64,000 nucleotides of DNA. Origin: Acidobacteriota bacterium. GTDB lineage: Bacteria; Acidobacteriota; Holophagae; Holophagales; Holophagaceae. The stretch lies in assembly GCA_016213735.1 (NCBI GenBank), contig JACQZU010000012.1:1-64000 (forward strand), given 5' to 3'. Shown here in pieces: positions 1-64,000 of the stretch (its first letter is position 1; each line of letters opens with the position of its first letter). Made by a program: the position numbers and the translations under genes. The notes below the pieces were generated by a model. That model saw nothing but the letters and a program-made list of their open reading frames with translations. It had not been told where the DNA came from and did not search any database.

Positions 1-2
1 CC

Positions 3-143
3 GTGAACAGCTACATGACGCCGCGCTCCACCTACCTGGACGCGAAGAACGCGATGCTCCGGGCCACCAAGGATCTCTACGGGGCCTGGTCCGCGGAATA
101 CCAGCACGTCTTCGAGTGCTTCGACGCCATCAACGTCAAATAG
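3..143 (+). CDS. M4 (thermolysin-family) metallopeptidase, C-terminal end only
   Basis: The frame is open from the window edge and ends in TAG at 141-143, leaving 46 residues. The visible tail has the pattern of the helical C-terminal domain of M4 neutral proteases (TYLDAKNAMLRATKDLYG, then a closing FDAINVK). The complete M4 peptidase at 41393-43045 ends in a similar way (YAGARTATLSAC, then AWLAVNVK), so the two are probably paralogues. The catalytic domain lies outside the window. The family consists of secreted zinc endopeptidases. A strong hairpin follows 14 nt after the stop. Confidence 0.75.
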   Translation: MNSYMTPRSTYLDAKNAMLRATKDLYGAWSAEYQHVFECFDAINVK

Positions 144-156
144 GTCGCCCCACACC

Positions 157-187
157 CCAGGAGCCCCGGGTTACCCGGGGCTCCTGG
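157..187. terminator. Bidirectional intrinsic terminator-like hairpin
   Basis: A perfect 14-bp stem (157-170 with 174-187, CCAGGAGCCCCGGG and its complement) closes a 3-nt TTA loop. It sits between the convergent ends of the M4 peptidase and the glycosyltransferase. There is no long T-run on either side, so it may act as a bidirectional hairpin rather than a textbook rho-independent terminator. Confidence 0.7.
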
Positions 188-222
188 CCGTTCTGGGGGG
201 GATGCCGAGGGAAGGGACGGAT

Positions 223-1404
223 TCAATCCCCCAGGAGGCCTTCCAGCCCATGAGCCAACCGCTGGAGCATGGCGGTCCCGTCGTGGTCCCGGTGCCGGGC
301 GGCGAAGGCCCTGGACGCCGCGGTGAGGCTGGGATCCCCGGCCATGGAATCCAGCGCCGCCTCCGCATTCTCTCCCTTGAGGTCCAGGAGCAGGCCGGCG
401 CCCAGCTTCAGCACCCGGTGGGCCCCCAGAAGCTGCTCCACGCTGAGGGGCAGCATCAGCAAGGGCTTTCCGGCCAGGAGCATGCTGGACATCACCCCGT
501 GGCCCACGTTGGAAATGGCGAAGTCGCAGCCGGCGGCTGCGGCCTGGATGTCCACCGGCCCGCGGGCCCAATGCAGGGCCTGGCCCTGAATCCTCCCGGG
601 CAAGTCAGGGGACAGGGGAGAAGCCACCACCAGGGTGGGCCAGCCGCGGTCGCGGAGACGCTCCAGGAGGGCCGTGACGCCTTCCGAGCCTTCAACGTAG
701 ACGAACACCTTCGGGCCGGGGCCCGGGGGGAAATCGGCGGGGGACTCGGCGTGGGAGGGGGGGGTGCCCAGGTAGCGCCCGCCCGGTCGGGTGCCGAAAT
801 GGTCGAGTTCGGGGAAGGTGAGGAGGCAGGTCTGGGCCACGTCCTGGTACAACTGCGGCAGCCGGGGGAGGGGGGGGCGCGCCTCTTGAGAGAGGGCCTG
901 GTTCACCCAGCCCAGGAGTTCCCGCTCGTGGCGGAGGATGGACTGAAGATCCGGTTCTTCCCAGGGCTGGATCAGGGGCAGAACCTCCCGGACCGGGGGA
1001 GAACAGAACCCGGTGCCCACGGTTGCGACCGGGATCCCTTTTCCCCGGAGGGCCAGGAGCGCCGTGGGACTGTGATCGCAGACCACCAGCGCCGGACGGA
1101 CCGCCGCAACCACCTCGTCCCAGGCCCGGATCTGATTTCGCAGCACTTCGGGACCCAGGAAGACGTTGTGAAGCAGATGGCCGTAACTCAGGCACTGGGG
1201 GTAGGGAACCCGTTCCGGGACGGTGATGGGGGCCTGGAGCGCACGGATGGGACTCCCCTGGAAAAGTTTCTCCCCCCGGCCAAGTTCCCGGACGGCGGCG
1301 GTGATGGAGTGACCCAACCCGGCCAGGGCCACGCCGATGGCCCTCAGACGCTGGAGGTGGCCCAGACCCCCTCCCAGCTCCCAGGTGAGGAGAACCGAGG
1401 CCAC
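223..1404 (-). CDS. GT-B fold glycosyltransferase (UGT/MurG-like)
   Basis: This 393-aa protein starts with the glycine-rich N-terminal loop typical of GT-B enzymes (WELGGGLGHLQRL, residues 8-20). It has a second Rossmann half whose donor-site region reads CDFAISNVGHGVMSSML, with the HG turn seen in UDP-glycosyltransferases, followed by GKPLLMLPLSVEQ. Such enzymes move a sugar from a nucleotide donor to a lipid or small-molecule acceptor; neither donor nor acceptor can be read here. No membrane segment or signal peptide is evident. The gene is divergent from motA, with about 165 bp between them. A long antisense reading frame over the same bases looks like a GC-driven shadow. Confidence 0.8.
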   Translation of the reverse strand: MASVLLTWELGGGLGHLQRLRAIGVALAGLGHSITAAVRELGRGEKLFQGSPIRALQAPITVPERVPYPQCLSYGHLLHNVFLGPEVLRNQIRAWDEVVAAVRPALVVCDHSPTALLALRGKGIPVATVGTGFCSPPVREVLPLIQPWEEPDLQSILRHERELLGWVNQALSQEARPPLPRLPQLYQDVAQTCLLTFPELDHFGTRPGGRYLGTPPSHAESPADFPPGPGPKVFVYVEGSEGVTALLERLRDRGWPTLVVASPLSPDLPGRIQGQALHWARGPVDIQAAAAGCDFAISNVGHGVMSSMLLAGKPLLMLPLSVEQLLGAHRVLKLGAGLLLDLKGENAEAALDSMAGDPSLTAASRAFAARHRDHDGTAMLQRLAHGLEGLLGD

Positions 1405-1570
1405 TAGTTTCCTCCGAGGGGAGGGTGGGCAGGGATTGGCGGCGCGGTCATCCGGTCCAAGATATCCCCTTCCAGCAAATTCCGGCCGTCAGGGCAGGAA
1501 ATTCCCTTCCGGAGTGGCCCGGAATTTTCACTCTGGGTTCCGGCGGCCGATGGAGGGGTCGGAGAGGCAC

Positions 1571-2341
1571 ATGGATCGCGGTACCTGGCTCGGAATCCTG
1601 CTCGGCCTGGCCCTCCTGGGGGTTGCGATCAGCCTGGGGCCGAATCCTCGCATCTTCTTCCATCCCCCCAGCATGATCGTGGTTTTCGGCGGGGTCATCG
1701 CGTCGACCTTCATCCGCTTTCCCCTGGGGAATGTGCTCAGCGCCTTCCAGGTCGCCTCCCATGCGTTCCTCCACAGGGCCCGGACCTCCCAGGAGGTGGT
1801 GGTGGAACTGGTGGGCATCAGTCAGCGGGCCCGCAGGGAGAGCCTGAAGAATTTGGAGCGCTTCCTGCCCGAGGACTCCTTCTTGGCCAAGGGGCTCCTC
1901 ATGGTGGTGGACCGGGTGGAACGGGACCACATCCGGGAGGTTCTGGTCCAGGAGCTTCAAGCGACGCAAGATCGCCACACCCTGGGCCAGGAGATCTTCC
2001 GCTTCATCGCGGCGGCCGCGCCTTCCTTCGGGATGGTGGGCACCCTGATCGGGATGGTGCAACTCTTCGCGTCCATGAAGGACCCCCAGGCCATCGGGGG
2101 AGCCATGGCCCTTTCCCTGCTTTCCACCCTCTACGGGGCGGTGGTGGCCTACCTCTTCGCCCTGCCGATTTCCGGAAAGCTGGAGCTTCGTTCCAAGGAA
2201 GAACTGCAGATCAAGCAGCTGCAACTGGACGGGATCCTCGGAATCGCTGCGGAACTGAACCCCAGCTCCCTGGAGGAGATGCTCAACGCCCACCTCGCAC
2301 CCCGCCTCAAGGTTCGACGCCAGGTGGGCGCCCATGGCTAG
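1571..2341 (+). CDS. motA: MotA-type stator proton/ion channel subunit
   Basis: A 256-aa membrane protein of the MotA/PomA family, which forms the outer ring of the flagellar stator. The N-terminus holds two hydrophobic segments (about residues 5-23 and 32-50). A charged cytoplasmic loop (about 60-150) carries the torque-generating region, followed by the conserved APSFGMVGTLIGMV third TM and a fourth TM ending ALPISGKLELRS. I chose the ATG at 1571 because it begins directly before TM1; longer in-frame starts add unlikely sequence. The stop lies 8 nt inside motB, so the pair is translationally coupled. No other flagellar genes are in view. Confidence 0.88.
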   Translation: MDRGTWLGILLGLALLGVAISLGPNPRIFFHPPSMIVVFGGVIASTFIRFPLGNVLSAFQVASHAFLHRARTSQEVVVELVGISQRARRESLKNLERFLPEDSFLAKGLLMVVDRVERDHIREVLVQELQATQDRHTLGQEIFRFIAAAAPSFGMVGTLIGMVQLFASMKDPQAIGGAMALSLLSTLYGAVVAYLFALPISGKLELRSKEELQIKQLQLDGILGIAAELNPSSLEEMLNAHLAPRLKVRRQVGAHG

Positions 2342-3020
2342 GGTGGGCTACCGGAACCGCCGCCGGGTGGATTACGACAGCCTCTGGCTCATCACCTTCG
2401 CAGACCTGATGGTCCAGCTCATGGCCTTCTTCGCCCTGGCCTACAGTGTTTCGGCCACCGATACCCAGCGCTTCCACGCCATCCTCCGCTCCTTGAGGAA
2501 GGAGCTCGGCGTGGCCACCGCCCACGACCTCAGCCCGAAGGGGGACCAGGGGATCCTTCCCGGGTCCCTGGGGCTGGACCCGTCCCGCGCCGCGGACCTT
2601 GAGCGCTTGCTCAGCGAACGGCCCAGCACGCCGGGGCCAGACATCGGAACCCGAATGAGGATGGTGAGCTTCCGCCCCTCGGTGCTTTTCGAGGAGGGGA
2701 GCCCGGTCATCCCGCCGGGCAGCGCGCTCCTCCTGGACCGCCTGGCGGGGCTGACCCGGGACTACCCGGGCTTCCAGCTCGTATGCGAGGGGCACGCCGC
2801 TCCCGGGGAGCGGGGCAGAGGCGGGCAGGACGCCCTGGAACTCAGCGGCCTTCGGGCCCAGGCAGCCGTGCGCTTCCTCGCGGCCTCCGGAATCGAAGCC
2901 AAGATCCTGGCCGCGGAAGCCCATGGGGACAGCCTTCCCGAGGGCCAATGGTCCGCCCCGGAGGGCCGGGCCCTTCAGCGGCGGGTCTCCTTCCGGTTCC
3001 AGCGACTCGCGGAACGCTGA
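2334..3020 (+). CDS. motB: MotB-type stator subunit with OmpA peptidoglycan-binding domain
   Basis: A 228-aa partner of MotA. After a basic N-terminus (RNRRR) comes one TM (about residues 17-39) containing the proton-carrying aspartate in TFADLMVQLMAFF. A linker leads to a C-terminal OmpA/MotB domain (about 105-222) with a peptidoglycan-binding helix of the form DALELSGLRAQAAVRFL. The Asp is the residue protonated during torque generation in MotB proteins. The start overlaps the motA stop by 8 nt. It is slightly shorter than enteric MotB. The gene is convergent with yebC, with an 8-nt gap. Confidence 0.88.
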   Translation: MARVGYRNRRRVDYDSLWLITFADLMVQLMAFFALAYSVSATDTQRFHAILRSLRKELGVATAHDLSPKGDQGILPGSLGLDPSRAADLERLLSERPSTPGPDIGTRMRMVSFRPSVLFEEGSPVIPPGSALLLDRLAGLTRDYPGFQLVCEGHAAPGERGRGGQDALELSGLRAQAAVRFLAASGIEAKILAAEAHGDSLPEGQWSAPEGRALQRRVSFRFQRLAER

Positions 3021-3028
3021 GAGGAGGA

Positions 3029-3760
3029 TCACCCCTCGGGTTCGTCGTACTCCGCGTTGTGCCAGACGTTCTGGACGTCGTCGTTGTCCTCCAGGAGGTC
3101 CACCAGTTTCAGGAAACTGGTCAGCCGGGAGCCCTCCAGGGGAACCAGGGTGCTCGGAGCCTGGATGACCTTGGCCTCGATGACCGGGAGCTTGGCCTTA
3201 TCCACCGCGTTCTTCACGGTTTCGAAGGCGTCCGGGCTGGTCTGGATGACCCAGGCTCCACCGCTCATGGCCACGTCGTCCGCTCCTGCCTCCAGGGCCA
3301 CCTCCATGACCTGATCTTCCGCTGCCTCCGGTTCCACCACGATCTGCCCCTGCCGCGCAAAAAGGTAGGAGGCACTGCCCGTGGTGGCCAGTTCCCCGCC
3401 GAACTTGGCGAAGTAGCTCCGGACCTCCGGGGTGGTCCGGTTCTTGTTGTCCGTCATGGCCTCGACGATCACCGCAACCCCCCCCGGGAACCGCCCCTCG
3501 TAGGTCACCTCCTCGTAGGTCACTCCCTCGAGTTCGCCGGTTCCCCGCTTGATCGCACGCTCCCAGTTCTCCTTGGGCATGTTGTTGCCCTTGGCCAAGT
3601 CCACCGCCAGGCGGAGCCGGGGATTGCTTCCCACGTCGCCCCCGCCCAGGCGGGAGGCCACGGTGATCTCCTTGAGGATCTTCGTGAAGAGCTTCCCCCG
3701 CTTGGCGTCCAGGGCGCCCTTCTTGTGTTTGATGGTGGACCATTTGTTATGACCTGACAT
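3029..3760 (-). CDS. yebC: YebC/TACO1 family DNA-binding or translation-assisting protein
   Basis: A 243-aa member of the YebC/PmpR/TACO1 family, starting with the invariant MSGHNKWSTIKHKK and followed by KRGKLFTKILKEI. It has the complete three-domain family length and a typical acidic middle (TYEGRFPGGVAVIVEAMTD). Family members have been linked to transcriptional regulation and to translation of difficult proline-rich stretches. The ATG at 3760 is chosen because it gives the family N-terminus; an open frame continues about 40 codons upstream without homology. The next gene on the strand starts about 30 bp upstream. Confidence 0.93.
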   Translation of the reverse strand: MSGHNKWSTIKHKKGALDAKRGKLFTKILKEITVASRLGGGDVGSNPRLRLAVDLAKGNNMPKENWERAIKRGTGELEGVTYEEVTYEGRFPGGVAVIVEAMTDNKNRTTPEVRSYFAKFGGELATTGSASYLFARQGQIVVEPEAAEDQVMEVALEAGADDVAMSGGAWVIQTSPDAFETVKNAVDKAKLPVIEAKVIQAPSTLVPLEGSRLTSFLKLVDLLEDNDDVQNVWHNAEYDEPEG

Positions 3761-3792
3761 GGGACGCTCCGAGGGGATCCGGACGGACGGGT

Positions 3793-4512
3793 TCAGCCTT
3801 TGAGGGCTCGTTTGGAAATTCGAACGAAGGGGGGAAGCTCCTGGCGGAGGACCGGACGCTCCAGGAGGAACTGGTACCACTGCTCCCCGTACACCTTCAT
3901 TTTCATGGGCTTCTTGTTCTGGAGGAGGTTCCTGTTGTTGAGGAGGCGCTCATCCCCCTTGCAGACGGCCAAGCCTTTGTTGAGGATCTCAATGGCGTGG
4001 TCGCGCTCCTTCATTTCATTGAGCACGAAGGCGTACACGGCATAGAGCAGGCTCTCCTTCCGACCGGACTTCAGGGCCAACTCGAAAGTCTTCCGGGCCT
4101 CCTTGACCTCGCCTCGGCGCCACTGAAGGATGGCCAGCATGGCCTTGGCGATGTAGTGCTGCATGGAGGCGGATTTCAGCAAGGGTTCGGCTTCCTCGTG
4201 CTTCTTGCGCACGTACTGGACCATCCCGATCTGTCCGTCCACCGTTCCCTTCACCAGGAACTGCCTCGGAGCCAAGGCGTAGGCCTCTTTCATCACCGCC
4301 AGGGCGGCATCGAATTGCTGTTTTTTCAACAATTCCCCCGCGCGCTGGAAGATGGCCTCGAGCTGGGACTGGGCGCGCCGGCTCAACCAGAAGAAGAGCC
4401 CTCCCCCGGCGAGGAGCCCGAGCAGGGTGCACAGCCACCAGGCAGGGATGAGGAGCTTCAGGACCAGAGCCGCGACCAAGGCGAGGCCCAGGCTCATCAG
4501 GAGATGGATCAC
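3793..4512 (-). CDS. Membrane-anchored TPR-repeat protein
   Basis: A 239-aa protein with a hydrophobic N-terminus that forms one or two TM helices (about residues 5-22 and 24-44, ending at SRRAQ). A soluble domain of tetratricopeptide-like helices follows (about 50-200), for example FDAALAVMKEAYALAP and DHAIEILNKGLAVCKGD. TPR domains mediate protein contacts, and no catalytic motif is seen. It lies just upstream of yebC in the same orientation, with a 32-bp gap, so they may be co-transcribed. The client complex is unknown. Confidence 0.75.
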   Translation of the reverse strand: MIHLLMSLGLALVAALVLKLLIPAWWLCTLLGLLAGGGLFFWLSRRAQSQLEAIFQRAGELLKKQQFDAALAVMKEAYALAPRQFLVKGTVDGQIGMVQYVRKKHEEAEPLLKSASMQHYIAKAMLAILQWRRGEVKEARKTFELALKSGRKESLLYAVYAFVLNEMKERDHAIEILNKGLAVCKGDERLLNNRNLLQNKKPMKMKVYGEQWYQFLLERPVLRQELPPFVRISKRALKG

Positions 4513-4586
4513 GAGGACTCCCAGGCGAAAGGAGATTCTATCCTTTCATGCCCTTTGTGGCCACGAATCGAATCGGGGGGAGGCGT

Positions 4587-5342
4587 TCAGGCGATGACCC
4601 CCGACCGGCTGGGCTTGGTGCTCCCCCGACGCCGGGAAGGTTTTCGGACGGCCGGGGTGGAGGCGGCTGCGGGAGCTTTCCGCGGCCGACCGGGCTTGCT
4701 CGCGACGGCAGCCGCCTTCCGCTTCAGGCCTTTGACCGGGACGGAGGCCTTGACCTTGGGAGGGGAGGGTTTCCGGACCTTCCGGCCGCGTTCGATGGCC
4801 TGGGCCGCGCGCCCGGTGACCACCACCCTCCGCCCGTCCTTGAGGACCTTCAGTCGGCTCCCCGCCTTGCGGCCTCTCTTGAGCGCCATGGGAAGGGGCT
4901 CGGCCGCGAGCAGGTGCCGTTCGAGCTGGGCCTGGAGGGCGAGCATCTCCCCCTGGTCCTTCTCGTGGTCATATCCGCACAAATGGAGGAATCCGTGGAT
5001 CAGCAGGGTCTCGACTTCCCGGCGACGGCTGACCCCGAATTTCTTGGCCATCTTTTCGGCATAAGGCAGGCAGATGACCAGATCCCCGAGGTGGGGGAAT
5101 TCCCCCTTTCCTGCATGGGAAGGAAAACTCAGAATGTCGGTGGGAGCATTGATGCCACGGTGTTCGCGGTTCAGTTTTCGCATCCCGCGGTTGTCGACAT
5201 AGGTGATTGATACCCCCTGGGCGGTGGGCGCAAGTTGATCCCGCAGGTTGCGAAGGAGTTCACCAACAGATTGCTCTGCCGGCCCGCGCATCTTGCTTCG
5301 AGAAGACCAATCAATTTTCAGGGGAAGGGAGGAGGGGGACAT
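4587..5342 (-). CDS. ybeY: Endoribonuclease YbeY with long basic C-terminal tail
   Basis: The first about 145 residues are YbeY, the single-strand endoribonuclease needed for 16S rRNA 3'-end maturation and ribosome quality control. NREHRGINAPTDILSFPS and the zinc-binding HGFLHLCGYDH (three histidines) are intact. Beyond about residue 150 there is an unusual tail of about 100 residues rich in Lys, Arg, Pro and Ala (GRKVRKPSPPKVKA, GRPRKAPAAAS), resembling H1-type histone tails or AT-hook-like RPRK sequence. I prefer the ATG at 5342, preceded by AAAGG at a 7-nt spacing, over an upstream TTG at 5366. The protein is 251 aa, against about 150-170 for the usual family member. Confidence 0.9.
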   Translation of the reverse strand: MSPSSLPLKIDWSSRSKMRGPAEQSVGELLRNLRDQLAPTAQGVSITYVDNRGMRKLNREHRGINAPTDILSFPSHAGKGEFPHLGDLVICLPYAEKMAKKFGVSRRREVETLLIHGFLHLCGYDHEKDQGEMLALQAQLERHLLAAEPLPMALKRGRKAGSRLKVLKDGRRVVVTGRAAQAIERGRKVRKPSPPKVKASVPVKGLKRKAAAVASKPGRPRKAPAAASTPAVRKPSRRRGSTKPSRSGVIA

Positions 5343-5453
5343 GGACACGCCTTTGAAAACAAACAAGAATTAAGCTCTTCCTTTTCATCGAATTTGTCAA
5401 GATTGGATCCCATTTATCCAAGGATTGGAATCGATTTTTTTCAACCTTCAGCA
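5343..5453. promoter_or_regulatory. Divergent intergenic region between ybeY and rsmG
   Basis: This short stretch is clearly more AT-rich than its surroundings and separates two divergent genes. On the minus strand a perfect TTGACA (5400 to 5395) is the best -35 candidate for ybeY, but no good -10 box at 16-18 nt spacing is seen. On the plus strand TTGTCA at 5394-5399 overlaps it. Treat it as a probable promoter region, not a mapped promoter. Confidence 0.35.
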
Positions 5454-6095
5454 ATGACAATGATTGATTCGCTCGCTGGACCCTGCATGGACACGATAGA
5501 TAGAATTCCGGCCCATCTCATTCCCATTTGCATGAATTCACTTGAATTGCTGGATAAATGGAACCGGCGCCACGCGCTGACCGCCCTGCCTCCCTCGGAG
5601 CGTCTCGAGGAATTGTTCCTGGACGCCTGTGTCCTCCTCCCCTGGATCGAGGCCCTCCCCCCGGGCGCCCTGGCGGTGGACTTCGGGAGCGGTCACGGCC
5701 TATCGGCGGCCCTCCTGGCCGCCGCCAACCCCAGGATCCAGGTGGCCGCCCTGGAGGCCTCCGGGAAGAAGGTGGCCTTCATCGGCCAACTTCGGATGGA
5801 GTTGGGCCTGGAAAACCTGAGGCCCCTGGCTGGCCGGGCGGAACTCCTCCCCCCCCTGGGGGCCCAGGCAGGGACGGCCAAGGCCGTGGGTTCCGTGGAC
5901 CTGCTGTTGTCCTGGTGGATGCGCCACGGCGACGGCCGGGGGCCCTTCCTGGCCCTCAAGGGTCCATCGGCCACGGGGGAGGGCAGGGCCCGGCCGGGGT
6001 GGACCTGTGTGGCCCACCCCTACCGCCTGCCGACGAGGGGATCCAGGGTGCTGCTGGAGTTCAGGGAATCTAAGGGGGTCGAGCCGAGGGCCTAG
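5454..6095 (+). CDS. rsmG: 16S rRNA (guanine527-N7)-methyltransferase RsmG (GidB)
   Basis: A 213-aa class I methyltransferase. The family helix [16 protein letters not shown] (residues 32-47) precedes the SAM-binding motif [17 protein letters not shown] and the acidic loop [14 protein letters not shown]. RsmG methylates G527 of 16S rRNA. The ATG at 5454 places about 34 residues before the KWN motif, as in well-studied RsmG proteins; starts at 5460, 5487 and 5532 are also in frame. The last bases overlap the 3' end of the convergent LysM gene by 4 nt (shared CTAG). Confidence 0.82.
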
Positions 6096-7399
6096 CGGGT
6101 GAGGACGTCCCCCACCTGGACGGGGTCCGTGGAGCGGAGGAGCCGGACGGTGGCCGAATTCGGTGTGGTATGGATCACCACGCTCTGCCCGAGGTAATGG
6201 TTGGTTCGTTCCAGAAGGATGTCCTTCTTCTGCTTGGCCTCGGTGACGGGGAAATTCCTGTAACGCAGGGCCAGGAGCACGTCCCCGACCCTGAGGCCGT
6301 CGGCCGAGCCCTTGTCCACCAGGAGCATTTCCCCCTGACCGGCGATTCCATGGTTTTCGAACAGGTAAATCACCTTGGCGAGATCCTTCACCGGAATCGG
6401 ATCCGCAATGTCCGTGCGGGGCTTGAGCGGAATGGAGGCCGGTTCGGTGTAGGGAGTCGCGAGTTGGCCCACCAGGACAGAATCCATGGCCTTCTCGATG
6501 ACGGCCACGGATCCCTTCCCCAGGACGGTGACGACCCGGACGATTCCCACATTCTGCAATAGATCCCCCAGCGGCCTCCGGCGATGCGCGTCCTCCGGGT
6601 GGTGGAACTTGCGGGCCAGGATCCGGGTCACCGTGAACCGGTCCCCGACCTTGAGGCCCTTGTCGGCACCTCCGTTGAGGTAGACGGTGTCGCCTTCGGT
6701 GAGGAGTTCATGATCCTGGCTGCGCGCGCCGGTGATCTTGAGGGCCCGCTGGTCCTTGGCGTAGGCCTGGGCCCCCCGGGGGGCCAGGAAGGGCATGCGG
6801 ATGAAGTCCTGGAGGGCGAAGGCCTGCTCCTCGCGAATCACCTGGAGAGGGGGGCGCTTCTTCTTTTCGGGCTTCAGCGTGGCCACCTCGGGTTCGGCGA
6901 GGTCGGGCGTGCCGTCGGGCTGGGCCGGGGGCGCCTGGGTTTCCGGCCGGGTTCCTTCGGGGGGCTTGGAGGTCGGAGCCTCACCGGTCCCGCCGGGGGC
7001 AGGGGATGCAGCCCCCGGAGGCCTGGAGCCCGTCGGGCTCTCGCGATCCACCTGGGCGATCGCCGTCCGGCTGCCGTCGATGACCAGGGGATCCCCGGGG
7101 TAGATCCAATGGGGGTCCTTGATCCACTGATTCAATTCCCAGATCTGGGGCCAGGAATAGGGGTTCCCGAGGTGGCGACGGGCGAGGTCCCAGAGGGTGT
7201 CTCCCTTGGCCACGAGCTGCAGCCGCTTGCCTGCGGGGACCCGCACCTCCTTGGGGTAATCCCAGCGGGAGTAGTGTTCCTCCACCTTCACGGCCTCCGA
7301 GGCGCCCGCATTGGCCGGAGCCTTCGCGTCCTGGGCCGCCAGGACGAGGGAGAGGCAGGGCAGCACCGCGAATGCGCGCAGCCAATTCCGCTTGGGCAT
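6092..7399 (-). CDS. Secreted LysM-domain protein
   Basis: A 435-aa exported protein with a signal peptide (residues 1-22, ending LVLAAQ). One LysM domain follows at about 60-108 ([18 protein letters not shown], then [18 protein letters not shown]). A Pro/Ala/Glu-rich linker (about 120-185) leads to a large C-terminal region with two related segments ending [11 protein letters not shown] and [11 protein letters not shown]. LysM binds peptidoglycan, so the protein is probably anchored in the periplasm. The C-terminal segments have no recognised enzyme motif. It is convergent with rsmG and upstream of nothing obvious in an operon. Confidence 0.82.
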
Positions 7400-7428
7400 T
7401 GGAACCCCCTTGGGTTGGGTTGACCCGA

Positions 7429-8340
7429 TTATAGTTCGTCCACCCGGATCATGTCGGAAAAACCTTTCATCCGGCGACGAAGGTCTTGCTCTGTAATGTT
7501 TTCCAGGCGTTCAGTGCCGAAACGCTCCACGGTGAAGCTGGCCATCACGGACCCCGCAAGGGCGGCTTTTTTCAAGGCGGGGATGTCGGTCCGGCCCACG
7601 GACGCGAGGAATCCCAGGAATCCTCCCGCAAAGGTGTCCCCCGCCCCGGTAGGATCGTAAACATCCTCCAAGGGGAAGGCCGGGGTCGCGAAGATCCCCT
7701 CCGGGGTCAGGAGGCACACCCCGTACTCCCCCCGCTTCACCACCAGGATCTGGGGACCGATGGCCTGGACGCGGCGGTACGCCTTGATCAGGTTGTGTTC
7801 GCCCGTGAATTCGCGGGTCTCGGATTCGTTCATCAGGAGGATGTCCACCCGATGGAGGACCGCCTCCAGGGCGCCCCGGGACCCCCGGATCCAGTAGTTC
7901 ATGGTGTCCAGGGCCACCCAGCGGGGTGGGGTTCCCATCTGCTTCAGGACCTCGAGTTGCAGCACAGGGTCGATGTTCCCCAGGAAGAGGTAGGGGGACT
8001 GCCGGAAGGGATCGGGAATAACAGGCTGAAAATGTGCGAAGACGTTGAGGTGGGTCTCGAGGGTCTGAGCCTCGTTCAGGTCGTACCCGTAGACGCCCTT
8101 CCAGTGAAAGCATTTCCCGGGTTTCCGCTCCAGCCCCTGAAGGTCCACCGCACGTCCCGCGAAGACGACCTGCTGGTCCGGCCCGAAATCGTCTCCCACC
8201 ACCGCCACGAGGCGGACGGGGTGGAAGCGGCTGGCACTCAGGGAGAAATAGGTGGCGCTGCCTCCCAGGACCTTTTCCCGTCGTCCGAAGGGTGTTTCAA
8301 GGTCGTCGAAGGCGATGCTGCCGACCGCGAGCAGACTCAT
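7429..8340 (-). CDS. PfkB-family carbohydrate/nucleoside kinase
   Basis: A 303-aa ribokinase/PfkB-fold kinase. The N-terminus [19 protein letters not shown] is followed by a GG motif ([13 protein letters not shown]). The C-terminal PfkB signature [17 protein letters not shown] (about residues 240-256) contains the catalytic Asp and the anion hole. The substrate could be a sugar or a nucleoside and cannot be set from sequence alone; many similar proteins in related genomes are annotated simply as sugar kinase. It lies 29 bp upstream of the LysM gene and 21 bp downstream of the Smr gene, all on the minus strand, so a three-gene transcript is plausible. Confidence 0.87.
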
Positions 8341-8361
8341 GGGGGCTCCGGGATCGAGGAG

Positions 8362-9126
8362 TCAGGAAGCCGGGCTTCCCAGGTAGAGGATCCAGGCGTG
8401 GGCTCCCCCCATGGGGATGGGGGCCTGGGCGTAGCGGGTCACGCTGCGCGCGCCGGGGGTCGTCAGGAAGGCCAGGAAGCCCTGGCGAAGGGCCTCGGAG
8501 GGTCCCAGGAGCACATGCAGGCTGCGCCAACCGAGGTGAAGCGCGTCCTCCAACCGCTCCTTGAGGCGCTCCCGGGCGTCAGAGAGGGTGTGGTTCCGAA
8601 GATCAAGGAATCCATCCACCTCGATGGCCATGCCGGCGGCCAGCTGGATGAGCACGGGGCCCCGGGGCTTGAGGGCTTCCGGCGGCGGGGGAGGTGCGTC
8701 CAGGGGCCGAGTCTCCTCGGAAGCGGCCAAGAGCTGGGACACCAGGGAGGGCGAGAGGGGCGGGGAGGGAAGGGGCGGCGGGAGGACGGGAGCCGGGGTC
8801 GCCTGCGGGGCCCGTCGGCCGGCCTCCAGGGGCTGGAGGCCCTTCATGCCCTCCATGGCCTGGCGGAAGGTGGCCCCGGCTTCCTCCGGCGGGACAGACG
8901 GAACCACGGGGGTGGGGTCCGCCGCTTCCTTGGGACTGAGGGGATTCCTGGAACCCGGCGGCGGAGCCTTCCCCATGGATTCCAGAAACAGAGCATCCTC
9001 CTCCTCCAGGGCGGGAGCCGGTTCAAGGCGTCTGGAGGCGGGCGGTTTCGGGGCCGGGGCTGCGGGGAGGACGGGATCCTCCTTAAAATTCTGTCTCAAC
9101 TTGGCCAAGTCCTGTTTCCAGACCAT
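8362..9126 (-). CDS. Smr-domain protein with proline-rich linker
   Basis: A 254-aa protein. A long Pro/Ala/Glu-rich low-complexity region (about residues 15-155) ends in an Smr-type domain (about 160-254): an LDLRNHTLSDARERLKERL-like helix, the strand RSLHVLLGP, and the terminal GGAHAWILYL. Smr domains (MutS2 C-terminus, SmrA/B) are nucleases that act on branched DNA or on collided ribosomes. The usual LDLHG and HGxG are altered here (LDLRN, LLGPS), so catalysis is doubtful. The ATG at 9126, preceded by GGGTGGGG, is preferred to a longer frame starting at 9297. Confidence 0.68.
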   Translation of the reverse strand: MVWKQDLAKLRQNFKEDPVLPAAPAPKPPASRRLEPAPALEEEDALFLESMGKAPPPGSRNPLSPKEAADPTPVVPSVPPEEAGATFRQAMEGMKGLQPLEAGRRAPQATPAPVLPPPLPSPPLSPSLVSQLLAASEETRPLDAPPPPPEALKPRGPVLIQLAAGMAIEVDGFLDLRNHTLSDARERLKERLEDALHLGWRSLHVLLGPSEALRQGFLAFLTTPGARSVTRYAQAPIPMGGAHAWILYLGSPAS

Positions 9127-9295
9127 CCCCCACCCGCCGTACCAGAGTACGGCAAGGCTCCCGGGGCTGCCCAGGATGACGTTGCAGCGCTGCGACGGGT
9201 GACGCAAAACACACCACGGACCCTGCGGGGGGCAAACGACTAAGCCAATGTTGTCTTGATTTGTAACCATGGCACGCCCTTCGCTGTCCAAGGGC

Positions 9296-9303
9296 AAAGG
9301 AGG
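9296..9303 (+). promoter_or_regulatory. Strong Shine-Dalgarno for the outer-membrane protein
   Basis: AAAGGAGG lies 5 nt before the ATG at 9309. It fixes that start and predicts high translation. Confidence 0.75.
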
Positions 9304-9308
9304 ATTTC

Positions 9309-9959
9309 ATGTCCCTTCGTCCGCTCGTTCCACTCCTCGCGTTGGGCTTCGCGCCGGCCCTCCAGGCCCAGGAACCCCACTTCGGGTTCGGTTTCAATCT
9401 TGCCTTTCCCACCGGGGAGTTCCGGAGCCGGACGACCCAGGGACCTTCCATCGCCACCGTGCCCCCGGTCCAGTCCACCCAGACCGAGGGATTTGACGCG
9501 GGGTTCGGCGGGCAGTTCACCATCAGCTTCCCAATCCAGCCCACCATGGCCTTCCGGATGAACTTCGGCGGCCAGAGCACCAGCGGAACCCGGTCGTATT
9601 CGGCGGGCTATTCGCGCGACGACCTCCAGCACAACATCTTCAGCCTGGCGGGGGAGATGCAGCTGTTCCTCAACGGGGGGGCCAACCGCCACCGCGGAAG
9701 CTATTTCTTCTTCGGACCCAGCGCCGACTTCGAGCGCTGGGACTACACCTACGGCCGGCACGATTCCTGGGACTACGAGACCTACGACCGGAAGAGCCGG
9801 ATGGGAGCGAACTTCGGGTTCGGCCACAGCTTCGGCTATTTCGCGGGCCGCTTCACCATGGAAGTGGCCTTCCACAAGACACTCTCGGGGAACGACGTCG
9901 CCAAGGGCGACCCCCCCAGCGCGGATTTCGTGAAGCTCCATTTCGGCTGGGTCTTCTGA
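9309..9959 (+). CDS. Outer-membrane beta-barrel protein, function unknown
   Basis: A 216-aa protein with a signal peptide (residues 1-20, cleavage near LQAQ|EPHF). Repeated alternating aromatic/hydrophobic strands follow (HFGFGFNLAFP, GGQFTISFPI, GSYFFFGPSADFERW), and the last strand ends in a C-terminal phenylalanine (LHFGWVF). That terminal aromatic is the usual BAM targeting signal. The size suggests an eight-stranded OmpA/OmpW-like barrel. It is monocistronic, with its own strong RBS upstream and a hairpin terminator downstream. No substrate can be inferred. Confidence 0.78.
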   Translation: MSLRPLVPLLALGFAPALQAQEPHFGFGFNLAFPTGEFRSRTTQGPSIATVPPVQSTQTEGFDAGFGGQFTISFPIQPTMAFRMNFGGQSTSGTRSYSAGYSRDDLQHNIFSLAGEMQLFLNGGANRHRGSYFFFGPSADFERWDYTYGRHDSWDYETYDRKSRMGANFGFGHSFGYFAGRFTMEVAFHKTLSGNDVAKGDPPSADFVKLHFGWVF

Positions 9960-9968
9960 AGCCATCGG

Positions 9969-10000
9969 TCCCCTGAGCGGCCTGCGGGCCGCTCAGGGGA
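9969..10000. terminator. Bidirectional terminator hairpin
   Basis: A perfect 14-bp stem (9969-9982 with 9987-10000, TCCCCTGAGCGGCC) closes a 4-nt TGCG loop between convergent genes. Confidence 0.75.
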
Positions 10001-10015
10001 CCCCCGGTCCGGGGC

Positions 10016-10897
10016 TCACTTCTTGGGCTGTGACTTCCGCTTGGGCGGCTTGGGCTTCTCGGTCTCGTCCTCGATGCCCAGGAGGCCGTTGACGAATCTC
10101 TTGGCGTCGGCGTTTCCGGGATCCAGCCGCAAGAGCCTCCGGCCATAGGCGAGGCGTTCGAAGCGCGGCCGGGCGTCGTCGGCCTTCACCTGCGCCAGCT
10201 TCCCGGTGACGTAGGCTGCCTGCCCCTGGGCCTGGGCGATCTCCAGCTTCTCCTTGGCGAGGAACCCGTGCCACTCGGCCAGGGATTTTCCGTAGGTCTC
10301 CTGATCGAGCCGCAGCTGGACCAGGATGTCGTCCATGGAACGCAGCGCACGCTCGCTGTGGGCCATGGCGTTCCGGTGCTCCTCCAGGTAGGCCCGGACC
10401 TGGTTCCGGGTCCGCATCTGGGCCTCGGTGAGCCCGGGCTGGGCCTCGAGGTCCTTGAGGCGCTGCTCCTGCTTGGCGACCCCCTCCTTCCATTCCGCGA
10501 GCTTGTCCTGGTGCTGCCGGCGGAGCCGGGCCAGGGTCTGCTCGGCGTTGGAGGCGTTCTCGGCCGCACCGGCGGCGGCCTTCTGCAGGTGGCCCACGCC
10601 GTCCTCCCAGGCCCCCTCCACCACGCAGGCCTGGGCGGCCAGGTTCCGCAGGGCCACCATGGCGTGCATTTCGTTGTAGTCCGAGCTGTTGACCCCCGTC
10701 CCTTCCCGGTCCAGGAGGGTCTCGATGCTCCGCCGGACGAAGGAGCCGTCCCCCCGCTGGATGGCCTGCTCCCAACCGTTTCGTCCCTCCCGCAGCCGGT
10801 CCGAGAGGCTCACCGGGAGCGCGGGCGCACTGGCGGCCGGAGGGGGGGAGGCGGCCTGGGGGGAGAGGGCCGCGGCCGCGAGCAGGAGGCTCAGCAT
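10016..10897 (-). CDS. Periplasmic coiled-coil protein (paralogue B of a tandem pair)
   Basis: A 293-aa protein with a short signal-like hydrophobic N-terminus (MLSLLLAAAALSPQAASPPP). Long charged helices predicted as coiled coil follow (about residues 95-235, for example AEQTLARLRRQHQDKLAEW), then a basic Lys/Pro tail (KPKPPKRKSQPKK). Its last third (RLLRLDPGNADAKRFVNGLLG) matches the same region of its upstream neighbour (YRLTFLDPANARALKSLQAAV), which points to duplication. The ATG at 10897 is 1 nt after the upstream stop, so the two are coupled. No enzyme motif is seen. Function is unknown; a structural or envelope-assembly role is a guess. Confidence 0.72.
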   Translation of the reverse strand: MLSLLLAAAALSPQAASPPPAASAPALPVSLSDRLREGRNGWEQAIQRGDGSFVRRSIETLLDREGTGVNSSDYNEMHAMVALRNLAAQACVVEGAWEDGVGHLQKAAAGAAENASNAEQTLARLRRQHQDKLAEWKEGVAKQEQRLKDLEAQPGLTEAQMRTRNQVRAYLEEHRNAMAHSERALRSMDDILVQLRLDQETYGKSLAEWHGFLAKEKLEIAQAQGQAAYVTGKLAQVKADDARPRFERLAYGRRLLRLDPGNADAKRFVNGLLGIEDETEKPKPPKRKSQPKK

Positions 10898-10898
10898 G

Positions 10899-11807
10899 TC
10901 ATGAGCTCTTCTTCTTGGCGGGAGCCTTCTTGGGGGCCGGGGCCACCTTCTTCTCCTCAGGCACGGGCACATCCTTGCCTTCCACAGCCGCCTGCAGGGA
11001 CTTGAGGGCACGGGCGTTGGCGGGGTCCAGGAACGTGAGCCGGTAGAGAAGTTTCACTTTGTCCGCCTGGGAGGGCAGTTCGAAGTTCTTGGGCGTGTTG
11101 AGCACGGCGGTCACGTACTTCGCCTTGTCCCCCTTGAACTTCTCGGACTGGATGGTCTCCTCTTCCGCCTTGAGGTCCTTGTCGAGCCCCTCCAGGGGAG
11201 CCGTGAAGGCGTCCGCATCCCGCTTCAGGCCCGCGGCGTGCTCCTGGAGCTGCTGGATGGTCTTGCCGCCATTGCTGAGATTGTTGCGCCACACCGTGGC
11301 GGCGTTGAGGGTCTCCCCGTCGGCGGGGGTGCGGTCCTTCTGGGCCTTGGCCTCGGCCTCCTTGATGCGCGCGGCGTTCTCCTCGAGCATTTTCCGGGAG
11401 TCCTCCATGGCCTTCTTCCAGGTCTCGACGAGGGGATTCACCACGACTTCGGTGGTGAGGGCATGGTTCTCGCGGGCCACGGCCTGGGCCTTGCCGAAGT
11501 AGTCCCGGGCCTTGGCCCAGTCTCCGCTGGAGAGCGCGGCCCTGCCGGCCAGCGAGTAGGCGAGCATCAGGGAGTTGAATTCCTGGCTCGATTCCAGGCT
11601 TTTCCGGGGGTCCCCCTTGACGTAGTCGGGCCGGGCCCCGGGAATGAGGGCCTCGGCCTTCGCCAGGGCCTCCTTGGACTTGAATTCCTTGAGGAGGGCC
11701 TCGATGCCCGGAAACTCTGCCTTGTAGCGCTGGCTCAGCGAAGGCGCGGGGGCCTGGGCGGCCAGGGCCGCCGGGAGGGTGAGACAGAGAGCCGCCTGGA
11801 ATCGCAT
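10899..11807 (-). CDS. Periplasmic coiled-coil protein (paralogue A of a tandem pair)
   Basis: A 302-aa protein starting MRFQAALCLTLPAALAAQ, a typical signal peptide. Helical, charged sequence follows with TPR-like elements near 75-110 (GDWAKARDYFGKAQAVA), a coiled-coil centre, and a Lys/Ala/Pro-rich basic tail (KKVAPAPKKAPAKKK). The ATG at 11807 is preferred because GGAGG lies 4 nt upstream; an in-frame ATG at 11822 has a poorer site. The stop is 1 nt before the start of paralogue B. Both proteins share an LDPxNAxAxK tail segment. Function unknown. Confidence 0.72.
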   Translation of the reverse strand: MRFQAALCLTLPAALAAQAPAPSLSQRYKAEFPGIEALLKEFKSKEALAKAEALIPGARPDYVKGDPRKSLESSQEFNSLMLAYSLAGRAALSSGDWAKARDYFGKAQAVARENHALTTEVVVNPLVETWKKAMEDSRKMLEENAARIKEAEAKAQKDRTPADGETLNAATVWRNNLSNGGKTIQQLQEHAAGLKRDADAFTAPLEGLDKDLKAEEETIQSEKFKGDKAKYVTAVLNTPKNFELPSQADKVKLLYRLTFLDPANARALKSLQAAVEGKDVPVPEEKKVAPAPKKAPAKKKSS

Positions 11808-11868
11808 GAAGCCTCCAATCATGCCCTCTAGGGTATCCCAACCCGTCCTGTGATGCGGGTCCCAGCCC

Positions 11869-12408
11869 CTACCCCTCCAGGTGCAGGTTCGGGCTCCGTT
11901 CGAGGATCAGGTGGACGAGGCGGTCGAGGTTTTCCACGAGGAGGAACCTCAAGGGCCGGAGCCGCGGACCCCCCTCGGGGGGGGTGATCGCCCGCAGCAC
12001 GAAGAAGGGGCCGCTCCGCTCGAGGGCGCCCACCTGTTTCCACGCGAGACGCCCCGAACCCAGGAGTCCGCCCAGGGGGCCCGGCAGGAGGTGCTGTTCC
12101 ACGGAGATCCCGATCTCGTCCACCAGGACCGCGCAGCCCTCCACGCTCAGGAAGGCGGCGATGGAGAGCAGGAGGAGGCCCCCGGCGACCAGCACGGCCG
12201 CCACCGCCGCCACCAGCTGGAGCCACAGGGCCAGGGTGGGCTCTCCGGCCACCTCCGCGGCCCGCAGCATCCGTGTCATGCGCGGAAGGTTCTCCAGGAG
12301 CGCCGCCAGGGCCCTTACCCCCACCAGCCAGGAACCCACGCACAGGAGGGCCGCGAGGGAACGCTGCGTGGTGCTGGGCCTGAAGACCAGGGGCGTGCTG
12401 GTGCTCAT
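11869..12408 (-). CDS. Small integral membrane protein, unknown function
   Basis: A 179-aa protein with two TM segments (about residues 16-38 and 63-88, the second rich in Ala/Val/Leu). A soluble C-terminal domain follows with beta-rich sequence (GCAVLVDEIGISVEQHLLPG, KQVGALERSGPFFVLRAI) that resembles bacterial PH-like membrane domains, though this is weak. Its ATG overlaps the pyrF stop by 4 nt (ATGA), so it is translated from the pyrF message. No family is recognised with confidence. Confidence 0.68.
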   Translation of the reverse strand: MSTSTPLVFRPSTTQRSLAALLCVGSWLVGVRALAALLENLPRMTRMLRAAEVAGEPTLALWLQLVAAVAAVLVAGGLLLLSIAAFLSVEGCAVLVDEIGISVEQHLLPGPLGGLLGSGRLAWKQVGALERSGPFFVLRAITPPEGGPRLRPLRFLLVENLDRLVHLILERSPNLHLEG

Positions 12409-13127
12409 CCAGCGCCCTCCATCTGCCGCAGGATCTCCTCCGCCGCAGCCTCGGGGTCCGCAGCGTGGGTGATGGGGCGGCCCACCACCAGCCAGGTGCT
12501 CCCCGCGCGGATCGCCTGCGCTGGGTCCACCACCCGGGCCTGGTCCTGGGAGGAAGCGCCGAGGGGTCGAATCACCGGGGTCAGGCGCCAGAAGGCGTCG
12601 CCGCAGGCCTCCCGGATGACGCCCGCTTCCTGGGCGGAGCAGACCACCCCGTCGCAGCCCGCATTCTTGGCCAGGCGGGCCAGGCGGAGGGCCAGACGGG
12701 CGGGATCCCCCTGGTGCCCAGTCTCCTCCAGGGCGGCGGCGTCCAGGCTCGTGAGCACCGTCACGGCCAGAAGTTCGGTCCGGCCGCCGCCGGTCCGGTG
12801 CTTCTGGACCGCCTCCGCGGCGGCCCCCAGCATGGCCGACCCCCCCTGGGCGTGGACGTTCACCAGGCGTGGATCGAGGTCCAGCAGACGCTCCACGGCC
12901 CGTCCGACCGTGGTGGGGATGTCATGGAACTTGAGGTCGAGGAAGACCGGTCCCCACCGGGACAGTTCCCTCACGAAGGCCGGGCCCTCGGCCGAGAACA
13001 GCTCCAGCCCCACCTTGAAGAGCCCCACGCGCCCCTGGAGGCGGGAGGCCATGGCCAGTGCCTCGCGGCCCCCGGGCAGGTCCAGGGCCACCACCAGGCG
13101 GTCCCGCATCGTCAGGGGCTGGGGCAT
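12405..13127 (-). CDS. pyrF: Orotidine 5'-phosphate decarboxylase
   Basis: A 240-aa OMP decarboxylase, the last step of UMP synthesis. It has the N-terminal LVVALDLPGG strand, the catalytic FLDLKFHDIPTTV (Asp-x-Lys-x-x-Asp tetrad), VNVHAQGG, and the C-terminal phosphate-binding WLVVGRPITHAADP. Length is normal for the short bacterial group I enzyme. The ATG at 13127 has GGAGG at a 7-nt spacing; an internal ATG at 13109 is possible. It is divergent from the TTG-started hypothetical gene at 13172 (44 bp) and coupled to the membrane protein downstream. Confidence 0.93.
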   Translation of the reverse strand: MPQPLTMRDRLVVALDLPGGREALAMASRLQGRVGLFKVGLELFSAEGPAFVRELSRWGPVFLDLKFHDIPTTVGRAVERLLDLDPRLVNVHAQGGSAMLGAAAEAVQKHRTGGGRTELLAVTVLTSLDAAALEETGHQGDPARLALRLARLAKNAGCDGVVCSAQEAGVIREACGDAFWRLTPVIRPLGASSQDQARVVDPAQAIRAGSTWLVVGRPITHAADPEAAAEEILRQMEGAG

Positions 13128-13171
13128 GACAAGTCCTCCGCAAGGGTGCATTCTCTCATCGCGGAGATCCC

Positions 13172-14128
13172 TTGTTCCTCCTCCAAGTTCCCGCCCAGGT
13201 CCAGCCCGCCGAGGCGCCCCCGCCCTTCGAGGACGCGGCCGCAAGGATCCTGGACCATTTCGATGCCTTCGGCCGCTGGATCGACATGGACCTTCCGGAG
13301 GTGGCCCCCGCGGATCGGCCGCGGATGGAATGGCTCGTTCGCTGCCTCCGGGACGAGCGGCCGGCGAACCCCTTTGCCAAGGGCAGCCCCGAATGGACCG
13401 AGGCCGAGGCGGTCCGGGCCCTCCTGGAATCCTCCGCCCCCCGGGGGGAGGCACTCCTCCAGGGCCTCCCTCTGCGCCTGGATGGCAGCCGGATGGCCGT
13501 GTGGGCCTGGGGGCGCCGGCGGGTCCGGGAGGGAGCCTTCGACGCCCCGGCCAGGGTCCGGTGGGAGAACGCGCTCCTGAACCCCGCCTTGACGGGCCTG
13601 GCGGGCTCCTACGCCCTCCGCCACGCCTTGTGCTTCGCCCTGGACGCCCGGGACGAGGGGCGCTTCGCGGACCTGAAGGCCCGCTGCGCCGCCCGGGATC
13701 CCGAACGAATCCTGGAATTCCAGAAACTGTTCTCCCTGCTGGGAAGCCCCGGCCCCGCCCTCCGGCTCTGGAGCCTCCCCTCCCTGGAACCGCGGGACCT
13801 CCGTCTGGCGGACCTGGGAAAGCGGGAAGTGAGGATCCGGCCTCTCGGTGAGGGAGCCTTGCCGGCCCCTGAGGGCTGGGCCTGGATCATCCCGACGCCT
13901 TCCGGAAGCCTGGGGGCCTCGGAGGCCACGCTGACCGGGGCCGCCCGAATGGAATGCGAGGAACTCCTGCGCCGCCTCGGTCCCTCCGCCAAGGGCGCCT
14001 GGATCGCACCGAGCTCTGAAGCCTTCGAGCAGGAGGGCCTTTCCTTCTTCCCCATCCACATCAGCCTGGATCAGGAAGGGCGGATCACCCGGATCCGGAT
14101 GGGGCCGGCCGCGCCCGACGCGGATTGA
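13172..14128 (+). CDS. Hypothetical soluble protein, no recognised family
   Basis: A 318-aa frame starting at TTG (GGAG lies 5 nt upstream), with no ATG in a plausible position nearby. The protein is acidic to neutral and rich in Ala/Leu/Arg/Glu, without signal peptide, TM or clear catalytic motif. Visible segments include ILDHFDAFGRWIDMD near the N-terminus and ISLDQEGRITRIRMG at the C-terminus. Codon use matches the neighbouring chromosomal genes, and the frame is preferred over minus-strand shadows because it fills the gap exactly and ends adjacent to the convergent M1 gene. I cannot assign a function. Confidence 0.6.
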   Translation: MFLLQVPAQVQPAEAPPPFEDAAARILDHFDAFGRWIDMDLPEVAPADRPRMEWLVRCLRDERPANPFAKGSPEWTEAEAVRALLESSAPRGEALLQGLPLRLDGSRMAVWAWGRRRVREGAFDAPARVRWENALLNPALTGLAGSYALRHALCFALDARDEGRFADLKARCAARDPERILEFQKLFSLLGSPGPALRLWSLPSLEPRDLRLADLGKREVRIRPLGEGALPAPEGWAWIIPTPSGSLGASEATLTGAARMECEELLRRLGPSAKGAWIAPSSEAFEQEGLSFFPIHISLDQEGRITRIRMGPAAPDAD

Positions 14129-16081
14129 TCAACCCAGGCCGGCGCCCTGCAGGATTCCCGTGAGGGACCCCCAGACGAGCTGGGCCCAATAGTGGAAGCC
14201 CCGCCGCGTGGGCCTGGCCACCCAGTGGGCGTGGAGGCGGTCCTTGAGCATGGGGTGGTTCCGGTCGGGATCGAGGATGGCCGCCTGCACCGGGGCGTCG
14301 AAGAGGAGGGGATCGTCGAAGGTCTTCCAGCGGTCCTTTCCATCCCAGGTGAGCCGGAATTCCTTTCGGTTCTCCAGGCGGACCCAGAGGGTCATGGGGG
14401 CCACCAGTCCCCCGCGCCGGACGAGGGTGATGGCGCCGCGGTTCCCGGGGGCCACCTGCTGGGGAGGGACGAAGCGCAATCCCTGGGTGGAGGGGGTCCA
14501 TCCCCCCGTCTGCACCGGAAGGGTCCTCACCTCGGAAATGGCGTAGTCCAGGGTTTCCGTCCCTTCCACGAAATCCTTCCAGAAAGCCGAGAGGTCCCGA
14601 CCCGTCACGCGCTCCGCGATGCGTCTGAAATCCTGGCGGGTGGGATGCCTGAAGGCCATCTCCTCCGCGTAGGCCTTCATCACCCGTTCCATGACGGGCC
14701 GGCCCAGGGTGGCCTCCAGTTCGTCCAGGACCAGGACCGGTTTGGCGTAGGCGATGCGGAAGTAGCTCTCCATGTTCCGGGTCTCCCACCCCCGCCGGGT
14801 GAGGGGATCCGAGGTCGGATCCAGCCAGTACTCCACCCACTCGAGGGTGTCGGTGCCCACCTGGAAGCGCCGGGTGCCGAAATGGCTGAAGTAGGTGCGC
14901 TGCATGGCCCGGTGGGTGAACCAGGAGGTGAAGCCTTCGTCCAGCCAGGGCTCCTCGAACTCGTTGGAGGCCAGCATCCCGTAGAAGTACTGGTGCCCGA
15001 ATTCATGGACCGCCACCACCTCCAGGAGCCGGAAGCGGAAGGGGTCGAAGGGCGAGGAACCTGATGTGATGAGGGTCGGGTATTCCATCCCGTCCGCGCC
15101 GGAGGCGTCCTTCGGCACGTCCACCTCCGTGAGCACGGGGTAGGGATAGGGGAAGAACCATTCCGCGCTGGACCGGAGGGCGGCCTCCACCGCGGCCCGC
15201 TGCCGGGGAAGATTGTCCAGGTTCGCGGCCTGGTAGTAATAGAACACTTCCACCCCGCGGTAGGTCCACCCTTTGAAGCCCCAGGACATGGAGGGCATGA
15301 CGGCCCAGGCGAAGTCGTGGACGTCCTCCGCGTGCAGCTTCCAGAGATGGTGTTTGGGGTGTTTGGGGTCGGGCCAGGCGTCGTGCTCGCGCCCTTCCGG
15401 GTCGCGGTAGCGCACGGGCGTGCCGGTGTAGGCGGGCTTGAGGAAATTGGGCAGGGACAGCTCCACGTCGTAGACGCCGAAGTCCGAGAAGAATTCCGTG
15501 GCCGCGTGGTAGGGGTGGCAGTTCCAGCGGTCGCCCTGGTACACCCCCACCTTCGGGAACCACTGCCCGGCCATGAGGAAGTCCTTGGACCAGCCCGAGC
15601 GGGCGAAGACCTTGGGGAAACGGCTCTCCCAGGCGATCTCCACCTGGATCGTCTCGCCGGGGTCCACCGGCCTTCCGAGGCGCACCCAGTAGACCGTCTC
15701 GTCCTCGCCGTAGTGCCCGTCCAGGGCCTGCCCCTCCACCCGCACGGAGCGGAGCGTGCAGTAGCCCCAGGATGCGGCGTCCTCCGGAGGGCCGATGCGG
15801 TCCGTCCGGAGGCGGCCCCCGCTCTCCTTCACGAAGAGGCTCTGGGGCCCCTTGAAGGCGTTCAGGTACAGGTGCAGCGGGAACTCCTGGGTCGGGGCGG
15901 TCCCGGCGTTCCGCCAGGTGATCGTCTCCCGGCCTTCGAAGGTCTTCCCCGGCCAGTCCAGGGTTCCCTCGATGCGGTAGTTCGCGATGCGGGGCGACTT
16001 GGGCTCCTTGAACCAGCGGTCCGGTGACGCCGTGCCCCCCCAGAGGGCCAGACCCAGGCAGAAGAGGGCGGCGATGCGCAT
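14129..16081 (-). CDS. Secreted M1-family (gluzincin) aminopeptidase
   Basis: A 650-aa exported zinc peptidase with a signal peptide at residues 1-19. The N-terminal beta domain (about 30-230) is followed by the substrate-recognition segment GMEYPTL (331-337), which stands where classic M1 enzymes have GxMEN. Next comes HEFGHQYFYGM (H359, E360, H363) with the third ligand E382 in WLDEGF. All zinc ligands and the catalytic Glu are intact. The ATG at 16081 starts the signal peptide; the open frame upstream is not protein-like. The location is probably periplasmic, with a role in peptide turnover. Confidence 0.88.
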   Translation of the reverse strand: MRIAALFCLGLALWGGTASPDRWFKEPKSPRIANYRIEGTLDWPGKTFEGRETITWRNAGTAPTQEFPLHLYLNAFKGPQSLFVKESGGRLRTDRIGPPEDAASWGYCTLRSVRVEGQALDGHYGEDETVYWVRLGRPVDPGETIQVEIAWESRFPKVFARSGWSKDFLMAGQWFPKVGVYQGDRWNCHPYHAATEFFSDFGVYDVELSLPNFLKPAYTGTPVRYRDPEGREHDAWPDPKHPKHHLWKLHAEDVHDFAWAVMPSMSWGFKGWTYRGVEVFYYYQAANLDNLPRQRAAVEAALRSSAEWFFPYPYPVLTEVDVPKDASGADGMEYPTLITSGSSPFDPFRFRLLEVVAVHEFGHQYFYGMLASNEFEEPWLDEGFTSWFTHRAMQRTYFSHFGTRRFQVGTDTLEWVEYWLDPTSDPLTRRGWETRNMESYFRIAYAKPVLVLDELEATLGRPVMERVMKAYAEEMAFRHPTRQDFRRIAERVTGRDLSAFWKDFVEGTETLDYAISEVRTLPVQTGGWTPSTQGLRFVPPQQVAPGNRGAITLVRRGGLVAPMTLWVRLENRKEFRLTWDGKDRWKTFDDPLLFDAPVQAAILDPDRNHPMLKDRLHAHWVARPTRRGFHYWAQLVWGSLTGILQGAGLG

Positions 16082-16121
16082 GAAAACTCCCGCCGCCAGA
16101 CTACCCCGCCCCGAAAGAAAC

Positions 16122-16150
16122 TTGGATCCCCCGTCCCTCGGTGCTATATT
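16122..16150 (+). promoter_or_regulatory. Candidate sigma-70 promoter of tRNA-fMet
   Basis: TATATT at 16145-16150 (one mismatch from TATAAT) is spaced exactly 17 bp from TTGGAT at 16122-16127, which keeps the TTG of the -35 consensus. The tRNA 5' end is 12 nt after the -10 box, which suits a short leader. Confidence 0.55.
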
Positions 16151-16161
16151 TGGTATCCCGA

Positions 16162-16235
<74 letters not shown>

Positions 16236-16238
<3 letters not shown>

Positions 16239-16273
16239 AAGAAAAGGGGCCCAAACGGGCCCCTTTTCTTTGG
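16236..16273 (+). terminator. Rho-independent terminator after tRNA-fMet
   Basis: A perfect 17-bp stem (16236-16252 with 16257-16273) with an AAAC loop begins within the tRNA CCA end. It carries CTTTTCTTT in its 3' arm. Confidence 0.8.
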
Positions 16274-16377
16274 TAGAGAGAGAAGGGTGGATTTGGACCT
16301 GCGAGAAACTGCTGCGGCCCGGTAGGGCACAGGTGGAGGCAGTCCAGTGGACTGCCGGAGCCGTCGTGCCCGGGGCC

Positions 16378-16414
16378 AGCAGCAGGCATGGTTCAAATCC
16401 TGCCCCCGCTACCA
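16378..16414 (+). repeat. att-like repeat copy 2 (displaced tRNA 3' end)
   Basis: 16390-16414 duplicates the tRNA 3' end including CCA, without any tRNA 5' half. 16378-16409 is a 32-nt perfect match to the right-end copy at 28712-28743, including AGCAGCAGGCAT, which the tRNA itself lacks. A second hairpin terminator follows, as after the real tRNA. This makes it the best left border for the last-integrated element. Confidence 0.85.
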
Positions 16415-16420
16415 ACCGAG

Positions 16421-16447
16421 AGGGCCGACTACATGTCGGCCCTTTTC
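16421..16447 (+). terminator. Terminator after the displaced tRNA 3' end
   Basis: Stem AGGGCCGAC (16421-16429) pairs with GTCGGCCCT (16435-16443) around a TACAT loop, followed by TTTC. Confidence 0.65.
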
Positions 16448-16664
16448 ATTATGTTGCGAGAAACCGCCAGCCCCTAGGGCGAGAGGCCACAAAGTAGAAT
16501 TTGAACGCGGCGCTTTCCGGGTTATGTGGGCCCCTTTAGGGCTCCGGAAACCGAGCATCCATGGGCTTCTCAGAGCGAAATGGGCGACCAGAAGAGGCCA
16601 TCGGTTAAGCATCCGAGAGTTCGTGCCCGGATCGCTCTTCTGGGAATGTGTTCGCTCATAGGAG
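16448..16664. other. Non-coding left arm of the island
   Basis: No convincing gene is seen here. It starts with TTGCGAGAAACCGC (about 16454-16467), which resembles CTGCGAGAAACTGC at about 16299-16312. Both follow a tRNA 3' end plus terminator, as if two element arms had been left in tandem. The remainder is non-repetitive and leads to the 3' end of the YgjP-like gene. Confidence 0.5.
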
Positions 16665-17372
16665 CTACAACAAGTCCTTTTCCAACCTGGACTTGCGGGC
16701 TTCCCAATCCGGCATGTAGCGCCTAAGTAGTGCGAAAAATTGGGGGCTGTGGGTCTTGTGAACCAAATGGCAGAGCTCGTGGAGAATCACGTATTCGATG
16801 CAGGCCTTGGGTACCTGAATGAGCCTGAGGTTGAGCGTCATGGTTCCTTTTCCGGACAAAGACCCCCAACGGCGCGTCATGGTCCGGATGATGATGCGCG
16901 GCTCGGAGAACCCTTTTCGAATAAAGGGTGACTCCAGTCTCCGAAGGATGTCCTGGAAATAGGCACGTGCACGGCGGCGGTACCACCTTTCCAGCATTCC
17001 CTTGACGTGCTCGCGATCGTTTACGCTCGGAGATGCGACTTCGATCCATCCCCGAGTCATGGTGACGCTGTGACTGTTGGCCTCCACCAGGCGCAAACGG
17101 TACTGTCGGCCCAGGTAGCGATGAGTCTCGCCACGAAGAAACTGGCGGGGTGGAGTCACTGAGCGGTTGCGGCGAAAGAAGGCAAGCTGCTTCCAGATCC
17201 ATTTCGCACGTAGGCGCACTTTTGCATCAACGGCATCCAGCGCCGTTTCTTCAGGTGCGATCACCTCGATTCGCCCGCCGGGGTGGACCTCAATCCCGAG
17301 GGTCTTCCTGCGTGCGCCGAAGCGCAACGCGTAGGTGACCGTCTTTTGGTCGATTTCAATCGTGCGCATCAT
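16665..17372 (-). CDS. YgjP-like (DUF45) zinc metallopeptidase
   Basis: A 235-aa protein of the YgjP/WLM-like metallopeptidase group. The C-terminal HELCHLVHKTHSPQFF contains HExxH plus a downstream histidine, and RRWGSLSGKGTMTLNLRL precedes it, as in the family. Such genes often sit at the end of type I restriction-modification operons, but their role is not settled. It is the last gene of the operon: the start codon (tandem ATG at 17372/17369) is 3 nt after the hsdR stop. No membrane segment or signal is visible, so it should be cytoplasmic. Confidence 0.85.
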   Translation of the reverse strand: MMRTIEIDQKTVTYALRFGARRKTLGIEVHPGGRIEVIAPEETALDAVDAKVRLRAKWIWKQLAFFRRNRSVTPPRQFLRGETHRYLGRQYRLRLVEANSHSVTMTRGWIEVASPSVNDREHVKGMLERWYRRRARAYFQDILRRLESPFIRKGFSEPRIIIRTMTRRWGSLSGKGTMTLNLRLIQVPKACIEYVILHELCHLVHKTHSPQFFALLRRYMPDWEARKSRLEKDLL

Positions 17373-17375
17373 GGC

Positions 17376-20300
17376 TCACACCACCAGGCGATGGCGGGCC
17401 AGAGTCATGGTCCTTTCGATGATCTCGTCCATCTCCTCCGGCGTCAGCGGAATGCCGCTGGCATCCTTCATCTCCTCAAAAAGGAAATCATCGATGGCGT
17501 TTTTGGTCTCCTTCTGGGCATCCAGATCGTCCCAGTAGTTCACCTTGGCGTGAGCCTTGAGTGTCTTGACCAAACTCAAAGCAGCTCCGGCTGTAAGAGA
17601 TTCAGCGCGAGTGGCCTCGTTAAGGTGCTTTTCGAGGATGGGCTTCAGGATGCCATACAGGGCAATGGCATCATCGTCTCCCTGAAGGTTGCTGGGAATC
17701 GCATCCGTTTTGCGATTCACCATCGCATCCCTAATTTCCAAGGCCTGGTTTAGGTATTCCAGATCTGAAATGCGCTGGGCCCTGAAGGCATCGATGGCGT
17801 CCTGAATAAGCTTCGAGAAACGCTCGAAGAACGCTGGATCCTGAGCCATCTGCTCGTGGATCGCCTTCTTCGTGGCATAGGCGATGGTATCGGCCTTGGC
17901 CGCAGTAGATCCGTGCCCCTGGTCTTCAAGAACTTGCTTCAGTGCTTGGCTATCGAAGATGTTGACCGGTTCGTTCAGCCTCACAACCTCGTTGGCCGTG
18001 ATGTGTGTATCCAAGAGCTTCTGAATTTTTGGCTCAAAGTCCCGGTAATCCACGGATTCGGCGTAGCGGCGTTGCACGGATGCTTTCAGGTCCTTGAATT
18101 TCTTCAAGTCCTCTTTGTAGGCTCGAACCTTGGCTTCGTTGGTTTCGGTGAGGAATTTTTCGCTAGAAAGCGCAATGGCCAGGGTCTTCGCGTAGATGCT
18201 GAGTCGACTGTAGAAGTCGATGCGAACTTCCTCGTCCTTCAGGAAGAGCTCAAAGACTTCCTCATCCTTGCGGTTTTTCACTTCCTTGAAGAGATCCCAG
18301 AGGTCGCCATGGCGCTGGGGAAGCTGCTTGACCTCCTCCTGAATGGAATTCAGTGCGCCTTGAAGGTCCTCTTCGTCAAACCCTTCGAGGCCCGAGTAGG
18401 CAGTCAAGGCTTTGTCCAGTTCGCCGAGGATCCCCCGGTAGTCGATGATGTAGCCGAATTCCTTCGGGTTGCCCCCTCGTTCGTCCTCGTACAGCCTGTT
18501 CACTCGTGCGATTGCCTGAAGCAGGGTGTGCTCCTTCAGGAGGCGGGTGAGATATAGAACGGTGTTTTTCGGTGCGTCAAAGCCCGTGAGCAGCTTGTCG
18601 ATCACGATGAGGATTTCGGGGGAGTCGCCAAACTTGAACTGGTTGACGATCTGCTTGTTGTATTCCTCCTCGCTTCCATAGCGCTTCATCATTTGGTTCC
18701 AGAAGGCAACCACTTCGTCGGTCGCCTCGTCGGAATCGACCTCCTCATATCCCTCCCGTTCGTCGGGTGGTGACATGATCACTTCAGAAGTGACCTGGCC
18801 GATCTCTTCCAAGTAAGCCTTGAACTTCAGCGCAGCGGCTTTGCTCCGGGCCACCAGTTGGGCCTTGTATCCCGTTCCCTGCCAGGATTCTCGGTAGTGT
18901 TCACTGATGTCGAAGGCCTCCATGTAGATCACTTGGTCAGTCTTGCTGAGCATTTCGGCCCGACTGTATTTCCTTTTCAGATCTGCTCTCTGGGCCTCTG
19001 TCAGGCCATTGGTATGACGCTCGAACCAGAGGTCAATCGCAGCCTTGTTCTGCTGCATTTCTACCAACCGAGCCTCATAGAGGAGGGGAACTACCGCTTC
19101 ATCGGTAACGGCCTGCTTGATGGTATAGGCATCAATCAGCCCACCGAACTTTGCAAAACTGTTCTTCTTTTCCCCCTTCATGAGAGGCGTACCGGTGAAA
19201 CCCAGGTAACAGGCCTTCGGGAAAAATCGCCGCATGTTGGCAGCCAACGATCCAAAATTGGTTCGGTGACTCTCGTCCACCAGCACAAAGAGCTCGGTGG
19301 AGTCGTCAAAGAAATCCTTTCGGGTATTCAAGGCTTTGTCGAATTTGTGAATGAGCGTCGTGATGACATGGGCCTTGTGGTCGGTCAGAAGCTCCAGAAG
19401 ATGGCGACCCGATTCGGCTCTCTCAGGAGCCAACCCACAGGCCGCGAAGGTGTTCCCAAGCTGCTTGTCCAGGTCTACGCGGTCGGTGACAAGAATGATC
19501 CGAGGGTTTGGAATCTCTGGATCCAACGCTAAGGCACGCGCCAACATCACCATGGTCAGTGATTTTCCGGACCCCTGCGTGTGCCAGATAATGCCGCCCC
19601 TGCGTTGACCCGTCTCGTCCCGCTCCTTAATTCGAGTCATGATCTTCTGAACAGCAAAGAACTGCTGATACCTAGCGATCTTCCGCAACCCCCCGTCGAA
19701 AACGGTGTACGCAAAGGCCATCCTCAGGAGGCGCTCGGGCCTGCAAAGGGCATATAGGGCGCGATCCTGCTCCGTGCTGGTGCGATCCTCCATGTAAGGA
19801 GTGATGTCCTCCCTAACGCCCAGATTCTTACAGGCCGTGTCGAATTGACTGGCCTTGACCGAGTCAGGTCCTGGAGGTTCTGTGAGTTGAAGGAGTTCGT
19901 TTTCTGGAATGGACTCATTCCAGGTAGCCCAGAATTTTTTAGGTGTACCAATTGTTGCGTATTTAGCGCTATTTTTGTTCACCCCAAAAACAGCCTGAAC
20001 ATAGGTGAACAATTTCGGGATGAATTCATCCCGTTGATTTCGGATCATCTGGGTAACAGCTTGTTCAAGGTCCTCTTTCGGCGACTTGCATTCAGTGACC
20101 GCAAACGGAATGCCATTAACAAACAGAACCAGGTCTGGTCGAACCGTTTCGTGGCTTCTTGTCCGTTCCACAGCGAACTCAGCCGCCACGTGATAGACGT
20201 TGTTTTCGGGATTCCGCCAGTCCACGTAGTTGAGGGTAAAACTCTTCTGGTCTCCTTCGATGGACTGCTCCAACGCTACGCCCAGGGTCAGCAAGTCGTA

Positions 20301-20588
20301 AACGGCCTCGTTGGTCTTGAGCAAGCCATCGTATTTGACGTTCTTCAGCCGTTGGATCGCACTTTGAATATTTTCTTCACTGAAGAGGTAGCTGCTGCCC
20401 TTGTGCTGGATTCGGTTCAGCTTCTTCAGTTGCTCTCGCAGGATCTCCTCCAGCAGCACCTGACTGAGCTTGCCGCCGCGTGCAGCTAGGGCCTCGGCTG
20501 GTGCGAGGTACTGGTAACCGAGGTTGATCAGCACTTGGAGAGCCGGGATCTGGGAGAGGTATTTCTCGTCGAAGCGGAAAGCGTCCAT
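17376..20588 (-). CDS. hsdR: Type I restriction enzyme R subunit (endonuclease/translocase)
   Basis: A 1070-aa HsdR. The N-terminal PD-(D/E)xK nuclease is visible as PD at 151-152 and ECK at 166-168. The SF2 motor follows with Walker A TQGSGKS (337-343), DESH at 438-441 and the motif III region LGFTGTPL. A C-terminal helical domain probably contacts the methylase. All key residues look intact, so cleavage after DNA translocation is expected. It starts 3 nt after the CD-NTase stop and is followed 3 nt later by ygjP, so it belongs to a single operon of six genes. Base composition is lower in GC than outside the island. Confidence 0.95.
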   Translation of the reverse strand: MDAFRFDEKYLSQIPALQVLINLGYQYLAPAEALAARGGKLSQVLLEEILREQLKKLNRIQHKGSSYLFSEENIQSAIQRLKNVKYDGLLKTNEAVYDLLTLGVALEQSIEGDQKSFTLNYVDWRNPENNVYHVAAEFAVERTRSHETVRPDLVLFVNGIPFAVTECKSPKEDLEQAVTQMIRNQRDEFIPKLFTYVQAVFGVNKNSAKYATIGTPKKFWATWNESIPENELLQLTEPPGPDSVKASQFDTACKNLGVREDITPYMEDRTSTEQDRALYALCRPERLLRMAFAYTVFDGGLRKIARYQQFFAVQKIMTRIKERDETGQRRGGIIWHTQGSGKSLTMVMLARALALDPEIPNPRIILVTDRVDLDKQLGNTFAACGLAPERAESGRHLLELLTDHKAHVITTLIHKFDKALNTRKDFFDDSTELFVLVDESHRTNFGSLAANMRRFFPKACYLGFTGTPLMKGEKKNSFAKFGGLIDAYTIKQAVTDEAVVPLLYEARLVEMQQNKAAIDLWFERHTNGLTEAQRADLKRKYSRAEMLSKTDQVIYMEAFDISEHYRESWQGTGYKAQLVARSKAAALKFKAYLEEIGQVTSEVIMSPPDEREGYEEVDSDEATDEVVAFWNQMMKRYGSEEEYNKQIVNQFKFGDSPEILIVIDKLLTGFDAPKNTVLYLTRLLKEHTLLQAIARVNRLYEDERGGNPKEFGYIIDYRGILGELDKALTAYSGLEGFDEEDLQGALNSIQEEVKQLPQRHGDLWDLFKEVKNRKDEEVFELFLKDEEVRIDFYSRLSIYAKTLAIALSSEKFLTETNEAKVRAYKEDLKKFKDLKASVQRRYAESVDYRDFEPKIQKLLDTHITANEVVRLNEPVNIFDSQALKQVLEDQGHGSTAAKADTIAYATKKAIHEQMAQDPAFFERFSKLIQDAIDAFRAQRISDLEYLNQALEIRDAMVNRKTDAIPSNLQGDDDAIALYGILKPILEKHLNEATRAESLTAGAALSLVKTLKAHAKVNYWDDLDAQKETKNAIDDFLFEEMKDASGIPLTPEEMDEIIERTMTLARHRLVV

Positions 20589-20591
20589 GTT

Positions 20592-21410
20592 TCAAGCCCT
20601 CAGCAGGTCGCGAACGGGCGGCAGGATGCGCATGAGGGTTGCTTCGGCCTCTACCGAACCGCCAAAACGCTCTTGGCTCTGTGCCGTCGATGCGAGGTGT
20701 TTTAAGCGGTTGACCGCATCCTGCTTCCATTGAGGTGCTGACCATCCAGCCTCTAACGATCTGGCAGCCTGAAAGAAGTAGTCTGCCAATTGGCGTGATG
20801 CAACCAGTCCAAGGAAACCATATGCCTGCCCAACAAGATGCTGTTCTAGTGCATAGGACTCGAAGGGGTAATTTGCTGTGGCGTTCCAATATTTCATGAC
20901 TCGGACCAGCGGCTTGATGAGGTTGCCATAGACCTGATTCGCGTTACTCAGCGTCTGGTTGAAGCCATTCGGGTCGGTGTCCTGCCATTTCTGAAAGCCG
21001 TAGCCCTTGCGGGGGATCTGAAGACAGTTAAGCCAGTTCCGAACCGCAGGAACCAACTCGAAGCGCATATGGTTGAGTTCCAGCACGACCGTCGGGTGAG
21101 ATTGCATCACTTCAGAGCGAACGTACTGAGCCTCTGCGAACCGACGTAGACGATCCAGGTAGGCCTGCGGTTGGAGTCCAACGTCGGCAAAGACGACCAT
21201 GTAATCAACATCGGATTGCGGATCCATCGAACGGGGCAGGATGGTTCCACGGCTAAAAGATCCGAATACAAAGTGTTGACCGATCTGATCGCCAAAATAA
21301 TTCGCTAGGCGGGTCTGTAGTGTCGTGATGGAACGGTGCACACTCGCCTTTTCCTCGTCGCGCAGGATTGCTTGGCTTGCGATGCCAGTGAGATAGCTAT
21401 TAGCAGTCAT
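20592..21410 (-). CDS. CD-NTase-like (SMODS-type) nucleotidyltransferase
   Basis: A 272-aa DNA polymerase beta-fold nucleotidyltransferase. The GS motif lies in HFVFGSFSRGT (G50, S51), the metal-binding pair in SDVDYMVVF is D67/D69, and the third acidic residue is E118 in MRFELVPAV. This arrangement, with the acidic residue just before VPA, is typical of the OAS/cGAS-like CD-NTases that make cyclic oligonucleotides in CBASS. The third position is Glu instead of the more common Asp. The ATG at 21410 lies 11 nt inside the SLATT gene. Its direct partner is a SLATT 2-TM effector. A plain tRNA-type or toxin NTase is less likely because of that pairing. Confidence 0.78.
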   Translation of the reverse strand: MTANSYLTGIASQAILRDEEKASVHRSITTLQTRLANYFGDQIGQHFVFGSFSRGTILPRSMDPQSDVDYMVVFADVGLQPQAYLDRLRRFAEAQYVRSEVMQSHPTVVLELNHMRFELVPAVRNWLNCLQIPRKGYGFQKWQDTDPNGFNQTLSNANQVYGNLIKPLVRVMKYWNATANYPFESYALEQHLVGQAYGFLGLVASRQLADYFFQAARSLEAGWSAPQWKQDAVNRLKHLASTAQSQERFGGSVEAEATLMRILPPVRDLLRA

Positions 21411-21909
21411 GGTTCGCCTTATCTGCGCGGTAGCTGGCCCTTCCACCATCGATATCTTGCTTTGCCAACTCGTAGTCACCACGTGCGATGGCCGGTGCCC
21501 GCTGATTCAGTTCGTCGCGTGCATTTGCGAGAGCGAACAGACGCGTCTTGGCTTCTTCAAGCGCCGTGCCTTCAAGTAGGCCGATCTCGCGAAAGATGCG
21601 CGTCTGATTGCGCAGAGACTGGTACTGACTCGCGACGGCTTTATGCATCTCCGCCCGCTCCGATGGCTTCAGAAACGTCAATACGGTAGTCAGCGCGGTG
21701 GATACCAGAGCAAGCGCACCTGCCCACTCTGGCTGGTCCTTGAAGGCAGCCGCACCGGCGATCGCCGCCGACAGCACGGCAGGTAGGCCTATGCATAGGT
21801 GATAGCGGCCCCAGCGCGCTCCCGCGTTGTAGTGCCCCTTGAAAGAATGCTCGGTGTCTTCCTCGATCCGGCTCGCCTCGTCAGCCAGTTTGGTAATGAG
21901 ATCGCTCAT
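21400..21909 (-). CDS. SLATT-domain two-TM membrane effector
   Basis: A 169-aa protein. An N-terminal amphipathic helix (about residues 1-25, SRIEEDTEHSFKGHY) precedes TM1 (about 37-56, CIGLPAVLSAAIAGAAAF) and TM2 (about 62-80). A conserved C-terminal helix bundle follows (EMHKAVASQYQSLRNQTRIF). This is the layout of SLATT domains, predicted pore-forming effectors that accompany SMODS or SLOG sensors. The ATG at 21909 overlaps the hsdS stop (ATGA), and the 3' end overlaps the CD-NTase start by 11 nt, so translation of both is coupled to the RM operon. Expected action: membrane disruption on nucleotide signal. Confidence 0.82.
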   Translation of the reverse strand: MSDLITKLADEASRIEEDTEHSFKGHYNAGARWGRYHLCIGLPAVLSAAIAGAAAFKDQPEWAGALALVSTALTTVLTFLKPSERAEMHKAVASQYQSLRNQTRIFREIGLLEGTALEEAKTRLFALANARDELNQRAPAIARGDYELAKQDIDGGRASYRADKANHDC

Positions 21910-23132
21910 GGCATTGCCTCCTTGGGGATGGGCAGTCGCCACTGGCCGGTGAGCAGCTTTTGCATCAGGCCGCGCTTCTGGGCTTTGATTGCTGCAACTG
22001 ACTGACCAAGCAGGTCGATCTCGGCGCGCAGGGCATTTAAGTAGCAGGTGATGGTGGATTGTTTTGTAGCATCCGGTAGGGGAATCGTGAGTGCCGCGAA
22101 TTCAGAGAAGGACACAGTTTCGCGGACGCTTCCCTGAGCACTGTTCTTGATGCGCTGGCGTGCCGCGTGTGAGTTCAGCCAGTGCATGAAATAGTCGGAT
22201 TGGATCTTGGCCGCGTTGAGTCGAAACACGACATACATCGGACTGAGTACGCCATCGTCCCACCCATCCAGCCGGGCAATGGAACCTACATTGATTCGTG
22301 ATGGGTTGTAAGCGTATTCCCCTCGGCGCACGACTTTATAATTGGACAGGTCCGAACTGGCGACGCGGCGCTCGAATTGATCTTCTGGCAGAACGAACCC
22401 ACGCGAGTTGGTTACGCTCAGCACACGAGCCTCATTGCCGCCGTGATTGCGTACCGAGACCTCCTCGGCAAAGCTGCGGACATGGGCGTGCGGGTGCTGG
22501 CCCCGACTGATCAGGCGAGAGAGTTCGTAGTTGTAGTGCCCCATCTTCGCCGCAATCAATTGCTCGCTCTTTTCTAGCGCTAGGTCCCAAGCAAGGATTA
22601 CTTTGGCAATGTATTTCTGTACAGGCTTGGAGTGAAGGACAATTGCCACCGCACGGACGTCATCTTGATTGATGCTCGCTTGCGCAACCGCAGGTTTTGC
22701 AACTTTGCGGAAATGGCGACGTGCCGGGCCTGCTTGTAGCACCGCAGCAACATACTCTGGAACAAGGGGGCATTCTTCGCTGATGCGTATTCGCATCATG
22801 TTTGACTCGAACACTGGGTATTCATGCATGAAAGGGACGAGCATGCTCTTCCCGATGTGGGACAGACTGTTTACGCGGTTAATGATGATGTCGTTTTCTC
22901 GGATGGCAAACTGGTCCCTCTCATAAGGGGAGAGGGAAACCCTGCTGAATGAATTCGTTGTCAGACGGCCATGATTGTCGAAATCGGTAATTCTTAGAAT
23001 CGGAATTCCGGCCCCATATTCATCAGAATGCTTATAGATGCCGTTTTGAAAACAGGAATCATCAAGCAACGCACCTAGCTTGGTATATGGCATCGAATTG
23101 CCTTGATGCGATGGAGGATGGACGTCGCTCAT
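21906..23132 (-). CDS. hsdS: Type I restriction-modification specificity subunit, two TRDs
   Basis: A 408-aa HsdS. The first target-recognition domain spans about residues 15-165 (IPILRITDFD, ENDIIINRVNSL) with a first central conserved helix near 170-205 (AKVILAWDLALEKSEQLI). The second TRD runs about 210-360 (RRGEYAYNPSRINVGSIARLDG), and the distal conserved helix is at 375-400 (YLNALRAEIDLLGQSVAAIKAQKRGLMQKLL). Each TRD reads one half of a bipartite DNA site; the sequence read cannot be predicted here. The start overlaps the hsdM stop and the stop overlaps the SLATT start, both by 4 nt. Confidence 0.92.
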   Translation of the reverse strand: MSDVHPPSHQGNSMPYTKLGALLDDSCFQNGIYKHSDEYGAGIPILRITDFDNHGRLTTNSFSRVSLSPYERDQFAIRENDIIINRVNSLSHIGKSMLVPFMHEYPVFESNMMRIRISEECPLVPEYVAAVLQAGPARRHFRKVAKPAVAQASINQDDVRAVAIVLHSKPVQKYIAKVILAWDLALEKSEQLIAAKMGHYNYELSRLISRGQHPHAHVRSFAEEVSVRNHGGNEARVLSVTNSRGFVLPEDQFERRVASSDLSNYKVVRRGEYAYNPSRINVGSIARLDGWDDGVLSPMYVVFRLNAAKIQSDYFMHWLNSHAARQRIKNSAQGSVRETVSFSEFAALTIPLPDATKQSTITCYLNALRAEIDLLGQSVAAIKAQKRGLMQKLLTGQWRLPIPKEAMP

Positions 23133-24688
23133 ACCCCCAGCTCCCTAAGGTGCTGCTTCATGCGGCTCCGCACCTCAGCTAGTTCGCCCTCCAGGCGCTC
23201 GATCTCCTGTTCGACGGCTGCGACGTCGATTTCTTCCTCTTCCTCGAAGGTATCCACGTAACGGGGGATGTTGAGGTTGAAGTCGTTGTCGATGATTTCC
23301 CTAAGGCTGGCGACATGAGCGTAACTGCCCACGTTCTGGCGGGTGCGGAAGGCGACGAGCACCTTTTCTATATGCTCGTCTAGCAAGGTGTTCTGATTCT
23401 TGCCGGACTGGTAGTCGCGGCTGGCGTCGATGAACAGCACGTCGTGGCAGGCCTCGCGGGTGCCCCCCTTTTCGCGAGCGCGATCGAAGACTAGGATTGC
23501 GACCGGAATGGAGGTGGTCTGGAAGAGATTGCCCGGCAAGCCGATGACGGCATCGAGCAAGTTCTCCTCAATCAGAGCCTGGCGGATACGGCCCTCTGCA
23601 CCACCTCGGAATAGCACCCCGTGGGGTACGACCACAGCCACGCGGCCTTCCTTTGGCAGCGCAGTTTCGATCATGTGGGTAATGAAGGCGTAGTCGCCCT
23701 TTGACTTGGGTGGCAGGCCGCGCCAGAAGCGGTTGTGGCGATCGGCTTCAATTTCTGCACTGCCCCATTTGTCGAGGCTGAAGGGTGGGTTGGCCACGAC
23801 CACGTTGAAACGCATCAGCCGATCGGCTTCCACCAGCGCCGGGCTATTGAGGGTGTCACCCCATTCGATTCGGGCCGCATCCTTACTGTGCAAAAACATA
23901 TTCATGCGTGCCAGAGCCCAGGTGCTACCGTTGGCCTCCTGGCCGAAAAGGGCGAAGTTGTTGCTTCCTTGCTGCTCCACCAATGCGGCGGCTTCAATCA
24001 AGAGGCCACCAGAGCCGCAAGCAGGGTCGCAGATTCGGTCGCCGGGCTTGGGCGCGGCCAATTGTGCCAGCAGCTTCGACACATGCTTGGGCGTGTAAAA
24101 CTCACCGGCTTTTTTGCCTGCATCGGAGGCGAATCGCTCGATGAGGTAGATGTAGGTATTGCCGATCACATCCTCAGAGACGCGTGAGGGGCGCAGGTCG
24201 AGCTTGGTGAAATCGCCAATTAGGTTCTCCAGACGACGATTGCGGTCCTTGGCCTTTCCGAGATTCGCCTCGGAGTTGAAGTCAATGTTGCGGAACACGC
24301 CTTCGAGCTTGGCCTTGTTGGCCTCCTCGATGTGGTCGAGCACGATGTTGATCAACTCGCCAAGGTTGGCCGCCTTGCGCCGCTCGTACAGGGCCTGGAA
24401 GCTGGCCAGGAAGCGGTCGGAGACCTGTCCGGTTTTCTCGTCCTTGAACTCGACATAGGGCAGGATGAAGCGCTCGCGCTCCAGCTTTCGGCGAATGCGC
24501 TCCTCGTTATGACCGTAATCTTTCTGATATTTGGCATAGTGGTCATCCCACTGATCGCTGATGAACTTGAGGAACAGCATCACCAGGATGTAATCCTTGT
24601 AGTGCGACGGATCGATGACGCCGCGAAAGGTGTCGCAGGCGGCCCATGCTGCGTTGTTGATTTCCTGCTGAGTAATTTGGTCGTTCAT
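23129..24688 (-). CDS. hsdM: Type I restriction-modification DNA adenine methyltransferase
   Basis: A 519-aa HsdM. The N-terminal helical domain (about residues 10-160) precedes the gamma-type N6-adenine methylase core: SAM motif DPACGSGGLL (221-230) and catalytic NPPF (300-303), with GEFYTPKHVSKLL before it. The C-terminus is a charged coiled coil (FEEEEEIDVAAVEQEIERL) that contacts HsdS. It is the first gene of the six-gene operon. The start at 24688 is preceded by GAGGA. The 140 bp upstream, between it and the DUF2130 stop, is the likely promoter site. Confidence 0.95.
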   Translation of the reverse strand: MNDQITQQEINNAAWAACDTFRGVIDPSHYKDYILVMLFLKFISDQWDDHYAKYQKDYGHNEERIRRKLERERFILPYVEFKDEKTGQVSDRFLASFQALYERRKAANLGELINIVLDHIEEANKAKLEGVFRNIDFNSEANLGKAKDRNRRLENLIGDFTKLDLRPSRVSEDVIGNTYIYLIERFASDAGKKAGEFYTPKHVSKLLAQLAAPKPGDRICDPACGSGGLLIEAAALVEQQGSNNFALFGQEANGSTWALARMNMFLHSKDAARIEWGDTLNSPALVEADRLMRFNVVVANPPFSLDKWGSAEIEADRHNRFWRGLPPKSKGDYAFITHMIETALPKEGRVAVVVPHGVLFRGGAEGRIRQALIEENLLDAVIGLPGNLFQTTSIPVAILVFDRAREKGGTREACHDVLFIDASRDYQSGKNQNTLLDEHIEKVLVAFRTRQNVGSYAHVASLREIIDNDFNLNIPRYVDTFEEEEEIDVAAVEQEIERLEGELAEVRSRMKQHLRELGV

Positions 24689-24828
24689 GGGGTCCTCACT
24701 GGTTGCGGTGCTTGGAAAACGTCAATTTCAGGTTGTATTTCAAGAACGGAAGTCAGATGAAATCGTGACGGCATCCGCCCTGGACTTGGGATCCTGGGCG
24801 GGCCGCCCACGAATGACAACGGCCATGC

Positions 24829-26835
24829 CTATTCTGACTGAAGGCTGGCCAAGCGGACGCTGCCGCCCTTCCCAAGGCCCAGGTGGATCTGGTTTTTCGC
24901 CACCAGCCTGCGCTTGGTCTCATCGTAGTCCTCCTCGCTGAGGCCAAGGACTTCGCGGAGGGAGATGTTTCCGGATTTGCCTCCAAATCCAGCCAAGGCG
25001 GCCATGAACTGGGACTCTCGCTGCGCACGCTCTGCCGCCCGGTCATCCAGCGGGTAGGCCTCGGCAGGAAGGAGCGGCTGGGGGTCAATGGCCTTGGGAG
25101 TGGCCCCTTCGTCGATCAGGGTGTCCACCACTGAACCGGCTTCCGCCACAGCTTCCAATTCCTTCACGCTGCCTTCGGAGGTTGAGAGAACCCGCACCTC
25201 GGCCCCGGCAATCCGCTGGAATTCAGCGTCAATGCCTTGCAGCCCGGTCATCGCTTGCGTCAGGAGCCTCTGGCGCTTGTTCCAGAGCTTCTCCATCGCC
25301 TTGCGCTCGTCGCACAGATCTTCCAGCATCTGGTTCCACGCCTGACTGACCGAAGTGACCCGGCTCCTGAACTCGCTCCCAGTCAGGTACCGATAGAGGA
25401 TGGCCATCTTCTCCTGCTGGTTTTCCGTCGACTTCAGAGCACCCGCCGTCTTCACCATCCCATCCCGAAGAAGGTGGGCCATGGGAAGGGCGTGAGAGAA
25501 GGCACACACCCAGACGCCGTCCAACTGCCCGATGCCAGCGAAATCCTTCGGCAGAGCCTGAGTCGCCAACGCAGGGACAGTCGCGTTTTCGCGGGTCAGA
25601 TCAGCCTTCAGCTTGCCAAGCCAGGAATCAGACCAGTTCTTGGTCCTCTTGGATTCCCACAGGATCGAGCCGCAATCGCGTCCATTATCGTCACGAACCA
25701 CTTGGAGGACATCAGCTCCATCCGCACCTTTGGCCACCTCCCGGATGAGATCCCTCGGGAATTCCCGGCGAAGCAGTTCTTCCAGAAGAATCTCCTGCGC
25801 CTCGCCCTGAGCCTGCTGGGAACCCTGCTCCATCTTCCGAGTAAGCTGCTCGATCTGCTCGCGGAGCTCGGCCATCTTGAGGTCCTTATCCTTGAGTTTG
25901 AGATCCATCCCCTCCTGAGCCTTGGCCAAAGCTTGCTGCCGGATCTGCGCACGTTCTTCGTCCAGGCGACGCGCAACCGAAAGCTCCAACTCTGCGGCCT
26001 GTTCCTCCAGGGCGTTCTTCGCCTTCAGGATCTCAAGCTCCTTCTCTTGGGCGGCCTTGAGCTTGGCTCGGGCCTCGGTTACCTCATCTTCCTTGGCCTT
26101 CATCTGGGCCGCAACCTCATCGACAGCCGCAGCACGAGCCTGCTTCGAGAGTACTTCACGCTCGGCAGCAAGCTGCTCGCGAAGCTTCGCCTGAAGCCCC
26201 TCCTCGGCCTTCGCAAGATTCGCAGCCTTCTCCTCAATCTCCTTTTCCCGCTTCTTCGCCGCCTCCGCCGCGCTTCGCAGCAGCGCAAGCTCCTCCTCCT
26301 TGGAAGCCAACTCCAGCCTGCGCAGCTCGTCTGCGCTTTCCTGAACCGCCTTCCTGGTGGCAGCACGTTCCTCTTCCAGCTTGCGCTGAAGGGTGAGTTC
26401 CTGGTTCGCGGCCTGCTCCTCCAGGGCGTTCTTCGCCTTCAGGATCTCAAGCTCCTTCTCTTGGGCGGCCTTGAGCTTGGCGCGGGCCTCACTCGCTTCG
26501 TCTTCCTTGGCCTTGATCTGGGCTGCAAACTCATCGGCAGCCGAAGCACGAGCCTGTTCTGCCAATTTCTTACGTTCAGCGTCCACCTGCTGGCGCACCT
26601 GGGCGTCCAGCTCTTCCTTGCTCTTTGCGAGTTCTGCCGTCATGCGGGCAAGCTCGGCTTCCTTTGCCGCCACCTGTTCCTTGGCCTGCCGCTCGACGTG
26701 CTTCTGGATGACAGTGCTCGCGTCGAAGACGGTGTGGCAGTTGGGACAGGGGATAGACATCAGCGCATTGGGGGTCTCGATCTGTTCGTTGGACTTGCTC
26801 GCCACGGCGCTCTGCTGCTTGGTCTGATTGTTCAT
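24829..26835 (-). CDS. DUF2130 coiled-coil protein with ExK nuclease-like core
   Basis: A 668-aa protein. The N-terminus has a zinc-ribbon-like CPNC (30-33). A very long coiled coil follows (about 45-345), containing a 65-residue internal duplication (94-158 and 232-296). The DUF2130 domain (about 350-520) has GRDCGSILWESKRTKNW, with D387, E394 and K396 placed like a PD-(D/E)xK centre. The C-terminal about 50 residues (GNISLREVLGLSEEDYDETKRRLV...LGKGGSVRL) look like a winged helix also seen on restriction-linked proteins. Nuclease activity is inference. AGAGGA supports the ATG at 26835. It lies just upstream of hsdM, 140 bp away on the same strand. Confidence 0.8.
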   Translation of the reverse strand: MNNQTKQQSAVASKSNEQIETPNALMSIPCPNCHTVFDASTVIQKHVERQAKEQVAAKEAELARMTAELAKSKEELDAQVRQQVDAERKKLAEQARASAADEFAAQIKAKEDEASEARAKLKAAQEKELEILKAKNALEEQAANQELTLQRKLEEERAATRKAVQESADELRRLELASKEEELALLRSAAEAAKKREKEIEEKAANLAKAEEGLQAKLREQLAAEREVLSKQARAAAVDEVAAQMKAKEDEVTEARAKLKAAQEKELEILKAKNALEEQAAELELSVARRLDEERAQIRQQALAKAQEGMDLKLKDKDLKMAELREQIEQLTRKMEQGSQQAQGEAQEILLEELLRREFPRDLIREVAKGADGADVLQVVRDDNGRDCGSILWESKRTKNWSDSWLGKLKADLTRENATVPALATQALPKDFAGIGQLDGVWVCAFSHALPMAHLLRDGMVKTAGALKSTENQQEKMAILYRYLTGSEFRSRVTSVSQAWNQMLEDLCDERKAMEKLWNKRQRLLTQAMTGLQGIDAEFQRIAGAEVRVLSTSEGSVKELEAVAEAGSVVDTLIDEGATPKAIDPQPLLPAEAYPLDDRAAERAQRESQFMAALAGFGGKSGNISLREVLGLSEEDYDETKRRLVAKNQIHLGLGKGGSVRLASLQSE
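26003..26066. repeat. 64-bp perfect direct repeat, copy A, inside the DUF2130 gene
   Basis: Identical base for base to 26417-26480, offset 414 bp (138 codons), so the frame is kept. It encodes the second copy of the coiled-coil duplication (residues around 256-277). Confidence 0.9.
26417..26480. repeat. 64-bp perfect direct repeat, copy B, inside the DUF2130 gene
   Basis: Partner of 26003-26066. The lack of any synonymous difference points to recent duplication or ongoing gene conversion. Recombination between the copies would delete exactly 138 codons in frame. Confidence 0.9.
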
Positions 26836-27096
26836 GGGAATCCTCTTGAGTGTTCTAGGGTTGGGCGTGCGAATTCATCGAACCGCACGGTAAGTGGTTG
26901 TTGGTTTGCTTGCTTGATTGGCGTACGGCTCTGCTGCCCAGATGTGGAATCGAGGGGAATCAGGGCAATCATCCGCTTGGGTTTGTAGTAGATGCTCAAT
27001 CCCGACATCGGCGGGCAGAGCCTCCCTGCGCCAAAAAGAAAAATCAGATTGGCGACGAGAACCTGTTAGTGAATCAACGAGGGGCGCTTTGCATCC

Positions 27097-27696
27097 TCAC
27101 CCTCCGCGATTCATTACCGAATTCGCCTTGCGATTGGCCAGATCGCAGAGCACAACATCACTCCAACGCCTTCGCAAGCGCGATAACTCTGCAAGAAGCT
27201 CCTGCTCACGGGCGGCCATCGAAGCCAACTCAGCGATGGCCTTCTGGATTTCAAGAGAAGGAACCGGAACTTCCAGCTTCTGAAGAGACTCCTTGCTCAC
27301 CATGCGTACTGATGTGCCTTCCGCCAATTCGGAAAGAGCAGCCTGCGTGGCGGGAGTATTGATCCACCATTGGAGATACTGCGGGACCACATCCCGTTTG
27401 GGGCGGACCAGTAGCAGAGGAGAGGCCAGAAGGACTTGGTCAATTTCCCGATCCACGAGGGCCGCAGTATTGATCTGTCCCCTGGAGCGGAATACCAAAT
27501 CGCCCTTCTGAAGCACCTGCTTGGGAGAGCCGAGGTCCGCCTGAATCGTCACCAGGGCTTCGTAGTGCAACCTGCTGTCCTCATCGATGTCCTTCATCTG
27601 GACGACCGACCAGTTACCTTCAGGAGCACCCTCGATACGCGACCGAAAGCTGTACCCCATTCGGATCTCGGCCACCTCTGCCAGCTTCCTGTCCAT
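27097..27696 (-). CDS. One-TRD (half-size) type I specificity protein
   Basis: A 199-aa HsdS-like protein with a single target-recognition domain: LAEVAEIRMGYSFRSRIE near the start, VLQKGDLVFRSRG, the family turn VSKESLQKLEVPVPSLEIQ, and a closing conserved helix with AAREQELLAELSRLRRR. Half-size HsdS proteins can dimerise to form a specificity module. The ATG at 27696 has GAGG 8 nt upstream; an in-frame ATG at 27732 lacks a good site. No dedicated hsdM or hsdR lies beside it, so it either pairs with the nearby HsdM/HsdR, works with DUF2130, or is left over. The stop is 261 bp upstream of the DUF2130 start. Confidence 0.8.
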   Translation of the reverse strand: MDRKLAEVAEIRMGYSFRSRIEGAPEGNWSVVQMKDIDEDSRLHYEALVTIQADLGSPKQVLQKGDLVFRSRGQINTAALVDREIDQVLLASPLLLVRPKRDVVPQYLQWWINTPATQAALSELAEGTSVRMVSKESLQKLEVPVPSLEIQKAIAELASMAAREQELLAELSRLRRRWSDVVLCDLANRKANSVMNRGG

Positions 27697-27984
27697 GTAG
27701 TAACCTCGTTTCTGGAAAACAACCCTCGACATCTCAAGGATAGGTCGGACGAGAATGCAGTCAAGTGCTGTAACGCGATTTTTGCAAAATTTTATAATTT
27801 GTTTATTATCAATATTTATATATTAGTTAATTGGGTCCCAGCCCGCCACCTTGGATGTCCTGCCCCCCAAATCCCTGGATCCGCGGCTGGAGGGGAGTTG
27901 GGATTGAGGAACCCCTGAGGACCAATACCGGCCCTCTTGCCGTGTGCCCTGCCCTCGTTACCCTCTCCCCTGCTGGTTTCAGGT
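27697..27984. other. AT-rich intergenic region
   Basis: No coding frame is convincing here. 27779-27833 is the most AT-rich segment of the window (runs such as TTTTATAATTTGTTTATTATC), well placed to hold the minus-strand promoter of the half-size HsdS gene. No paired -35/-10 with standard spacing could be fixed. Confidence 0.45.
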
Positions 27985-28356
27985 TCAATCATCCAATGGC
28001 ACGAAATCCTGGTCCTGCCATCGGGGCAGTCGAGACCGCTTAATAAGGTTGCGAACGCTCGGTTTCCAATCCGAAGGTTTACTAAGGAGAGCCTTCTCCT
28101 GAAGTTCCGGGGCCAAGAACGTCAGTCCTACCAGCATGGACACCCGTGGCTGGCTTATGCCCATCCGCCGAGCAGCGTCGCTGAAGTCCCGCACTTCTCC
28201 TGTCTCAACGGCCTTTACGATCCGGTGCCCAAGAGCCAGCGCCCGAGCCGCGGCGCTGACCTTTTCGGGCTTGGGCAGAACCTCAGGCGTGTGCTCCGCG
28301 AACCCGACGCACTTTCCCCGACGGACGCGGACCAAGGGCACCTCAATGGTCAGCAT
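27985..28356 (-). CDS. Small HTH protein accompanying the recombinase
   Basis: A 123-aa protein with a helix-turn-helix of ParB/KorB style in DFSDAARRMGISQPRVSMLV (about residues 64-83). The N-terminus starts MLTIEVPLVRVRRG and the tail is basic. The ATG at 28356 is preferred because GAGGAGGAGG stands just before it. It overlaps the end of the serine recombinase remnant by 14 nt, an arrangement common to large serine recombinase genes and their small accessory reading frame. A role in controlling excision or recombinase expression is inference. Confidence 0.62.
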   Translation of the reverse strand: MLTIEVPLVRVRRGKCVGFAEHTPEVLPKPEKVSAAARALALGHRIVKAVETGEVRDFSDAARRMGISQPRVSMLVGLTFLAPELQEKALLSKPSDWKPSVRNLIKRSRLPRWQDQDFVPLDD

Positions 28357-28723
28357 GGGCCTCCTCCTCAACAGGAAGATCAGCCAAGTCTCGGAACCTC
28401 ACGCTCAGCTTCCCCCTGAGCTGGTCCACACGGGCCTCTTCGACCATAAGTGCGATCAGGCGTCGGCGGTTTGGGAGGGTCAAGGCCTCCCACAGGGTCG
28501 TGAGATCTCCCCTCGGGACCACCAGGCCGAGGGGGGCAAGCTGGGCTTCCAAGAGGGGACGCATTTCGGGATCAGCCAAGGCTGCTTGGACACGCTCCAC
28601 CACGAAGGCCTCGATTGCTTCTGCGGGCAGCTGGCGCGTGGCGCAGACCTTCTTGCCCTCCTTGTCCCGCTTTGAGGGGGGGTATAAGCGGTCCATTCGG
28701 GCCCATGCGAAAGCAGCAGGCAT
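28343..28723 (-). pseudogene. C-terminal remnant of a large serine recombinase
   Basis: About 126 codons remain. The segment KRDKEGKKVCATRQLPAE, then AIEAFVVERVQAAL, and a closing RRRLIALMVEEARVDQLRG, followed by LSVRF, match the zinc-ribbon/coiled-coil end of large serine recombinases. The N-terminal resolvase catalytic domain with its serine is missing. Upstream, the frame runs into the att repeat and hits a TGA, so the gene was cut exactly at the right border of the island. The first ATG (28723) is formed by the repeat and is probably not a real start. Loss of the catalytic half would leave the island unable to excise by itself. Confidence 0.7.
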
Positions 28724-28743
28724 GGTTCAAATCCTGCCCCCGC
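28712..28743 (+). repeat. att-like repeat copy 3 (right end of island)
   Basis: A perfect 32-nt direct match to 16378-16409. It also supplies the final codons and stop of the APC permease on the opposite strand, and its ATG complement is the first start of the recombinase remnant. Confidence 0.85.
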
Positions 28744-30139
28744 CGTTCTTGCGCTCCATCCACCCGTACACTGGCAGCCCCGCCAGCACGAGCACGATCC
28801 CGGGCCAGGTGTAGCTGGGTTTGTAGATCAGGAGGCCGATCATGATGGCGCCGCAACCGGCCATGTAGAGGGCCGGGGTGACCGGATAGCCCCAGGTGCG
28901 GTAGGGCCGTGCCTGACCGGGGGACTTCCGCCGCAGGACGTAGACTCCCGCGACGGTGAGGACGAAGAAGAAGAGCTCCGCGAAGATGATGAAGTCCAGG
29001 AGCTGGCCGTAGGTGCCCGAAAGGGCCAGGAGCCCGGTCCAGAGGGCCTGGATGAGCAGGGCGGTGGCGGGCACCCCCTGGGCGCTGAGGCGTTCAGCCG
29101 TGCGGAAGAAGAGCCCGTCCGCCGCCATGGCCTGGTAGATCCGGGGGGACGACAGGATGGCCCCGTTCAGGTAGCCCACCATGGAGACCAGGATGGCGCC
29201 CGCCATGATCATGCCTGCCCGGGGGCCCAGGAGGACCCGGAGGGTTTCCGTGGCCACGCGGCCCGCGGGCGCCCCGGCGATGCCCCCGGGACCCAGCACC
29301 TGCAGGTAGGCCAGGTTGGCCAGCAGGTAGAGCCCCGCCACCAGGCCGACCCCCAGGGTGAGGCTGAGCGGCAGCGTGCGGCCCGGGTTCCGGACCTCGG
29401 CCCCGATGTAGGGGAGGTAGTTCCAGCCGTTGGTGGCGAAGAGGCTCCCCACCTGGGCCACCAGGAAGGCGCCCAGGAGGGGCAGGCCGGGGCCGGGTCC
29501 GGCGAAGGGGGCCGGATCCGGCGGGCTGGGAGGCGGCAGCAGCAACCCGAGGGCGATGAGGCTTGCCAGGGCGGCCACCTTCGCCAGGGTGACGAGGGTC
29601 TGCACCCGGGCTCCCATGCGGATGCCCTGGAGGTTCACCCAGGTGAGCAGGGCCACGAGCAGCAGTCCGGCGGCCCGGGCCGAGGTGAGGCCCAGGGCCC
29701 AGGGTCCCAGGGTGAAGGGTCCGGCGTGCATCTCCGCGATCCTCAGGGGCGGCAGCAGCCAGCGGGCGTCGCTGAACCAGGGCGCGAAGGTGCCGAGCAC
29801 GTACCCGAAGGCGCTGGCCACCGCGGCGATGGAGCCGCACTCGATGACGACGAAGGTGGTCCAGCCGAAGAGAAAGGCCACCCGGGGCCCGTAGGCCGCC
29901 TTCAGGAAGACGTAGGGCCCGCCCGCCTCGGGGAACATCGCCGCCAGCTCGCCGAAGGCCAGGACCCCCGCCAGGGTGAGCAGGCCCGTGAAGGCCCAGG
30001 TGAGGAGCAGGAAGCTCCCGCTCCGCCCCAGTTGCACGATCTCGGAGGGCACCACGAAGATGCCGCTGCCGATCATGCAGCCCGCGATGAGCATGGTCGC
30101 GGAGAGGAGGCCCACCTCCCGCCGGTAGCCTGCGGCCAT
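28727..30139 (-). CDS. APC-superfamily amino acid permease
   Basis: A 470-aa, 12-TM amino acid/polyamine/organocation transporter. TM1 has the family signature ATMLIAGCMIGSGIFVVPSEI with the substrate-binding GSGIF turn, followed by FGELAAMFPEAGGPYVFL. The last TMs (GYPVTPALYMAGCGAIMIGLL and WPGIVLVLAGLPVYGW) are complete. The final codons and stop are read from the island repeat (28727-28743), so the C-terminal NGGGRI tail may have been created by the integration. The substrate is unknown. The preceding gene on the strand is an LD-carboxypeptidase 11 bp upstream. Confidence 0.88.
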   Translation of the reverse strand: MAAGYRREVGLLSATMLIAGCMIGSGIFVVPSEIVQLGRSGSFLLLTWAFTGLLTLAGVLAFGELAAMFPEAGGPYVFLKAAYGPRVAFLFGWTTFVVIECGSIAAVASAFGYVLGTFAPWFSDARWLLPPLRIAEMHAGPFTLGPWALGLTSARAAGLLLVALLTWVNLQGIRMGARVQTLVTLAKVAALASLIALGLLLPPPSPPDPAPFAGPGPGLPLLGAFLVAQVGSLFATNGWNYLPYIGAEVRNPGRTLPLSLTLGVGLVAGLYLLANLAYLQVLGPGGIAGAPAGRVATETLRVLLGPRAGMIMAGAILVSMVGYLNGAILSSPRIYQAMAADGLFFRTAERLSAQGVPATALLIQALWTGLLALSGTYGQLLDFIIFAELFFFVLTVAGVYVLRRKSPGQARPYRTWGYPVTPALYMAGCGAIMIGLLIYKPSYTWPGIVLVLAGLPVYGWMERKNGGGRI

Positions 30140-30149
30140 GGCCCCTCCT

Positions 30150-31190
30150 TCAGCCCACGGCGGGCTCCAGCATGGCGATGCTGCCGCGCTCCGCGTCGAT
30201 CTGGGCGCGAATTCCCACGGGGACCGTGAACTTGTTCTCGATGTGGCCGATCATGGAGCCGTACCAGGCGGGAACCTTGAGGGGGCGAACGTGGTCGTTC
30301 AGCACCTCCTCCAGGGTGAGGGACCCGTGGCCGTCCCCAGGGGTGCAGTTGGTGCACCGGCCGAAGACGAAACCGGAGAGCCGGCCCAGGACCCCGGCGA
30401 TCTTCAGCTGGGTGAGCATCCGGTCGATCCGGTACACGTTCTCGTTGGTGTCCTCCAGGAAGAGGATGGCTCCGGACCACTCGGGCAGGTACTCGGAGCC
30501 CAGCATGGCCGCCAGCACCGTGAGGTTCCCCCCCAGCAGGCGGCCGGAGGCCCGGCCGGGGGTGATCGTCCGGACGCGGTCCTTGGTGAAGGCCAGGTTG
30601 TCCCCCAGGACCTTGGGGTTCTCCAGGGTCAAGGCCTCGCCCTTGAACAGGATCCGCCGCAGGGAGTCCAGGGAGAAGGCATTCCAGGTGGAGGCGCCCA
30701 CGGGCCCGTGGAAGGTGACGAGGCCGGTCTTGGCGTGGATGCCGTTGAGCAGGGAGGTGATGTCGCTGTACCCGAGGAGGATCTTGGGATGGGCGGCGAT
30801 GGCGGCGTAGTCCAGCAGGGGAAGAATGCGGTTGCAGCCCCACCCGCCGCGGACGCAGAGGACGGCGTCCACCGAGGGGTCGCGGAACATGGCGTTGATG
30901 TCCGCGGCGCGGTCCTCGTCCCGGCCCGCCAGGTACCCGTAGCGGTCCAGCACGTGGGCCCCCAGCTTCGGCTTGAGGCCGAGGGCCTGGACCGTCTCCT
31001 TCACGATCTCCAGTTCCTCGGTGACGAAGGTGGCGCTGGCGGGGCTCACCAGGCCCACGGTGGCGCCCGGGGCCAGGCGTCTGGGCTTGAGGATGCGCTC
31101 CGACACCGGCGCGGCGCCCAGGCGCGGCGCCAGGGGAGCGGCCAGGGCCGCGGCCAGCGCGGACTTCAGGAAGCTGCGCCGATGGTTCAT
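30150..31190 (-). CDS. Exported LD-carboxypeptidase (peptidase S66 family)
   Basis: A 346-aa protein with a Tat-type signal (NHRRSFLKSALAAALAAP) and an S66 fold: VGLVSPAS near the N-terminus, CVRGGWGCNRILPLLDY (the catalytic-Ser region typical of S66 is RGGxG), KILLGYSDITSLL and GRLLGGNLTVL, with the catalytic Glu/His in the C-terminal half (MIGHIENKF). S66 enzymes trim the terminal D-Ala from murein tetrapeptides for recycling; here the export signal places it in the periplasm. GGGAGGA supports the ATG at 31190. It is probably co-transcribed with the APC permease, which suggests joint uptake and processing of cell-wall peptides or amino acids. Confidence 0.85.
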   Translation of the reverse strand: MNHRRSFLKSALAAALAAPLAPRLGAAPVSERILKPRRLAPGATVGLVSPASATFVTEELEIVKETVQALGLKPKLGAHVLDRYGYLAGRDEDRAADINAMFRDPSVDAVLCVRGGWGCNRILPLLDYAAIAAHPKILLGYSDITSLLNGIHAKTGLVTFHGPVGASTWNAFSLDSLRRILFKGEALTLENPKVLGDNLAFTKDRVRTITPGRASGRLLGGNLTVLAAMLGSEYLPEWSGAILFLEDTNENVYRIDRMLTQLKIAGVLGRLSGFVFGRCTNCTPGDGHGSLTLEEVLNDHVRPLKVPAWYGSMIGHIENKFTVPVGIRAQIDAERGSIAMLEPAVG

Positions 31191-31279
31191 GCGGGGTCCT
31201 CCCATGCCGAGGTTGCCAGTCTATCCCCTCGCCGAGGGCGCCGCTTCCCGCCAGGGGGGGCCCGGGCCAGAATGCGGGA

Positions 31280-32152
31280 ATGCGCCTGGTCGAACCCCTC
31301 TTCCGGCCCCCCAGCGAGGCCGCCTCCTTCATTCTCCAGGCCACCCTGGGCTGCTCCTGGAACGCCTGCACCTACTGCGCCATGTACCGGGGCAAGCGCT
31401 ACGAGGCCCGGCCCCTGCCCGAGGTGCTGGCCCATGTGGAGCGCGCGGGGCGCCTCCTGGGGGAGGAGGTGCGGCACGTCTTCGTGGCGGACGGCGACCC
31501 CCTGGCCCTGCCCATGGGGCACTGGGAGCCGATCCTCCAGGCCCTGGTCCGCGCCTTCCCCGGCCTGCGGCGCGTGAGCACCTACGCGACGGCCCGGAAC
31601 CTGCTGGAGAAAACGCCGGGGGAGCTGAAGCGCCTGCGCGAGATGGGGCTTTCCCTGCTCTACATCGGCCCCGAATCCGGGGACGACCCCACCCTGCACC
31701 GCATCGCCAAGGGCGCCACGGCGGCGGACCACGTGGAGGCCGCCGCGAAGGCGCGGGAGGCGGGGCTGCAGCAGTCGCTCATCTTCCTCCTGGGCGCCGG
31801 GGGCGTGGAACGCAGCGAGATCCACGCCCGGGCCTCGGGACGGCTGGCCGCGGCCATGGACCCGCGCTACCTCTCGGCCCTGACCCTCACCGTGGTTCCG
31901 GGCACCCCCCTGGCCCGCCTCCAGGAGCAGGGGCGCTTCGCCCTGCCCGAGGTTCGGGGCCTGCTCCACGAGTTGCGCTGCTTCGTGGAGGAAGCGGGGT
32001 GCACCGACGCCGTCTTCCGGAGCAACCACGCCTCCAATTATCTTCCCATCGGGGGCCGCCTCCCCCGGGACCGCGGCGCCATCCTGGCCACCATCGACGA
32101 GGCCCTGGAAGGCCGGCGGGCCCTGCGTCCGGAATGGGCCCGGGGCCTGTGA
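31280..32152 (+). CDS. Radical SAM protein
   Basis: A 290-aa protein with the iron-sulfur cysteines in LGCSWNACTYCAM (C25, C30, C33; the Cx4Cx2C spacing of the family in which the motif reads CSWNxCxYC). The TIM-barrel continues with HVFVADGDPLALP, GLSLLYIGPESGDDPTLHRI and LTLTVVPGTPL. These match the anaerobic coproporphyrinogen-oxidase/Elp3-like layout, but no second domain is present, so the substrate is unknown. The start is divergent from the LD-carboxypeptidase. A small membrane protein gene follows on the same strand. Confidence 0.85.
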   Translation: MRLVEPLFRPPSEAASFILQATLGCSWNACTYCAMYRGKRYEARPLPEVLAHVERAGRLLGEEVRHVFVADGDPLALPMGHWEPILQALVRAFPGLRRVSTYATARNLLEKTPGELKRLREMGLSLLYIGPESGDDPTLHRIAKGATAADHVEAAAKAREAGLQQSLIFLLGAGGVERSEIHARASGRLAAAMDPRYLSALTLTVVPGTPLARLQEQGRFALPEVRGLLHELRCFVEEAGCTDAVFRSNHASNYLPIGGRLPRDRGAILATIDEALEGRRALRPEWARGL

Positions 32153-32194
32153 GGAGGTGGGATTCCTCCCGGGCAGGACTGCCATACTCGATCC

Positions 32195-32734
32195 ATGGGC
32201 CGCACCCTCCGCATCCTCGACTGGTCCGCCATCGTGCTCCTGTGGCTGGTGCTGGTCACCGGGACCTTCGTGGCCTTCACCCACCTGACCCTCACCGTCT
32301 TCGTGGGGGGCGGGAGCTGGCAGTGGCCGCGGGTGTCCCTCGTCACCGTGGAGCGCATCGAGCGGGACCCCAACAACCAGTTCCTGGACACGGTGGTGGT
32401 CAGCCGGGGAGAGCAGGAACGGGAACTGCAGATGCTGAAGGAGGAACAGCGCGCGCTGCGGGCCCGCCAGGACATCTGGATCCTGGACAATCCCCATGTG
32501 ACCGCCCTGCGGCCCACCGCGTTCAGGCTGACGCCCTTGCGCCTGTTCCTGGAATTCCCGCTCCCCTTCATGGGCCTTTCGGGCTGGGGCCTCTGGATCC
32601 TCCACCGTAGGCGCCGGAAGGCCGGAGAGGCCGCCCAGGCGGACCCGGGCCGGCACCGAACCCTCTACCGGGACGAGTTCCACCTGCGGGCCCAGCGCTT
32701 CGCCGCTCCCGCGGACCCGGGGAAGGAAAGCTGA
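32195..32734 (+). CDS. Two-TM membrane protein, unknown function
   Basis: A 179-aa protein. TM1 (about residues 10-32, WSAIVLLWLVLVTGTFVAF) is followed by a periplasmic segment of about 80 residues with a charged helix (GEQERELQMLKEEQRALRAR), then TM2 near 120-138 (FPLPFMGLSGWGLWI) with a positive stop HRRRRK and a cytoplasmic tail. No family is recognised. It lies 42 bp after the radical SAM gene. Confidence 0.65.
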   Translation: MGRTLRILDWSAIVLLWLVLVTGTFVAFTHLTLTVFVGGGSWQWPRVSLVTVERIERDPNNQFLDTVVVSRGEQERELQMLKEEQRALRARQDIWILDNPHVTALRPTAFRLTPLRLFLEFPLPFMGLSGWGLWILHRRRRKAGEAAQADPGRHRTLYRDEFHLRAQRFAAPADPGKES

Positions 32735-32848
32735 CCCGGGAGGCGGCTGGCCGGGCCCTTGCGGAGGATACGGAGGGGACTACCATGGGCTGCCCGGATC
32801 CCCCGGATTTCCGCTCGTCCCGTGGACACCCCCTGTGGAGATGAACCC

Positions 32849-33529
32849 ATGCGCCCGACCCTTCTTCCCGCGTTGACCTGCGCCCTGCTGCTGGGAAGCG
32901 CCGCTCCGGCGCAGGCCCCGGCCCCCGCCCCCCCGGCCCCCGCTCCGGCCGCCGCCCCCGTGCGGGTGCAGCCCAGCCCCGCGGGCACGGCCGCCACCCA
33001 GGTGGGGGGGAAGTGGGTGGTCGAGAAGGAAGGCGCCGAGCCTCGCTACCGGGAGGGCAAGTGGGTCACCGTGACCTACAGCCGGCCCATCCTCCGGGGC
33101 CGCACGGGGATCTTCGGCAGCGGCGCGGACTACGGCAAGAAGGTGACCGGGGGGGCCCCCGTGTGGCGCGCCGGCGCCAACGCCACCACCCGCTTCAAGA
33201 CCGAGGCACCCCTCCTGATCGGCGGCAAGGCGGTCCCCGCGGGCGAGTACAGCCTCTTCATCGAGTTGAAGGAGGGGGCGTGGACCTTCATCCTCTCCAG
33301 CCAGCCGGCCCTCAAGACCTGGGACCCCAAGGAGAAGAGCGCCACCTGGGGCGCCGACAACTACGATCCCAAGTTCGACCTGGTGCGGGCCCCCATGAAG
33401 CTGGGCAAGCCCGCGGCCTCCTTCGACCAGCTCACCTTCGGCTTCGTGAACATGACCCAGGAGGGCGGCACCCTGGCCGTGTGGTGGGAGAAGGAACTGG
33501 CCACCGTGGATTTCAAGGTGGCGCCCTAA
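32849..33529 (+). CDS. Secreted DUF2911 protein
   Basis: A 226-aa exported protein. A signal peptide (MRPTLLPALTCALLLGSAAPAQ) precedes a Pro/Ala-rich linker and a DUF2911 domain: VTVTYSRPILRGRTGIFG, the central VWRAGANATTRFKTEAP, then GEYSLFIEL and TWGADNYDPKFDLVR, ending ELATVDF. The domain is common in Bacteroidota and Acidobacteriota and has no assigned activity. The ATG at 32849 is used because it begins the signal peptide and follows GGAG; an open frame extends further upstream. Confidence 0.85.
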   Translation: MRPTLLPALTCALLLGSAAPAQAPAPAPPAPAPAAAPVRVQPSPAGTAATQVGGKWVVEKEGAEPRYREGKWVTVTYSRPILRGRTGIFGSGADYGKKVTGGAPVWRAGANATTRFKTEAPLLIGGKAVPAGEYSLFIELKEGAWTFILSSQPALKTWDPKEKSATWGADNYDPKFDLVRAPMKLGKPAASFDQLTFGFVNMTQEGGTLAVWWEKELATVDFKVAP

Positions 33530-33584
33530 GCCTCAGCCCCCTCGGGGGAAACAGCCAGCTCCCCCAGGGTGTCTCCGGGTCAGA

Positions 33585-33890
33585 TCAACCCATCCACAGG
33601 CGGTCCAGGTCTTCCCGTCCCGTCGCCACGGCCCAGGGCAGGACCTCGTACTGGGCCACGCCGGCCTGCACGTAGGGGTCCCCGTCCCGCAGGGCGTCCA
33701 GGCGGGTCCAGAGGTCCGGGCCGTCGGGGACATGGAAGAGGGCGGCGCCGCCATTCCTGGGATCCAGGGGACCGGAGGCGAGGAGGGTCCCTTCGCTCTT
33801 GAGGCGTCCCAGGTAGGTCCGGTGCGCCTCGGTGTGACGTGCCACCTCCTCCAGGGGCCGGCGGTAGCGGATGATCGCGAGGGCGTACAT
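33585..33890 (-). CDS. YciI-like protein
   Basis: A 101-aa ferredoxin-like-fold protein of the YCII family: MYALAIIRYRRPLEEVARHTEAHRTYL with the conserved R-x-x-H...H pattern, then GTLLASGPLDPR (conserved Gly and Asp) and DPYVQAGVAQYEVLPW. Family members are small enzymes or regulators. The ATG at 33890 gives the family N-terminus. It is isolated: DUF2911 is convergent, and carbamate kinase lies 130 bp upstream. Confidence 0.85.
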   Translation of the reverse strand: MYALAIIRYRRPLEEVARHTEAHRTYLGRLKSEGTLLASGPLDPRNGGAALFHVPDGPDLWTRLDALRDGDPYVQAGVAQYEVLPWAVATGREDLDRLWMG

Positions 33891-34019
33891 GGGTCCTCCA
33901 TTCCGGGTGGGCTCAGGAGAAGAAGAACACCACGGGCAGCGGGAGGCCAAGGAGAAGTGAAGAAAGTCTCCCCGATCCTCCAGGTGCCCGTGTGTTCCCT
34001 TCCGGGACGGGCCCAGGGG

Positions 34020-34970
34020 TCAGTCCCGGGTGATCCGCGTGCCCACGGTGGCGTAGGGCTCGTTCTTCAGGGCATCGGCGGTGGTGATGAGGACCTCCTC
34101 GCCCCCCGCTTCAATGAACGAGATGGCCCCCTCGATCTTGGGGCCCATGGAACCCGGAGGGAATTGGCCCTCGGCGAGGTGGCGCCGGGCCTCCCCCAGG
34201 CTCAGGCGGTCCAGCCAGCGCTGGGTGGGCTTCCCGAAATCCAGGGCCACCTTGGGCACCCCGGTGAGCACCACGAAGAGGCTCGCGCCGATCTGTTCCG
34301 CCAGCATTCCAGCCACCAGGTCCTTGTCGATGACCGCCTCCACCCCCACCAGGAATCCGGAGGCGTCGCGGATCACGGGAATGCCGCCCCCGCCTCCGGC
34401 CATGACGCAGTGGCCCAGCCGCAGGAGCTGCCGGATGGCCTCCAGCTGAACGATTTCCAGGGGGCGGGGCGAGGGCACCACCTTCCGCCACCCCCGGCCG
34501 GCGTCCTCCTTCATTTTCCAGCGCTTGCCCTTCATCAGTTCCAGGGCGCGGAACTCAGGATAAAAGGGTCCCACGGGCTTGGTGGGCCGCTCGAAGCCCG
34601 GGTCGTGCTTGTCCACCACCACTTCGGTGAGGACGGTGGTGACCGGCGTGGGGCACTTGAGGAAGGCCAGTCGGTTCACCAGCATGCGTTCCAGCATGTA
34701 GCCCATGCTGCCCTGGGTCATGGCGCCGCAGACATCCAGGGTGTAGGGGGGAATCTGGCTGGACCCTGCTTCCTGCTGGATCAGGAGGTTGCCCACCTGG
34801 GGGCCGTTGCCGTGCACCACGCAGAGGCTGTAGCCCTCCGTGACCACCTTCGCCAGCATCTCCGCCGTCTCCCGGGCGTTCTCGAGCTGCTCCTCCTGGA
34901 GGCCCCTTTCCTTCTCCTTGAGAAGGGCATTGCCGCCGATGGCAAGGAGGGCGATGCGCCGGGCATTCAT
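34020..34970 (-). CDS. arcC: Carbamate kinase
   Basis: A 316-aa amino-acid-kinase-fold enzyme. LLAIGGNALL is at the N-terminus, VVHGNGPQVGNLL forms the phosphate-binding loop, and the family segment VVVDKHDPGFERPTKPVGPFY is present. The C-terminal half shows AGGGGGIPVI, EAVIDKDLVA and GSMGPKIEGAISF. It interconverts ATP and carbamate with carbamoyl phosphate and ADP, making ATP in fermentation of arginine, agmatine or allantoin. Neither arginine deiminase nor an ornithine carbamoyltransferase gene is in view, so its partner pathway is elsewhere. An 18-bp piece of its N-terminal coding region recurs upstream (35030-35047). Confidence 0.92.
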   Translation of the reverse strand: MNARRIALLAIGGNALLKEKERGLQEEQLENARETAEMLAKVVTEGYSLCVVHGNGPQVGNLLIQQEAGSSQIPPYTLDVCGAMTQGSMGYMLERMLVNRLAFLKCPTPVTTVLTEVVVDKHDPGFERPTKPVGPFYPEFRALELMKGKRWKMKEDAGRGWRKVVPSPRPLEIVQLEAIRQLLRLGHCVMAGGGGGIPVIRDASGFLVGVEAVIDKDLVAGMLAEQIGASLFVVLTGVPKVALDFGKPTQRWLDRLSLGEARRHLAEGQFPPGSMGPKIEGAISFIEAGGEEVLITTADALKNEPYATVGTRITRD

Positions 34971-35278
34971 CGGAGCCGACCCGCGGGTCCCAGGGTCCCC
35001 GGGGCCCTTGGGGGGAGCGCAGAGGAGGGGGCATTGCCGCCGATGGCGAATGGGGTGGTGCAGCGGGCCATTCCGGATCCCGGGGAAACGAGGATTCTAC
35101 AGGGGGCCCGGAGGCCCCCCAAGGGGCAGGGGTCACAGGTGTGGGGGTCGAGGGGTCCTCCCCACGGAGGCCAGGATAGCGGACCGGAAGGGAATAAATT
35201 CTTGAAAAAAAAGGGCTTGGCTCATTCCCGGATCCAGTCGCAGAATACCTCCCGATTCGTCGATCCCAGGGAGTCTGC
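34971..35278. other. Divergent intergenic region between arcC and pntAA
   Basis: No gene is seen here. It contains GGCATTGCCGCCGATGGC at 35030-35047, identical to 34926-34943 inside arcC, where it encodes AIGGNA. That suggests a local duplication of the arcC start. The end near pntAA has an A-run (about 35206-35213) after TTCTTG that might belong to a promoter, but no convincing -10 box is visible. Confidence 0.5.
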
Positions 35279-36436
35279 ATGCGCGTGGTTGTTCCGCGGG
35301 AGACCGCGCCGGGTGAGAGGCGGGTGGCCCTCGTTCCCGAGTCCGTGAAGAAGCTCACCAAGGCAGGGATGCGCATCGCCGTCCAGGCGGGCGCGGGCCT
35401 GGAAAGCCAGGTGACGGATCGGGAGTACGAAGAGGCCGGCGCGGAGGTGCTGCAGGGAGCCTCGGCGGTCTTTCAGGGGGCGGAGGTCCTGCTCCGGGTT
35501 CAGCCGCCGGGTCCGAATCCGGAACTGGGCCTGCACGAGGTGGACGCCCTCCCCGCAGGGGCGGTCCTGGTGGCCCCCCTCCTCCCGACGAGAAACCTGG
35601 AACTGATCCGCCGCCTGGCCGATCGCGGGGTGACGGCCATCAGCATGGACGCCATTCCCCGCATCTCCCGAGCCCAGGCCATGGACGTGCTCAGCAGCAT
35701 GGCCTCCATCGCCGGCTACAAGGCGGTGCTCAAGGCCGCAGAGGCCCTGCCGCGCTACTTCCCCATGCTCATGACGGCCGCCGGCACGGTGCTGCCGGCC
35801 AAGGTCTTCGTCATCGGGGCCGGGGTGGCGGGCCTCCAGGCCATCGCCACGGCCCGCCGCCTGGGGGCGGTGGTGGAGGCCACGGACACCCGGCCGGCGG
35901 TGAGGACCGAGATCGAGAGCCTGGGCGCGAAGTTCGTGGGGATCGAGGCCGGCGAGGCGGCCCAGGACGCCGGGGGCTACGCCAAGGAACTCTCGCAGGA
36001 CTTCTACCGGCGCCAGGCCGAACTCATCGGCCAGCGGTGCGCCGCGGCGGACGTGGTGATCACCACCGCGCTCATCGGAGGGGTGACGGCTCCCCGGCTC
36101 ATCACCGCCGAAATGGTGGGCCGGATGCGCTCCGGTTCCGTGATCGTGGACCTCGCCGCTCCGGGCGGGGGGAACTGCGAGCTCACGCGGCCCGGGGAGA
36201 CCACGGAGCACCAGGGGGTGAAGATCCTCGCCCCCCTGAACCTTCCCTCCGAGCTGGCCTTCCACGGGAGCCTGCTCTACTCCCGGAACCTCCTGGCCTT
36301 CCTCCTGGCCTTCTGGAAGGAGGGCCGCTTCCACCTGGACCTGGAGGACGAGATCCTCCGCCAGGCCACCATCACCCACGAGGGCCGGGTCCTGCACGAG
36401 GCCACCCGCAAGGCCCTGGAAGGAGCCGGCCGATGA
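35279..36436 (+). CDS. pntAA: Proton-translocating NAD(P) transhydrogenase, alpha-1 subunit (NAD-binding)
   Basis: A 385-aa dI component with the family N-terminus MRVVVPRETAPGERRVALVPE. The NAD-binding Rossmann fold has GAGVAGLQAIATARRLGAVVEATD, with the acidic residue that selects NAD over NADP. RSGSVIVDLAAPGGGN and LNLPSELAFHGS are at the C-terminus. The enzyme couples hydride transfer from NADH to NADP+ with proton inflow and supplies NADPH. The gene ends with a 4-nt overlap into the alpha-2 gene. The split into three polypeptides is as in Rhodospirillum. Confidence 0.94.
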   Translation: MRVVVPRETAPGERRVALVPESVKKLTKAGMRIAVQAGAGLESQVTDREYEEAGAEVLQGASAVFQGAEVLLRVQPPGPNPELGLHEVDALPAGAVLVAPLLPTRNLELIRRLADRGVTAISMDAIPRISRAQAMDVLSSMASIAGYKAVLKAAEALPRYFPMLMTAAGTVLPAKVFVIGAGVAGLQAIATARRLGAVVEATDTRPAVRTEIESLGAKFVGIEAGEAAQDAGGYAKELSQDFYRRQAELIGQRCAAADVVITTALIGGVTAPRLITAEMVGRMRSGSVIVDLAAPGGGNCELTRPGETTEHQGVKILAPLNLPSELAFHGSLLYSRNLLAFLLAFWKEGRFHLDLEDEILRQATITHEGRVLHEATRKALEGAGR

Positions 36437-36726
36437 GCGGCGAGCAGCTGATCTCCCACCTCTACGTCCTCGTCCTGGCAACCTTCGTGGGCCTCTGGGT
36501 GATCCGGCGGGTCTCCCCGCTGCTGCACACGCCCCTGATGTCGCTCACCAACGCCATCTCGGCGATCACGGTGGTGGGCTCCATCGTGGTGGCCGGCCGC
36601 CAGGAGAGCACCCTCTCCACGGTGCTGGGCACCATCGCGGTCACCGCCTCCATGATCAACATCGTCGGCGGCTACCTCATCACCTACCGCATGCTCGCGA
36701 TGTTCAAGAAGGGCGGGAAGCGATGA
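36433..36726 (+). CDS. pntAB: NAD(P) transhydrogenase, alpha-2 membrane subunit
   Basis: A 97-aa membrane piece (the dII part of the alpha chain) with three TM helices. The sequence shows LYVLVLATFVGLWVIRRVSPLLHTPLMSLTNAIS, here named by segments: LHTPLMSLTNAIS is the family signature, and INIVGGYLITYRMLAMF is the last helix. It overlaps pntAA and pntB by 4 nt at either end (ATGA both times), giving tightly coupled translation of the three subunits. The annotated start at 36433 is set by this overlap and by homology; a longer open frame upstream is spurious. Confidence 0.93.
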   Translation: MSGEQLISHLYVLVLATFVGLWVIRRVSPLLHTPLMSLTNAISAITVVGSIVVAGRQESTLSTVLGTIAVTASMINIVGGYLITYRMLAMFKKGGKR

Positions 36727-38114
36727 GCGCCTCCCTATGGATCCAGCTGGCCTACCTCCTCTCGGCGGTGTGCTTCATCCTGTCCCTGAGCTGGCTGAGT
36801 TCCGTTCCCACCGCGCGGCGCGGGGTGCTCACGGGCGTGCTGGGCATGGCCCTGGCGGTGGGGGGGACCCTGCTCCGGCCCGAGCTGGCCAGCTACAAGT
36901 GGCTCGCGGTGGCCTTCGTCCTGGGCACCACCATCGGCGTGCCCATGGCCCTGATGCCCATGACCGCCGTGCCCCAGCGGACGGCCCTCTCCCACGCCTT
37001 CGGCGCCCTGGCCGCCGCCCTGGTGGGCACGGCGGAATTCTTCCTCCACGCCCACGGCCCGCTGGACCGCTTCACCACGGGGGCCCTGGCCCTGGAGGTG
37101 ATCCTGGGCTTCCTCACCTTCACCGCGAGCCTCATGGCCTTTGGCAAGCTCCAGGAGATCCTGCCCCAGCGTCCCATCACCTTCCGGGGCCAGAACCTGG
37201 TGAACCTGGGCGTCCTGGCGGTGGCCGTCGCCCTTGGCGTGGCCCTGGTGGCGGGGAAGGGGGGGGCGGGCGCCTTCCTGCTCATGGGCGGCCTGGCCCT
37301 GGCCTTCGGGATCCTGCTGATCATCCCCATCGGCGGCGCGGACATGCCGACGGTGATCTCCCTCCTCAATTCCTACGCCGGCCTTGCGGCCGCCGCCATG
37401 GGCTTCGTGCTGGACAACAACCTGCTGATCATCGCCGGGTCCCTGGACGGCAGCTCGGGCCTGATCCTCTCCATCATCATGTGCCGGGCCATGAACCGCT
37501 CCTTCACCAACGTCCTCTTCGGGGCCTTCGGCCAGGCCCCGGCGGGCGGGGCCCAGGGCGCGGAGGCCAAGAGCCACCGCAGCGCCTCCGCCGAGGAGGC
37601 GGCCAGCATCCTCGTCAACGCCTCCTCCGTGATGGTGGTCCCGGGCTACGGGATGGCCGCCGCCCAGGCGCAGCACAAGGTCCGGGAGCTCTATGACCTG
37701 CTCACGAAGCGGGGCGTGGATGTGAAATTCGCCATCCACCCCGTCGCGGGCCGCATGCCGGGCCACATGAACGTTCTCCTGGCCGAGGCCAACATCCCCT
37801 ACGACGCCCTCCTGGAACTGGAGGAGGCGAACGCCGAGCTGCCCCAGACCGACGTGGCCCTGGTGATCGGGGCCAACGATGTCACCAACCCCGCCGCCCG
37901 GCACGACAAGGGAAGCCCCATCTACGGCATGCCCATCATCGACACCGACAAGGCCCGCACCGTCATGGCCATCAAGCGCAGCATGAACCCGGGGTTCGCG
38001 GGCATCGACAACGAACTCTACTACCTGGACCGCACGCTGATGCTCTTCGGCGACGCCAAGGGCTTCCTTGCGGAGGTGGTGAAGGAAGCGCAGGCCGAGG
38101 CCTCCGGAGGGTAA
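36723..38114 (+). CDS. pntB: NAD(P) transhydrogenase, beta subunit (NADP-binding and membrane domain)
   Basis: A 463-aa protein. Eight or nine TM helices of the dII domain (about residues 5-260) include [19 protein letters not shown] and [17 protein letters not shown]. The cytosolic dIII domain (about 290-460) carries NADP-binding [31 protein letters not shown] and [12 protein letters not shown]. The protein completes the proton channel and binds NADP(H). All expected motifs are present, so the pump should be functional. The operon appears to end here; glyQ starts 55 bp later with a likely own promoter. Confidence 0.95.
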
Positions 38115-38143
38115 TTCCTCGTCCGGGTATCGCGAAAAACCGC

Positions 38144-38149
38144 TACAAT
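38144..38149 (+). promoter_or_regulatory. Candidate -10 box for glyQS
   Basis: TACAAT lies 20 nt before the glyQ ATG. No good -35 is seen 17 nt upstream, so the evidence is partial; the leader would be only about 14 nt long. Confidence 0.35.
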
Positions 38150-38169
38150 GCTGGTTTTCCCGGGACCCC

Positions 38170-39063
38170 ATGCACATCCAGGACCTCATTCTCCGCCTCC
38201 AGGCCTTCTTCGCGGAACGGGGCTGCCTCATCGGCCAGCCCTACGACATCGAGACCGGGGCCGGCACCATGAACCCCCTCACCTTCTTCGGGGTGCTGGG
38301 GGAGAAGCCCTGGAACGTGGCCTACGTGGAGCCATCCCGCCGGCCCGCGGACGGCCGCTACGGGGAAAACCCCTTCCGGGTGTACCAGCACCTCCAGTTC
38401 CAGGTGATCCTCAAGCCCAGCCCCGCCCGGGTGCAGGACCTCTACATCGAAAGCCTCTCCGCCCTGGGCATCGACTTCTCCAAGCACGACCTCCGCTTCG
38501 AGGAGGACAACTGGGAGAGCCCCACCCTGGGGGCCTGGGGGGTGGGCTGGCAGGTGGTCCTGGACGGCATGGAGATCAGCCAGTTCACCTACTTCCAGCA
38601 GGCCGGGGGCATCAACCTCAAGCCCGTGAGCGCCGAGCTGACCTACGGCATGGAGCGCATCTGCATGTTCCTCACGGGCCAGGACAACATCTTCGACCTG
38701 GTCTGGGGCGACGTGAAGACCGACCTGGGCACCACTCCGGTGACCTACGGCCAGGTGCGCCAGCGCCACGAGTACGAACTCAGCGCCTACAGCTTCGAGC
38801 ACGCGGACCTGGACTTCCACTGGCACCTCTTCAACGCCCACGAGAAGGAGGGCTGGCGCCTCCTGAAGGACCTGGGCCACTTCTACAGCGCCTACGAGCA
38901 GGCCCTCAAGATGAGCCACACCTTCAACGTCCTGGACGCCCGGGGGGCGGTGAGCACCACGGAGAGGCCCGGCATCATCAAGCGGGTGCGGGACCTGGCC
39001 TGCGGCTGCGCCCGGGCCTACCTGGACTTCGAGACGGCAGCCCCGGCGGGAGGTGCGGTATGA
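38170..39063 (+). CDS. glyQ: Glycyl-tRNA synthetase alpha subunit
   Basis: A 297-aa class II synthetase subunit of the alpha2beta2 bacterial GlyRS. It opens [19 protein letters not shown], then [18 protein letters not shown] and [19 protein letters not shown] (motif 2 region), and ends near [16 protein letters not shown]. It forms the aminoacylation core for glycine and tRNA-Gly. It overlaps glyS by 4 nt (ATGA). Complete and normal length. Confidence 0.96.
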
Positions 39064-41150
39064 GCGAGCCCCGCACCCTGCTGCTGGAGTTGCACTGCGA
39101 GGAGATTCCCGCGCGCTTCCTCCGCCCCCTCACGGACGAGCTGGAGGAAAAGCTCGCCGGATTCTTCAAGGCCCAGGGCCTGGACCTGCCCAGCGAGGAC
39201 GACAACGAGTCCACCAGCTTCGTGCAGGGCCTCTTCTCCCCCCGGAAGCTGGCCTGGATGGTCCTGAACCTTCCGGAACGCCAGCCGGACCAGACCGAGG
39301 TCCAGGTGGGGCCTCCCCAACGAATGTGCGTGGACGAGGCGGGAGCCCCGACCCAGACCGGCCTGAAATTCGCGGAGAAGTGGGGGGTCCCCTACTCGGA
39401 GGTCCGCTTCGAACTTCCGAAAGGCAAGAAGGAACCCTGCGCGGTGCTGACCCTGACGCGGCCGGGCCGTCCGACCGTGGACCTCCTGGCGGAGGCCCTC
39501 CCCAGGCTCATCGCGTCCCTGCACGTGCCCAAGGCCATGCGCTGGGGCAACAGCGACTTCGAGTTCGTTCGCCCCATCCGGAACATCCTGTGCCTCTTCG
39601 GGGAGACCGTGGTTCCTTTCGAGCTGGATGGGGTCAAGGCCTCCGACAGCACTTGGGGCCACCGCCTGCACCACCGCGAGCACCCTGAGCCGGTGTTGTT
39701 GCTGCGGCCGGAGTACTACGAAAGCGCCCTGGAGCAGGCAGGGGTCGTAGCCTCCTTCGACCTTCGCCGCGAGCGCCTCGCGGCCGAACTGGAACGCTTG
39801 GCCGCGGAGGCCGGGGGCCGGGTGGTGGAGGACGAGGAGCTGCTGGACACCCTGGCCCTCATCGTGGAAGTGCCCCACGTGGTCAGGGGGGCCTTCCCGG
39901 AATCCTTCCTCAGCCTGCCCAAGGAGGTGCTCGTGACCTCCCTGAAGGAGCACCAGAAGTCCTTCTGCGTGGAGGACGCCGAGGGCCGCCTCCTGCCCCT
40001 GTTCCTGTCGGCCGCCAACCGCCGGGACGACCCGGCGGGCTTCGTGCAGGCGGGCAACGAGTGGGTGCTGAAGGCCAGGCTCTACGACGCCCGCTTCTTC
40101 TTCGCCGAGGACCGGAAGGCCCCCCTTGAGTCCCGGCTGGAGAAGCTGAAGAACCTCACCTTCCAGCAGCAGCTGGGCAGTTACTTCGAGAAGACGGAGC
40201 GGATCATGGCCCTCACCGGGCCTCTGGCGCCGCGCCTGGGTCTCGAGGAAGCCCTGGCCCGGGAGGCCGCGCGCCTCTGCAAGGCCGACCTGCGCACCTT
40301 GATGGTCGGGGAGTTCCCCGAACTGCAAGGAATCATGGGGGGGGAGTACCTCCGGCACGAGGGTGCCCCCGAGGCGGTCTGGCGGGCGGTGAAGGAACAC
40401 CACCGGCCGGCGGGGGCGGAGGACCACATCCCCGCGACGCCCCTGGGCGGGCTCCTGGCGGCCGCGGACAAGCTCGACACCGTCTGCGGATGCTTCGCCG
40501 TGGGCATCATCCCTACGGGATCCAAGGATCCCCTCGCGCTGCGCCGGGCTGGGCAGGGCGTGGTGCGCATCGCCTGGGAGCAGGCCTGGGGGATTTCCTT
40601 GTCGGACCTGATCTCGGCGGGAATGGCCGTGTCGGCCTCCAGGGCCACGGGGGAGGCCGCGGCCACGAAGGAGGCCTTGGCGTCCTTTTTTCAGGACCGC
40701 GTGGCCTACCAGCTGGAAATGGCGGGCTTTGCGGGCTCAGTCCGACGGTCGGCCCTGGCGGTGGGCTGGTCGGACCTGGTGGACCTCCGGGCCCGTTGCG
40801 AAGCCCTTTCGGCTTTTGCCGAGGACGCCCGGTTCGCGAGCCTGGCCCAGAGCGCCAAGCGCATCGGCAACATCCTGAAGGACGAACCCCCCGGTCCAGG
40901 CCTGGATCCTTCCGCCCTGGTGGCGCCTGAGGAACTGGCACTTTCGGCACGGCTGGCCCACCTGGAGGCAACGAAGGACCATCCTTCCCTCCTGTCCGAC
41001 CTTGCAGAATTGGCCGGGCCCCTTGAAGCCTTCTTCACGGCCGTGATGGTGAAATGCGAGGACGCGAAGCTGCGGGACGCACGCCTCGGCCTGCTTCGCC
41101 GCCTTCGAGAGACCTTCCTGCGGGTGGCGGATTTCAGTCTGTGGCAGTAG
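39060..41150 (+). CDS. glyS: Glycyl-tRNA synthetase beta subunit
   Basis: A 696-aa beta subunit. It begins [18 protein letters not shown], typical of GlyS, followed by [18 protein letters not shown]-type segments ([21 protein letters not shown]), [11 protein letters not shown] and [11 protein letters not shown], then the HD-like and anticodon-binding C-terminal half ([34 protein letters not shown]). It binds tRNA-Gly and is needed for activity with GlyQ. The ATG at 39060 is fixed by the glyQ overlap; a longer frame in the same register starts inside glyQ and is not real. Confidence 0.95.
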
Positions 41151-41392
41151 CCCCCTGGAGACAGGCGGGGTAGACACTGCCCAAGACCTTTGGTGACCAG
41201 GGAATGTTTTTTCCTCGTCGGAATCTGCTGCCTGAAAAAAAATTAACAGGAGGGTTGGACCCCTGCCCCGGAATAATTGTCTTCGTTCCTGGTTCCTTCC
41301 CGCACCCCATCTCCCCGACCATCGCACCTTGATCCGGCGCCCGAGGAGGGCACCCCGGACCTGGGCGATCCAACCCTTTTCCGGAGCCCCTC

Positions 41393-43045
41393 ATGGCCCT
41401 TCGAACCGCCCTGACCCTCCTGGCGACCGTCCTGGTCGCCACCCCCCTCGCCGCGGTCCTGCCCTCCGGATCCGAGCGGGACCTTGGCCGGGAAGAGGCC
41501 CTCGGGCGATTCGCCCGGGGACACTTCGCGACGCGTGTCTGGGAACTCGGGCTGGACCGGGACCACGACTTCGTCCTGAAGAACGTGAACCAGGACGCCA
41601 CCGGGGAATTCGACGTGCGCATGCATCAGACCTACCAGGGGGTGCGTGTCTTCGCCGGGGAGGGAATCCTCCACGTCAAGGAGGGCGAGGTCCGGGAATT
41701 CACCGACGCTCTGGTGCGCGGACTCACCCTGTCCACCCGGCCCTCCATCGGGGATGCCGAGGCGCTCGCCTCGGTGCATGCCGTCCTGGATCCGCGGGGG
41801 GCCTACGCCATCGCCCCCACCTCGGAACTGGTCATCGCCACGGTGGAAGTGCCCAACCGGTTCGGAAGGGACATCGAGCGGACCATGCTCGTCTACCACG
41901 TCCATACCGAGCTCGAGAACGAGCTTGACGGCATCCGCCACACGGACTTCTTCGTGGACGCCCACAGCGGGCGGGTCCTGGAGCAGTGGGACAGCCTGCA
42001 CACGGCCGATGCGGCTGCCACCGGCCGCTCCCAGTTCTCCGGCACGGTCACGCTGAACACCAACAGCACCGCCACCGGCTTCGAAATGCGGGACATGACC
42101 CGGGGCACGGGCGGCACTTTCGGGAACAACGTGGTGACCAACGCCAACCACGCCTCCACCTCCTCCACCGCGACCGGCAGCATCTACACCAACACCACCA
42201 CGACCTGGGGCGACGGCGCCAACTACGTGGAGGGAAGCTCCACCACCGCTGCCAACGGCCAGACCGCGGCCGTGGACGCCATGTGGGGCATGATGAAGTC
42301 CTGGGACTACTACAAGCTGGTCCAGGGTCGGAACGGCATCGACGGGACCGGGAAGGCCACCTACAGCCGGGTCCACATCGGCAGCGGCTACGACAACGCC
42401 TTCTGGTCCGACAGCTGCTTCTGCATGACCTACGGGGACGGCACCAGCTTCCTCACCCTCACGGCCATGGACGTGGCAGGCCACGAGATGAGCCACGGCG
42501 TCTGCGCCACCACGGCCAAGCTGGTCTACCGCGGCGAGAGCGGCGGGCTGAACGAGGCCAACTCCGACATCTTCGGGACCCTCATCGAGTTCTACTCGCG
42601 GGGCGGGACCGGTGGCAACTACACCATCGGCGAGCAGTTGGCGACCCCCTCCTTCAATCATCCCCTCCGCTACATGTACAAGCCGAGCCTGGATGGGGCC
42701 AGTCCGGACGCCTGGTCCTCCTCCCTCAAGCGCCTGGACGTGCACTACAGCAGCGGGCCCGCGAACCACTTCTTCTTCCTCCTGGCCCACGGATCCGCGA
42801 AGGATGCCCTCTCGGGCAACATCCAGTCCCCCATGGCCAACGGGGTCACCTCGATCACGGGAATCGGCAATGACCTAGCGGGCAGGATCTGGTTCACCGC
42901 CCTCACCAAGTACATGACCTCCAGCACCACCTACGCCGGGGCCCGCACGGCCACCCTCAGCGCCTGCACCTTCCTGGGCTACCCCGCGGGAAGCACCGTC
43001 TACAACACCGTGAACACCGCCTGGCTGGCGGTGAACGTCAAGTAG
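41393..43045 (+). CDS. Secreted M4 (thermolysin-family) zinc metalloprotease
   Basis: A 550-aa preproprotein: signal peptide (residues 1-21), a FTP/PepSY propeptide (about 30-200, with YQGVRVFAGEGILHV and HTDFFVDAHSGRVL), then the mature M4 domain. Zinc ligands are H364 and H368 in HEMSHG and E388 in GGLNEANSD. The C-terminal helical domain ends AWLAVNVK, similar to the truncated gene at the window start. A linker rich in Ser/Thr (about 215-275) looks low-complexity. It is expected to be an extracellular general protease. The 242-bp upstream gap has no gene. Confidence 0.92.
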   Translation: MALRTALTLLATVLVATPLAAVLPSGSERDLGREEALGRFARGHFATRVWELGLDRDHDFVLKNVNQDATGEFDVRMHQTYQGVRVFAGEGILHVKEGEVREFTDALVRGLTLSTRPSIGDAEALASVHAVLDPRGAYAIAPTSELVIATVEVPNRFGRDIERTMLVYHVHTELENELDGIRHTDFFVDAHSGRVLEQWDSLHTADAAATGRSQFSGTVTLNTNSTATGFEMRDMTRGTGGTFGNNVVTNANHASTSSTATGSIYTNTTTTWGDGANYVEGSSTTAANGQTAAVDAMWGMMKSWDYYKLVQGRNGIDGTGKATYSRVHIGSGYDNAFWSDSCFCMTYGDGTSFLTLTAMDVAGHEMSHGVCATTAKLVYRGESGGLNEANSDIFGTLIEFYSRGGTGGNYTIGEQLATPSFNHPLRYMYKPSLDGASPDAWSSSLKRLDVHYSSGPANHFFFLLAHGSAKDALSGNIQSPMANGVTSITGIGNDLAGRIWFTALTKYMTSSTTYAGARTATLSACTFLGYPAGSTVYNTVNTAWLAVNVK

Positions 43046-43073
43046 CCCGCCGCCGCCCCGCCGGATTCCTCCT

Positions 43074-43098
43074 CATGCCCCCGCCCCGTGGGGGCATG
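43074..43098 (+). terminator. Terminator hairpin after the M4 protease
   Basis: CATGCCCCC (43074-43082) pairs with GGGGGCATG (43090-43098) across a 7-nt loop, 29 nt after the stop codon. There is no T-run. Confidence 0.55.
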
Positions 43099-43205
43099 CT
43101 CATTCCGGCGCCTCCACGGGGTTCCGGGGCGCGGAACCCTCGCTTCGGGCACACTGGAGGCAGGCTGGGCGCCACGGGGAAGGCAACCCGGCCCTACGAG
43201 GCCCC

Positions 43206-44735
43206 ATGCACCACGAACGCATCGCCATCCTGGACTACGGGAGCCAGTACACCCGCCTGATCGCCCGGCGGCTGAGAGAACTTGGGGCCTTCGGGTTGGT
43301 CCATGGCCCCGGAAGCGCAGCTTCCGAGATCGCCGGAAAGGACCTCCGGGGGGTGATCCTCAGCGGCGGCCACATGAGTGTCCTGGAGGAGGGGGCCTTC
43401 GGCCTGGACCCCGCCATCCTGGACCTGGGGGTGCCCGTGCTGGGGATCTGCTACGGGCAGCAGCTGCTGGCCCGGGACCTGGGGGGCCGCATCCACCGCT
43501 CCTCCCGCCGGGAGTACGGGAAGGCCCTCATCTCCGTCGGGGACGAAGAGAGTCTGCTCTTCCGCGGCCTGGACTCCGCCCAGACCGTGTGGATGAGCCA
43601 CGGGGACCACGTGGAGGAGGCCCCTCCGGGCTTCACCGTGTCCGCCCGCACGGAAGGCGTACCGGTGGCCGCCATGGAGGATCGCGTCCGGCACCGCTAT
43701 GCCATCCAGTTCCACCCGGAAGTGAGCCACACCTCCCACGGCAACGCCATCCTCCTGAACTTTCTCCATGCCTGCGGTCTGCGGCTGGACTGGAATGCGG
43801 GCAACGTGATCGAGGAGAAGGTGGCGGCGGTCCGGGCCCAGGTGGGGCAGGGCCGGGTGGTGCTGGGCCTCTCGGGCGGCGTCGATTCCAGCGTGGCCGC
43901 GCTCCTGATTCACCGGGCGGTGGGCCGCCAGCTCACCTGCGTCTTCGTGGACACGGGCCTGATGCGGAAGGAGGAGATGGCCCACGTGCAGGAGGCCTTC
44001 GCGCCCTTCGACCTCGATGTCCGCTGGGTCCAGGCCGGACCCGAATTCCTGGCTCGCATGGCCGGAGTCACGGACCCCGAGCGGAAACGGAAGATCATCG
44101 GTGCGACCTTCATCGAAGTGTTCGACCGGGAAGCCTCGAGGGTCCAGGCGGAGTTCCTCGCCCAGGGCACCCTCTACCCCGATGTGATCGAATCCAGCGG
44201 CGTGGGCGGCGCGGTGCTCGTGAAGAGCCACCACAACGTTGGCGGGCTCCCGGATTCCATGAAGTTGAAGCTGGTGGAGCCCTTGAGGGACCTCTTCAAG
44301 GACGAAGTGCGCCGCGTTGGATTGACGCTGGGCCTTCCCGAGGACATGGTGTGGCGCCACCCCTTTCCGGGGCCCGGTCTGGCGGTCCGGATTCCCGGCG
44401 AAGTGACCCCTGAACGCGTCCGGATCCTGCAGGACGCCGACGCGATCTTCATCGAGGAATTGAAGGCCAGCGGTTGGTACCGTCTGAGCAGCCAGGCCTT
44501 CGCCGTCCTCCTGCCGGTCCAGACGGTCGGGATCATGGGCGACGAGCGCACCTACGAGAACATCTGCGCCCTTCGGGCGGTCACCTCCGAGGATTTCATG
44601 ACGGCGGACTGGGCGCGCCTTCCCCCGGACCTCCTGGAGCGATGCGCGCAGCGCATCGTGAACGAGGTCAAGGGGATCAACCGTGTGCTGTTCGACATCA
44701 CGAGCAAGCCCCCGGCGACCATCGAATTCGAGTGA
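43206..44735 (+). CDS. guaA: GMP synthase (glutamine-hydrolysing)
   Basis: A 509-aa GuaA. The N-terminal class I glutamine amidotransferase (about residues 1-190) has the nucleophile in GICYGQQLLA and His/Glu in FHPEVSHT. The ATP pyrophosphatase has the P-loop GLSGGVDSSVAALL. The C-terminal dimer domain carries HPFPGPGLAVRIPG and ends with KPPATIEFE, the GMP synthase terminus. It converts XMP to GMP. Complete and of normal length; no purine riboswitch is seen in the 160 bp upstream. Confidence 0.96.
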   Translation: MHHERIAILDYGSQYTRLIARRLRELGAFGLVHGPGSAASEIAGKDLRGVILSGGHMSVLEEGAFGLDPAILDLGVPVLGICYGQQLLARDLGGRIHRSSRREYGKALISVGDEESLLFRGLDSAQTVWMSHGDHVEEAPPGFTVSARTEGVPVAAMEDRVRHRYAIQFHPEVSHTSHGNAILLNFLHACGLRLDWNAGNVIEEKVAAVRAQVGQGRVVLGLSGGVDSSVAALLIHRAVGRQLTCVFVDTGLMRKEEMAHVQEAFAPFDLDVRWVQAGPEFLARMAGVTDPERKRKIIGATFIEVFDREASRVQAEFLAQGTLYPDVIESSGVGGAVLVKSHHNVGGLPDSMKLKLVEPLRDLFKDEVRRVGLTLGLPEDMVWRHPFPGPGLAVRIPGEVTPERVRILQDADAIFIEELKASGWYRLSSQAFAVLLPVQTVGIMGDERTYENICALRAVTSEDFMTADWARLPPDLLERCAQRIVNEVKGINRVLFDITSKPPATIEFE

Positions 44736-44777
44736 TTCCCCGGGGAACCTCCCTAAACGCCGCGCCATGACAAGCGT

Positions 44778-45035
44778 ATGACCGTGCGATGGGAGGGTGA
44801 GGCCGTGTGTGCCGTCAGGCTCAGCGTGGACCAGCGGATCCTGGACCGTGTGGAGGCCCTGGCCATGCTGCAGCGGGAGGCCCTCCCGGGTCTGCCCTAC
44901 GGGCAGGAGGATGCCCTGCGCCAGGCCCTGGAGCGCGGATTGGACCAGATGCTGGCCGAACTGCTGGTCCGAAGGCAGAACCCCCATTTCCTCGTGCATC
45001 GGGAGGGGGTCGAGAACCGTCTGGGGCCCGGCTGA
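44778..45035 (+). CDS. Small hypothetical protein
   Basis: An 85-aa frame (MTVRWEGEAVCAVRLSVD at the start) with a central amphipathic helix (QEDALRQALERGLDQMLAELL) that could be a dimerising helix. It has no clear RBS and competes with several GC-driven frames, but it fits the gap between guaA and the response regulator. Function unknown. Confidence 0.42.
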   Translation: MTVRWEGEAVCAVRLSVDQRILDRVEALAMLQREALPGLPYGQEDALRQALERGLDQMLAELLVRRQNPHFLVHREGVENRLGPG

Positions 45036-45093
45036 GTCGGACCACCATTCAAGCCTCCTCCGGAATGGCCCGATGGAGTGCTGAGGCAGGTCT

Positions 45094-46176
45094 ATGGCGG
45101 CTGAAGAGCGGGATTCCGGACCACGGATCCTGGTGGTGGACGACCTTCCCGTTGTCCGCCTGACCCTTCGGAAGATCCTCGAAAAGGAAGGTTTCCGATG
45201 CCTCGAGGCTTCCGACGGGGAAGAAGCCCTCGACATGGTCGCCCGCGAAGCCCCGGAACTGATGCTGTGCGACATCCAGATGCCCAACATGGACGGCCTG
45301 CAGGTGGTGAAGGCCCTGGGGGGGCGGATTCCGGAGGTCGCGGTGGTGATGGTGAGCTCCGTGGAGGAAACCGGCACCGCCGTGGAGTGCATCCAACTGG
45401 GGGCCTTCGGATATGTCCACAAACCCTTCCATCCCAGGGAGATCCTGGTCCAGGTGAGCAGCGCCCTGCGGCGCCGGATGCTGGAGATCGACTATCGGGA
45501 CCGGGAAAGGGTGCTGGCCCGGAAGGTTCGGGAGCAGACCCTCGAAATCCGCAATTCCCGGGAGGAGATCGCCATTCGGCTCATCTCCGCCTCGGAGGAA
45601 CGTGACAACGAGACCGGGGCCCACGTGCGGCGCATCGGGCTCTACGCAGCCCACATGGCCACCGTCCTGGGCTGGACCCAGGAGGGGGTGGACGCCATCC
45701 GGGCCGCGGCCCCCATGCACGACATCGGGAAGATCGGGGTCCCGGACGCCATTCTCCAGAAGCCGGGACCCCTGACCGAGGAGGAGTGGGTGGTGATGCG
45801 CCAGCACACCATCATGGGCGCGCGGATCCTCCAGGGGTCCTCGGTCCCTTTCATCCAGATGGCTGCCCGGATCGCCGCAGGCCACCACGAGAAGTGGGAC
45901 GGTAGCGGATACCCCCGGGGGCTGAAGGGGGAGCAGATCCCCCTGGAGGCCCGGATCACGGCGATCGGGGACGTCTTCGACGCCCTGAGCCACCGCCGGT
46001 ACTACAAGGAGGCCTGGCCGGAATCCAAGGCCCTGGAGCTGCTCAAGGAGGGCCGGGGGACCCATTTCGACCCGGACCTCCTGGACCTCTTCCTGGATCA
46101 GGTCCAGGCCGTCCGGGAAATCTGCGGAGGCAACCCCGACCTTCCTCCCGAGGTGATCGTCGGGGGTGAGGGATAA
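45094..46176 (+). CDS. Response regulator with HD-GYP cyclic-di-GMP phosphodiesterase output
   Basis: A 360-aa two-domain regulator. The receiver (about residues 10-125) has ILVVDDLPVVRLTL, the phospho-accepting Asp in LMLCDIQMPNMDGL, and Lys in YVHKPFHP. A helical linker leads to HD-GYP (about 165-345) with HDIGKIGVPDAIL, HHEKWDGSGYP (the GYP motif) and ITAIGDVFDAL. It should hydrolyse c-di-GMP when phosphorylated by an unseen kinase. The end is adjacent to the histidine phosphatase gene on the same strand. Confidence 0.92.
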   Translation: MAAEERDSGPRILVVDDLPVVRLTLRKILEKEGFRCLEASDGEEALDMVAREAPELMLCDIQMPNMDGLQVVKALGGRIPEVAVVMVSSVEETGTAVECIQLGAFGYVHKPFHPREILVQVSSALRRRMLEIDYRDRERVLARKVREQTLEIRNSREEIAIRLISASEERDNETGAHVRRIGLYAAHMATVLGWTQEGVDAIRAAAPMHDIGKIGVPDAILQKPGPLTEEEWVVMRQHTIMGARILQGSSVPFIQMAARIAAGHHEKWDGSGYPRGLKGEQIPLEARITAIGDVFDALSHRRYYKEAWPESKALELLKEGRGTHFDPDLLDLFLDQVQAVREICGGNPDLPPEVIVGGEG

Positions 46177-46183
46177 TCAGGGC

Positions 46184-46750
46184 ATGCCCCCGCCGACATC
46201 AAAAATAACCTGGGATGCCCTCCAAACCTGGTCCTGTGCCAGGATCACCCGGAGGGTGCTGCTCGGCCTTTTTCTTGCCCTCGGGTTGCTTCTCGGGGCC
46301 CAGGACACCACGGTGGTGCTGTTCCGCCACGCGGAGAAGGCGGGGGAGAAGGGCGACGTGGAATTGTCCGAGGCTGGACGGAGAAGGGCCGAAAGGCTGG
46401 CGGTCCTCCTTGTCCCGATGAAACCCCAGGTCCTTTTCGCCTCGGACCGGCGCAGGACCCGGCAGACGCTTGCCCCTTTGGCCAGCCGGGCGGGCCTCCA
46501 AGTCCTTCAGCGTCCTGCAGGCGAGGAAGAGGCCCTCGCCAGGGAAATCCTGGCCCGGCATCGGGGTTTGCGGGTGGTGGTCTGCGGCCACTCCGACACC
46601 TTGGCCACCCTGGCCAGGGGGCTGGGGGTGACGGGGCCCTTTCCGCCGGTGACGGGGTACGAGGGACTCTGGATTCTTCGCATCCCCCCCAGCGGCCCGG
46701 TGCTCCTGGAGTCGAGGGAGCAGGAAGGTCCGCCCATTCCCCCCGGGTGA
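46184..46750 (+). CDS. Histidine phosphatase (SixA/phosphoglycerate-mutase-like), membrane or periplasmic
   Basis: A 188-aa protein. A basic stretch then one hydrophobic segment (about residues 25-40, LLGLFLALGLLLGAQ) acts as signal or anchor. The histidine phosphatase motif LFRHAEKAGEKG holds the nucleophile RHxE, with RRTRQTLAPLA downstream and the second catalytic His in VVCGHSDTL. It may be a small phosphohydrolase for sugars or phosphohistidine. I prefer the ATG at 46184 over a GTG at 46166 that would overlap the regulator gene; the spacing evidence is weak. Confidence 0.78.
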   Translation: MPPPTSKITWDALQTWSCARITRRVLLGLFLALGLLLGAQDTTVVLFRHAEKAGEKGDVELSEAGRRRAERLAVLLVPMKPQVLFASDRRRTRQTLAPLASRAGLQVLQRPAGEEEALAREILARHRGLRVVVCGHSDTLATLARGLGVTGPFPPVTGYEGLWILRIPPSGPVLLESREQEGPPIPPG

Positions 46751-46814
46751 GGGGGCCCTTCCAGGGCCGGGCCGCGGGGGCGCTTCCCCTTGAGAGGATT
46801 TCCGGCCCGCCGGT

Positions 46815-48440
46815 TCAGCGCCAGCTGGCCCCGCCTCGGCCCAGGGCGGCCAGAACCTCCTCCGCGGCCCGGACCCCGTGGTCCAGGGCCTCCTCGAGCA
46901 GGGCGATCCCGCTGAGGTCGGTGTGGGCGAAATGGATTCCCTGGTGGGGCTCCCGCGCCCGTTGCAGGGCCACGCTCCAGCAGAATCCGGGCCGGGGACG
47001 CACCATGGCGTGGCCCCATCGGATGATGTCCATGCGGGCGATGAGTGGCTCGATGCCGGGATGGACACGTTGGAGGTCGGCCAGCACCATCCGGGCGCAA
47101 TCCTGGACCCCCAGGGCGTACATCCGCTCCCGCTCGGCCTTGAGGTCCGGGCCCGTGAAGGGCTGGTACCAGGTCCAGACCGTCGGTCCGTGGTCCTTCA
47201 GGGCCTGGTGGGTGGCCACCACGTAGCCAAGGGAGGGACTGTCCCGTATCACGTTGTCCCAGGAGAGGGGGAAACCGAGGGGAGGCTCCTTGGGCCGCTC
47301 CCGCAGGGTGACGTTGACCACCATCCAGGGGGACTGGGTGAAGGATTCAAGGCCCTCCGGCCGGGCTTCCCAGAGCGAGGGGATGGTGTGGGCGGCCAGG
47401 TACTGGGGCAGGGCGAACACCACCTTGCGGGCCTGCCATCCCACCGGGCGCTGAGCCCCCTCGTCCCAGGCGTGGACGAGGAGAATGCCCTCCGTGGCCT
47501 GGCGGATGGAGGTCACGATGGTTCGGGGGCGGACCTTGGAAGCGAAGGCCCGGCGGAGCTGGTTGACCAGGAAGCCGTTGCCTTCGGGCCAGGAGAGAAG
47601 GGGCCGGCTCTCCTCTCCCGGCCCCGTCTTGCGGGCCGCGAAGTAGAAGATGCCAGCCCAGGCGCTGGTGGTCTCCAGCGTGGCCCCGTAATCATCCCGG
47701 CAGGCGTACTCCAGGAACCAGCGCAGGCGTTCGCTGCGCCAGCCACGCCGGTCCAGCCACTGGGCGAAGCTCTGGCGATCCAGGGCCTGCACCTCCGGGG
47801 CGTCGGAACCCCGCCACCGAGGGATGGTGAAGGCCTTGCGTCCGGCACCATCCCGCCAGAGGGCCCAGCGATCCATCTCCGCGAAGAAGGCGTGGTATTC
47901 CGCCTCGTCGCCCGGACTGGCCCCGGCCTTCAGGTACAGGCCCTCCCACCATTGTCCGTAGGCGTGGATACGCTCCTCCGGAGCCCGTACGAGGAACTGC
48001 TCTCCGAAAATGGGCTCTCCCTTGACGTCGAAACCCTCCAGCACCCCCGCCTCGCGGAGGAGCCGGAGAAGCGGTGGATTGTCCCGGGAGGGCGCCGGGA
48101 CGTAGTGAGCCCCCCAGGGGAAGGCGCTGACGCCGTTGAGACCGCCCCGGCTGGTGCCTCCCACATCGTCTTCCATTTCGCAGAGGACGAAATTCCCGAA
48201 GCCCTCCCCTGCGAGGCGCCAGGCTGCCCCCAGGCCCGCGATGCCTCCGCCCGCCACCACCACGTCCACGGGCTCGAAACTGCTGGGTTCCTTCAGTTCT
48301 CCCCAGCGGAGCCGATGGCCGAGGTCCACCGCCGGGCCCAGGAAGGCCGCCTCGAAGGGCAGGCCACGCCGCCGGCGCCGGCACGCCAGGGCGGAGGCCG
48401 CCAGTGAGGAGGCGAGGAATTCCCTGCGTTTCAGGACCAC
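46815..48440 (-). CDS. Tat-exported FAD-dependent amine oxidase/NAD(P)-binding protein
   Basis: A 541-aa flavoprotein. It opens MVLKRREFLASSLAASALA, a twin-arginine signal. The Rossmann dinucleotide motif is VVVAGGGIAGLGAAWRLAGEG, followed by a GG doublet (DDVGGTSRGG). The C-terminal FAD segment is GIHFAHTDLSGIALLEEALDHG. The fold matches flavin amine oxidases, but no substrate is set. The GTG start at 48440 overlaps the end of the spermidine synthase gene by 10 nt and is preferred to a much longer frame that runs through that gene. It lies downstream in an operon with an aminopropyltransferase, which suggests a polyamine substrate (inference). Confidence 0.8.
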   Translation of the reverse strand: MVLKRREFLASSLAASALACRRRRRGLPFEAAFLGPAVDLGHRLRWGELKEPSSFEPVDVVVAGGGIAGLGAAWRLAGEGFGNFVLCEMEDDVGGTSRGGLNGVSAFPWGAHYVPAPSRDNPPLLRLLREAGVLEGFDVKGEPIFGEQFLVRAPEERIHAYGQWWEGLYLKAGASPGDEAEYHAFFAEMDRWALWRDGAGRKAFTIPRWRGSDAPEVQALDRQSFAQWLDRRGWRSERLRWFLEYACRDDYGATLETTSAWAGIFYFAARKTGPGEESRPLLSWPEGNGFLVNQLRRAFASKVRPRTIVTSIRQATEGILLVHAWDEGAQRPVGWQARKVVFALPQYLAAHTIPSLWEARPEGLESFTQSPWMVVNVTLRERPKEPPLGFPLSWDNVIRDSPSLGYVVATHQALKDHGPTVWTWYQPFTGPDLKAERERMYALGVQDCARMVLADLQRVHPGIEPLIARMDIIRWGHAMVRPRPGFCWSVALQRAREPHQGIHFAHTDLSGIALLEEALDHGVRAAEEVLAALGRGGASWR

Positions 48441-49990
48441 CGGCGCCACTCGCCCGCGTACAGGTGGACCAGCACCTGGTTGTCGAGGCGGTTCACCTCC
48501 ACCGGCACGCGCTCCATGTCCCTGGGGAAGGCGAACATGCCTTGCATCGTGGGGTCCGTGAGGTGGCGAAGCTCGGGAAGGGTGTGCCTGGGGACCTCGA
48601 AAGGGGCGGGTGAGGCCAGGGCGAATCCCCAGACCCCGAAGGAGGGCATCGCCAGGTGGTAGGGGCGCACCTGGTAGCCGGCGGCTTCGAGCGTGGCGAG
48701 GATGCACCAGTAGGAGCGGCGGGCGAAGAGCGGCGAGGTGCTCTGGACGGCCACCATGGCGTCCTTGGTGAGCTGCCGGCGCAGGAGCCTGTAGAAGCGG
48801 GTGGTGTAGAGCTTGCCGAGGGCGTAGGAGTTGGGGTCGGGGAAGTCCACCACGGCCAGGTCGAAGGGGGGCCCCTGGTTCCGCTCCTGGAGCCACACCA
48901 TGGCGTCCTGGTTCACGACCTTCACACGGGGGTCGGCATAGGCCGCGCGGTTGAGTTCCCGGAGCAGGGGCTGTTCCGCCGCCAGGCGGGTCATCTCCGG
49001 ATCAAGGTCCACCAGGGTGACCTCCCTCACCTCGGGGTGGCGAAGGACTTCCCGGAGGGCCAGGCCGTCCCCCCCTCCGCAGACCAGCACCCGGGTCCCC
49101 CCGGGGCGGGCGGCGAAGGCGGGATGGACCAGGGCCTCGTGGTAGCGGTACTCGTCCGCGCTGGAGAACTGGAGCTGCCCGTTCAGGAAGAGCTGGAAGC
49201 TCCCGCGCCCCCGGGTCATGACGATCCGCTGGTAGCGGGTGTCCTTGGCCAGGATGATCTCGTCCTGGAAGATCTCCTCCTCGGTCGCGAGGGTGAACCG
49301 GTGGGCCTGCGTGAGGCCGCCTCCCAGGCAGACGAGGACCAGGACGCAGCGCAGGCGAAGGCCGAAGGCCGGCCCGAGCTGGCTGCGCAGGAGGAAGGTG
49401 CTCCAGAACCCCACGAAGGCGTTGAGGATGCCGAACAGGAGGCTGGTGCGGACCAGTCCCAGTTTCGGCATGAGGAAGAGGGGGAAGAGGAGGCTTCCGG
49501 CAAGGGCGCCGATGTAGTCGAGGGTCAGCACCCCCGCCACGAGGTCCTTGAACTTCACCTGCCCCTTGAGGATCCGCATCAACAGGGGAATTTCCAGGCC
49601 GACGAAGGTCCCCACCGCGCCCACCAGGGCGTAGAGGACGGGCCGGAAGGCGTGGGTGTGGGCGTAGGTATGGAACAGCAGGGCGGCGGAGAACCCTCCC
49701 ACCAGGGCCACGGCGAGCTGCAGGTCCACGAAGCGGCGGGCCAGGCCCCGGGTGATGAACTTGCTGAGGTAGCTGCCGAGCCCCATGGCGCTCAGGTAGA
49801 CCCCGATCACCGTCGAGAACTGGAGCACGCTGTCCCCCAGCAGGTAGCTGGAGAGGGTGCCGGCCACCAGTTCGTACACCAGGCCGCAGGCCGCGATCAC
49901 CAGGACGGTGAGGAAGAGGAGGGGCGCGCTGATCCGCGGCCCGGCCTCTTCCCAGCCCTCGGGGGCCGGCAACTCGGGCCGTTCGTTCAA
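48431..49990 (-). CDS. Membrane-fused spermidine synthase-like aminopropyltransferase
   Basis: A 519-aa fusion. Six to seven TM helices (about residues 20-225) resemble the membrane half of SpeE-fusion proteins (GLVYELVAGTLSSYLLGDSV). A cytosolic spermidine synthase domain follows (about 240-510): QRIVMTRGRGSFQLFLNGQLQ, the SAM-like site VLVCGGGDGLALREVLRH, DLDPEMTRLA and the active-site-like DLAVVDFPDPNS. It likely transfers an aminopropyl group from decarboxylated SAM to an amine; the exact amine is unknown, and no SAM decarboxylase is nearby. The gene belongs to the DUF4178/DUF350/amine oxidase operon. Confidence 0.87.
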   Translation of the reverse strand: MNERPELPAPEGWEEAGPRISAPLLFLTVLVIAACGLVYELVAGTLSSYLLGDSVLQFSTVIGVYLSAMGLGSYLSKFITRGLARRFVDLQLAVALVGGFSAALLFHTYAHTHAFRPVLYALVGAVGTFVGLEIPLLMRILKGQVKFKDLVAGVLTLDYIGALAGSLLFPLFLMPKLGLVRTSLLFGILNAFVGFWSTFLLRSQLGPAFGLRLRCVLVLVCLGGGLTQAHRFTLATEEEIFQDEIILAKDTRYQRIVMTRGRGSFQLFLNGQLQFSSADEYRYHEALVHPAFAARPGGTRVLVCGGGDGLALREVLRHPEVREVTLVDLDPEMTRLAAEQPLLRELNRAAYADPRVKVVNQDAMVWLQERNQGPPFDLAVVDFPDPNSYALGKLYTTRFYRLLRRQLTKDAMVAVQSTSPLFARRSYWCILATLEAAGYQVRPYHLAMPSFGVWGFALASPAPFEVPRHTLPELRHLTDPTMQGMFAFPRDMERVPVEVNRLDNQVLVHLYAGEWRRWS

Positions 49991-50000
49991 GGGACCCCCT

Positions 50001-50219
50001 TCAACCGTGGATCGCGGCCGCCAGGATGATGGCCATGCCGAGGATCATGCTCCCCAGCAGGATGCCCAGGGCGATGTTCTGGTCCTCCTCCAGTTCCTTC
50101 CGGATGGAGAAGGGCGAGACCTTCACGATGATCAGGAACATCGCGCCGAACAGCACGAGGCCCAGGAGGGCAAAGACCACTGCGGTCTTCAAATGGCCCA
50201 GAAGGTCGTAGGTACTCAT
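50001..50219 (-). CDS. DUF350 membrane protein
   Basis: A 72-aa two-TM protein of the DUF350 family, here a single unit (larger members carry tandem copies). TM1 covers about residues 11-32 (TAVVFALLGLVLFGAMFLII). TM2 (about 47-68) ends in the family turn NIALGILLGSMILGMAIILAAA. GAGGAGGGA lies just upstream of the ATG, and the start shares its A with the stop of the upstream 59-aa gene (TGATG). DUF350 genes are often found beside polyamine or PspA-type stress genes. No enzyme activity is known. Confidence 0.85.
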   Translation of the reverse strand: MSTYDLLGHLKTAVVFALLGLVLFGAMFLIIVKVSPFSIRKELEEDQNIALGILLGSMILGMAIILAAAIHG

Positions 50220-50398
50220 CACTTCCCTCCTCTGAATCCGTAATTGTGAAGGTAGGTCCGGTAGGCTCCCCGGGTCTGGCGCACATCCGGGGGGAGCTGG
50301 CTCTTCCGGTGGGTTCCAAAGAATTCATGGCCCAGCAGGCCGTTGGCCCCCAGGAGGCCGAAGCCCCCCAGCAGGCTGATGAGGTACAGGATTCGCAT
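50219..50398 (-). CDS. 59-aa membrane protein of the DUF4178/DUF350 operon
   Basis: This short frame is easily missed. It starts with ATG at 50398, one base shared with the stop of the DUF4178 gene (TGATG), and ends with TGA at 50219-50221, sharing one base with the DUF350 start. The product begins MRILYLISLLGGFGLLGANG, a signal or TM helix, and ends with a basic, tyrosine-rich tail (RGAYRTYLHNYGFRGGK). It is probably a small periplasmic or inner-membrane partner of DUF350. The perfect TGATG coupling on both sides is the main support. Confidence 0.7.
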   Translation of the reverse strand: MRILYLISLLGGFGLLGANGLLGHEFFGTHRKSQLPPDVRQTRGAYRTYLHNYGFRGGK

Positions 50399-52428
50399 CA
50401 GTCACCCCCGCCCGCGGATTGTGTGTACATGCTTTCCTGCCAGCGCCGGCCCTCGAAGGAACTCACCCGGAGCAGCTGGATGATGGGGAAGATTAGGATC
50501 GCAGCGAGGGCGATGAAGACGTAGGACCACCGCATCACTCCGGCCCGGATCTCGAGGCGGAAGGCCCGGACGGGGGGCAGCCGCTGGCCCTCCTCCCACT
50601 GGGGTGCCAGGCGCATCATGTAGGACCCGGGGGGGAGCCCGCTCAAGTAGATGGTTTCGGCCACCCCGCCTTCGCTCCACGACTCTCCGTCGTCCACCCC
50701 GTGGTAGTAGCTGGTCAGGATCTCGAACACCTCCACGGCGCCGGTCTGCTCGCTGACGAGGGCGCCCTCGAGGGCCAGCCAGGCGTTGTTCACGGGGGCG
50801 CCCATGGTGATGGACAGGTTCTTCCGGCCGTCCTTGATCTCGAAGGGTCCCGCGAAGAACACCGCCTCCGGAGTGCCGTCCGAGGCGGCGGGCCGGGGGG
50901 CCTTCGGGGCGGCGAGGGGGGCGGGGCGAGGGGCCGGGGCCTCCCGGGCCTTCAGGGAAGGGATCCGCTCGAAGAGGTCGAAGGTCTCCGAAAAGAGCGG
51001 AACGGAGCGATGGGTGACGGAGAGGCCCATGACCAGCACCAGGAGGATGCCCAGGGCCGCCACGAGCCACAGGTTCATCTGGGACATGCCCTTCCGGTGG
51101 GGGTTGGGCATGTTGGGACAGATTCCCTCGGCCCGGGGCGGTTCCCCCTGGAGCCGGAATCCCCTCCAGACGTCCGCGCCATCCAGGTAGGTGGCGAAGG
51201 ACCAGTTCACTTCCCCGCCCTTGTTCTTGTGTCCCTGCACTTCCCGGGTGAGGCTGCCGGGGGCGTTCACGAACTCGGTGACCAGGGCCTTCTCGCCCTG
51301 GTCCACCTTCCAGTAGAACTCTCCGACCACCGCATCCACCCGGGCCTTCACCTCCTGGAAGCGGCGGTACACCGTTCCGTTGAAGGCCAGGCCCCGGGCG
51401 TCCCAGTCCGCCATGGGCACGTCCCCTGCGGGGACGGGGTCAGCGAGGTTCCAGTGGCCGTCGCTCTCGATGAGCCAGCGGAACCCGCCCTTCTTGTCCA
51501 GGATGAGGTACTCGCCCCAGGCGTAGGTCTCCTCCTCAACGGTGCAGCTCCGGCGCATGTACCCGATGCACGTGCAGGGAATGCCCTTGAGCACCCCCTC
51601 GGTGCCCAGGGGGATCCACATGCGGGGATCTTCCTGCCGGAGCGACTTGAGGAAACTCAATCGGCCGCTGCTGGCCTCCAGCAGGCCCTTGCAGGAGGGA
51701 CAAGCCACCCTCAGGCTCTGGTCAGGGGCGTGCAGGGAGAGCGGGGACCCGCAGTTGGGGCAGTTGAGGCTGAGGGCCTTGAGACGGGGGCCTCCCACGG
51801 CGGTGGCGCCCCCCAGGCGGATCTTGAGGTCCTCGAGGCTCGTCTCCCTGCCGGTGAAGAAGGCCGGCGGCTCCTCGCCGTAGTCGAGCGTCGCGAAGGC
51901 CCCGTGGGGCCCGCTCAGGTCGGCGAAACGGTACACCCCACCGATCTCCGGCCGCCAGGGAAGCTCGCCCTGGGCCGTGATGAAGGCCCCCTCGCTGGAC
52001 TCCGCCACCACCCACTGGCCCTGTTCGCCCAGGTTGAGCTGGCCCCCGGGCTGGAGGGCGTCGAAATTCGGGACCTGGTACCGGAGTTCCTCCTGGAAGG
52101 TCAGGTAGTAGTGTCCCTGGGCCTCGGCGAGCCAGCCCCAGCGGCCGTCGTCGAAGGCGAGGTACCACTCGTCCCAGGTGCCCCCCAGGGGATGGCGCAT
52201 CTGGAGGCGTCCCGCGATGCCGAAGACACGCCCTGCGAAACGGCCCTCCACGCCCACCGCCAGGGGAGAGCCGGTGTCCACGAGGTCGGCCATCTTCCCG
52301 ATGAGGGCGGGGTCGCGGTCCGTGCGGGCGGAGAGGGAGCGGCAGGAACCACAGACGGTGACTATGGTTCCGGGACGGAAGGAGAGGGGTGCGCCGCAGC
52401 TGGGGCAGGAAGGCTGAAGGGTCGGCAT
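50398..52428 (-). CDS. DUF4178 protein with zinc ribbons and C-terminal membrane anchor
   Basis: A 676-aa protein. A zinc ribbon at the N-terminus (CPSCGAPL at 9-16 with CGSC at 27-30) precedes the first DUF4178 repeat (about 45-200, GTWDEWYLAFDDGRWGWLAEAQG). A second ribbon (CPNCGSPL, then CPSCKGLL) comes next, followed by a second DUF4178 (about 280-430, GEYLILDKKGGFRWLIESDGHW). TM1 is near 460-478. A periplasmic beta domain follows, then TM2 near 635-655. It is the first gene of the five-gene operon. DUF4178 is regularly seen beside SpeE and DUF350; its role is unknown, possibly a lipid or polyamine-linked membrane stress response. Confidence 0.85.
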   Translation of the reverse strand: MPTLQPSCPSCGAPLSFRPGTIVTVCGSCRSLSARTDRDPALIGKMADLVDTGSPLAVGVEGRFAGRVFGIAGRLQMRHPLGGTWDEWYLAFDDGRWGWLAEAQGHYYLTFQEELRYQVPNFDALQPGGQLNLGEQGQWVVAESSEGAFITAQGELPWRPEIGGVYRFADLSGPHGAFATLDYGEEPPAFFTGRETSLEDLKIRLGGATAVGGPRLKALSLNCPNCGSPLSLHAPDQSLRVACPSCKGLLEASSGRLSFLKSLRQEDPRMWIPLGTEGVLKGIPCTCIGYMRRSCTVEEETYAWGEYLILDKKGGFRWLIESDGHWNLADPVPAGDVPMADWDARGLAFNGTVYRRFQEVKARVDAVVGEFYWKVDQGEKALVTEFVNAPGSLTREVQGHKNKGGEVNWSFATYLDGADVWRGFRLQGEPPRAEGICPNMPNPHRKGMSQMNLWLVAALGILLVLVMGLSVTHRSVPLFSETFDLFERIPSLKAREAPAPRPAPLAAPKAPRPAASDGTPEAVFFAGPFEIKDGRKNLSITMGAPVNNAWLALEGALVSEQTGAVEVFEILTSYYHGVDDGESWSEGGVAETIYLSGLPPGSYMMRLAPQWEEGQRLPPVRAFRLEIRAGVMRWSYVFIALAAILIFPIIQLLRVSSFEGRRWQESMYTQSAGGGD

Positions 52429-52448
52429 GGGGCTGGTCCCAGGTTACC

Positions 52449-53615
52449 TCAGCCCCGCCCATAGGATTCAAGGAGAAGGCCCAGGCCGGATTCGAAATCG
52501 CTCTCGGGGGGGAGGAGGCTCACCACCAGATACCCTCGGTCGGGGAAACCGAAAAAGCTCCCCGGATGGACCAGGACCCCCCTGGACTCGAGGAGACCCT
52601 CGGCCAGGGCCTCGTCCTCCAGAAGCCCGGGCCCCCTCAGAACCACCGACCAGCCGCCTTCCACCGGCAGCCGGCTCCAGGCCGGGTGCGGGAGGAGTGC
52701 GCGGTCCAGGCGGACCAGGTTGTTCCGGAGGCGGCGGAGGGCCTGGCCCCGCAGGTCCGGGGCGAGCCTGAGAATCTCCGGGGCCGCCGCCTGGGCGGAG
52801 GCGCTGGGGGAGAGGAACTGGTCCGCGATGAATTCGAGCCGATCCAGGATCCGCTCCCGGCCGGGCCCCCGGGCCACGATCCAACCCAGCTTCACCTGGG
52901 GCAGAAGGGCCCCCTTGCTCAGGCCTGAAAGAACGAGGGTCGGGCAGGGCGGGGACGGATCCTCCAGCACGGTTCCCATGGGGGCTTCCGGCGGCTCCAG
53001 CGGAAAATCGGCGAACACCTCGTCCACGACCAGGACCAGGGAGCGTTCGGCACAGAACTCCGTCAGACGCTTCCACTCTTCCCGCTTGAGGTAGTGACCG
53101 GTGGGATTGTTGGGGTTCACGACCAGGAGGGCGCGGGTCCGGGCTCCGCAGGCGCGGGCCAGGCCCTCGAAATCCAGGTGCCATCCTTCGAAGCGGAAGG
53201 CCGGCACCCTTCGGGTTTCCAGGCCCTCCAGGGCCGCCAGCCAGGTGAAAAGGGGGTAGGCGGGGCTGGGGACAAGGACATCGTCGCCGGGGTCGGCCAG
53301 GAGCTTGAAGATCCAGGCGTAGGCCTCCGAGGTGGACGCGGTCAGGACCAGGTCCCCAGGATCCACCCCGTTCCCGAGGCTGGCCGCGATGGCCGCCCGC
53401 GCCCCGGGGGCCCCCCGGGGGTCGGGGGCGTAGGCGAGGGTGGCGGGGTCCCCCAGGGCGGCCCGGATGGCTGCTTCCGGGTAGGAGAACCCGCAGCGGG
53501 TGGGGTTGGACTCCGTCAGGTCCAGGACCGAAAGCCCGGCGGCCCGCCGCTTCGAGAGGATCCGGGCCAGCCCGTTGGGCTCCAGGCTCGCGGGAATTCT
53601 CGAAGAAAGGCGCAT
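52449..53615 (-). CDS. Class I/II PLP-dependent aminotransferase
   Basis: A 388-aa fold-type I PLP enzyme. LDLTESNPTRCGF is at the N-terminus, VVNPNNPTGHYL binds the cofactor, and VVDEVFADFPLE contains the conserved Asp. The PLP lysine lies in LSGLSKGALLPQVKLGW. It transfers an amino group between an amino acid and a 2-oxoacid; the pairing of substrates is not readable. The ATG at 53615 starts the family N-terminus. It ends 21 bp upstream of the DUF4178 start and could be read with it, although it is not obviously functionally tied. Confidence 0.87.
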   Translation of the reverse strand: MRLSSRIPASLEPNGLARILSKRRAAGLSVLDLTESNPTRCGFSYPEAAIRAALGDPATLAYAPDPRGAPGARAAIAASLGNGVDPGDLVLTASTSEAYAWIFKLLADPGDDVLVPSPAYPLFTWLAALEGLETRRVPAFRFEGWHLDFEGLARACGARTRALLVVNPNNPTGHYLKREEWKRLTEFCAERSLVLVVDEVFADFPLEPPEAPMGTVLEDPSPPCPTLVLSGLSKGALLPQVKLGWIVARGPGRERILDRLEFIADQFLSPSASAQAAAPEILRLAPDLRGQALRRLRNNLVRLDRALLPHPAWSRLPVEGGWSVVLRGPGLLEDEALAEGLLESRGVLVHPGSFFGFPDRGYLVVSLLPPESDFESGLGLLLESYGRG

Positions 53616-53661
53616 CCTGGAAGCATAGGGGATAATCGGGTCACCCCCGCGGGAGGAAGCC

Positions 53662-54342
53662 ATGGCGAAGACACCCAGGGTTGCGGTTCTGCTGGCCGGT
53701 TGCGGCCACCTGGACGGCGCGGAGATCCGGGAGGCGGTGCTGACCCTGCTGGCCCTGGACCAGCACGGGGCCGAGTTCCAGTGCGTGGCCCCCAACGACA
53801 ACCAGGCCCACGTGGTGGACCATGCCAAGGGCGCACCCGCCGAGGGAGAGGCCCGGAACATCCTGGTGGAGTCCAGCCGCATCGCCCGTGCGGGCAAGTG
53901 CGCGGACCTCGCCTCGGTCTCGGCCGCGGACTTCGACGCCCTGCTGCTGCCGGGAGGCTACGGGGTGGCGAAGAACCACTGCAGTTTCGCCTTCAAGGGG
54001 ACGGACGCCGAGGTCCGGCCGGACGTGGCGGCCTTCGTGAAGGCCTTCTTCGGCGCGGGGAAGCCCGTGGGGGCCATCTGCATCAGCCCGGCCCTGGTGG
54101 CCCTCTGCCTCTCCAAGGAGGGCAGGGCGGCCACCCTCACGCTGGGGGACGGCGCCGACATCCAGAAGGCCATGGAGAAGCTGGGCCACCGCTACCGGAG
54201 CGTCCCCAGCGCTCGGGAGATCGTCGTGGACGAGGCGCTCAAGCTGGTGACGACTCCGGCCTACATGTTCGACGACGCGCGCCTGAGCGACGTCTGGGTC
54301 GGCATCGAGCGCTGCGTCACCGAAGTGTTGAAGCGCTGCTGA
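53662..54342 (+). CDS. elbB: ElbB-type glyoxalase of the DJ-1/PfpI superfamily
   Basis: A 226-aa DJ-1/PfpI-fold protein. VAVLLAGCGHLDGAEIREAV at the start, ALLLPGGYGVAKNHCSFAFKG and the nucleophile region GAICISPALVALCLS match ElbB (isoprenoid-biosynthesis-associated glyoxalase). It has GGGAGG upstream of the ATG. DJ-1 relatives can act as glyoxalases, deglycases or chaperones; no isoprenoid gene is next to it here. The start is divergent from the aminotransferase. Confidence 0.88.
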   Translation: MAKTPRVAVLLAGCGHLDGAEIREAVLTLLALDQHGAEFQCVAPNDNQAHVVDHAKGAPAEGEARNILVESSRIARAGKCADLASVSAADFDALLLPGGYGVAKNHCSFAFKGTDAEVRPDVAAFVKAFFGAGKPVGAICISPALVALCLSKEGRAATLTLGDGADIQKAMEKLGHRYRSVPSAREIVVDEALKLVTTPAYMFDDARLSDVWVGIERCVTEVLKRC

Positions 54343-54475
54343 AAAGGTCCCCGTTCGGGCAGGCGCTGGATGGATCAGGTCCGGCCGCCAAGCACGCCGG
54401 CCACCTGCGGCAGCGTTGCTTGGCGGCGACCCTCACCCAGGCGCGGCCCTGGAGGGCCCGCCGGGGCCCCCGGAC

Positions 54476-55078
54476 TCAGCGGCGGCTGGCGGGGGGGACG
54501 ATCCCGTTCATGCGGAGGTACACCACCATCTGGCCGTAGTGGTCCATGTTGTGGCTGCCCACCAGCGCGGCCATCTGCAGCCTCGTGGCGGTGGCCCCCC
54601 AGGGCGTCTTCACGGGAAGGATCGCGTTCTTCTCGTCCACGGTGGCGACGGCCTTGTGGACATACACGAAACTGTCCTTCAGGAATTGGACGATGTCGGC
54701 CTTGGTCTTCACCGAGGCGGGGCCATCCTCCCCGTCCTTGCCCAGGTCCACCGGAGGCTTCTCCCCCAGGATGATGGAGGCGAACAAATAATTGGCCGCC
54801 CCCAAGTGTTTGGCCTGCCCACCGAAGGTCTTGACCCCCTTGAACTCACCGCTGGTGGGGGCAAAGGCGAACTTGTCCTCCGGCATGGCCTCCACCAGGG
54901 GGATGAGCTGGCGTTCCACCAAGGCGACGGTGCGTTCCAGGGCCTGCCCCATGGTCGCGGGGGGCGGCGGAGGCGCCGGGGCGGCGGGCTTCGCCTCGGG
55001 CTTGGGGGCCGGGGCGGGGGTCTGGGCGGTGCCGGCGACCGCCAGCAGGGCGGAGAGGGTCAGGGCGAGCGGTTTCAT
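54476..55078 (-). CDS. Exported DinB-like protein
   Basis: A 200-aa protein. A signal peptide and Pro/Ala-rich linker (residues 1-40) lead to a DinB four-helix domain: TMGQALERTVALVERQLIPLVEAMPEDKFAFAPTSGEF, recorded here in segments, with a metal-site His in FGGQAKHLGAANY and HNMDHYGQMVVYLR (two His). DinB folds bind a divalent metal and include thiol transferases. Its ATG overlaps the symporter stop (ATGA), so it is the last gene of the PIG-L operon. The role is unknown; export is unusual for DinB. Confidence 0.8.
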   Translation of the reverse strand: MKPLALTLSALLAVAGTAQTPAPAPKPEAKPAAPAPPPPPATMGQALERTVALVERQLIPLVEAMPEDKFAFAPTSGEFKGVKTFGGQAKHLGAANYLFASIILGEKPPVDLGKDGEDGPASVKTKADIVQFLKDSFVYVHKAVATVDEKNAILPVKTPWGATATRLQMAALVGSHNMDHYGQMVVYLRMNGIVPPASRR

Positions 55079-56754
55079 GCGGTCCTCCTTGAAGGAATGA
55101 AAGATAGGAGCGAAGCGATCCCCACCACCAGCACGCAGCCGATGGCGTTGTACCAGAGGAAGGAGATCCGGGTGAACAGGAAGCAGGCGACGACGGCGGC
55201 CTCCGCGACCAGGGCGGCCCAGAAGGCCGCGCCCCCCTGGACGCGCTTGACGTAGAAGGCCACCAGGAAGATGCCGAGAATGGTGCCGTAGAAGAGGGAA
55301 CCGAGGATGTTCACCGCCTCCACCAGGGTGCCCAGGCGGCTGGCATATTCGGCGAACAGGATGGCGAAGCAGCCCCAACCGAAGGTTGCGAGCCTGCCCA
55401 CCCAGAGTTCCTTCCGGGGGCCCTGGTCCCCGAAGCGCCGCCGCCAGAGGTCCACCACGGTGGTGGCCCCCAGGGCGTTGATTTCGGCGGACATCGAACT
55501 CATGGAAGCGGAAAACACCGCCGCCAGCACCAGCCCCACCACGCCGGCGGGGAGGCTCGCCAGGACGTAGGAAAGAAACACGTAGTTGGTGTCGCTGGGG
55601 TTGGTCCCGGGTGCGGCCCGGCGGATCATGGCCACGCCCTTTTCGCGGAGGGACGTGCTCTCGACCTGGGCCTGGACGAGGGCGGAACGGGCCGGGGCCT
55701 CGGCGGGGGTCCCCCGGGCCAGGAGGAAGGCCCGGGCCCCCGTGGCCCGCCGCTCCGAGGCGGCGCGGTAGTCCGCCTCCGTGGACCGGAAGGCGGCCGC
55801 CTCGGGCCCGGCGAGCACCCGCTCGACCGCCGCAGGATTGAAGAAGAGCGGGGAGGGCGTGAACTGGTAATGCACGAAGACCAGGGCACCCAGGAGCAGG
55901 ATGAGGAACTGCATCGGCACCTTCAGGAGGCCGTTGGCCAGCAGGGCCAGGCGGCTCTGGGCCACGGTGCTGCCCGTCAGGTAGCGCTGAACCTGGCTCT
56001 GGTCCGTGCCGAAGTAGGAGAGGGCCAGGAAGAATCCGCCGATCAGGCCGGACCAAAGGGTGTAGCGGTCCGACCAATCGAAGGAGGTGGTGATGGCGTT
56101 CAGGCGTCCCTGGGCCCCCGCCACGTGGAGCGCATCGGTGAAGGAGACACCCTGGGGCAGGTGGCGCACCGCCAGGATCCCCGCCACGAGCATGCCGCAG
56201 GTGATGATCACCATCTGGGTGCTCTGGGCCCAGGACACCGCCCGGGTCCCTCCTGTGACCGTGTAGATCATCACGAGGGAGCCCACCAGGACCAGGTTCA
56301 AATGGATGTTCCACCCCAGGAGGACCGAAAGGACCAGGGCCGGGGCGTAGATCGTCAGCCCCACCGCCAGGCCCCGCTGGATGAGGAACAGGAAGGCCGC
56401 CAGGGTGCGGGTCTTGAGGTCGAAGCGGCCCTCCAGGTACTCGTAGGCCGTGAAGACCTTCAGCCGGTGGAAGATCGGCACCACCGTCACCGACAGCACC
56501 ACCATGGCCAGGGGCAGCCCCAGGTAGAACTGCACGAAACGCATGCCGTCCGCGTAGGCCTGGCCCGGCGTGGAGAGGAAGGTGATGGCGCTGGCCTGGG
56601 TCGCCATGATGGAGAGGCAGATGGTGAACCAGCGGGCGTCCCGGTTGGAGAGGAGGTACCCTTCGGACGTCCGGCTCCCCCGGCCCTTCCACAGGCCATA
56701 AAGAACCACGAAGGCCAGGGCCCCGCCGAGGATGATCCAGTCAAGGCGGCTCAC
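55075..56754 (-). CDS. Sodium:solute symporter (SSS family)
   Basis: A 559-aa transporter with about 13 TM helices. The TM1 pair begins at the GTG (SRLDWIILGGALAFVVLYG), and the sodium site lies around TICLSIMATQASAITFLSTPGQAY, shown as ATQASAITFLSTP. ALSYFGTDQSQVQRYLTG is the family signature. A periplasmic insert (about 290-345) is rich in Ala/Glu. The GTG at 56754 overlaps the small upstream gene by 4 nt (GTGA). The substrate is unknown; the PIG-L context may favour an N-acetylated sugar or amide product. Confidence 0.88.
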   Translation of the reverse strand: MSRLDWIILGGALAFVVLYGLWKGRGSRTSEGYLLSNRDARWFTICLSIMATQASAITFLSTPGQAYADGMRFVQFYLGLPLAMVVLSVTVVPIFHRLKVFTAYEYLEGRFDLKTRTLAAFLFLIQRGLAVGLTIYAPALVLSVLLGWNIHLNLVLVGSLVMIYTVTGGTRAVSWAQSTQMVIITCGMLVAGILAVRHLPQGVSFTDALHVAGAQGRLNAITTSFDWSDRYTLWSGLIGGFFLALSYFGTDQSQVQRYLTGSTVAQSRLALLANGLLKVPMQFLILLLGALVFVHYQFTPSPLFFNPAAVERVLAGPEAAAFRSTEADYRAASERRATGARAFLLARGTPAEAPARSALVQAQVESTSLREKGVAMIRRAAPGTNPSDTNYVFLSYVLASLPAGVVGLVLAAVFSASMSSMSAEINALGATTVVDLWRRRFGDQGPRKELWVGRLATFGWGCFAILFAEYASRLGTLVEAVNILGSLFYGTILGIFLVAFYVKRVQGGAAFWAALVAEAAVVACFLFTRISFLWYNAIGCVLVVGIASLLSFIPSRRTA

Positions 56755-56876
56755 GAGAAGGCCCGCTCGAAGAGGAGGAAGAGCAGGATCCACAGGGCCA
56801 GGCAGCCCAGCACCAGGGCGTAGATCCGCCTCCAGGTGCCCAGGACGGGCGGCGACCCGGAGGCGGGGTCGCTCAC
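56751..56876 (-). CDS. 41-aa single-TM protein coupled to the symporter
   Basis: A 41-codon gene starting with GTG at 56876, overlapping the PIG-L stop by 4 nt, and ending with TGA that overlaps the symporter GTG by 4 nt. The product, MSDPASGSPPVLGTWRRIYA followed by one TM (LVLGCLALWILLFLLF) and ERAFS, places basic residues on the cytoplasmic side. Small subunits of SSS transporters such as YhdT or DUF4212 are known, but this is shorter. Both overlaps and the hydrophobic helix argue that it is a real gene. Confidence 0.65.
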   Translation of the reverse strand: MSDPASGSPPVLGTWRRIYALVLGCLALWILLFLLFERAFS

Positions 56877-59389
56877 GGCCGGCCGTCCCTGGAAGCCGAT
56901 CCCAGGGCCAGGAGGTTCGCGAAGAGGCGATAGGCCCCGGGTACGCCGTCCGGCAGCTGGCGGAAGAAGGAGAGCCCCGTGTAGATGAAGTGGCCCTTGC
57001 CGTGGGGGGCCACGATGAGGCTCCCGGGGTCGGCCTTTTCGCCCTTGTCCCCCAGGGCCAGGATCGCCGCGTAGGGCCCCTCGAAGGCTTCGGCGTGGTA
57101 GAGGCTGCGCTCCTGGATCCAGCCTTCGAAATCGGCCGGGGTGATCCGGTTGGGCCAGTTCAGGAGGGGGTGACCCGGGGCCAGGAACCGCACGGGGGAA
57201 TCCTCCTCCGTCACCCGGTTCCGGCCCACCTTGAAGGGGAAGGGCCCCAGCTTCTGGGTGGCGAGGGGGGCGTTGAGAAAGCCTGCGTTCACCTGGTAGA
57301 GCACCACCTCGGTGCCGCCCCGGGCCACGTAGTCCAACAGCCGGGGTTGCAGTCGCGCCAGGGCTGGCCGGGTGTTGAAGGCCCGGATGCCCACCACGAT
57401 CGCGTCGAAGCGGGAGAGATCGCTGCCCTCCAGGGCCTCGTCGCTGAGCAGTTCGACGTCGTAGCCAAGGGGCCTGAGGCACTGGGGGATCTCGTCCCCG
57501 GCGCCCATGATGTAGCCGATGCGGTGCCCGTCCCGCTTCAAGTCCACCCGGACCAGGCGGGCCCGGGCTTCCGGGAAGAGGGTCTGCACGGGGAGGTGGG
57601 GGTGGTCCACGCGGATGCGTCCCCGGGCCTGGATTTCGCCGCCGCCCACGTCCACCATCACCCTGAGGTCGGCGGCACTGGCCGAGGCCGGGGGCAGGAT
57701 TCGGGCGCTCAGCTTCCGCTCTTCATCCGGGGCCGCGAAACGGAAGGGGAAAGAGGAGGGCTCGGCGCGCCATCCCTCCGGGAGCGCGAGGCGCAGGGTC
57801 CCCGCCACGGGGGCGGCGGCCTGAAGGGTGATCTCCAGGGCGCGGGGCGCGCCGTCGTTGAAGACCTGCACCCCCCGCCCCAGGCTCACCGCCACCGGGG
57901 GCGCGAGCCCCGCATCCTGGTAGCGTTCCCCCAGCACCGGATCCCGGAAGCGGTGCAGAACGGGGATGGTGTAGGACAGGGTCTCTCCTCCGATCTGGAT
58001 CCTGAAGGTGAAGGTCCTGAGGGGAGGCGTCTCCGGGAGCCCCGCCTCCTCTGGGCTTCCCGCGGCATGCCGCCCCACACCCCTGGGACCCTCCAGCCAA
58101 TAGGGCTGCGTGGGACGCCCCCCCGGGGGCATGACCACGGTGAAATCACCCTTCCAGGGCCGGTTGACCCCCAACGCCTGGACGGCGGACACCCCGCCAG
58201 GCTCCCCCACGGGGCCCGCCGAGAGCAGGGTGGCGGAGACCGGATTGCGGAGAATGAGGCTGGCCCCGATCTTCAGATGCTCCCCGGGCGCGGCGAAGGG
58301 GCGATCGGAAATCGCCTCCATCCAGATGCCGGCGGCCGAACGGATGGCTTCGTCGATCTCCCCGCGCTTCCGGGATACCCACGGATCCGGGGCCAGTCCC
58401 CCGAGGGCCGCGCGGGCCTTCAGGAGCCCCGGCAGGCTTTCCCAGGGGCGTTCCACCCGGAAGGCCAGGCGGGCTTCGCGAAGCAGACGCCCCACGGCGG
58501 CGCCGCCCGGGAGCCGGTCCCAGGTCGTGGAGATGCCCTCGAAGAGGTCCTTCCCCGGGCGGCCCTCGAGGAGCTGAAAACTCTGGGTGCGGCTGCCCCG
58601 CTGGGCCACCACCCCGAAGCCCTGGCTGCGATGCAGGCTGCGGGCCTCCGCAGCCAGTTCGCTGTACGACTTCCCCAGCAGGGGATCGAAGGCTCCCACG
58701 TCCAGCGTGGCGGCTTCGGGGGCCTGGGGGGAGTTGTCGCCGGGGAAGCGGAAGGCGTTCCAGAGAATCCGGGTGGCCTGCCAGGGCTGGAGGCCCTCCT
58801 GGATCTGCTCGGGGAAGCGCCGGGGATCCGCCGCGGCCTTGAAGGCCTCCACCGCCAGGATCGCCGAGGCCGTGTGGTGGCCATGACCGCCGCCGCCCGC
58901 GGGGGAGAAGCGCGTGAGGATGACATCGGGCCGGAAGCGGCGGATGACGCGCACCACGTCTCCAAGCACGGCCTCGTGGCCCCAGAGGGCGAGGCTCTCC
59001 TCCGCCGTCTTGGAATAGCCGAAGTCCACCGCGGCGGTGAAGTACTGCTCGGCCCCGTCCACCCGCCGCGCCGCCAGCAGTTCCTGGGTGCGGATCACCG
59101 CCAGGGTGTCGTCCAGCTCGGCGCTGATGAGGTTCTGGCCTCCTCCCCCCCGGGTGATGGAGAGGTAGGCCGTGCGGACCTTCCGTCCGTTGGCCAGGGT
59201 GGCCAGCACTTCGGTGTTCTCGTCATCCGGGTGGGCGGCGATGTAGAGGGCACTGCCCAGGGTCTCCAGCTTCTCCAGCGCCAGGAGCAGCTCGGAGGCG
59301 CTGCGGTTCGGCGGCGGCGCCGCCCCCCGGAGGGTCGCCAGCAGGGCCAGGCTGAGAAGGGTCGAGGGCAGGAAACGGACTCGAGGCAT
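56873..59389 (-). CDS. Exported PIG-L family deacetylase with large C-terminal region
   Basis: An 838-aa secreted protein. A signal peptide (residues 1-22) precedes the PIG-L domain (about 45-240), with zinc motif AAHPDDE and the distal pair HGHH in GGGHGHHTAS. PIG-L/LmbE enzymes remove N-acetyl groups from sugars. About 600 residues follow: a middle beta-rich region (TLSYTIPVLHRF, ALEITLQAA) and a C-terminal DJ-1/GATase-like part (GYIMGAGDEIPQCL, YVARGGTEVVLYQVN). The ATG at 59389 gives the signal peptide. It is the first gene of the four-gene operon. Confidence 0.87.
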   Translation of the reverse strand: MPRVRFLPSTLLSLALLATLRGAAPPPNRSASELLLALEKLETLGSALYIAAHPDDENTEVLATLANGRKVRTAYLSITRGGGGQNLISAELDDTLAVIRTQELLAARRVDGAEQYFTAAVDFGYSKTAEESLALWGHEAVLGDVVRVIRRFRPDVILTRFSPAGGGGHGHHTASAILAVEAFKAAADPRRFPEQIQEGLQPWQATRILWNAFRFPGDNSPQAPEAATLDVGAFDPLLGKSYSELAAEARSLHRSQGFGVVAQRGSRTQSFQLLEGRPGKDLFEGISTTWDRLPGGAAVGRLLREARLAFRVERPWESLPGLLKARAALGGLAPDPWVSRKRGEIDEAIRSAAGIWMEAISDRPFAAPGEHLKIGASLILRNPVSATLLSAGPVGEPGGVSAVQALGVNRPWKGDFTVVMPPGGRPTQPYWLEGPRGVGRHAAGSPEEAGLPETPPLRTFTFRIQIGGETLSYTIPVLHRFRDPVLGERYQDAGLAPPVAVSLGRGVQVFNDGAPRALEITLQAAAPVAGTLRLALPEGWRAEPSSFPFRFAAPDEERKLSARILPPASASAADLRVMVDVGGGEIQARGRIRVDHPHLPVQTLFPEARARLVRVDLKRDGHRIGYIMGAGDEIPQCLRPLGYDVELLSDEALEGSDLSRFDAIVVGIRAFNTRPALARLQPRLLDYVARGGTEVVLYQVNAGFLNAPLATQKLGPFPFKVGRNRVTEEDSPVRFLAPGHPLLNWPNRITPADFEGWIQERSLYHAEAFEGPYAAILALGDKGEKADPGSLIVAPHGKGHFIYTGLSFFRQLPDGVPGAYRLFANLLALGSASRDGRP

Positions 59390-59608
59390 GACCCCTGGAT
59401 TGTGGCCGGAATGGAAAATCGAAACCAATTCTCAATCTTGGAATTGTTAAAGAGCGTTCCAGGTGGTGAATCCGGCGCGGGCAAGTTCCATGGTTCCGCC
59501 GGGATCAAGGTGGATTTCGGGGGTGGGTCTGCTCTCTTCTGACATTCCTGTCAAGATCACGAAATAGCGCTCTATTCTTTGCTTTATCATTTTTCCGGGA
59601 GGAATCCT
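59390..59608. promoter_or_regulatory. Divergent promoter region between PIG-L and M1 genes
   Basis: An AT-rich intergenic stretch. A short inverted repeat CAATTC (59426-59431) / GAATTG (59441-59446) could be an operator. GGGAGGA at 59597-59603 is the RBS for the M1 gene and selects the TTG at 59609 as its start. No complete promoter could be fixed. Confidence 0.4.
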
Positions 59609-61639
59609 TTGTCGTTTCGCCGTTTCGCCGTGCGCTTTCTTCTGAGTCTCGGATGGCTTGGGCTCCCTGGGGGGGAGGCAACGGAACTCCCACCGATGGC
59701 CCGATTCCAGTCCATTCACCTTGCACCGTCCATCGAATTGGGCGCGCCGTTGGGTTTCCAAACGGACCACCTCCAGGTCTCTCTCTCCTCGGGGAGGGTT
59801 TCGCTGGTCAAGGGTCAAGAGGGGACTCTCGGCCTCTTCTTCCAGGGCGAAGGCTCCTTCACGTACACCTCCAGGGATCCCTACGAATTCCCCGCCATGG
59901 CGTACAACCTCCAGGCCAACACCAAGGTCGCCCTTCGGGAAGGGGAAAACTCCAGGTTCATCAAGGAGCCGCTCCGGGAGGGGCTGTTCTGGTTCTCAGG
60001 TCGGGCGGTGCCGGTGCCCGTGGGAATGCCAGGCCCGGACTTGGCCGGAGCCTTTCATTCCTTCCGGAGGGACATGGCCCGATCCTGGTCGGCCCCCCTC
60101 GAGCACACCCTCCTTCTCCACGCGGCGAACGCGCCGGGAATTCCCATGGTTCTCGCGGAGATGAAGGGGGCTCAGGCCTGGGTGTACCAGTTGGATCCTG
60201 TGGGGACCCAGAAGGAGTCCCTGAGCCTGCTGTATGAAAGACTCGATTTCCCCCGGGACCTTGAAAAACCACTCCTGTTGGCCCCGATTTCCCAGCAGCC
60301 CCTCGGTTGGACCTGGAAATCCGGACACCCTCCCCCATTCCAAACCATCCACCTGAAGGTGGATGTCCAGGCAAGCGCGGGAAACGATGTGATCGTGGAT
60401 GCTACCGAGACCCTCGTTCCGACCAGGGATGGTCAGCGGGCCTTCGCCTTCAATCTCTCCACCGAAACCTGGACGCCGTCGGGGGTCAACCTCGTGCGGC
60501 GGCACCACCGGCTCGTTTCGCTGACCGACGGCCAGGGTCGCCCGATCCCCTTCGACCACCAAAGGGGACGCCTTGTGGTGGTCCTGCCGGAGGCCCCACC
60601 CAAGGGCGCACCCTTCATCCTGCGGTTCAGGGTCGAAGGGGATTTCCTGATCAGGGAGGGCGGCGACAACGCCTGGCAGCTCGGGGTCAATCCCTGGTAC
60701 CCCCAGGGGGATCACGGCGGACTGGCCTTCCGGGCGGAAGCCAGGGTTCGGGTACCCAAGCCCTTCGTCCCCATCATGGGGGGGACCGTGGTGAGCAGGC
60801 GGGAAGAAGGGAAAGACCAGATCCTCGAGACCCGTTTCGACCAGCCCGTCCCCTTCCTGGTCATCCAGGCGGGCGACTTCAGGTTGACGGAAGGGAAGAG
60901 GAACGGCGTCACGGTGCGCCTGTGGAACTACGCCAAGGCGAACTCCCAGGAACAGCGCGTGATCGGCCTGGCCCACGACATCATCGGGTTCTACGAGAAG
61001 CTCATCGGCCCATTTCCCTTCCCGGAACTGGACATCATCGAGCAGAACGACTGGGGGTTCGGTCAGGCCCCGGCGGGGGTGGTCTTCATCACCCGGGAGG
61101 CCTTCAATCAGATCCATTCCCTCGCCAACCGGTACTTTTCCAAGGGCATCAACGCCCGCTTCGCCCATGAGATCGCGCACCAGTACTGGGGAAATCAGGT
61201 GCGATGGACCGGCCAGGAAGACCAGTGGTTGAGCGAGTCCTTTGCCGAGATCTCCGGAGCGCTCTTCGTTCGATGGGCCTATGGACCGGATGGAAACGCT
61301 CGCTACAAGGAAATGGAGAACCTGTGGAGGACCCATGCTGAGGAGGTCGCCCAACGCTGCAGCATCCCGTTCGCCAACCGGGCGCGCCATGCGACGGACC
61401 CCCTCCAGGCCGTGAAGACGCGGACCTATCTGCTCTATGACAAGGGGGCGCTCCTCTTGTCCAGGATTCATCAGGAAATCGGGGATCAGGGTTTCGCCAC
61501 CTTCCTGAAGGCCTTCCATCACAACTTCAAGTGGAAGGCTGGGGGCACGCAGCACGTCCCCGGGCTCCTAAAGGTCCTCACAAAAAAGGACTGGGACCCC
61601 TTCTTTGAATCGAATTTCTGGGGCACCGGCCTACCCTGA
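59609..61639 (+). CDS. Secreted M1-like (gluzincin) metallopeptidase
   Basis: A 676-aa protein starting at TTG with a strong GGGAGGA RBS about 5 nt upstream. Signal peptide: MSFRRFAVRFLLSLGWLGLP. Zinc motif HEIAHQYWGNQ (H520, E521, H524) with the third ligand E543 in WLSESFAE. The first about 350 residues are beta-rich and lack the typical M1 GxMEN signature; instead WGFGQAPAGVVFI precedes the catalytic site, as in several bacterial M1-like proteins. It is not an obvious paralogue of the M1 enzyme at 14129-16081. Function: extracytoplasmic peptide turnover. Confidence 0.85.
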   Translation: MSFRRFAVRFLLSLGWLGLPGGEATELPPMARFQSIHLAPSIELGAPLGFQTDHLQVSLSSGRVSLVKGQEGTLGLFFQGEGSFTYTSRDPYEFPAMAYNLQANTKVALREGENSRFIKEPLREGLFWFSGRAVPVPVGMPGPDLAGAFHSFRRDMARSWSAPLEHTLLLHAANAPGIPMVLAEMKGAQAWVYQLDPVGTQKESLSLLYERLDFPRDLEKPLLLAPISQQPLGWTWKSGHPPPFQTIHLKVDVQASAGNDVIVDATETLVPTRDGQRAFAFNLSTETWTPSGVNLVRRHHRLVSLTDGQGRPIPFDHQRGRLVVVLPEAPPKGAPFILRFRVEGDFLIREGGDNAWQLGVNPWYPQGDHGGLAFRAEARVRVPKPFVPIMGGTVVSRREEGKDQILETRFDQPVPFLVIQAGDFRLTEGKRNGVTVRLWNYAKANSQEQRVIGLAHDIIGFYEKLIGPFPFPELDIIEQNDWGFGQAPAGVVFITREAFNQIHSLANRYFSKGINARFAHEIAHQYWGNQVRWTGQEDQWLSESFAEISGALFVRWAYGPDGNARYKEMENLWRTHAEEVAQRCSIPFANRARHATDPLQAVKTRTYLLYDKGALLLSRIHQEIGDQGFATFLKAFHHNFKWKAGGTQHVPGLLKVLTKKDWDPFFESNFWGTGLP

Positions 61640-61677
61640 ACTCCGACCCCCCTCGGGGCCCACCCTGGAATGCCTTC

Positions 61678-62331
61678 ATGGAACCCAACCGCCCTCAGTC
61701 AACTCAAGAACAAGTCCCGGGGATGATCCCCGCCTGGCGCCTCCGGGGGCTGCTCTTCGAGAACTGCAACTGCCAGCTGGTCTGCCCCGGCCACATGTCC
61801 TTCCGGCAGCTCTGCACGCACGACCGCTGCATCGGACTCTGGGCCCTGTCCATCGAGGAGGGTTCCTCGGGCGACACGGACCTTGCGGGGATCCGGGCGG
61901 CGATCCTCTTCGACACCCCTCAACACATGATCGCCGGGGGTTGGACCACGGCCCTGCTGGTGGACGAGGGGACCAGCGAAGTCCAGCTGGAGGCCCTCGC
62001 GAACATCCTCGACGGCCGGGCCGGGGGGCCCTGGGCGGTGCTGGCGCGCTTCGTGGAACATCGGGAGGAGCCCCGGCGGGTCCCCATCCACCTCCTGGAC
62101 GAGGGAAGAAAAAAGCGGATGTGGGTGGAGGGGATGTTCGACACTTCCATCGAGGCCATCCGGGGCCGGGACAAGGATGGAGTGGCCGTGCTGGGGAATC
62201 TCTTCAACCAGATCCACGCCCCCACCCAGGTGCTGGCCCTGGGCAGTTCGCGCTGCACCGATGGCCGGATCTCCTTCGAGACCGAGAACACCCACGCCCT
62301 GTACTCCGCCTTCGCCTGGGAGGGTCCCTGA
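61678..62331 (+). CDS. DUF1326 protein
   Basis: A 217-aa protein of the DUF1326 family, characterised by a cysteine-rich start (LFENCNCQLVCPGHMSF with CTHDRC) and downstream segments GGWTTALLVDEGTSEVQLEAL and RVPIHLLDEG. The cysteines suggest metal or thiol chemistry; no activity is proven. It is followed with a short overlap by the DUF2182 gene, a very common pair in bacteria. An internal ATG at 61723 is also possible. Confidence 0.86.
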   Translation: MEPNRPQSTQEQVPGMIPAWRLRGLLFENCNCQLVCPGHMSFRQLCTHDRCIGLWALSIEEGSSGDTDLAGIRAAILFDTPQHMIAGGWTTALLVDEGTSEVQLEALANILDGRAGGPWAVLARFVEHREEPRRVPIHLLDEGRKKRMWVEGMFDTSIEAIRGRDKDGVAVLGNLFNQIHAPTQVLALGSSRCTDGRISFETENTHALYSAFAWEGP

Positions 62332-63101
62332 GACCGGGGGAGGGCCTGGCCGCGCGGGTCCGGCGCGACCAGACCCTGCTCCTGGCTGGCCTGGTGGTGG
62401 TGGCGGGGCTGGCCTGGTGGCACATGGGCCGCATGGCCTCCGGCGCGGTGCCCTGCCACCCCGCCGCCCCTGACGGGAAGCCTTGGTCCTGGCCCGAACT
62501 GGGATCGGCCGTGGCCATGTGGATGGTGATGATGGGGGGCATGATGCTGCCCATCGTGAGCCCATGGCTCCTGGCCCTTTCAGGGAAGGCGAGGGAGGCG
62601 GAGGGAGGCCCGGCGCCCTTTCCCGCCCTGGGAGCGTTCCTGGGGGGCTACCTGGCGGTGTGGTCGGCCTACAGCCTTCTGGCCGCCGCGGGGCAGCTGG
62701 CCCTCCAGCGCGCCGCCCTGCTCTCCGGGGAGGGAGTCCTCACCCACCGGCTCCTGGCCGGGGGTCTGCTCGTCGGGGCCGGGGTCTACCAGTGGTCTCC
62801 CTTCCGGGACGCCTGCATGACCCATTGCCGGTCCCCCTTCGCCTATTTCCTTGCCCACTGGCGGCCCGGACGGCTCGGGGCCTTCTCCATGGGCGCCCGG
62901 CACGGCCTGCACTGCGCGGGCTGCTGCTGGGCCCTCATGGGCCTCTCGTTCGTGTTCGGGGTGATGAGCCTGACCTGGATGGCGGGGCTCACGGCCTTCC
63001 TGCTTTTGGAGAAGACCACCTCCGCCGGTCCTTGGCTGGGCCGGGCCGGCGGGGTCCTGCTCTTCGCAGGGGGATTGTGGATGGCCTTCGGGCCCGCCTG
63101 A
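62328..63101 (+). CDS. DUF2182 predicted metal-binding membrane protein
   Basis: About 257 aa with six or seven TM helices. The family signature MWMVMMGGMMLPIVSPWLLAL (here MVMMGGMMLP) lies in TM2. SPFRDACMTHCRSPF and GLHCAGCCWALMGLSFVFG contribute cysteines and histidines that could bind metal. The start is uncertain: CTG at 62328 overlaps the DUF1326 stop and keeps TM1, while the first ATG at 62424 would cut it off. It is the usual partner of DUF1326; a role in metal or thiol handling is inferred. Confidence 0.82.
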   Translation: MRPGEGLAARVRRDQTLLLAGLVVVAGLAWWHMGRMASGAVPCHPAAPDGKPWSWPELGSAVAMWMVMMGGMMLPIVSPWLLALSGKAREAEGGPAPFPALGAFLGGYLAVWSAYSLLAAAGQLALQRAALLSGEGVLTHRLLAGGLLVGAGVYQWSPFRDACMTHCRSPFAYFLAHWRPGRLGAFSMGARHGLHCAGCCWALMGLSFVFGVMSLTWMAGLTAFLLLEKTTSAGPWLGRAGGVLLFAGGLWMAFGPA

Positions 63102-63143
63102 GGGTGTTTCAGGCGGCAAGGCCCCCGGCGATGCGGGCCGCGC

Positions 63144-63386
63144 CTATTTGGCCGCCTTGGCGTTCTTCGGTGTGCCGTCCTTCTCCAGGTACTTGTCGGG
63201 GTCCTTCTGGAGCTTGGGGCCGCAACCCGGGCAGCAGAGGCGGTATTCCCTTCCGCGGACCACGACGGTCTTGCTCTTCTCGGACACTTTTTCGCCCATG
63301 ACCGGGCACTTGGTGTTGGTGGCGGGAGCGGGCTTTTCGGCCGGGGCGCCCAGGAGGGCCAGGGAAATGAGGGCGGCTTGGAACAT
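63144..63386 (-). CDS. Small exported metal-site (YHS/TRASH-like) protein
   Basis: An 80-aa protein. A short signal peptide (MFQAALISLALLGAPA) leads to a cysteine-containing domain (NTKCPVMGEKVSEKSKTVVV, shown as CPVMGE, with CCPGCGPKLQKDPDKYL downstream), which resembles YHS or TRASH copper/heavy-metal modules. It is next to a CusA-type RND pump and so probably binds copper or another soft metal in the periplasm. Confidence 0.75.
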   Translation of the reverse strand: MFQAALISLALLGAPAEKPAPATNTKCPVMGEKVSEKSKTVVVRGREYRLCCPGCGPKLQKDPDKYLEKDGTPKNAKAAK

Positions 63387-63403
63387 GGGGGCTCCTGTTC
63401 GGA

Positions 63404-64000
63404 TCAGGATAACGCCGGTTGGGGCGCATCAGGGGTGGACCTGGGCAGCTCGCGCTGCTTCCAGAGGAAATAGATGGCGGGGTAGACGAGGAGTTCCAGG
63501 AGGAAACTGGTGGCCAGACCGCCCACCATGGGAGCCGCCACCCGCTTCATGACATCGGCGCCCGTGCCGATGGACCACATGATAGGCAGAAGGCCCATGA
63601 AGGCGGCGAAGACCGTCATGGCCTTGGGCCGCACGCGCTTCACCGCCCCGTGGACGATGGCCTCCACCAGGTCCGCCCGCGTGTTCAGCCTCCCCGCCGA
63701 GCGGGCCTCCTGGTGGGAGAGGTCCAGGAAGAGCAGCATGAAGACCCCGGTCTCCGCGTCCAGCCCCATGAGGGCGATGAGGCCCACCCACACCGCGATG
63801 CTCATGTTGTAGTCCAGGGCCCAGAGCAGCCAGAAGGCCCCGATGGCGGAGAAGGGCACCGCCAGCATCACGATGGAGGCCTTGAAGGCCGACCGGGTGT
63901 TCGCGTAGAGGAGGCCGAAGATCAGGACCACGGTGATGGGGAGGATGATGCGGAGCCGCTCCTTGACCCGGATCATGTTCTCGTACTGGCCGCTCCAGGT
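63404..64000 (-). CDS. Heavy-metal RND efflux pump (CusA/CzcA type), C-terminal part
   Basis: 199 codons are visible; the gene continues beyond the window. TM helices show LRIILPITVVLIFGLLYANT and MLAVPFSAIGAFWLLWAL, and the family segment GLIALMGLDAETGVFMLLFLDL with the proton-relay acidic residues of the HME subfamily. The tail is WKQRELPRSTPDAPQPALS. It should export Cu, Ag, Co, Zn or Cd with a CusB/CusC partner outside the window. The stop is 18 bp upstream of the start of the small metal-site gene, so they may be one transcript. Confidence 0.9.
   Translation of the reverse strand, partial: TWSGQYENMIRVKERLRIILPITVVLIFGLLYANTRSAFKASIVMLAVPFSAIGAFWLLWALDYNMSIAVWVGLIALMGLDAETGVFMLLFLDLSHQEARSAGRLNTRADLVEAIVHGAVKRVRPKAMTVFAAFMGLLPIMWSIGTGADVMKRVAAPMVGGLATSFLLELLVYPAIYFLWKQRELPRSTPDAPQPALS

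Follow-up and report, generated by a model that had tools for sequence, protein, structure and literature searches.

A half-size HsdS and two kinds of predicted defence cargo in a probable type I restriction-modification operon on a tRNA-Met island

Several type I restriction-modification (RM) loci are known to carry other genes within them. RRDM, the RptR-RMS-DarTG-M48 island of E. coli (PMC12255303), is described in the available part of that account as a type I RM operon that houses defence genes between hsdS and hsdR and ends with a gene for an M48-type metallopeptidase. The V. cholerae VPI-2 type I RM cluster, in the available part of its description (PMC11411939), has an embedded two-gene defence system, TgvAB, and the PrrC/EcoprrI and rlo inserts (PMC2610378, PMC12707154, both in excerpt) place toxic or nuclease genes within hsd loci, PrrC being silenced by the RM enzyme. 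The locus discussed here lies in a 64,000-nucleotide stretch of DNA, which we call the window, and has the same two features as RRDM, namely cargo in the hsdS-hsdR interval and a metallopeptidase gene at the end. As far as the available text on RRDM goes, it differs in that the first gene recognised is a half-size hsdS where RRDM has a repressor, in that the cargo is a SLATT/CD-NTase pair where RRDM has DarTG2, and in that there is cargo before hsdM, none being described in RRDM. The features are as follows.

16162 to 16238, plus strand: tRNA-Met, the 3' end of which (20 bp, 16214-16233) is the repeated sequence.
16378 to 16409, plus strand: left copy of a 32-bp direct repeat, ending in tRNA-Met 3' sequence.
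16665 to 17372, minus strand: YgjP-like (SprT/M48-type) metallopeptidase, last gene of the operon (PF01863, 6.5e-58).
17376 to 20588, minus strand: hsdR (TIGR00348, 497 bits; HSDR_N; SWI2_SNF2).
20592 to 21482, minus strand: CD-NTase (SMODS; PF18144, 8e-34; PADLOC Cyclase, 7e-103).
21400 to 21942, minus strand: SLATT/2TM effector, between hsdS and hsdR (NCBIfam SLATT_4, 122.5 bits, cut-off 55; PADLOC 2TM Effector, 9e-66).
21906 to 23132, minus strand: full-length hsdS, 408 aa (PADLOC Specificity_I, residues 26-400; Pfam Methylase_S on the C-terminal half only).
23129 to 24688, minus strand: hsdM, N6-adenine methylase (N6_Mtase, HsdM_N, TIGR00497).
24829 to 26835, minus strand: DUF2130 protein, read as cargo between half-hsdS and hsdM (PF09903; invariant residues; model and fold matches; duplication).
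27097 to 27732, minus strand: half-size hsdS with one TRD, first gene of the operon (Pfam Methylase_S, 38 bits; one-TRD relatives upstream of hsdM; profile match to S subunit 1yf2).
27985 to 28723, minus strand: two short ORFs at the right island edge, by eye a serine-recombinase-like remnant.
28712 to 28743, plus strand: right copy of the 32-bp direct repeat, ending in tRNA-Met 3' sequence.

Read 5' to 3' on the minus strand, the order is half-hsdS, DUF2130, hsdM, hsdS, SLATT, CD-NTase, hsdR and ygjP-like. We consider it likely that these genes form an eight-gene, single-strand defence operon on a tRNA-Met island, in which a type I RM chassis, with two S genes and a YgjP-like protease, carries DUF2130 and a CBASS-like pair as cargo in two slots. 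Half-hsdS and DUF2130 would then both belong to a larger defence operon, which is probably mobile. The island measures about 12.3 kb between the direct repeats, and the 20-bp repeat core occurs three times in the available genome sequence, each time at this locus. The serine-recombinase-like assignment is tentative, because no Pfam family exceeds its cut-off. Matches to mir-9457 at the tRNA were below the family threshold and lay on a hairpin, and were rejected. Gaps of 261 and 140 bp on either side of the DUF2130 gene weaken the case for co-transcription as a single operon; the gap between half-hsdS and DUF2130 has an RNA fold z of -2.0. A scan for promoters gave three promoter-like sites against 0.8 by chance, and one for terminators gave six against 4.5, near the chance level.

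HsdM, HsdS and HsdR are encoded together, as recognised by Pfam, PADLOC and NCBIfam, and type I methylation and restriction are predicted from the genes, such that HsdM2-HsdS-HsdR2 would cut unmethylated DNA in the ordinary type I manner. An earlier note on this DNA had placed a complete RM operon beside a pair formed by half-hsdS and DUF2130. The three hsd genes are indeed complete and lie downstream, but the operon is interrupted by the SLATT/CD-NTase pair and ends with the YgjP-like metallopeptidase gene.

The chassis recurs in other genomes in the order half-hsdS, hsdM, hsdS, hsdR, YgjP-like protease; cultured carriers include Novosphingobium resinovorum HR1a and Methylocystis rosea GW6. 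In 20 of 22 hsd loci opened outside the window (18 plasmid, 4 Acidobacteriota; chassis loci came from the top of the match lists), a one-TRD hsdS lies upstream of hsdM, a count that includes a frame-broken copy in L182 and an ambiguous one in L184, which is 7.4 kb away and is matched equally well by the half and full profiles. It is absent from L185 and L135, the latter with a broken hsdR. The plasmid records were opened from the top of each list, at least 12 of 69 for half-HsdS (20 among the matches listed) and, by HsdM match, 10 of 1890 for HsdM (50 among the matches listed); the ten regions picked by HsdM similarity have the one-TRD gene upstream of hsdM in eight cases. In 16 of the 19 relatives measured, half-hsdS either overlaps hsdM or stops no more than 36 bp from it; in seven the overlap is 4 bp. 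The half HsdS had been described as a lone protein with no methylase of its own, and this description does not hold: its gene opens a type I RM operon that recurs elsewhere, and adjoins hsdM in relatives. Of the 20 loci in which the hsdS-hsdR slot can be seen, 17 carry cargo there (Shedu, HAD, DUF3800, DUF6119/TIGR04141, kinase, Abi, Fic and NucS-domain genes), and a metallopeptidase gene follows hsdR in all 17 loci where that end is visible. In the HsdM tree, where two of the four outgroup branches are very long, the loci with half-HsdS do not form one clade (4 changes, compared with 3.8 on average after shuffling). In this reading, what comes from sequence comparison is the order of the genes, the repeated occurrence of the chassis and the lack of DUF2130 in the relatives opened.

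Half-HsdS itself has 211 aa and a single Methylase_S domain, and consists of a TRD and one helix; the profile match to S subunit 1yf2 covers residues 24-209 of the latter. The start is probably the ATG at 27696, because the aligned relatives L105, L106, L140 and L149 begin at about this position. The same coordinate was given as an end in the earlier note. PDB chains 8vsr and 8vsq ('Esub1', 198-206 aa) are similar to half-HsdS, and a literature search found no publication describing them. No viral half-HsdS was found among close relatives with a single-protein query.

We give an even chance to the reading that half-HsdS is a second specificity subunit, whose homodimer would replace HsdS to make an M2(half-S)2 enzyme and would give HsdM/HsdR a second, palindromic bipartite target. 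A second specificity had been suggested before, and the suggestion remains plausible from the architecture of the protein and the closeness of its gene to hsdM. Moreover, an engineered half HsdS formed dimers that worked as a methylase and, together with HsdR, as a nuclease (PMC6158711, in excerpt), and M.AhdI is a natural enzyme with two M and two S subunits (PMC3874165, in excerpt). What the suggestion lacks is a TRD-exchange mosaic. A freely exchanged specificity gene would be expected to show one, and it is clear in the full HsdS of the same operons, but half-HsdS diverges evenly over its whole length (mean 47% where the HsdM of the two loci is at least 84% identical), and no TRD replacement was seen in the 12 of 30 pairs compared block by block. 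Nor was the C-terminal helix seen to be more conserved than the rest.

This even and fast divergence, unlike that of HsdS, favours a reading that we hold possible but clearly less probable, namely that half-HsdS is a dedicated partner of HsdM and not a specificity subunit, for example a factor for control or timing that is produced ahead of HsdS and HsdR. Half-hsdS leads the operon in relatives, and the first gene of the RRDM island encodes the repressor RptR (PMC12255303, in excerpt); the clear TRD homology argues against such a role. A wider proposal, which we regard as rather unlikely, is of a two-S type I RM lineage with a three-slot chassis (before hsdM, between hsdM and hsdS, and between hsdS and hsdR), in which the evenly diverging half-HsdS would be an HsdM partner reporting RM status and not a spare specificity, and CBASS, the DUF2130 nuclease and other cargo would act when restriction is blocked. 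Improbable again is that half-HsdS is what remains of a decaying hsdS duplicate. The L182 copy is frame-broken, but decay is disfavoured because position and length are conserved: the gene is open, alignable and of similar length across Pseudomonadota and Acidobacteriota, and copies that are not members of the half-HsdS profile (L132, L187, L182, L183, L186) match it at 1e-72 to 3e-23, compared with 4e-7 to 1e-19 for the full HsdS of those loci, the gap being narrow for L183 and L186.

Very unlikely, finally, is that half-HsdS is a targeting subunit of the DUF2130 nuclease in a two-gene system merely abutting the RM operon: the two genes are adjacent and on the same strand in the window, but elsewhere half-hsdS adjoins hsdM, and L023, the nearest relative of DUF2130 among the best 80 of at least 487 confirmed ones (58% identical, with the same tail), has no hsd gene in its fetched flanks. 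The earlier note had suggested that half HsdS directs the DUF2130 protein to DNA, and had named co-occurrence elsewhere as the check. DUF2130 is found in 0 of the 22 hsd loci, and one-TRD HsdS in 0 of 119 DUF2130 loci outside the window, in a scan with HsdS profiles built from this RM lineage, which a distant HsdS could escape; the short acidobacterial loci L002-L022 are represented there by those re-fetched at greater length as L143-L147. By these counts the pairing model is largely refuted. Any hsd gene is found in the flanks of 4 of the 119 loci, where flanks are often short (at least 15 kb in 44 of the 80 genomic loci), and the isolation of DUF2130 from hsd genes is thus partly an effect of flank length. 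In L045 and L143 DUF2130 neighbours other hsd operons.

DUF2130 is best read as cargo, because it is absent from the 22 hsd loci yet recurs in other defence clusters, namely SNF2-Mod-Res clusters (8 of the best 80 of at least 487 confirmed genomic relatives) and a type III-B locus (L145). It looks like the gene of an independent nuclease inserted into the RM operon. The protein has 668 aa (PF09903, 196.4 bits against a cut-off of 26.7), PADLOC and NCBIfam searches assigned no family to it, and its coiled coil contains a 138-aa internal duplication. From the structure model it is predicted to be a coiled-coil PD-(D/E)XK nuclease. Three alignments were made, of 12 sequences, of 6 of those 12, and of 29 of 81; D375, E394 and K396 are invariant in the first and equally in the 29, and the core also includes E348 in the preceding helix. 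An ExK-like core had been proposed as D387, E394 and K396, in which the last two residues are right, but D387 is not conserved and the triad is D375-E394-K396. Fold matches by VIA over model residues of about 38-164 are to McrC (Z 10.9), Hjc (Z 9.2) and Can2 (Z 9.1), Z values near 8 being common by chance, and plain Foldseek gave no match under E 0.001. The conserved D...(D/E)xK residues of the superfamily and, in the model, its core fold are both present, the plain Foldseek result being weak. The DUF2130 profile gave two matches to PDB sequences at E 0.2, both spike proteins, which were taken as chance coiled-coil matches.

The proposed zinc ribbon, with four ligands, was rejected, only a single CPxC knuckle (C30, C33) being conserved. 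The winged-helix tail, on the other hand, is present in the model as had been noticed, with a Zalpha domain as its best match (Z 8.6, rmsd 1.5 over 58 residues, by model comparison). It is no family trait, being common to one of 80 genomic relatives (L023), and the others extend at most 32 residues beyond the aligned core. The DUF2130 protein may act as a DNA nuclease in its own right, making contact with DNA through its winged helix.

The second cargo comprises a CD-NTase gene and an effector gene, the gene complement of a two-gene CBASS, and we call the pair CBASS-like, with signalling predicted from sequence. A nucleotide signal made by the CD-NTase would trigger the 2TM SLATT effector as an abortive layer. 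A similar pair of SLATT and nucleotidyltransferase genes, with no annotated hsd genes, is found in both plasmid records opened (2 of 13 matched).

An odd gene pair has in this way become a testable system, in which a recurrent half-size HsdS and a complete HsdS occur under one HsdM. The kinds of cargo in type I RM operons are extended by CBASS modules, of which L142 has a different one from that found here, and by DUF2130, for which a nuclease fold is now predicted and a defence setting is seen to recur.

Among known systems, the available text on TgvAB describes a GmrSD-like type IV cargo and no half-HsdS, and that on PrrC and rlo describes anticodon nucleases and no DUF2130, CBASS or half-HsdS. 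The DUF2130 core resembles McrC, Hjc, Can2 and related PD-(D/E)XK nucleases in its predicted fold and its D-ExK site, but the protein differs in its long coiled coil and winged-helix tail, and has no credible sequence-level match in the PDB. Duplicated, inverting hsdS systems likewise have more than one hsdS under one hsdM; in the excerpted account (PMC7394358) these are two-TRD genes with switching inverted repeats, whereas half-HsdS has one TRD and no sign of exchange. Type 1 1/2 methyltransferases (M.AhdI, PMC3874165; engineered M1/2S, PMC6158711; both in excerpt) likewise combine a single-TRD S with a separate M subunit. Such an S gene is found beside that for M here, with DUF2130 between them in the window and the genes adjoining in relatives, but the same operon encodes HsdR and a complete two-TRD HsdS (21906-23132), and the locus is therefore not classed with them. 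Cargo within type I RM operons is already published; what is new is the recurrent half-HsdS together with CBASS and DUF2130 cargo.

The island at about 16.3-28.7 kb of the window holds eight co-directional genes on the minus strand, next to a tRNA gene:

27097-27732, minus: half-hsdS, a one-TRD (half-size) specificity gene
24829-26835, minus: DUF2130 (PF09903) gene
23129-24688, minus: hsdM
21906-23132, minus: hsdS
~21400-21942, minus: SLATT/2TM gene
20592-21482, minus: SMODS CD-NTase gene
17376-20588, minus: hsdR
16665-17372, minus: YgjP-like metallopeptidase gene
16162-16238: tRNA-Met, whose 3' end is present in repeated copies

The earlier note had paired the half-HsdS and DUF2130 genes beside a complete RM operon. 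Both genes are real, as are hsdM, hsdS and hsdR, but the pairing is not supported, and the CBASS-like pair and the protease had gone unreported; what deserves interest is the larger operon. The SLATT/CD-NTase pair (20592-21942) occupies the gap between hsdS and hsdR. Apart from the window's own genome, a single one of the 297 genomes from the phylum has a CD-NTase match at E≤1e-25.

Relatives of the one-TRD gene were sought by tblastn on plasmids and by searches of 297 Acidobacteriota genomes and 93 genomes of the same class (with the window's genome among them), and 22 hsd loci from the top of the match lists were inspected, 18 of them plasmid regions and 4 from Acidobacteriota (L-numbers denote loci fetched from elsewhere). 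The half HsdS had been thought lone, but 20 of the 22 have a one-TRD hsdS upstream of hsdM, the exceptions being L185 and L135; the 20 include L182, even though its half-hsdS is frame-broken. The gene overlaps hsdM or ends at most 36 bp from it in 16 of 19 loci measured (L182 included, L149 left out), with a 4-bp overlap in seven. The gap is larger in the other three: 111 bp in L141, 372 bp in L133, where it holds a small ORF, and 7.4 kb in L184, whose one-TRD hsdS fits the half and the full profile equally well.

Annotation and gene maps give the downstream order as hsdS, usually inserted defence genes (cargo), hsdR and a metallopeptidase gene, which follows hsdR in all 17 loci where that end is visible. 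The hsdS-hsdR slot holds cargo in 17 of the 20 loci where it is visible, and is empty in L110, L135 and L185. Cargo between hsdM and hsdS is RhuM (L103, L106, L132, L142, L187), GIY-YIG (L183, L186) or MazEF (L184). In the half-hsdS operon of L142 (293-12829), this slot contains, with RhuM, a SAVED-HNH effector, a DncV-like CD-NTase and an E2-like protein, which by their sequences are a short type II CBASS set, and DUF6119 occupies the hsdS-hsdR slot. L184 (1-13046), from a Deinococcus plasmid, has a short N6-methylase between its distant one-TRD hsdS and hsdM, and Fic cargo in the hsdS-hsdR slot.

GC3 is 60-75% in seven of the eight operon genes (CD-NTase left out); two flanking genes measured for comparison have 89 and 95%. 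Three copies of a 20-base core from the tRNA-Met 3' end, at 16214-16233, 16390-16409 and 28724-28743, are the only ones in the 3.59-Mb genome sequence analysed, and 16378-16409 and 28712-28743 form a 32-base perfect direct repeat. The repeat copies flanking the operon suggest that all eight genes probably arrived together, as one element of ~12.3 kb. The short stretch separating the first two copies (within 16214-16409) may be the relic of an earlier insertion. At the right edge, two short ORFs resemble by eye the remains of a serine recombinase, with no Pfam family above cut-off to confirm it.

The supposed partnership of DUF2130 and half-HsdS was not found in the other loci examined. DUF2130 is absent from all 22 hsd loci, and none of 119 DUF2130 loci has, in fetched flanks that are often short, a one-TRD HsdS matching the half-HsdS profile. 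The 119 consist of 80 genomic loci (the best 80 of at least 487 confirmed relatives; flanks reach 15 kb in 44), 32 viral, 5 Acidobacteriota and 2 plasmid loci; any hsd gene was seen in the fetched flanks of only four (L044, L045, L143 and, weakly, L096). The closest DUF2130 relative found, L023 (58% identity), is the only one of the best 80 genomic relatives to share the C-terminal tail of the window protein, and has no hsd gene within its fetched flanks. The pairing in the window appears to be a chance product of cargo insertion. The 32 viral loci are contigs (L150-L181) that encode DUF2130 relatives, with no hsd gene matched in the fetched flanks.

The genomic neighbours of DUF2130 are of other kinds. 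An SNF2/DrmD-like helicase is found in 13 of the 80 genomic loci, a type III-like methylase in 13 and Res in 10, with all three together in 8 (the L089 methylase match being on the opposite strand). SIR2, OLD- or SMC-like genes adjoin DUF2130 in some helicase/Mod-Res loci. In L026, L032, L034, L035, L079, L082 and L095 it lies between or beside the helicase and a type III-like Mod-Res pair, and possibly the combination is a multi-gene defence system of its own. L145 (8844-15333) has DUF2130 within a type III-B CRISPR locus, with a Cas_NE0113 gene on one side and RAMP and Cas10b genes on the other, while in L146 a type III mod-res pair precedes it. These recurrent neighbours and settings mark DUF2130, at the level of sequence, as a defence-associated gene embedded in clusters of several kinds. 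PADLOC-DB 2.0.0 contains no family that matches it at E 0.001.

Alignments of the DUF2130 core have D375, E394 and K396 invariant, with E348 in the helix before, while D387, previously proposed as a core residue, is not conserved. A structure model of residues 301-668, made from 29 sequences, has block mean pLDDT of 88-97 over model residues 41-160, and shows an alpha-beta-beta-beta-alpha-beta core with a winged helix as a separate unit. Foldseek gave no match under E 0.001. VIA-align, in which unrelated proteins often reach a best Z of 7 to 8, was run on Foldseek's candidates and matched the core to McrC (Z 10.9, rmsd 3.3, 110 residues), Hjc (Z 9.2, rmsd 2.5, 92 residues) and Can2 (Z 9.1, rmsd 3.3, 115 residues), and the tail to Zalpha (Z 8.6, rmsd 1.5, 58 residues). 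Together, the motif and structural matches give good support to a predicted PD-(D/E)XK nuclease fold for the core. Part of the N-terminal coiled coil is internally duplicated, offset by 138 aa (best stretch 48/60 identical).

The half-HsdS profile matches S-subunit structures across one TRD and one helix. M.AhdI is described as a 2M+2S enzyme (PMC3874165), and dimers of an engineered half HsdS worked as a methylase and, together with HsdR, as a nuclease whose target is palindromic (PMC6158711). Because such dimers are known to work, the leading idea is that half-HsdS may provide a second specificity. A serious rival is a regulatory or partner protein, which gains weight from how the gene changes. 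Over 30 locus pairs with HsdM at least 84% identical, mean identity is 47% (34-93) for half-HsdS and 37% (23-68) for HsdS. Viewed block by block in 12 of these pairs, HsdS is a mosaic, with first-TRD blocks mostly at 7-30%, the conserved-region block at 47-77%, and the second TRD either low or at 60-87%, depending on the pair. No such mosaic was seen in half-HsdS in the same 12 pairs (blocks 20-67%), and its C-terminal helix shows no extra conservation (44.5% vs 46-57% for the rest). Half-HsdS, as judged from these alignments, evolves fast but is not re-assorted as HsdS is, which argues for the rival; a second specificity nevertheless remains the leading idea. Among solved structures, half-HsdS resembles chains named Esub1 (PDB 8vsr, 8vsq; 198-206 aa; profile E about 6e-12).

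In a literature search with subscription journals and preprints outside its scope, the papers listed yielded no account of a conserved half-hsdS at the head of an operon, nor of CBASS embedded in a type I RM operon. DUF2130 is mentioned in 3 papers of the literature covered, a single time in each. Duplicated hsdS genes switched by inversion are already published (PMC7394358); those described there have two TRDs and inverted repeats, whereas half-HsdS has one TRD. That type I RM operons carry embedded defence genes is already known from the PrrC and rlo inserts (PMC2610378), from TgvAB (PMC11411939) and from RptR-RMS-DarTG-M48 (PMC12255303), in which the hsdS-hsdR site is termed a potential recombination hotspot. 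The last of these is a type I RM operon with defence cargo and resembles the window operon in that a metallopeptidase gene ends both.
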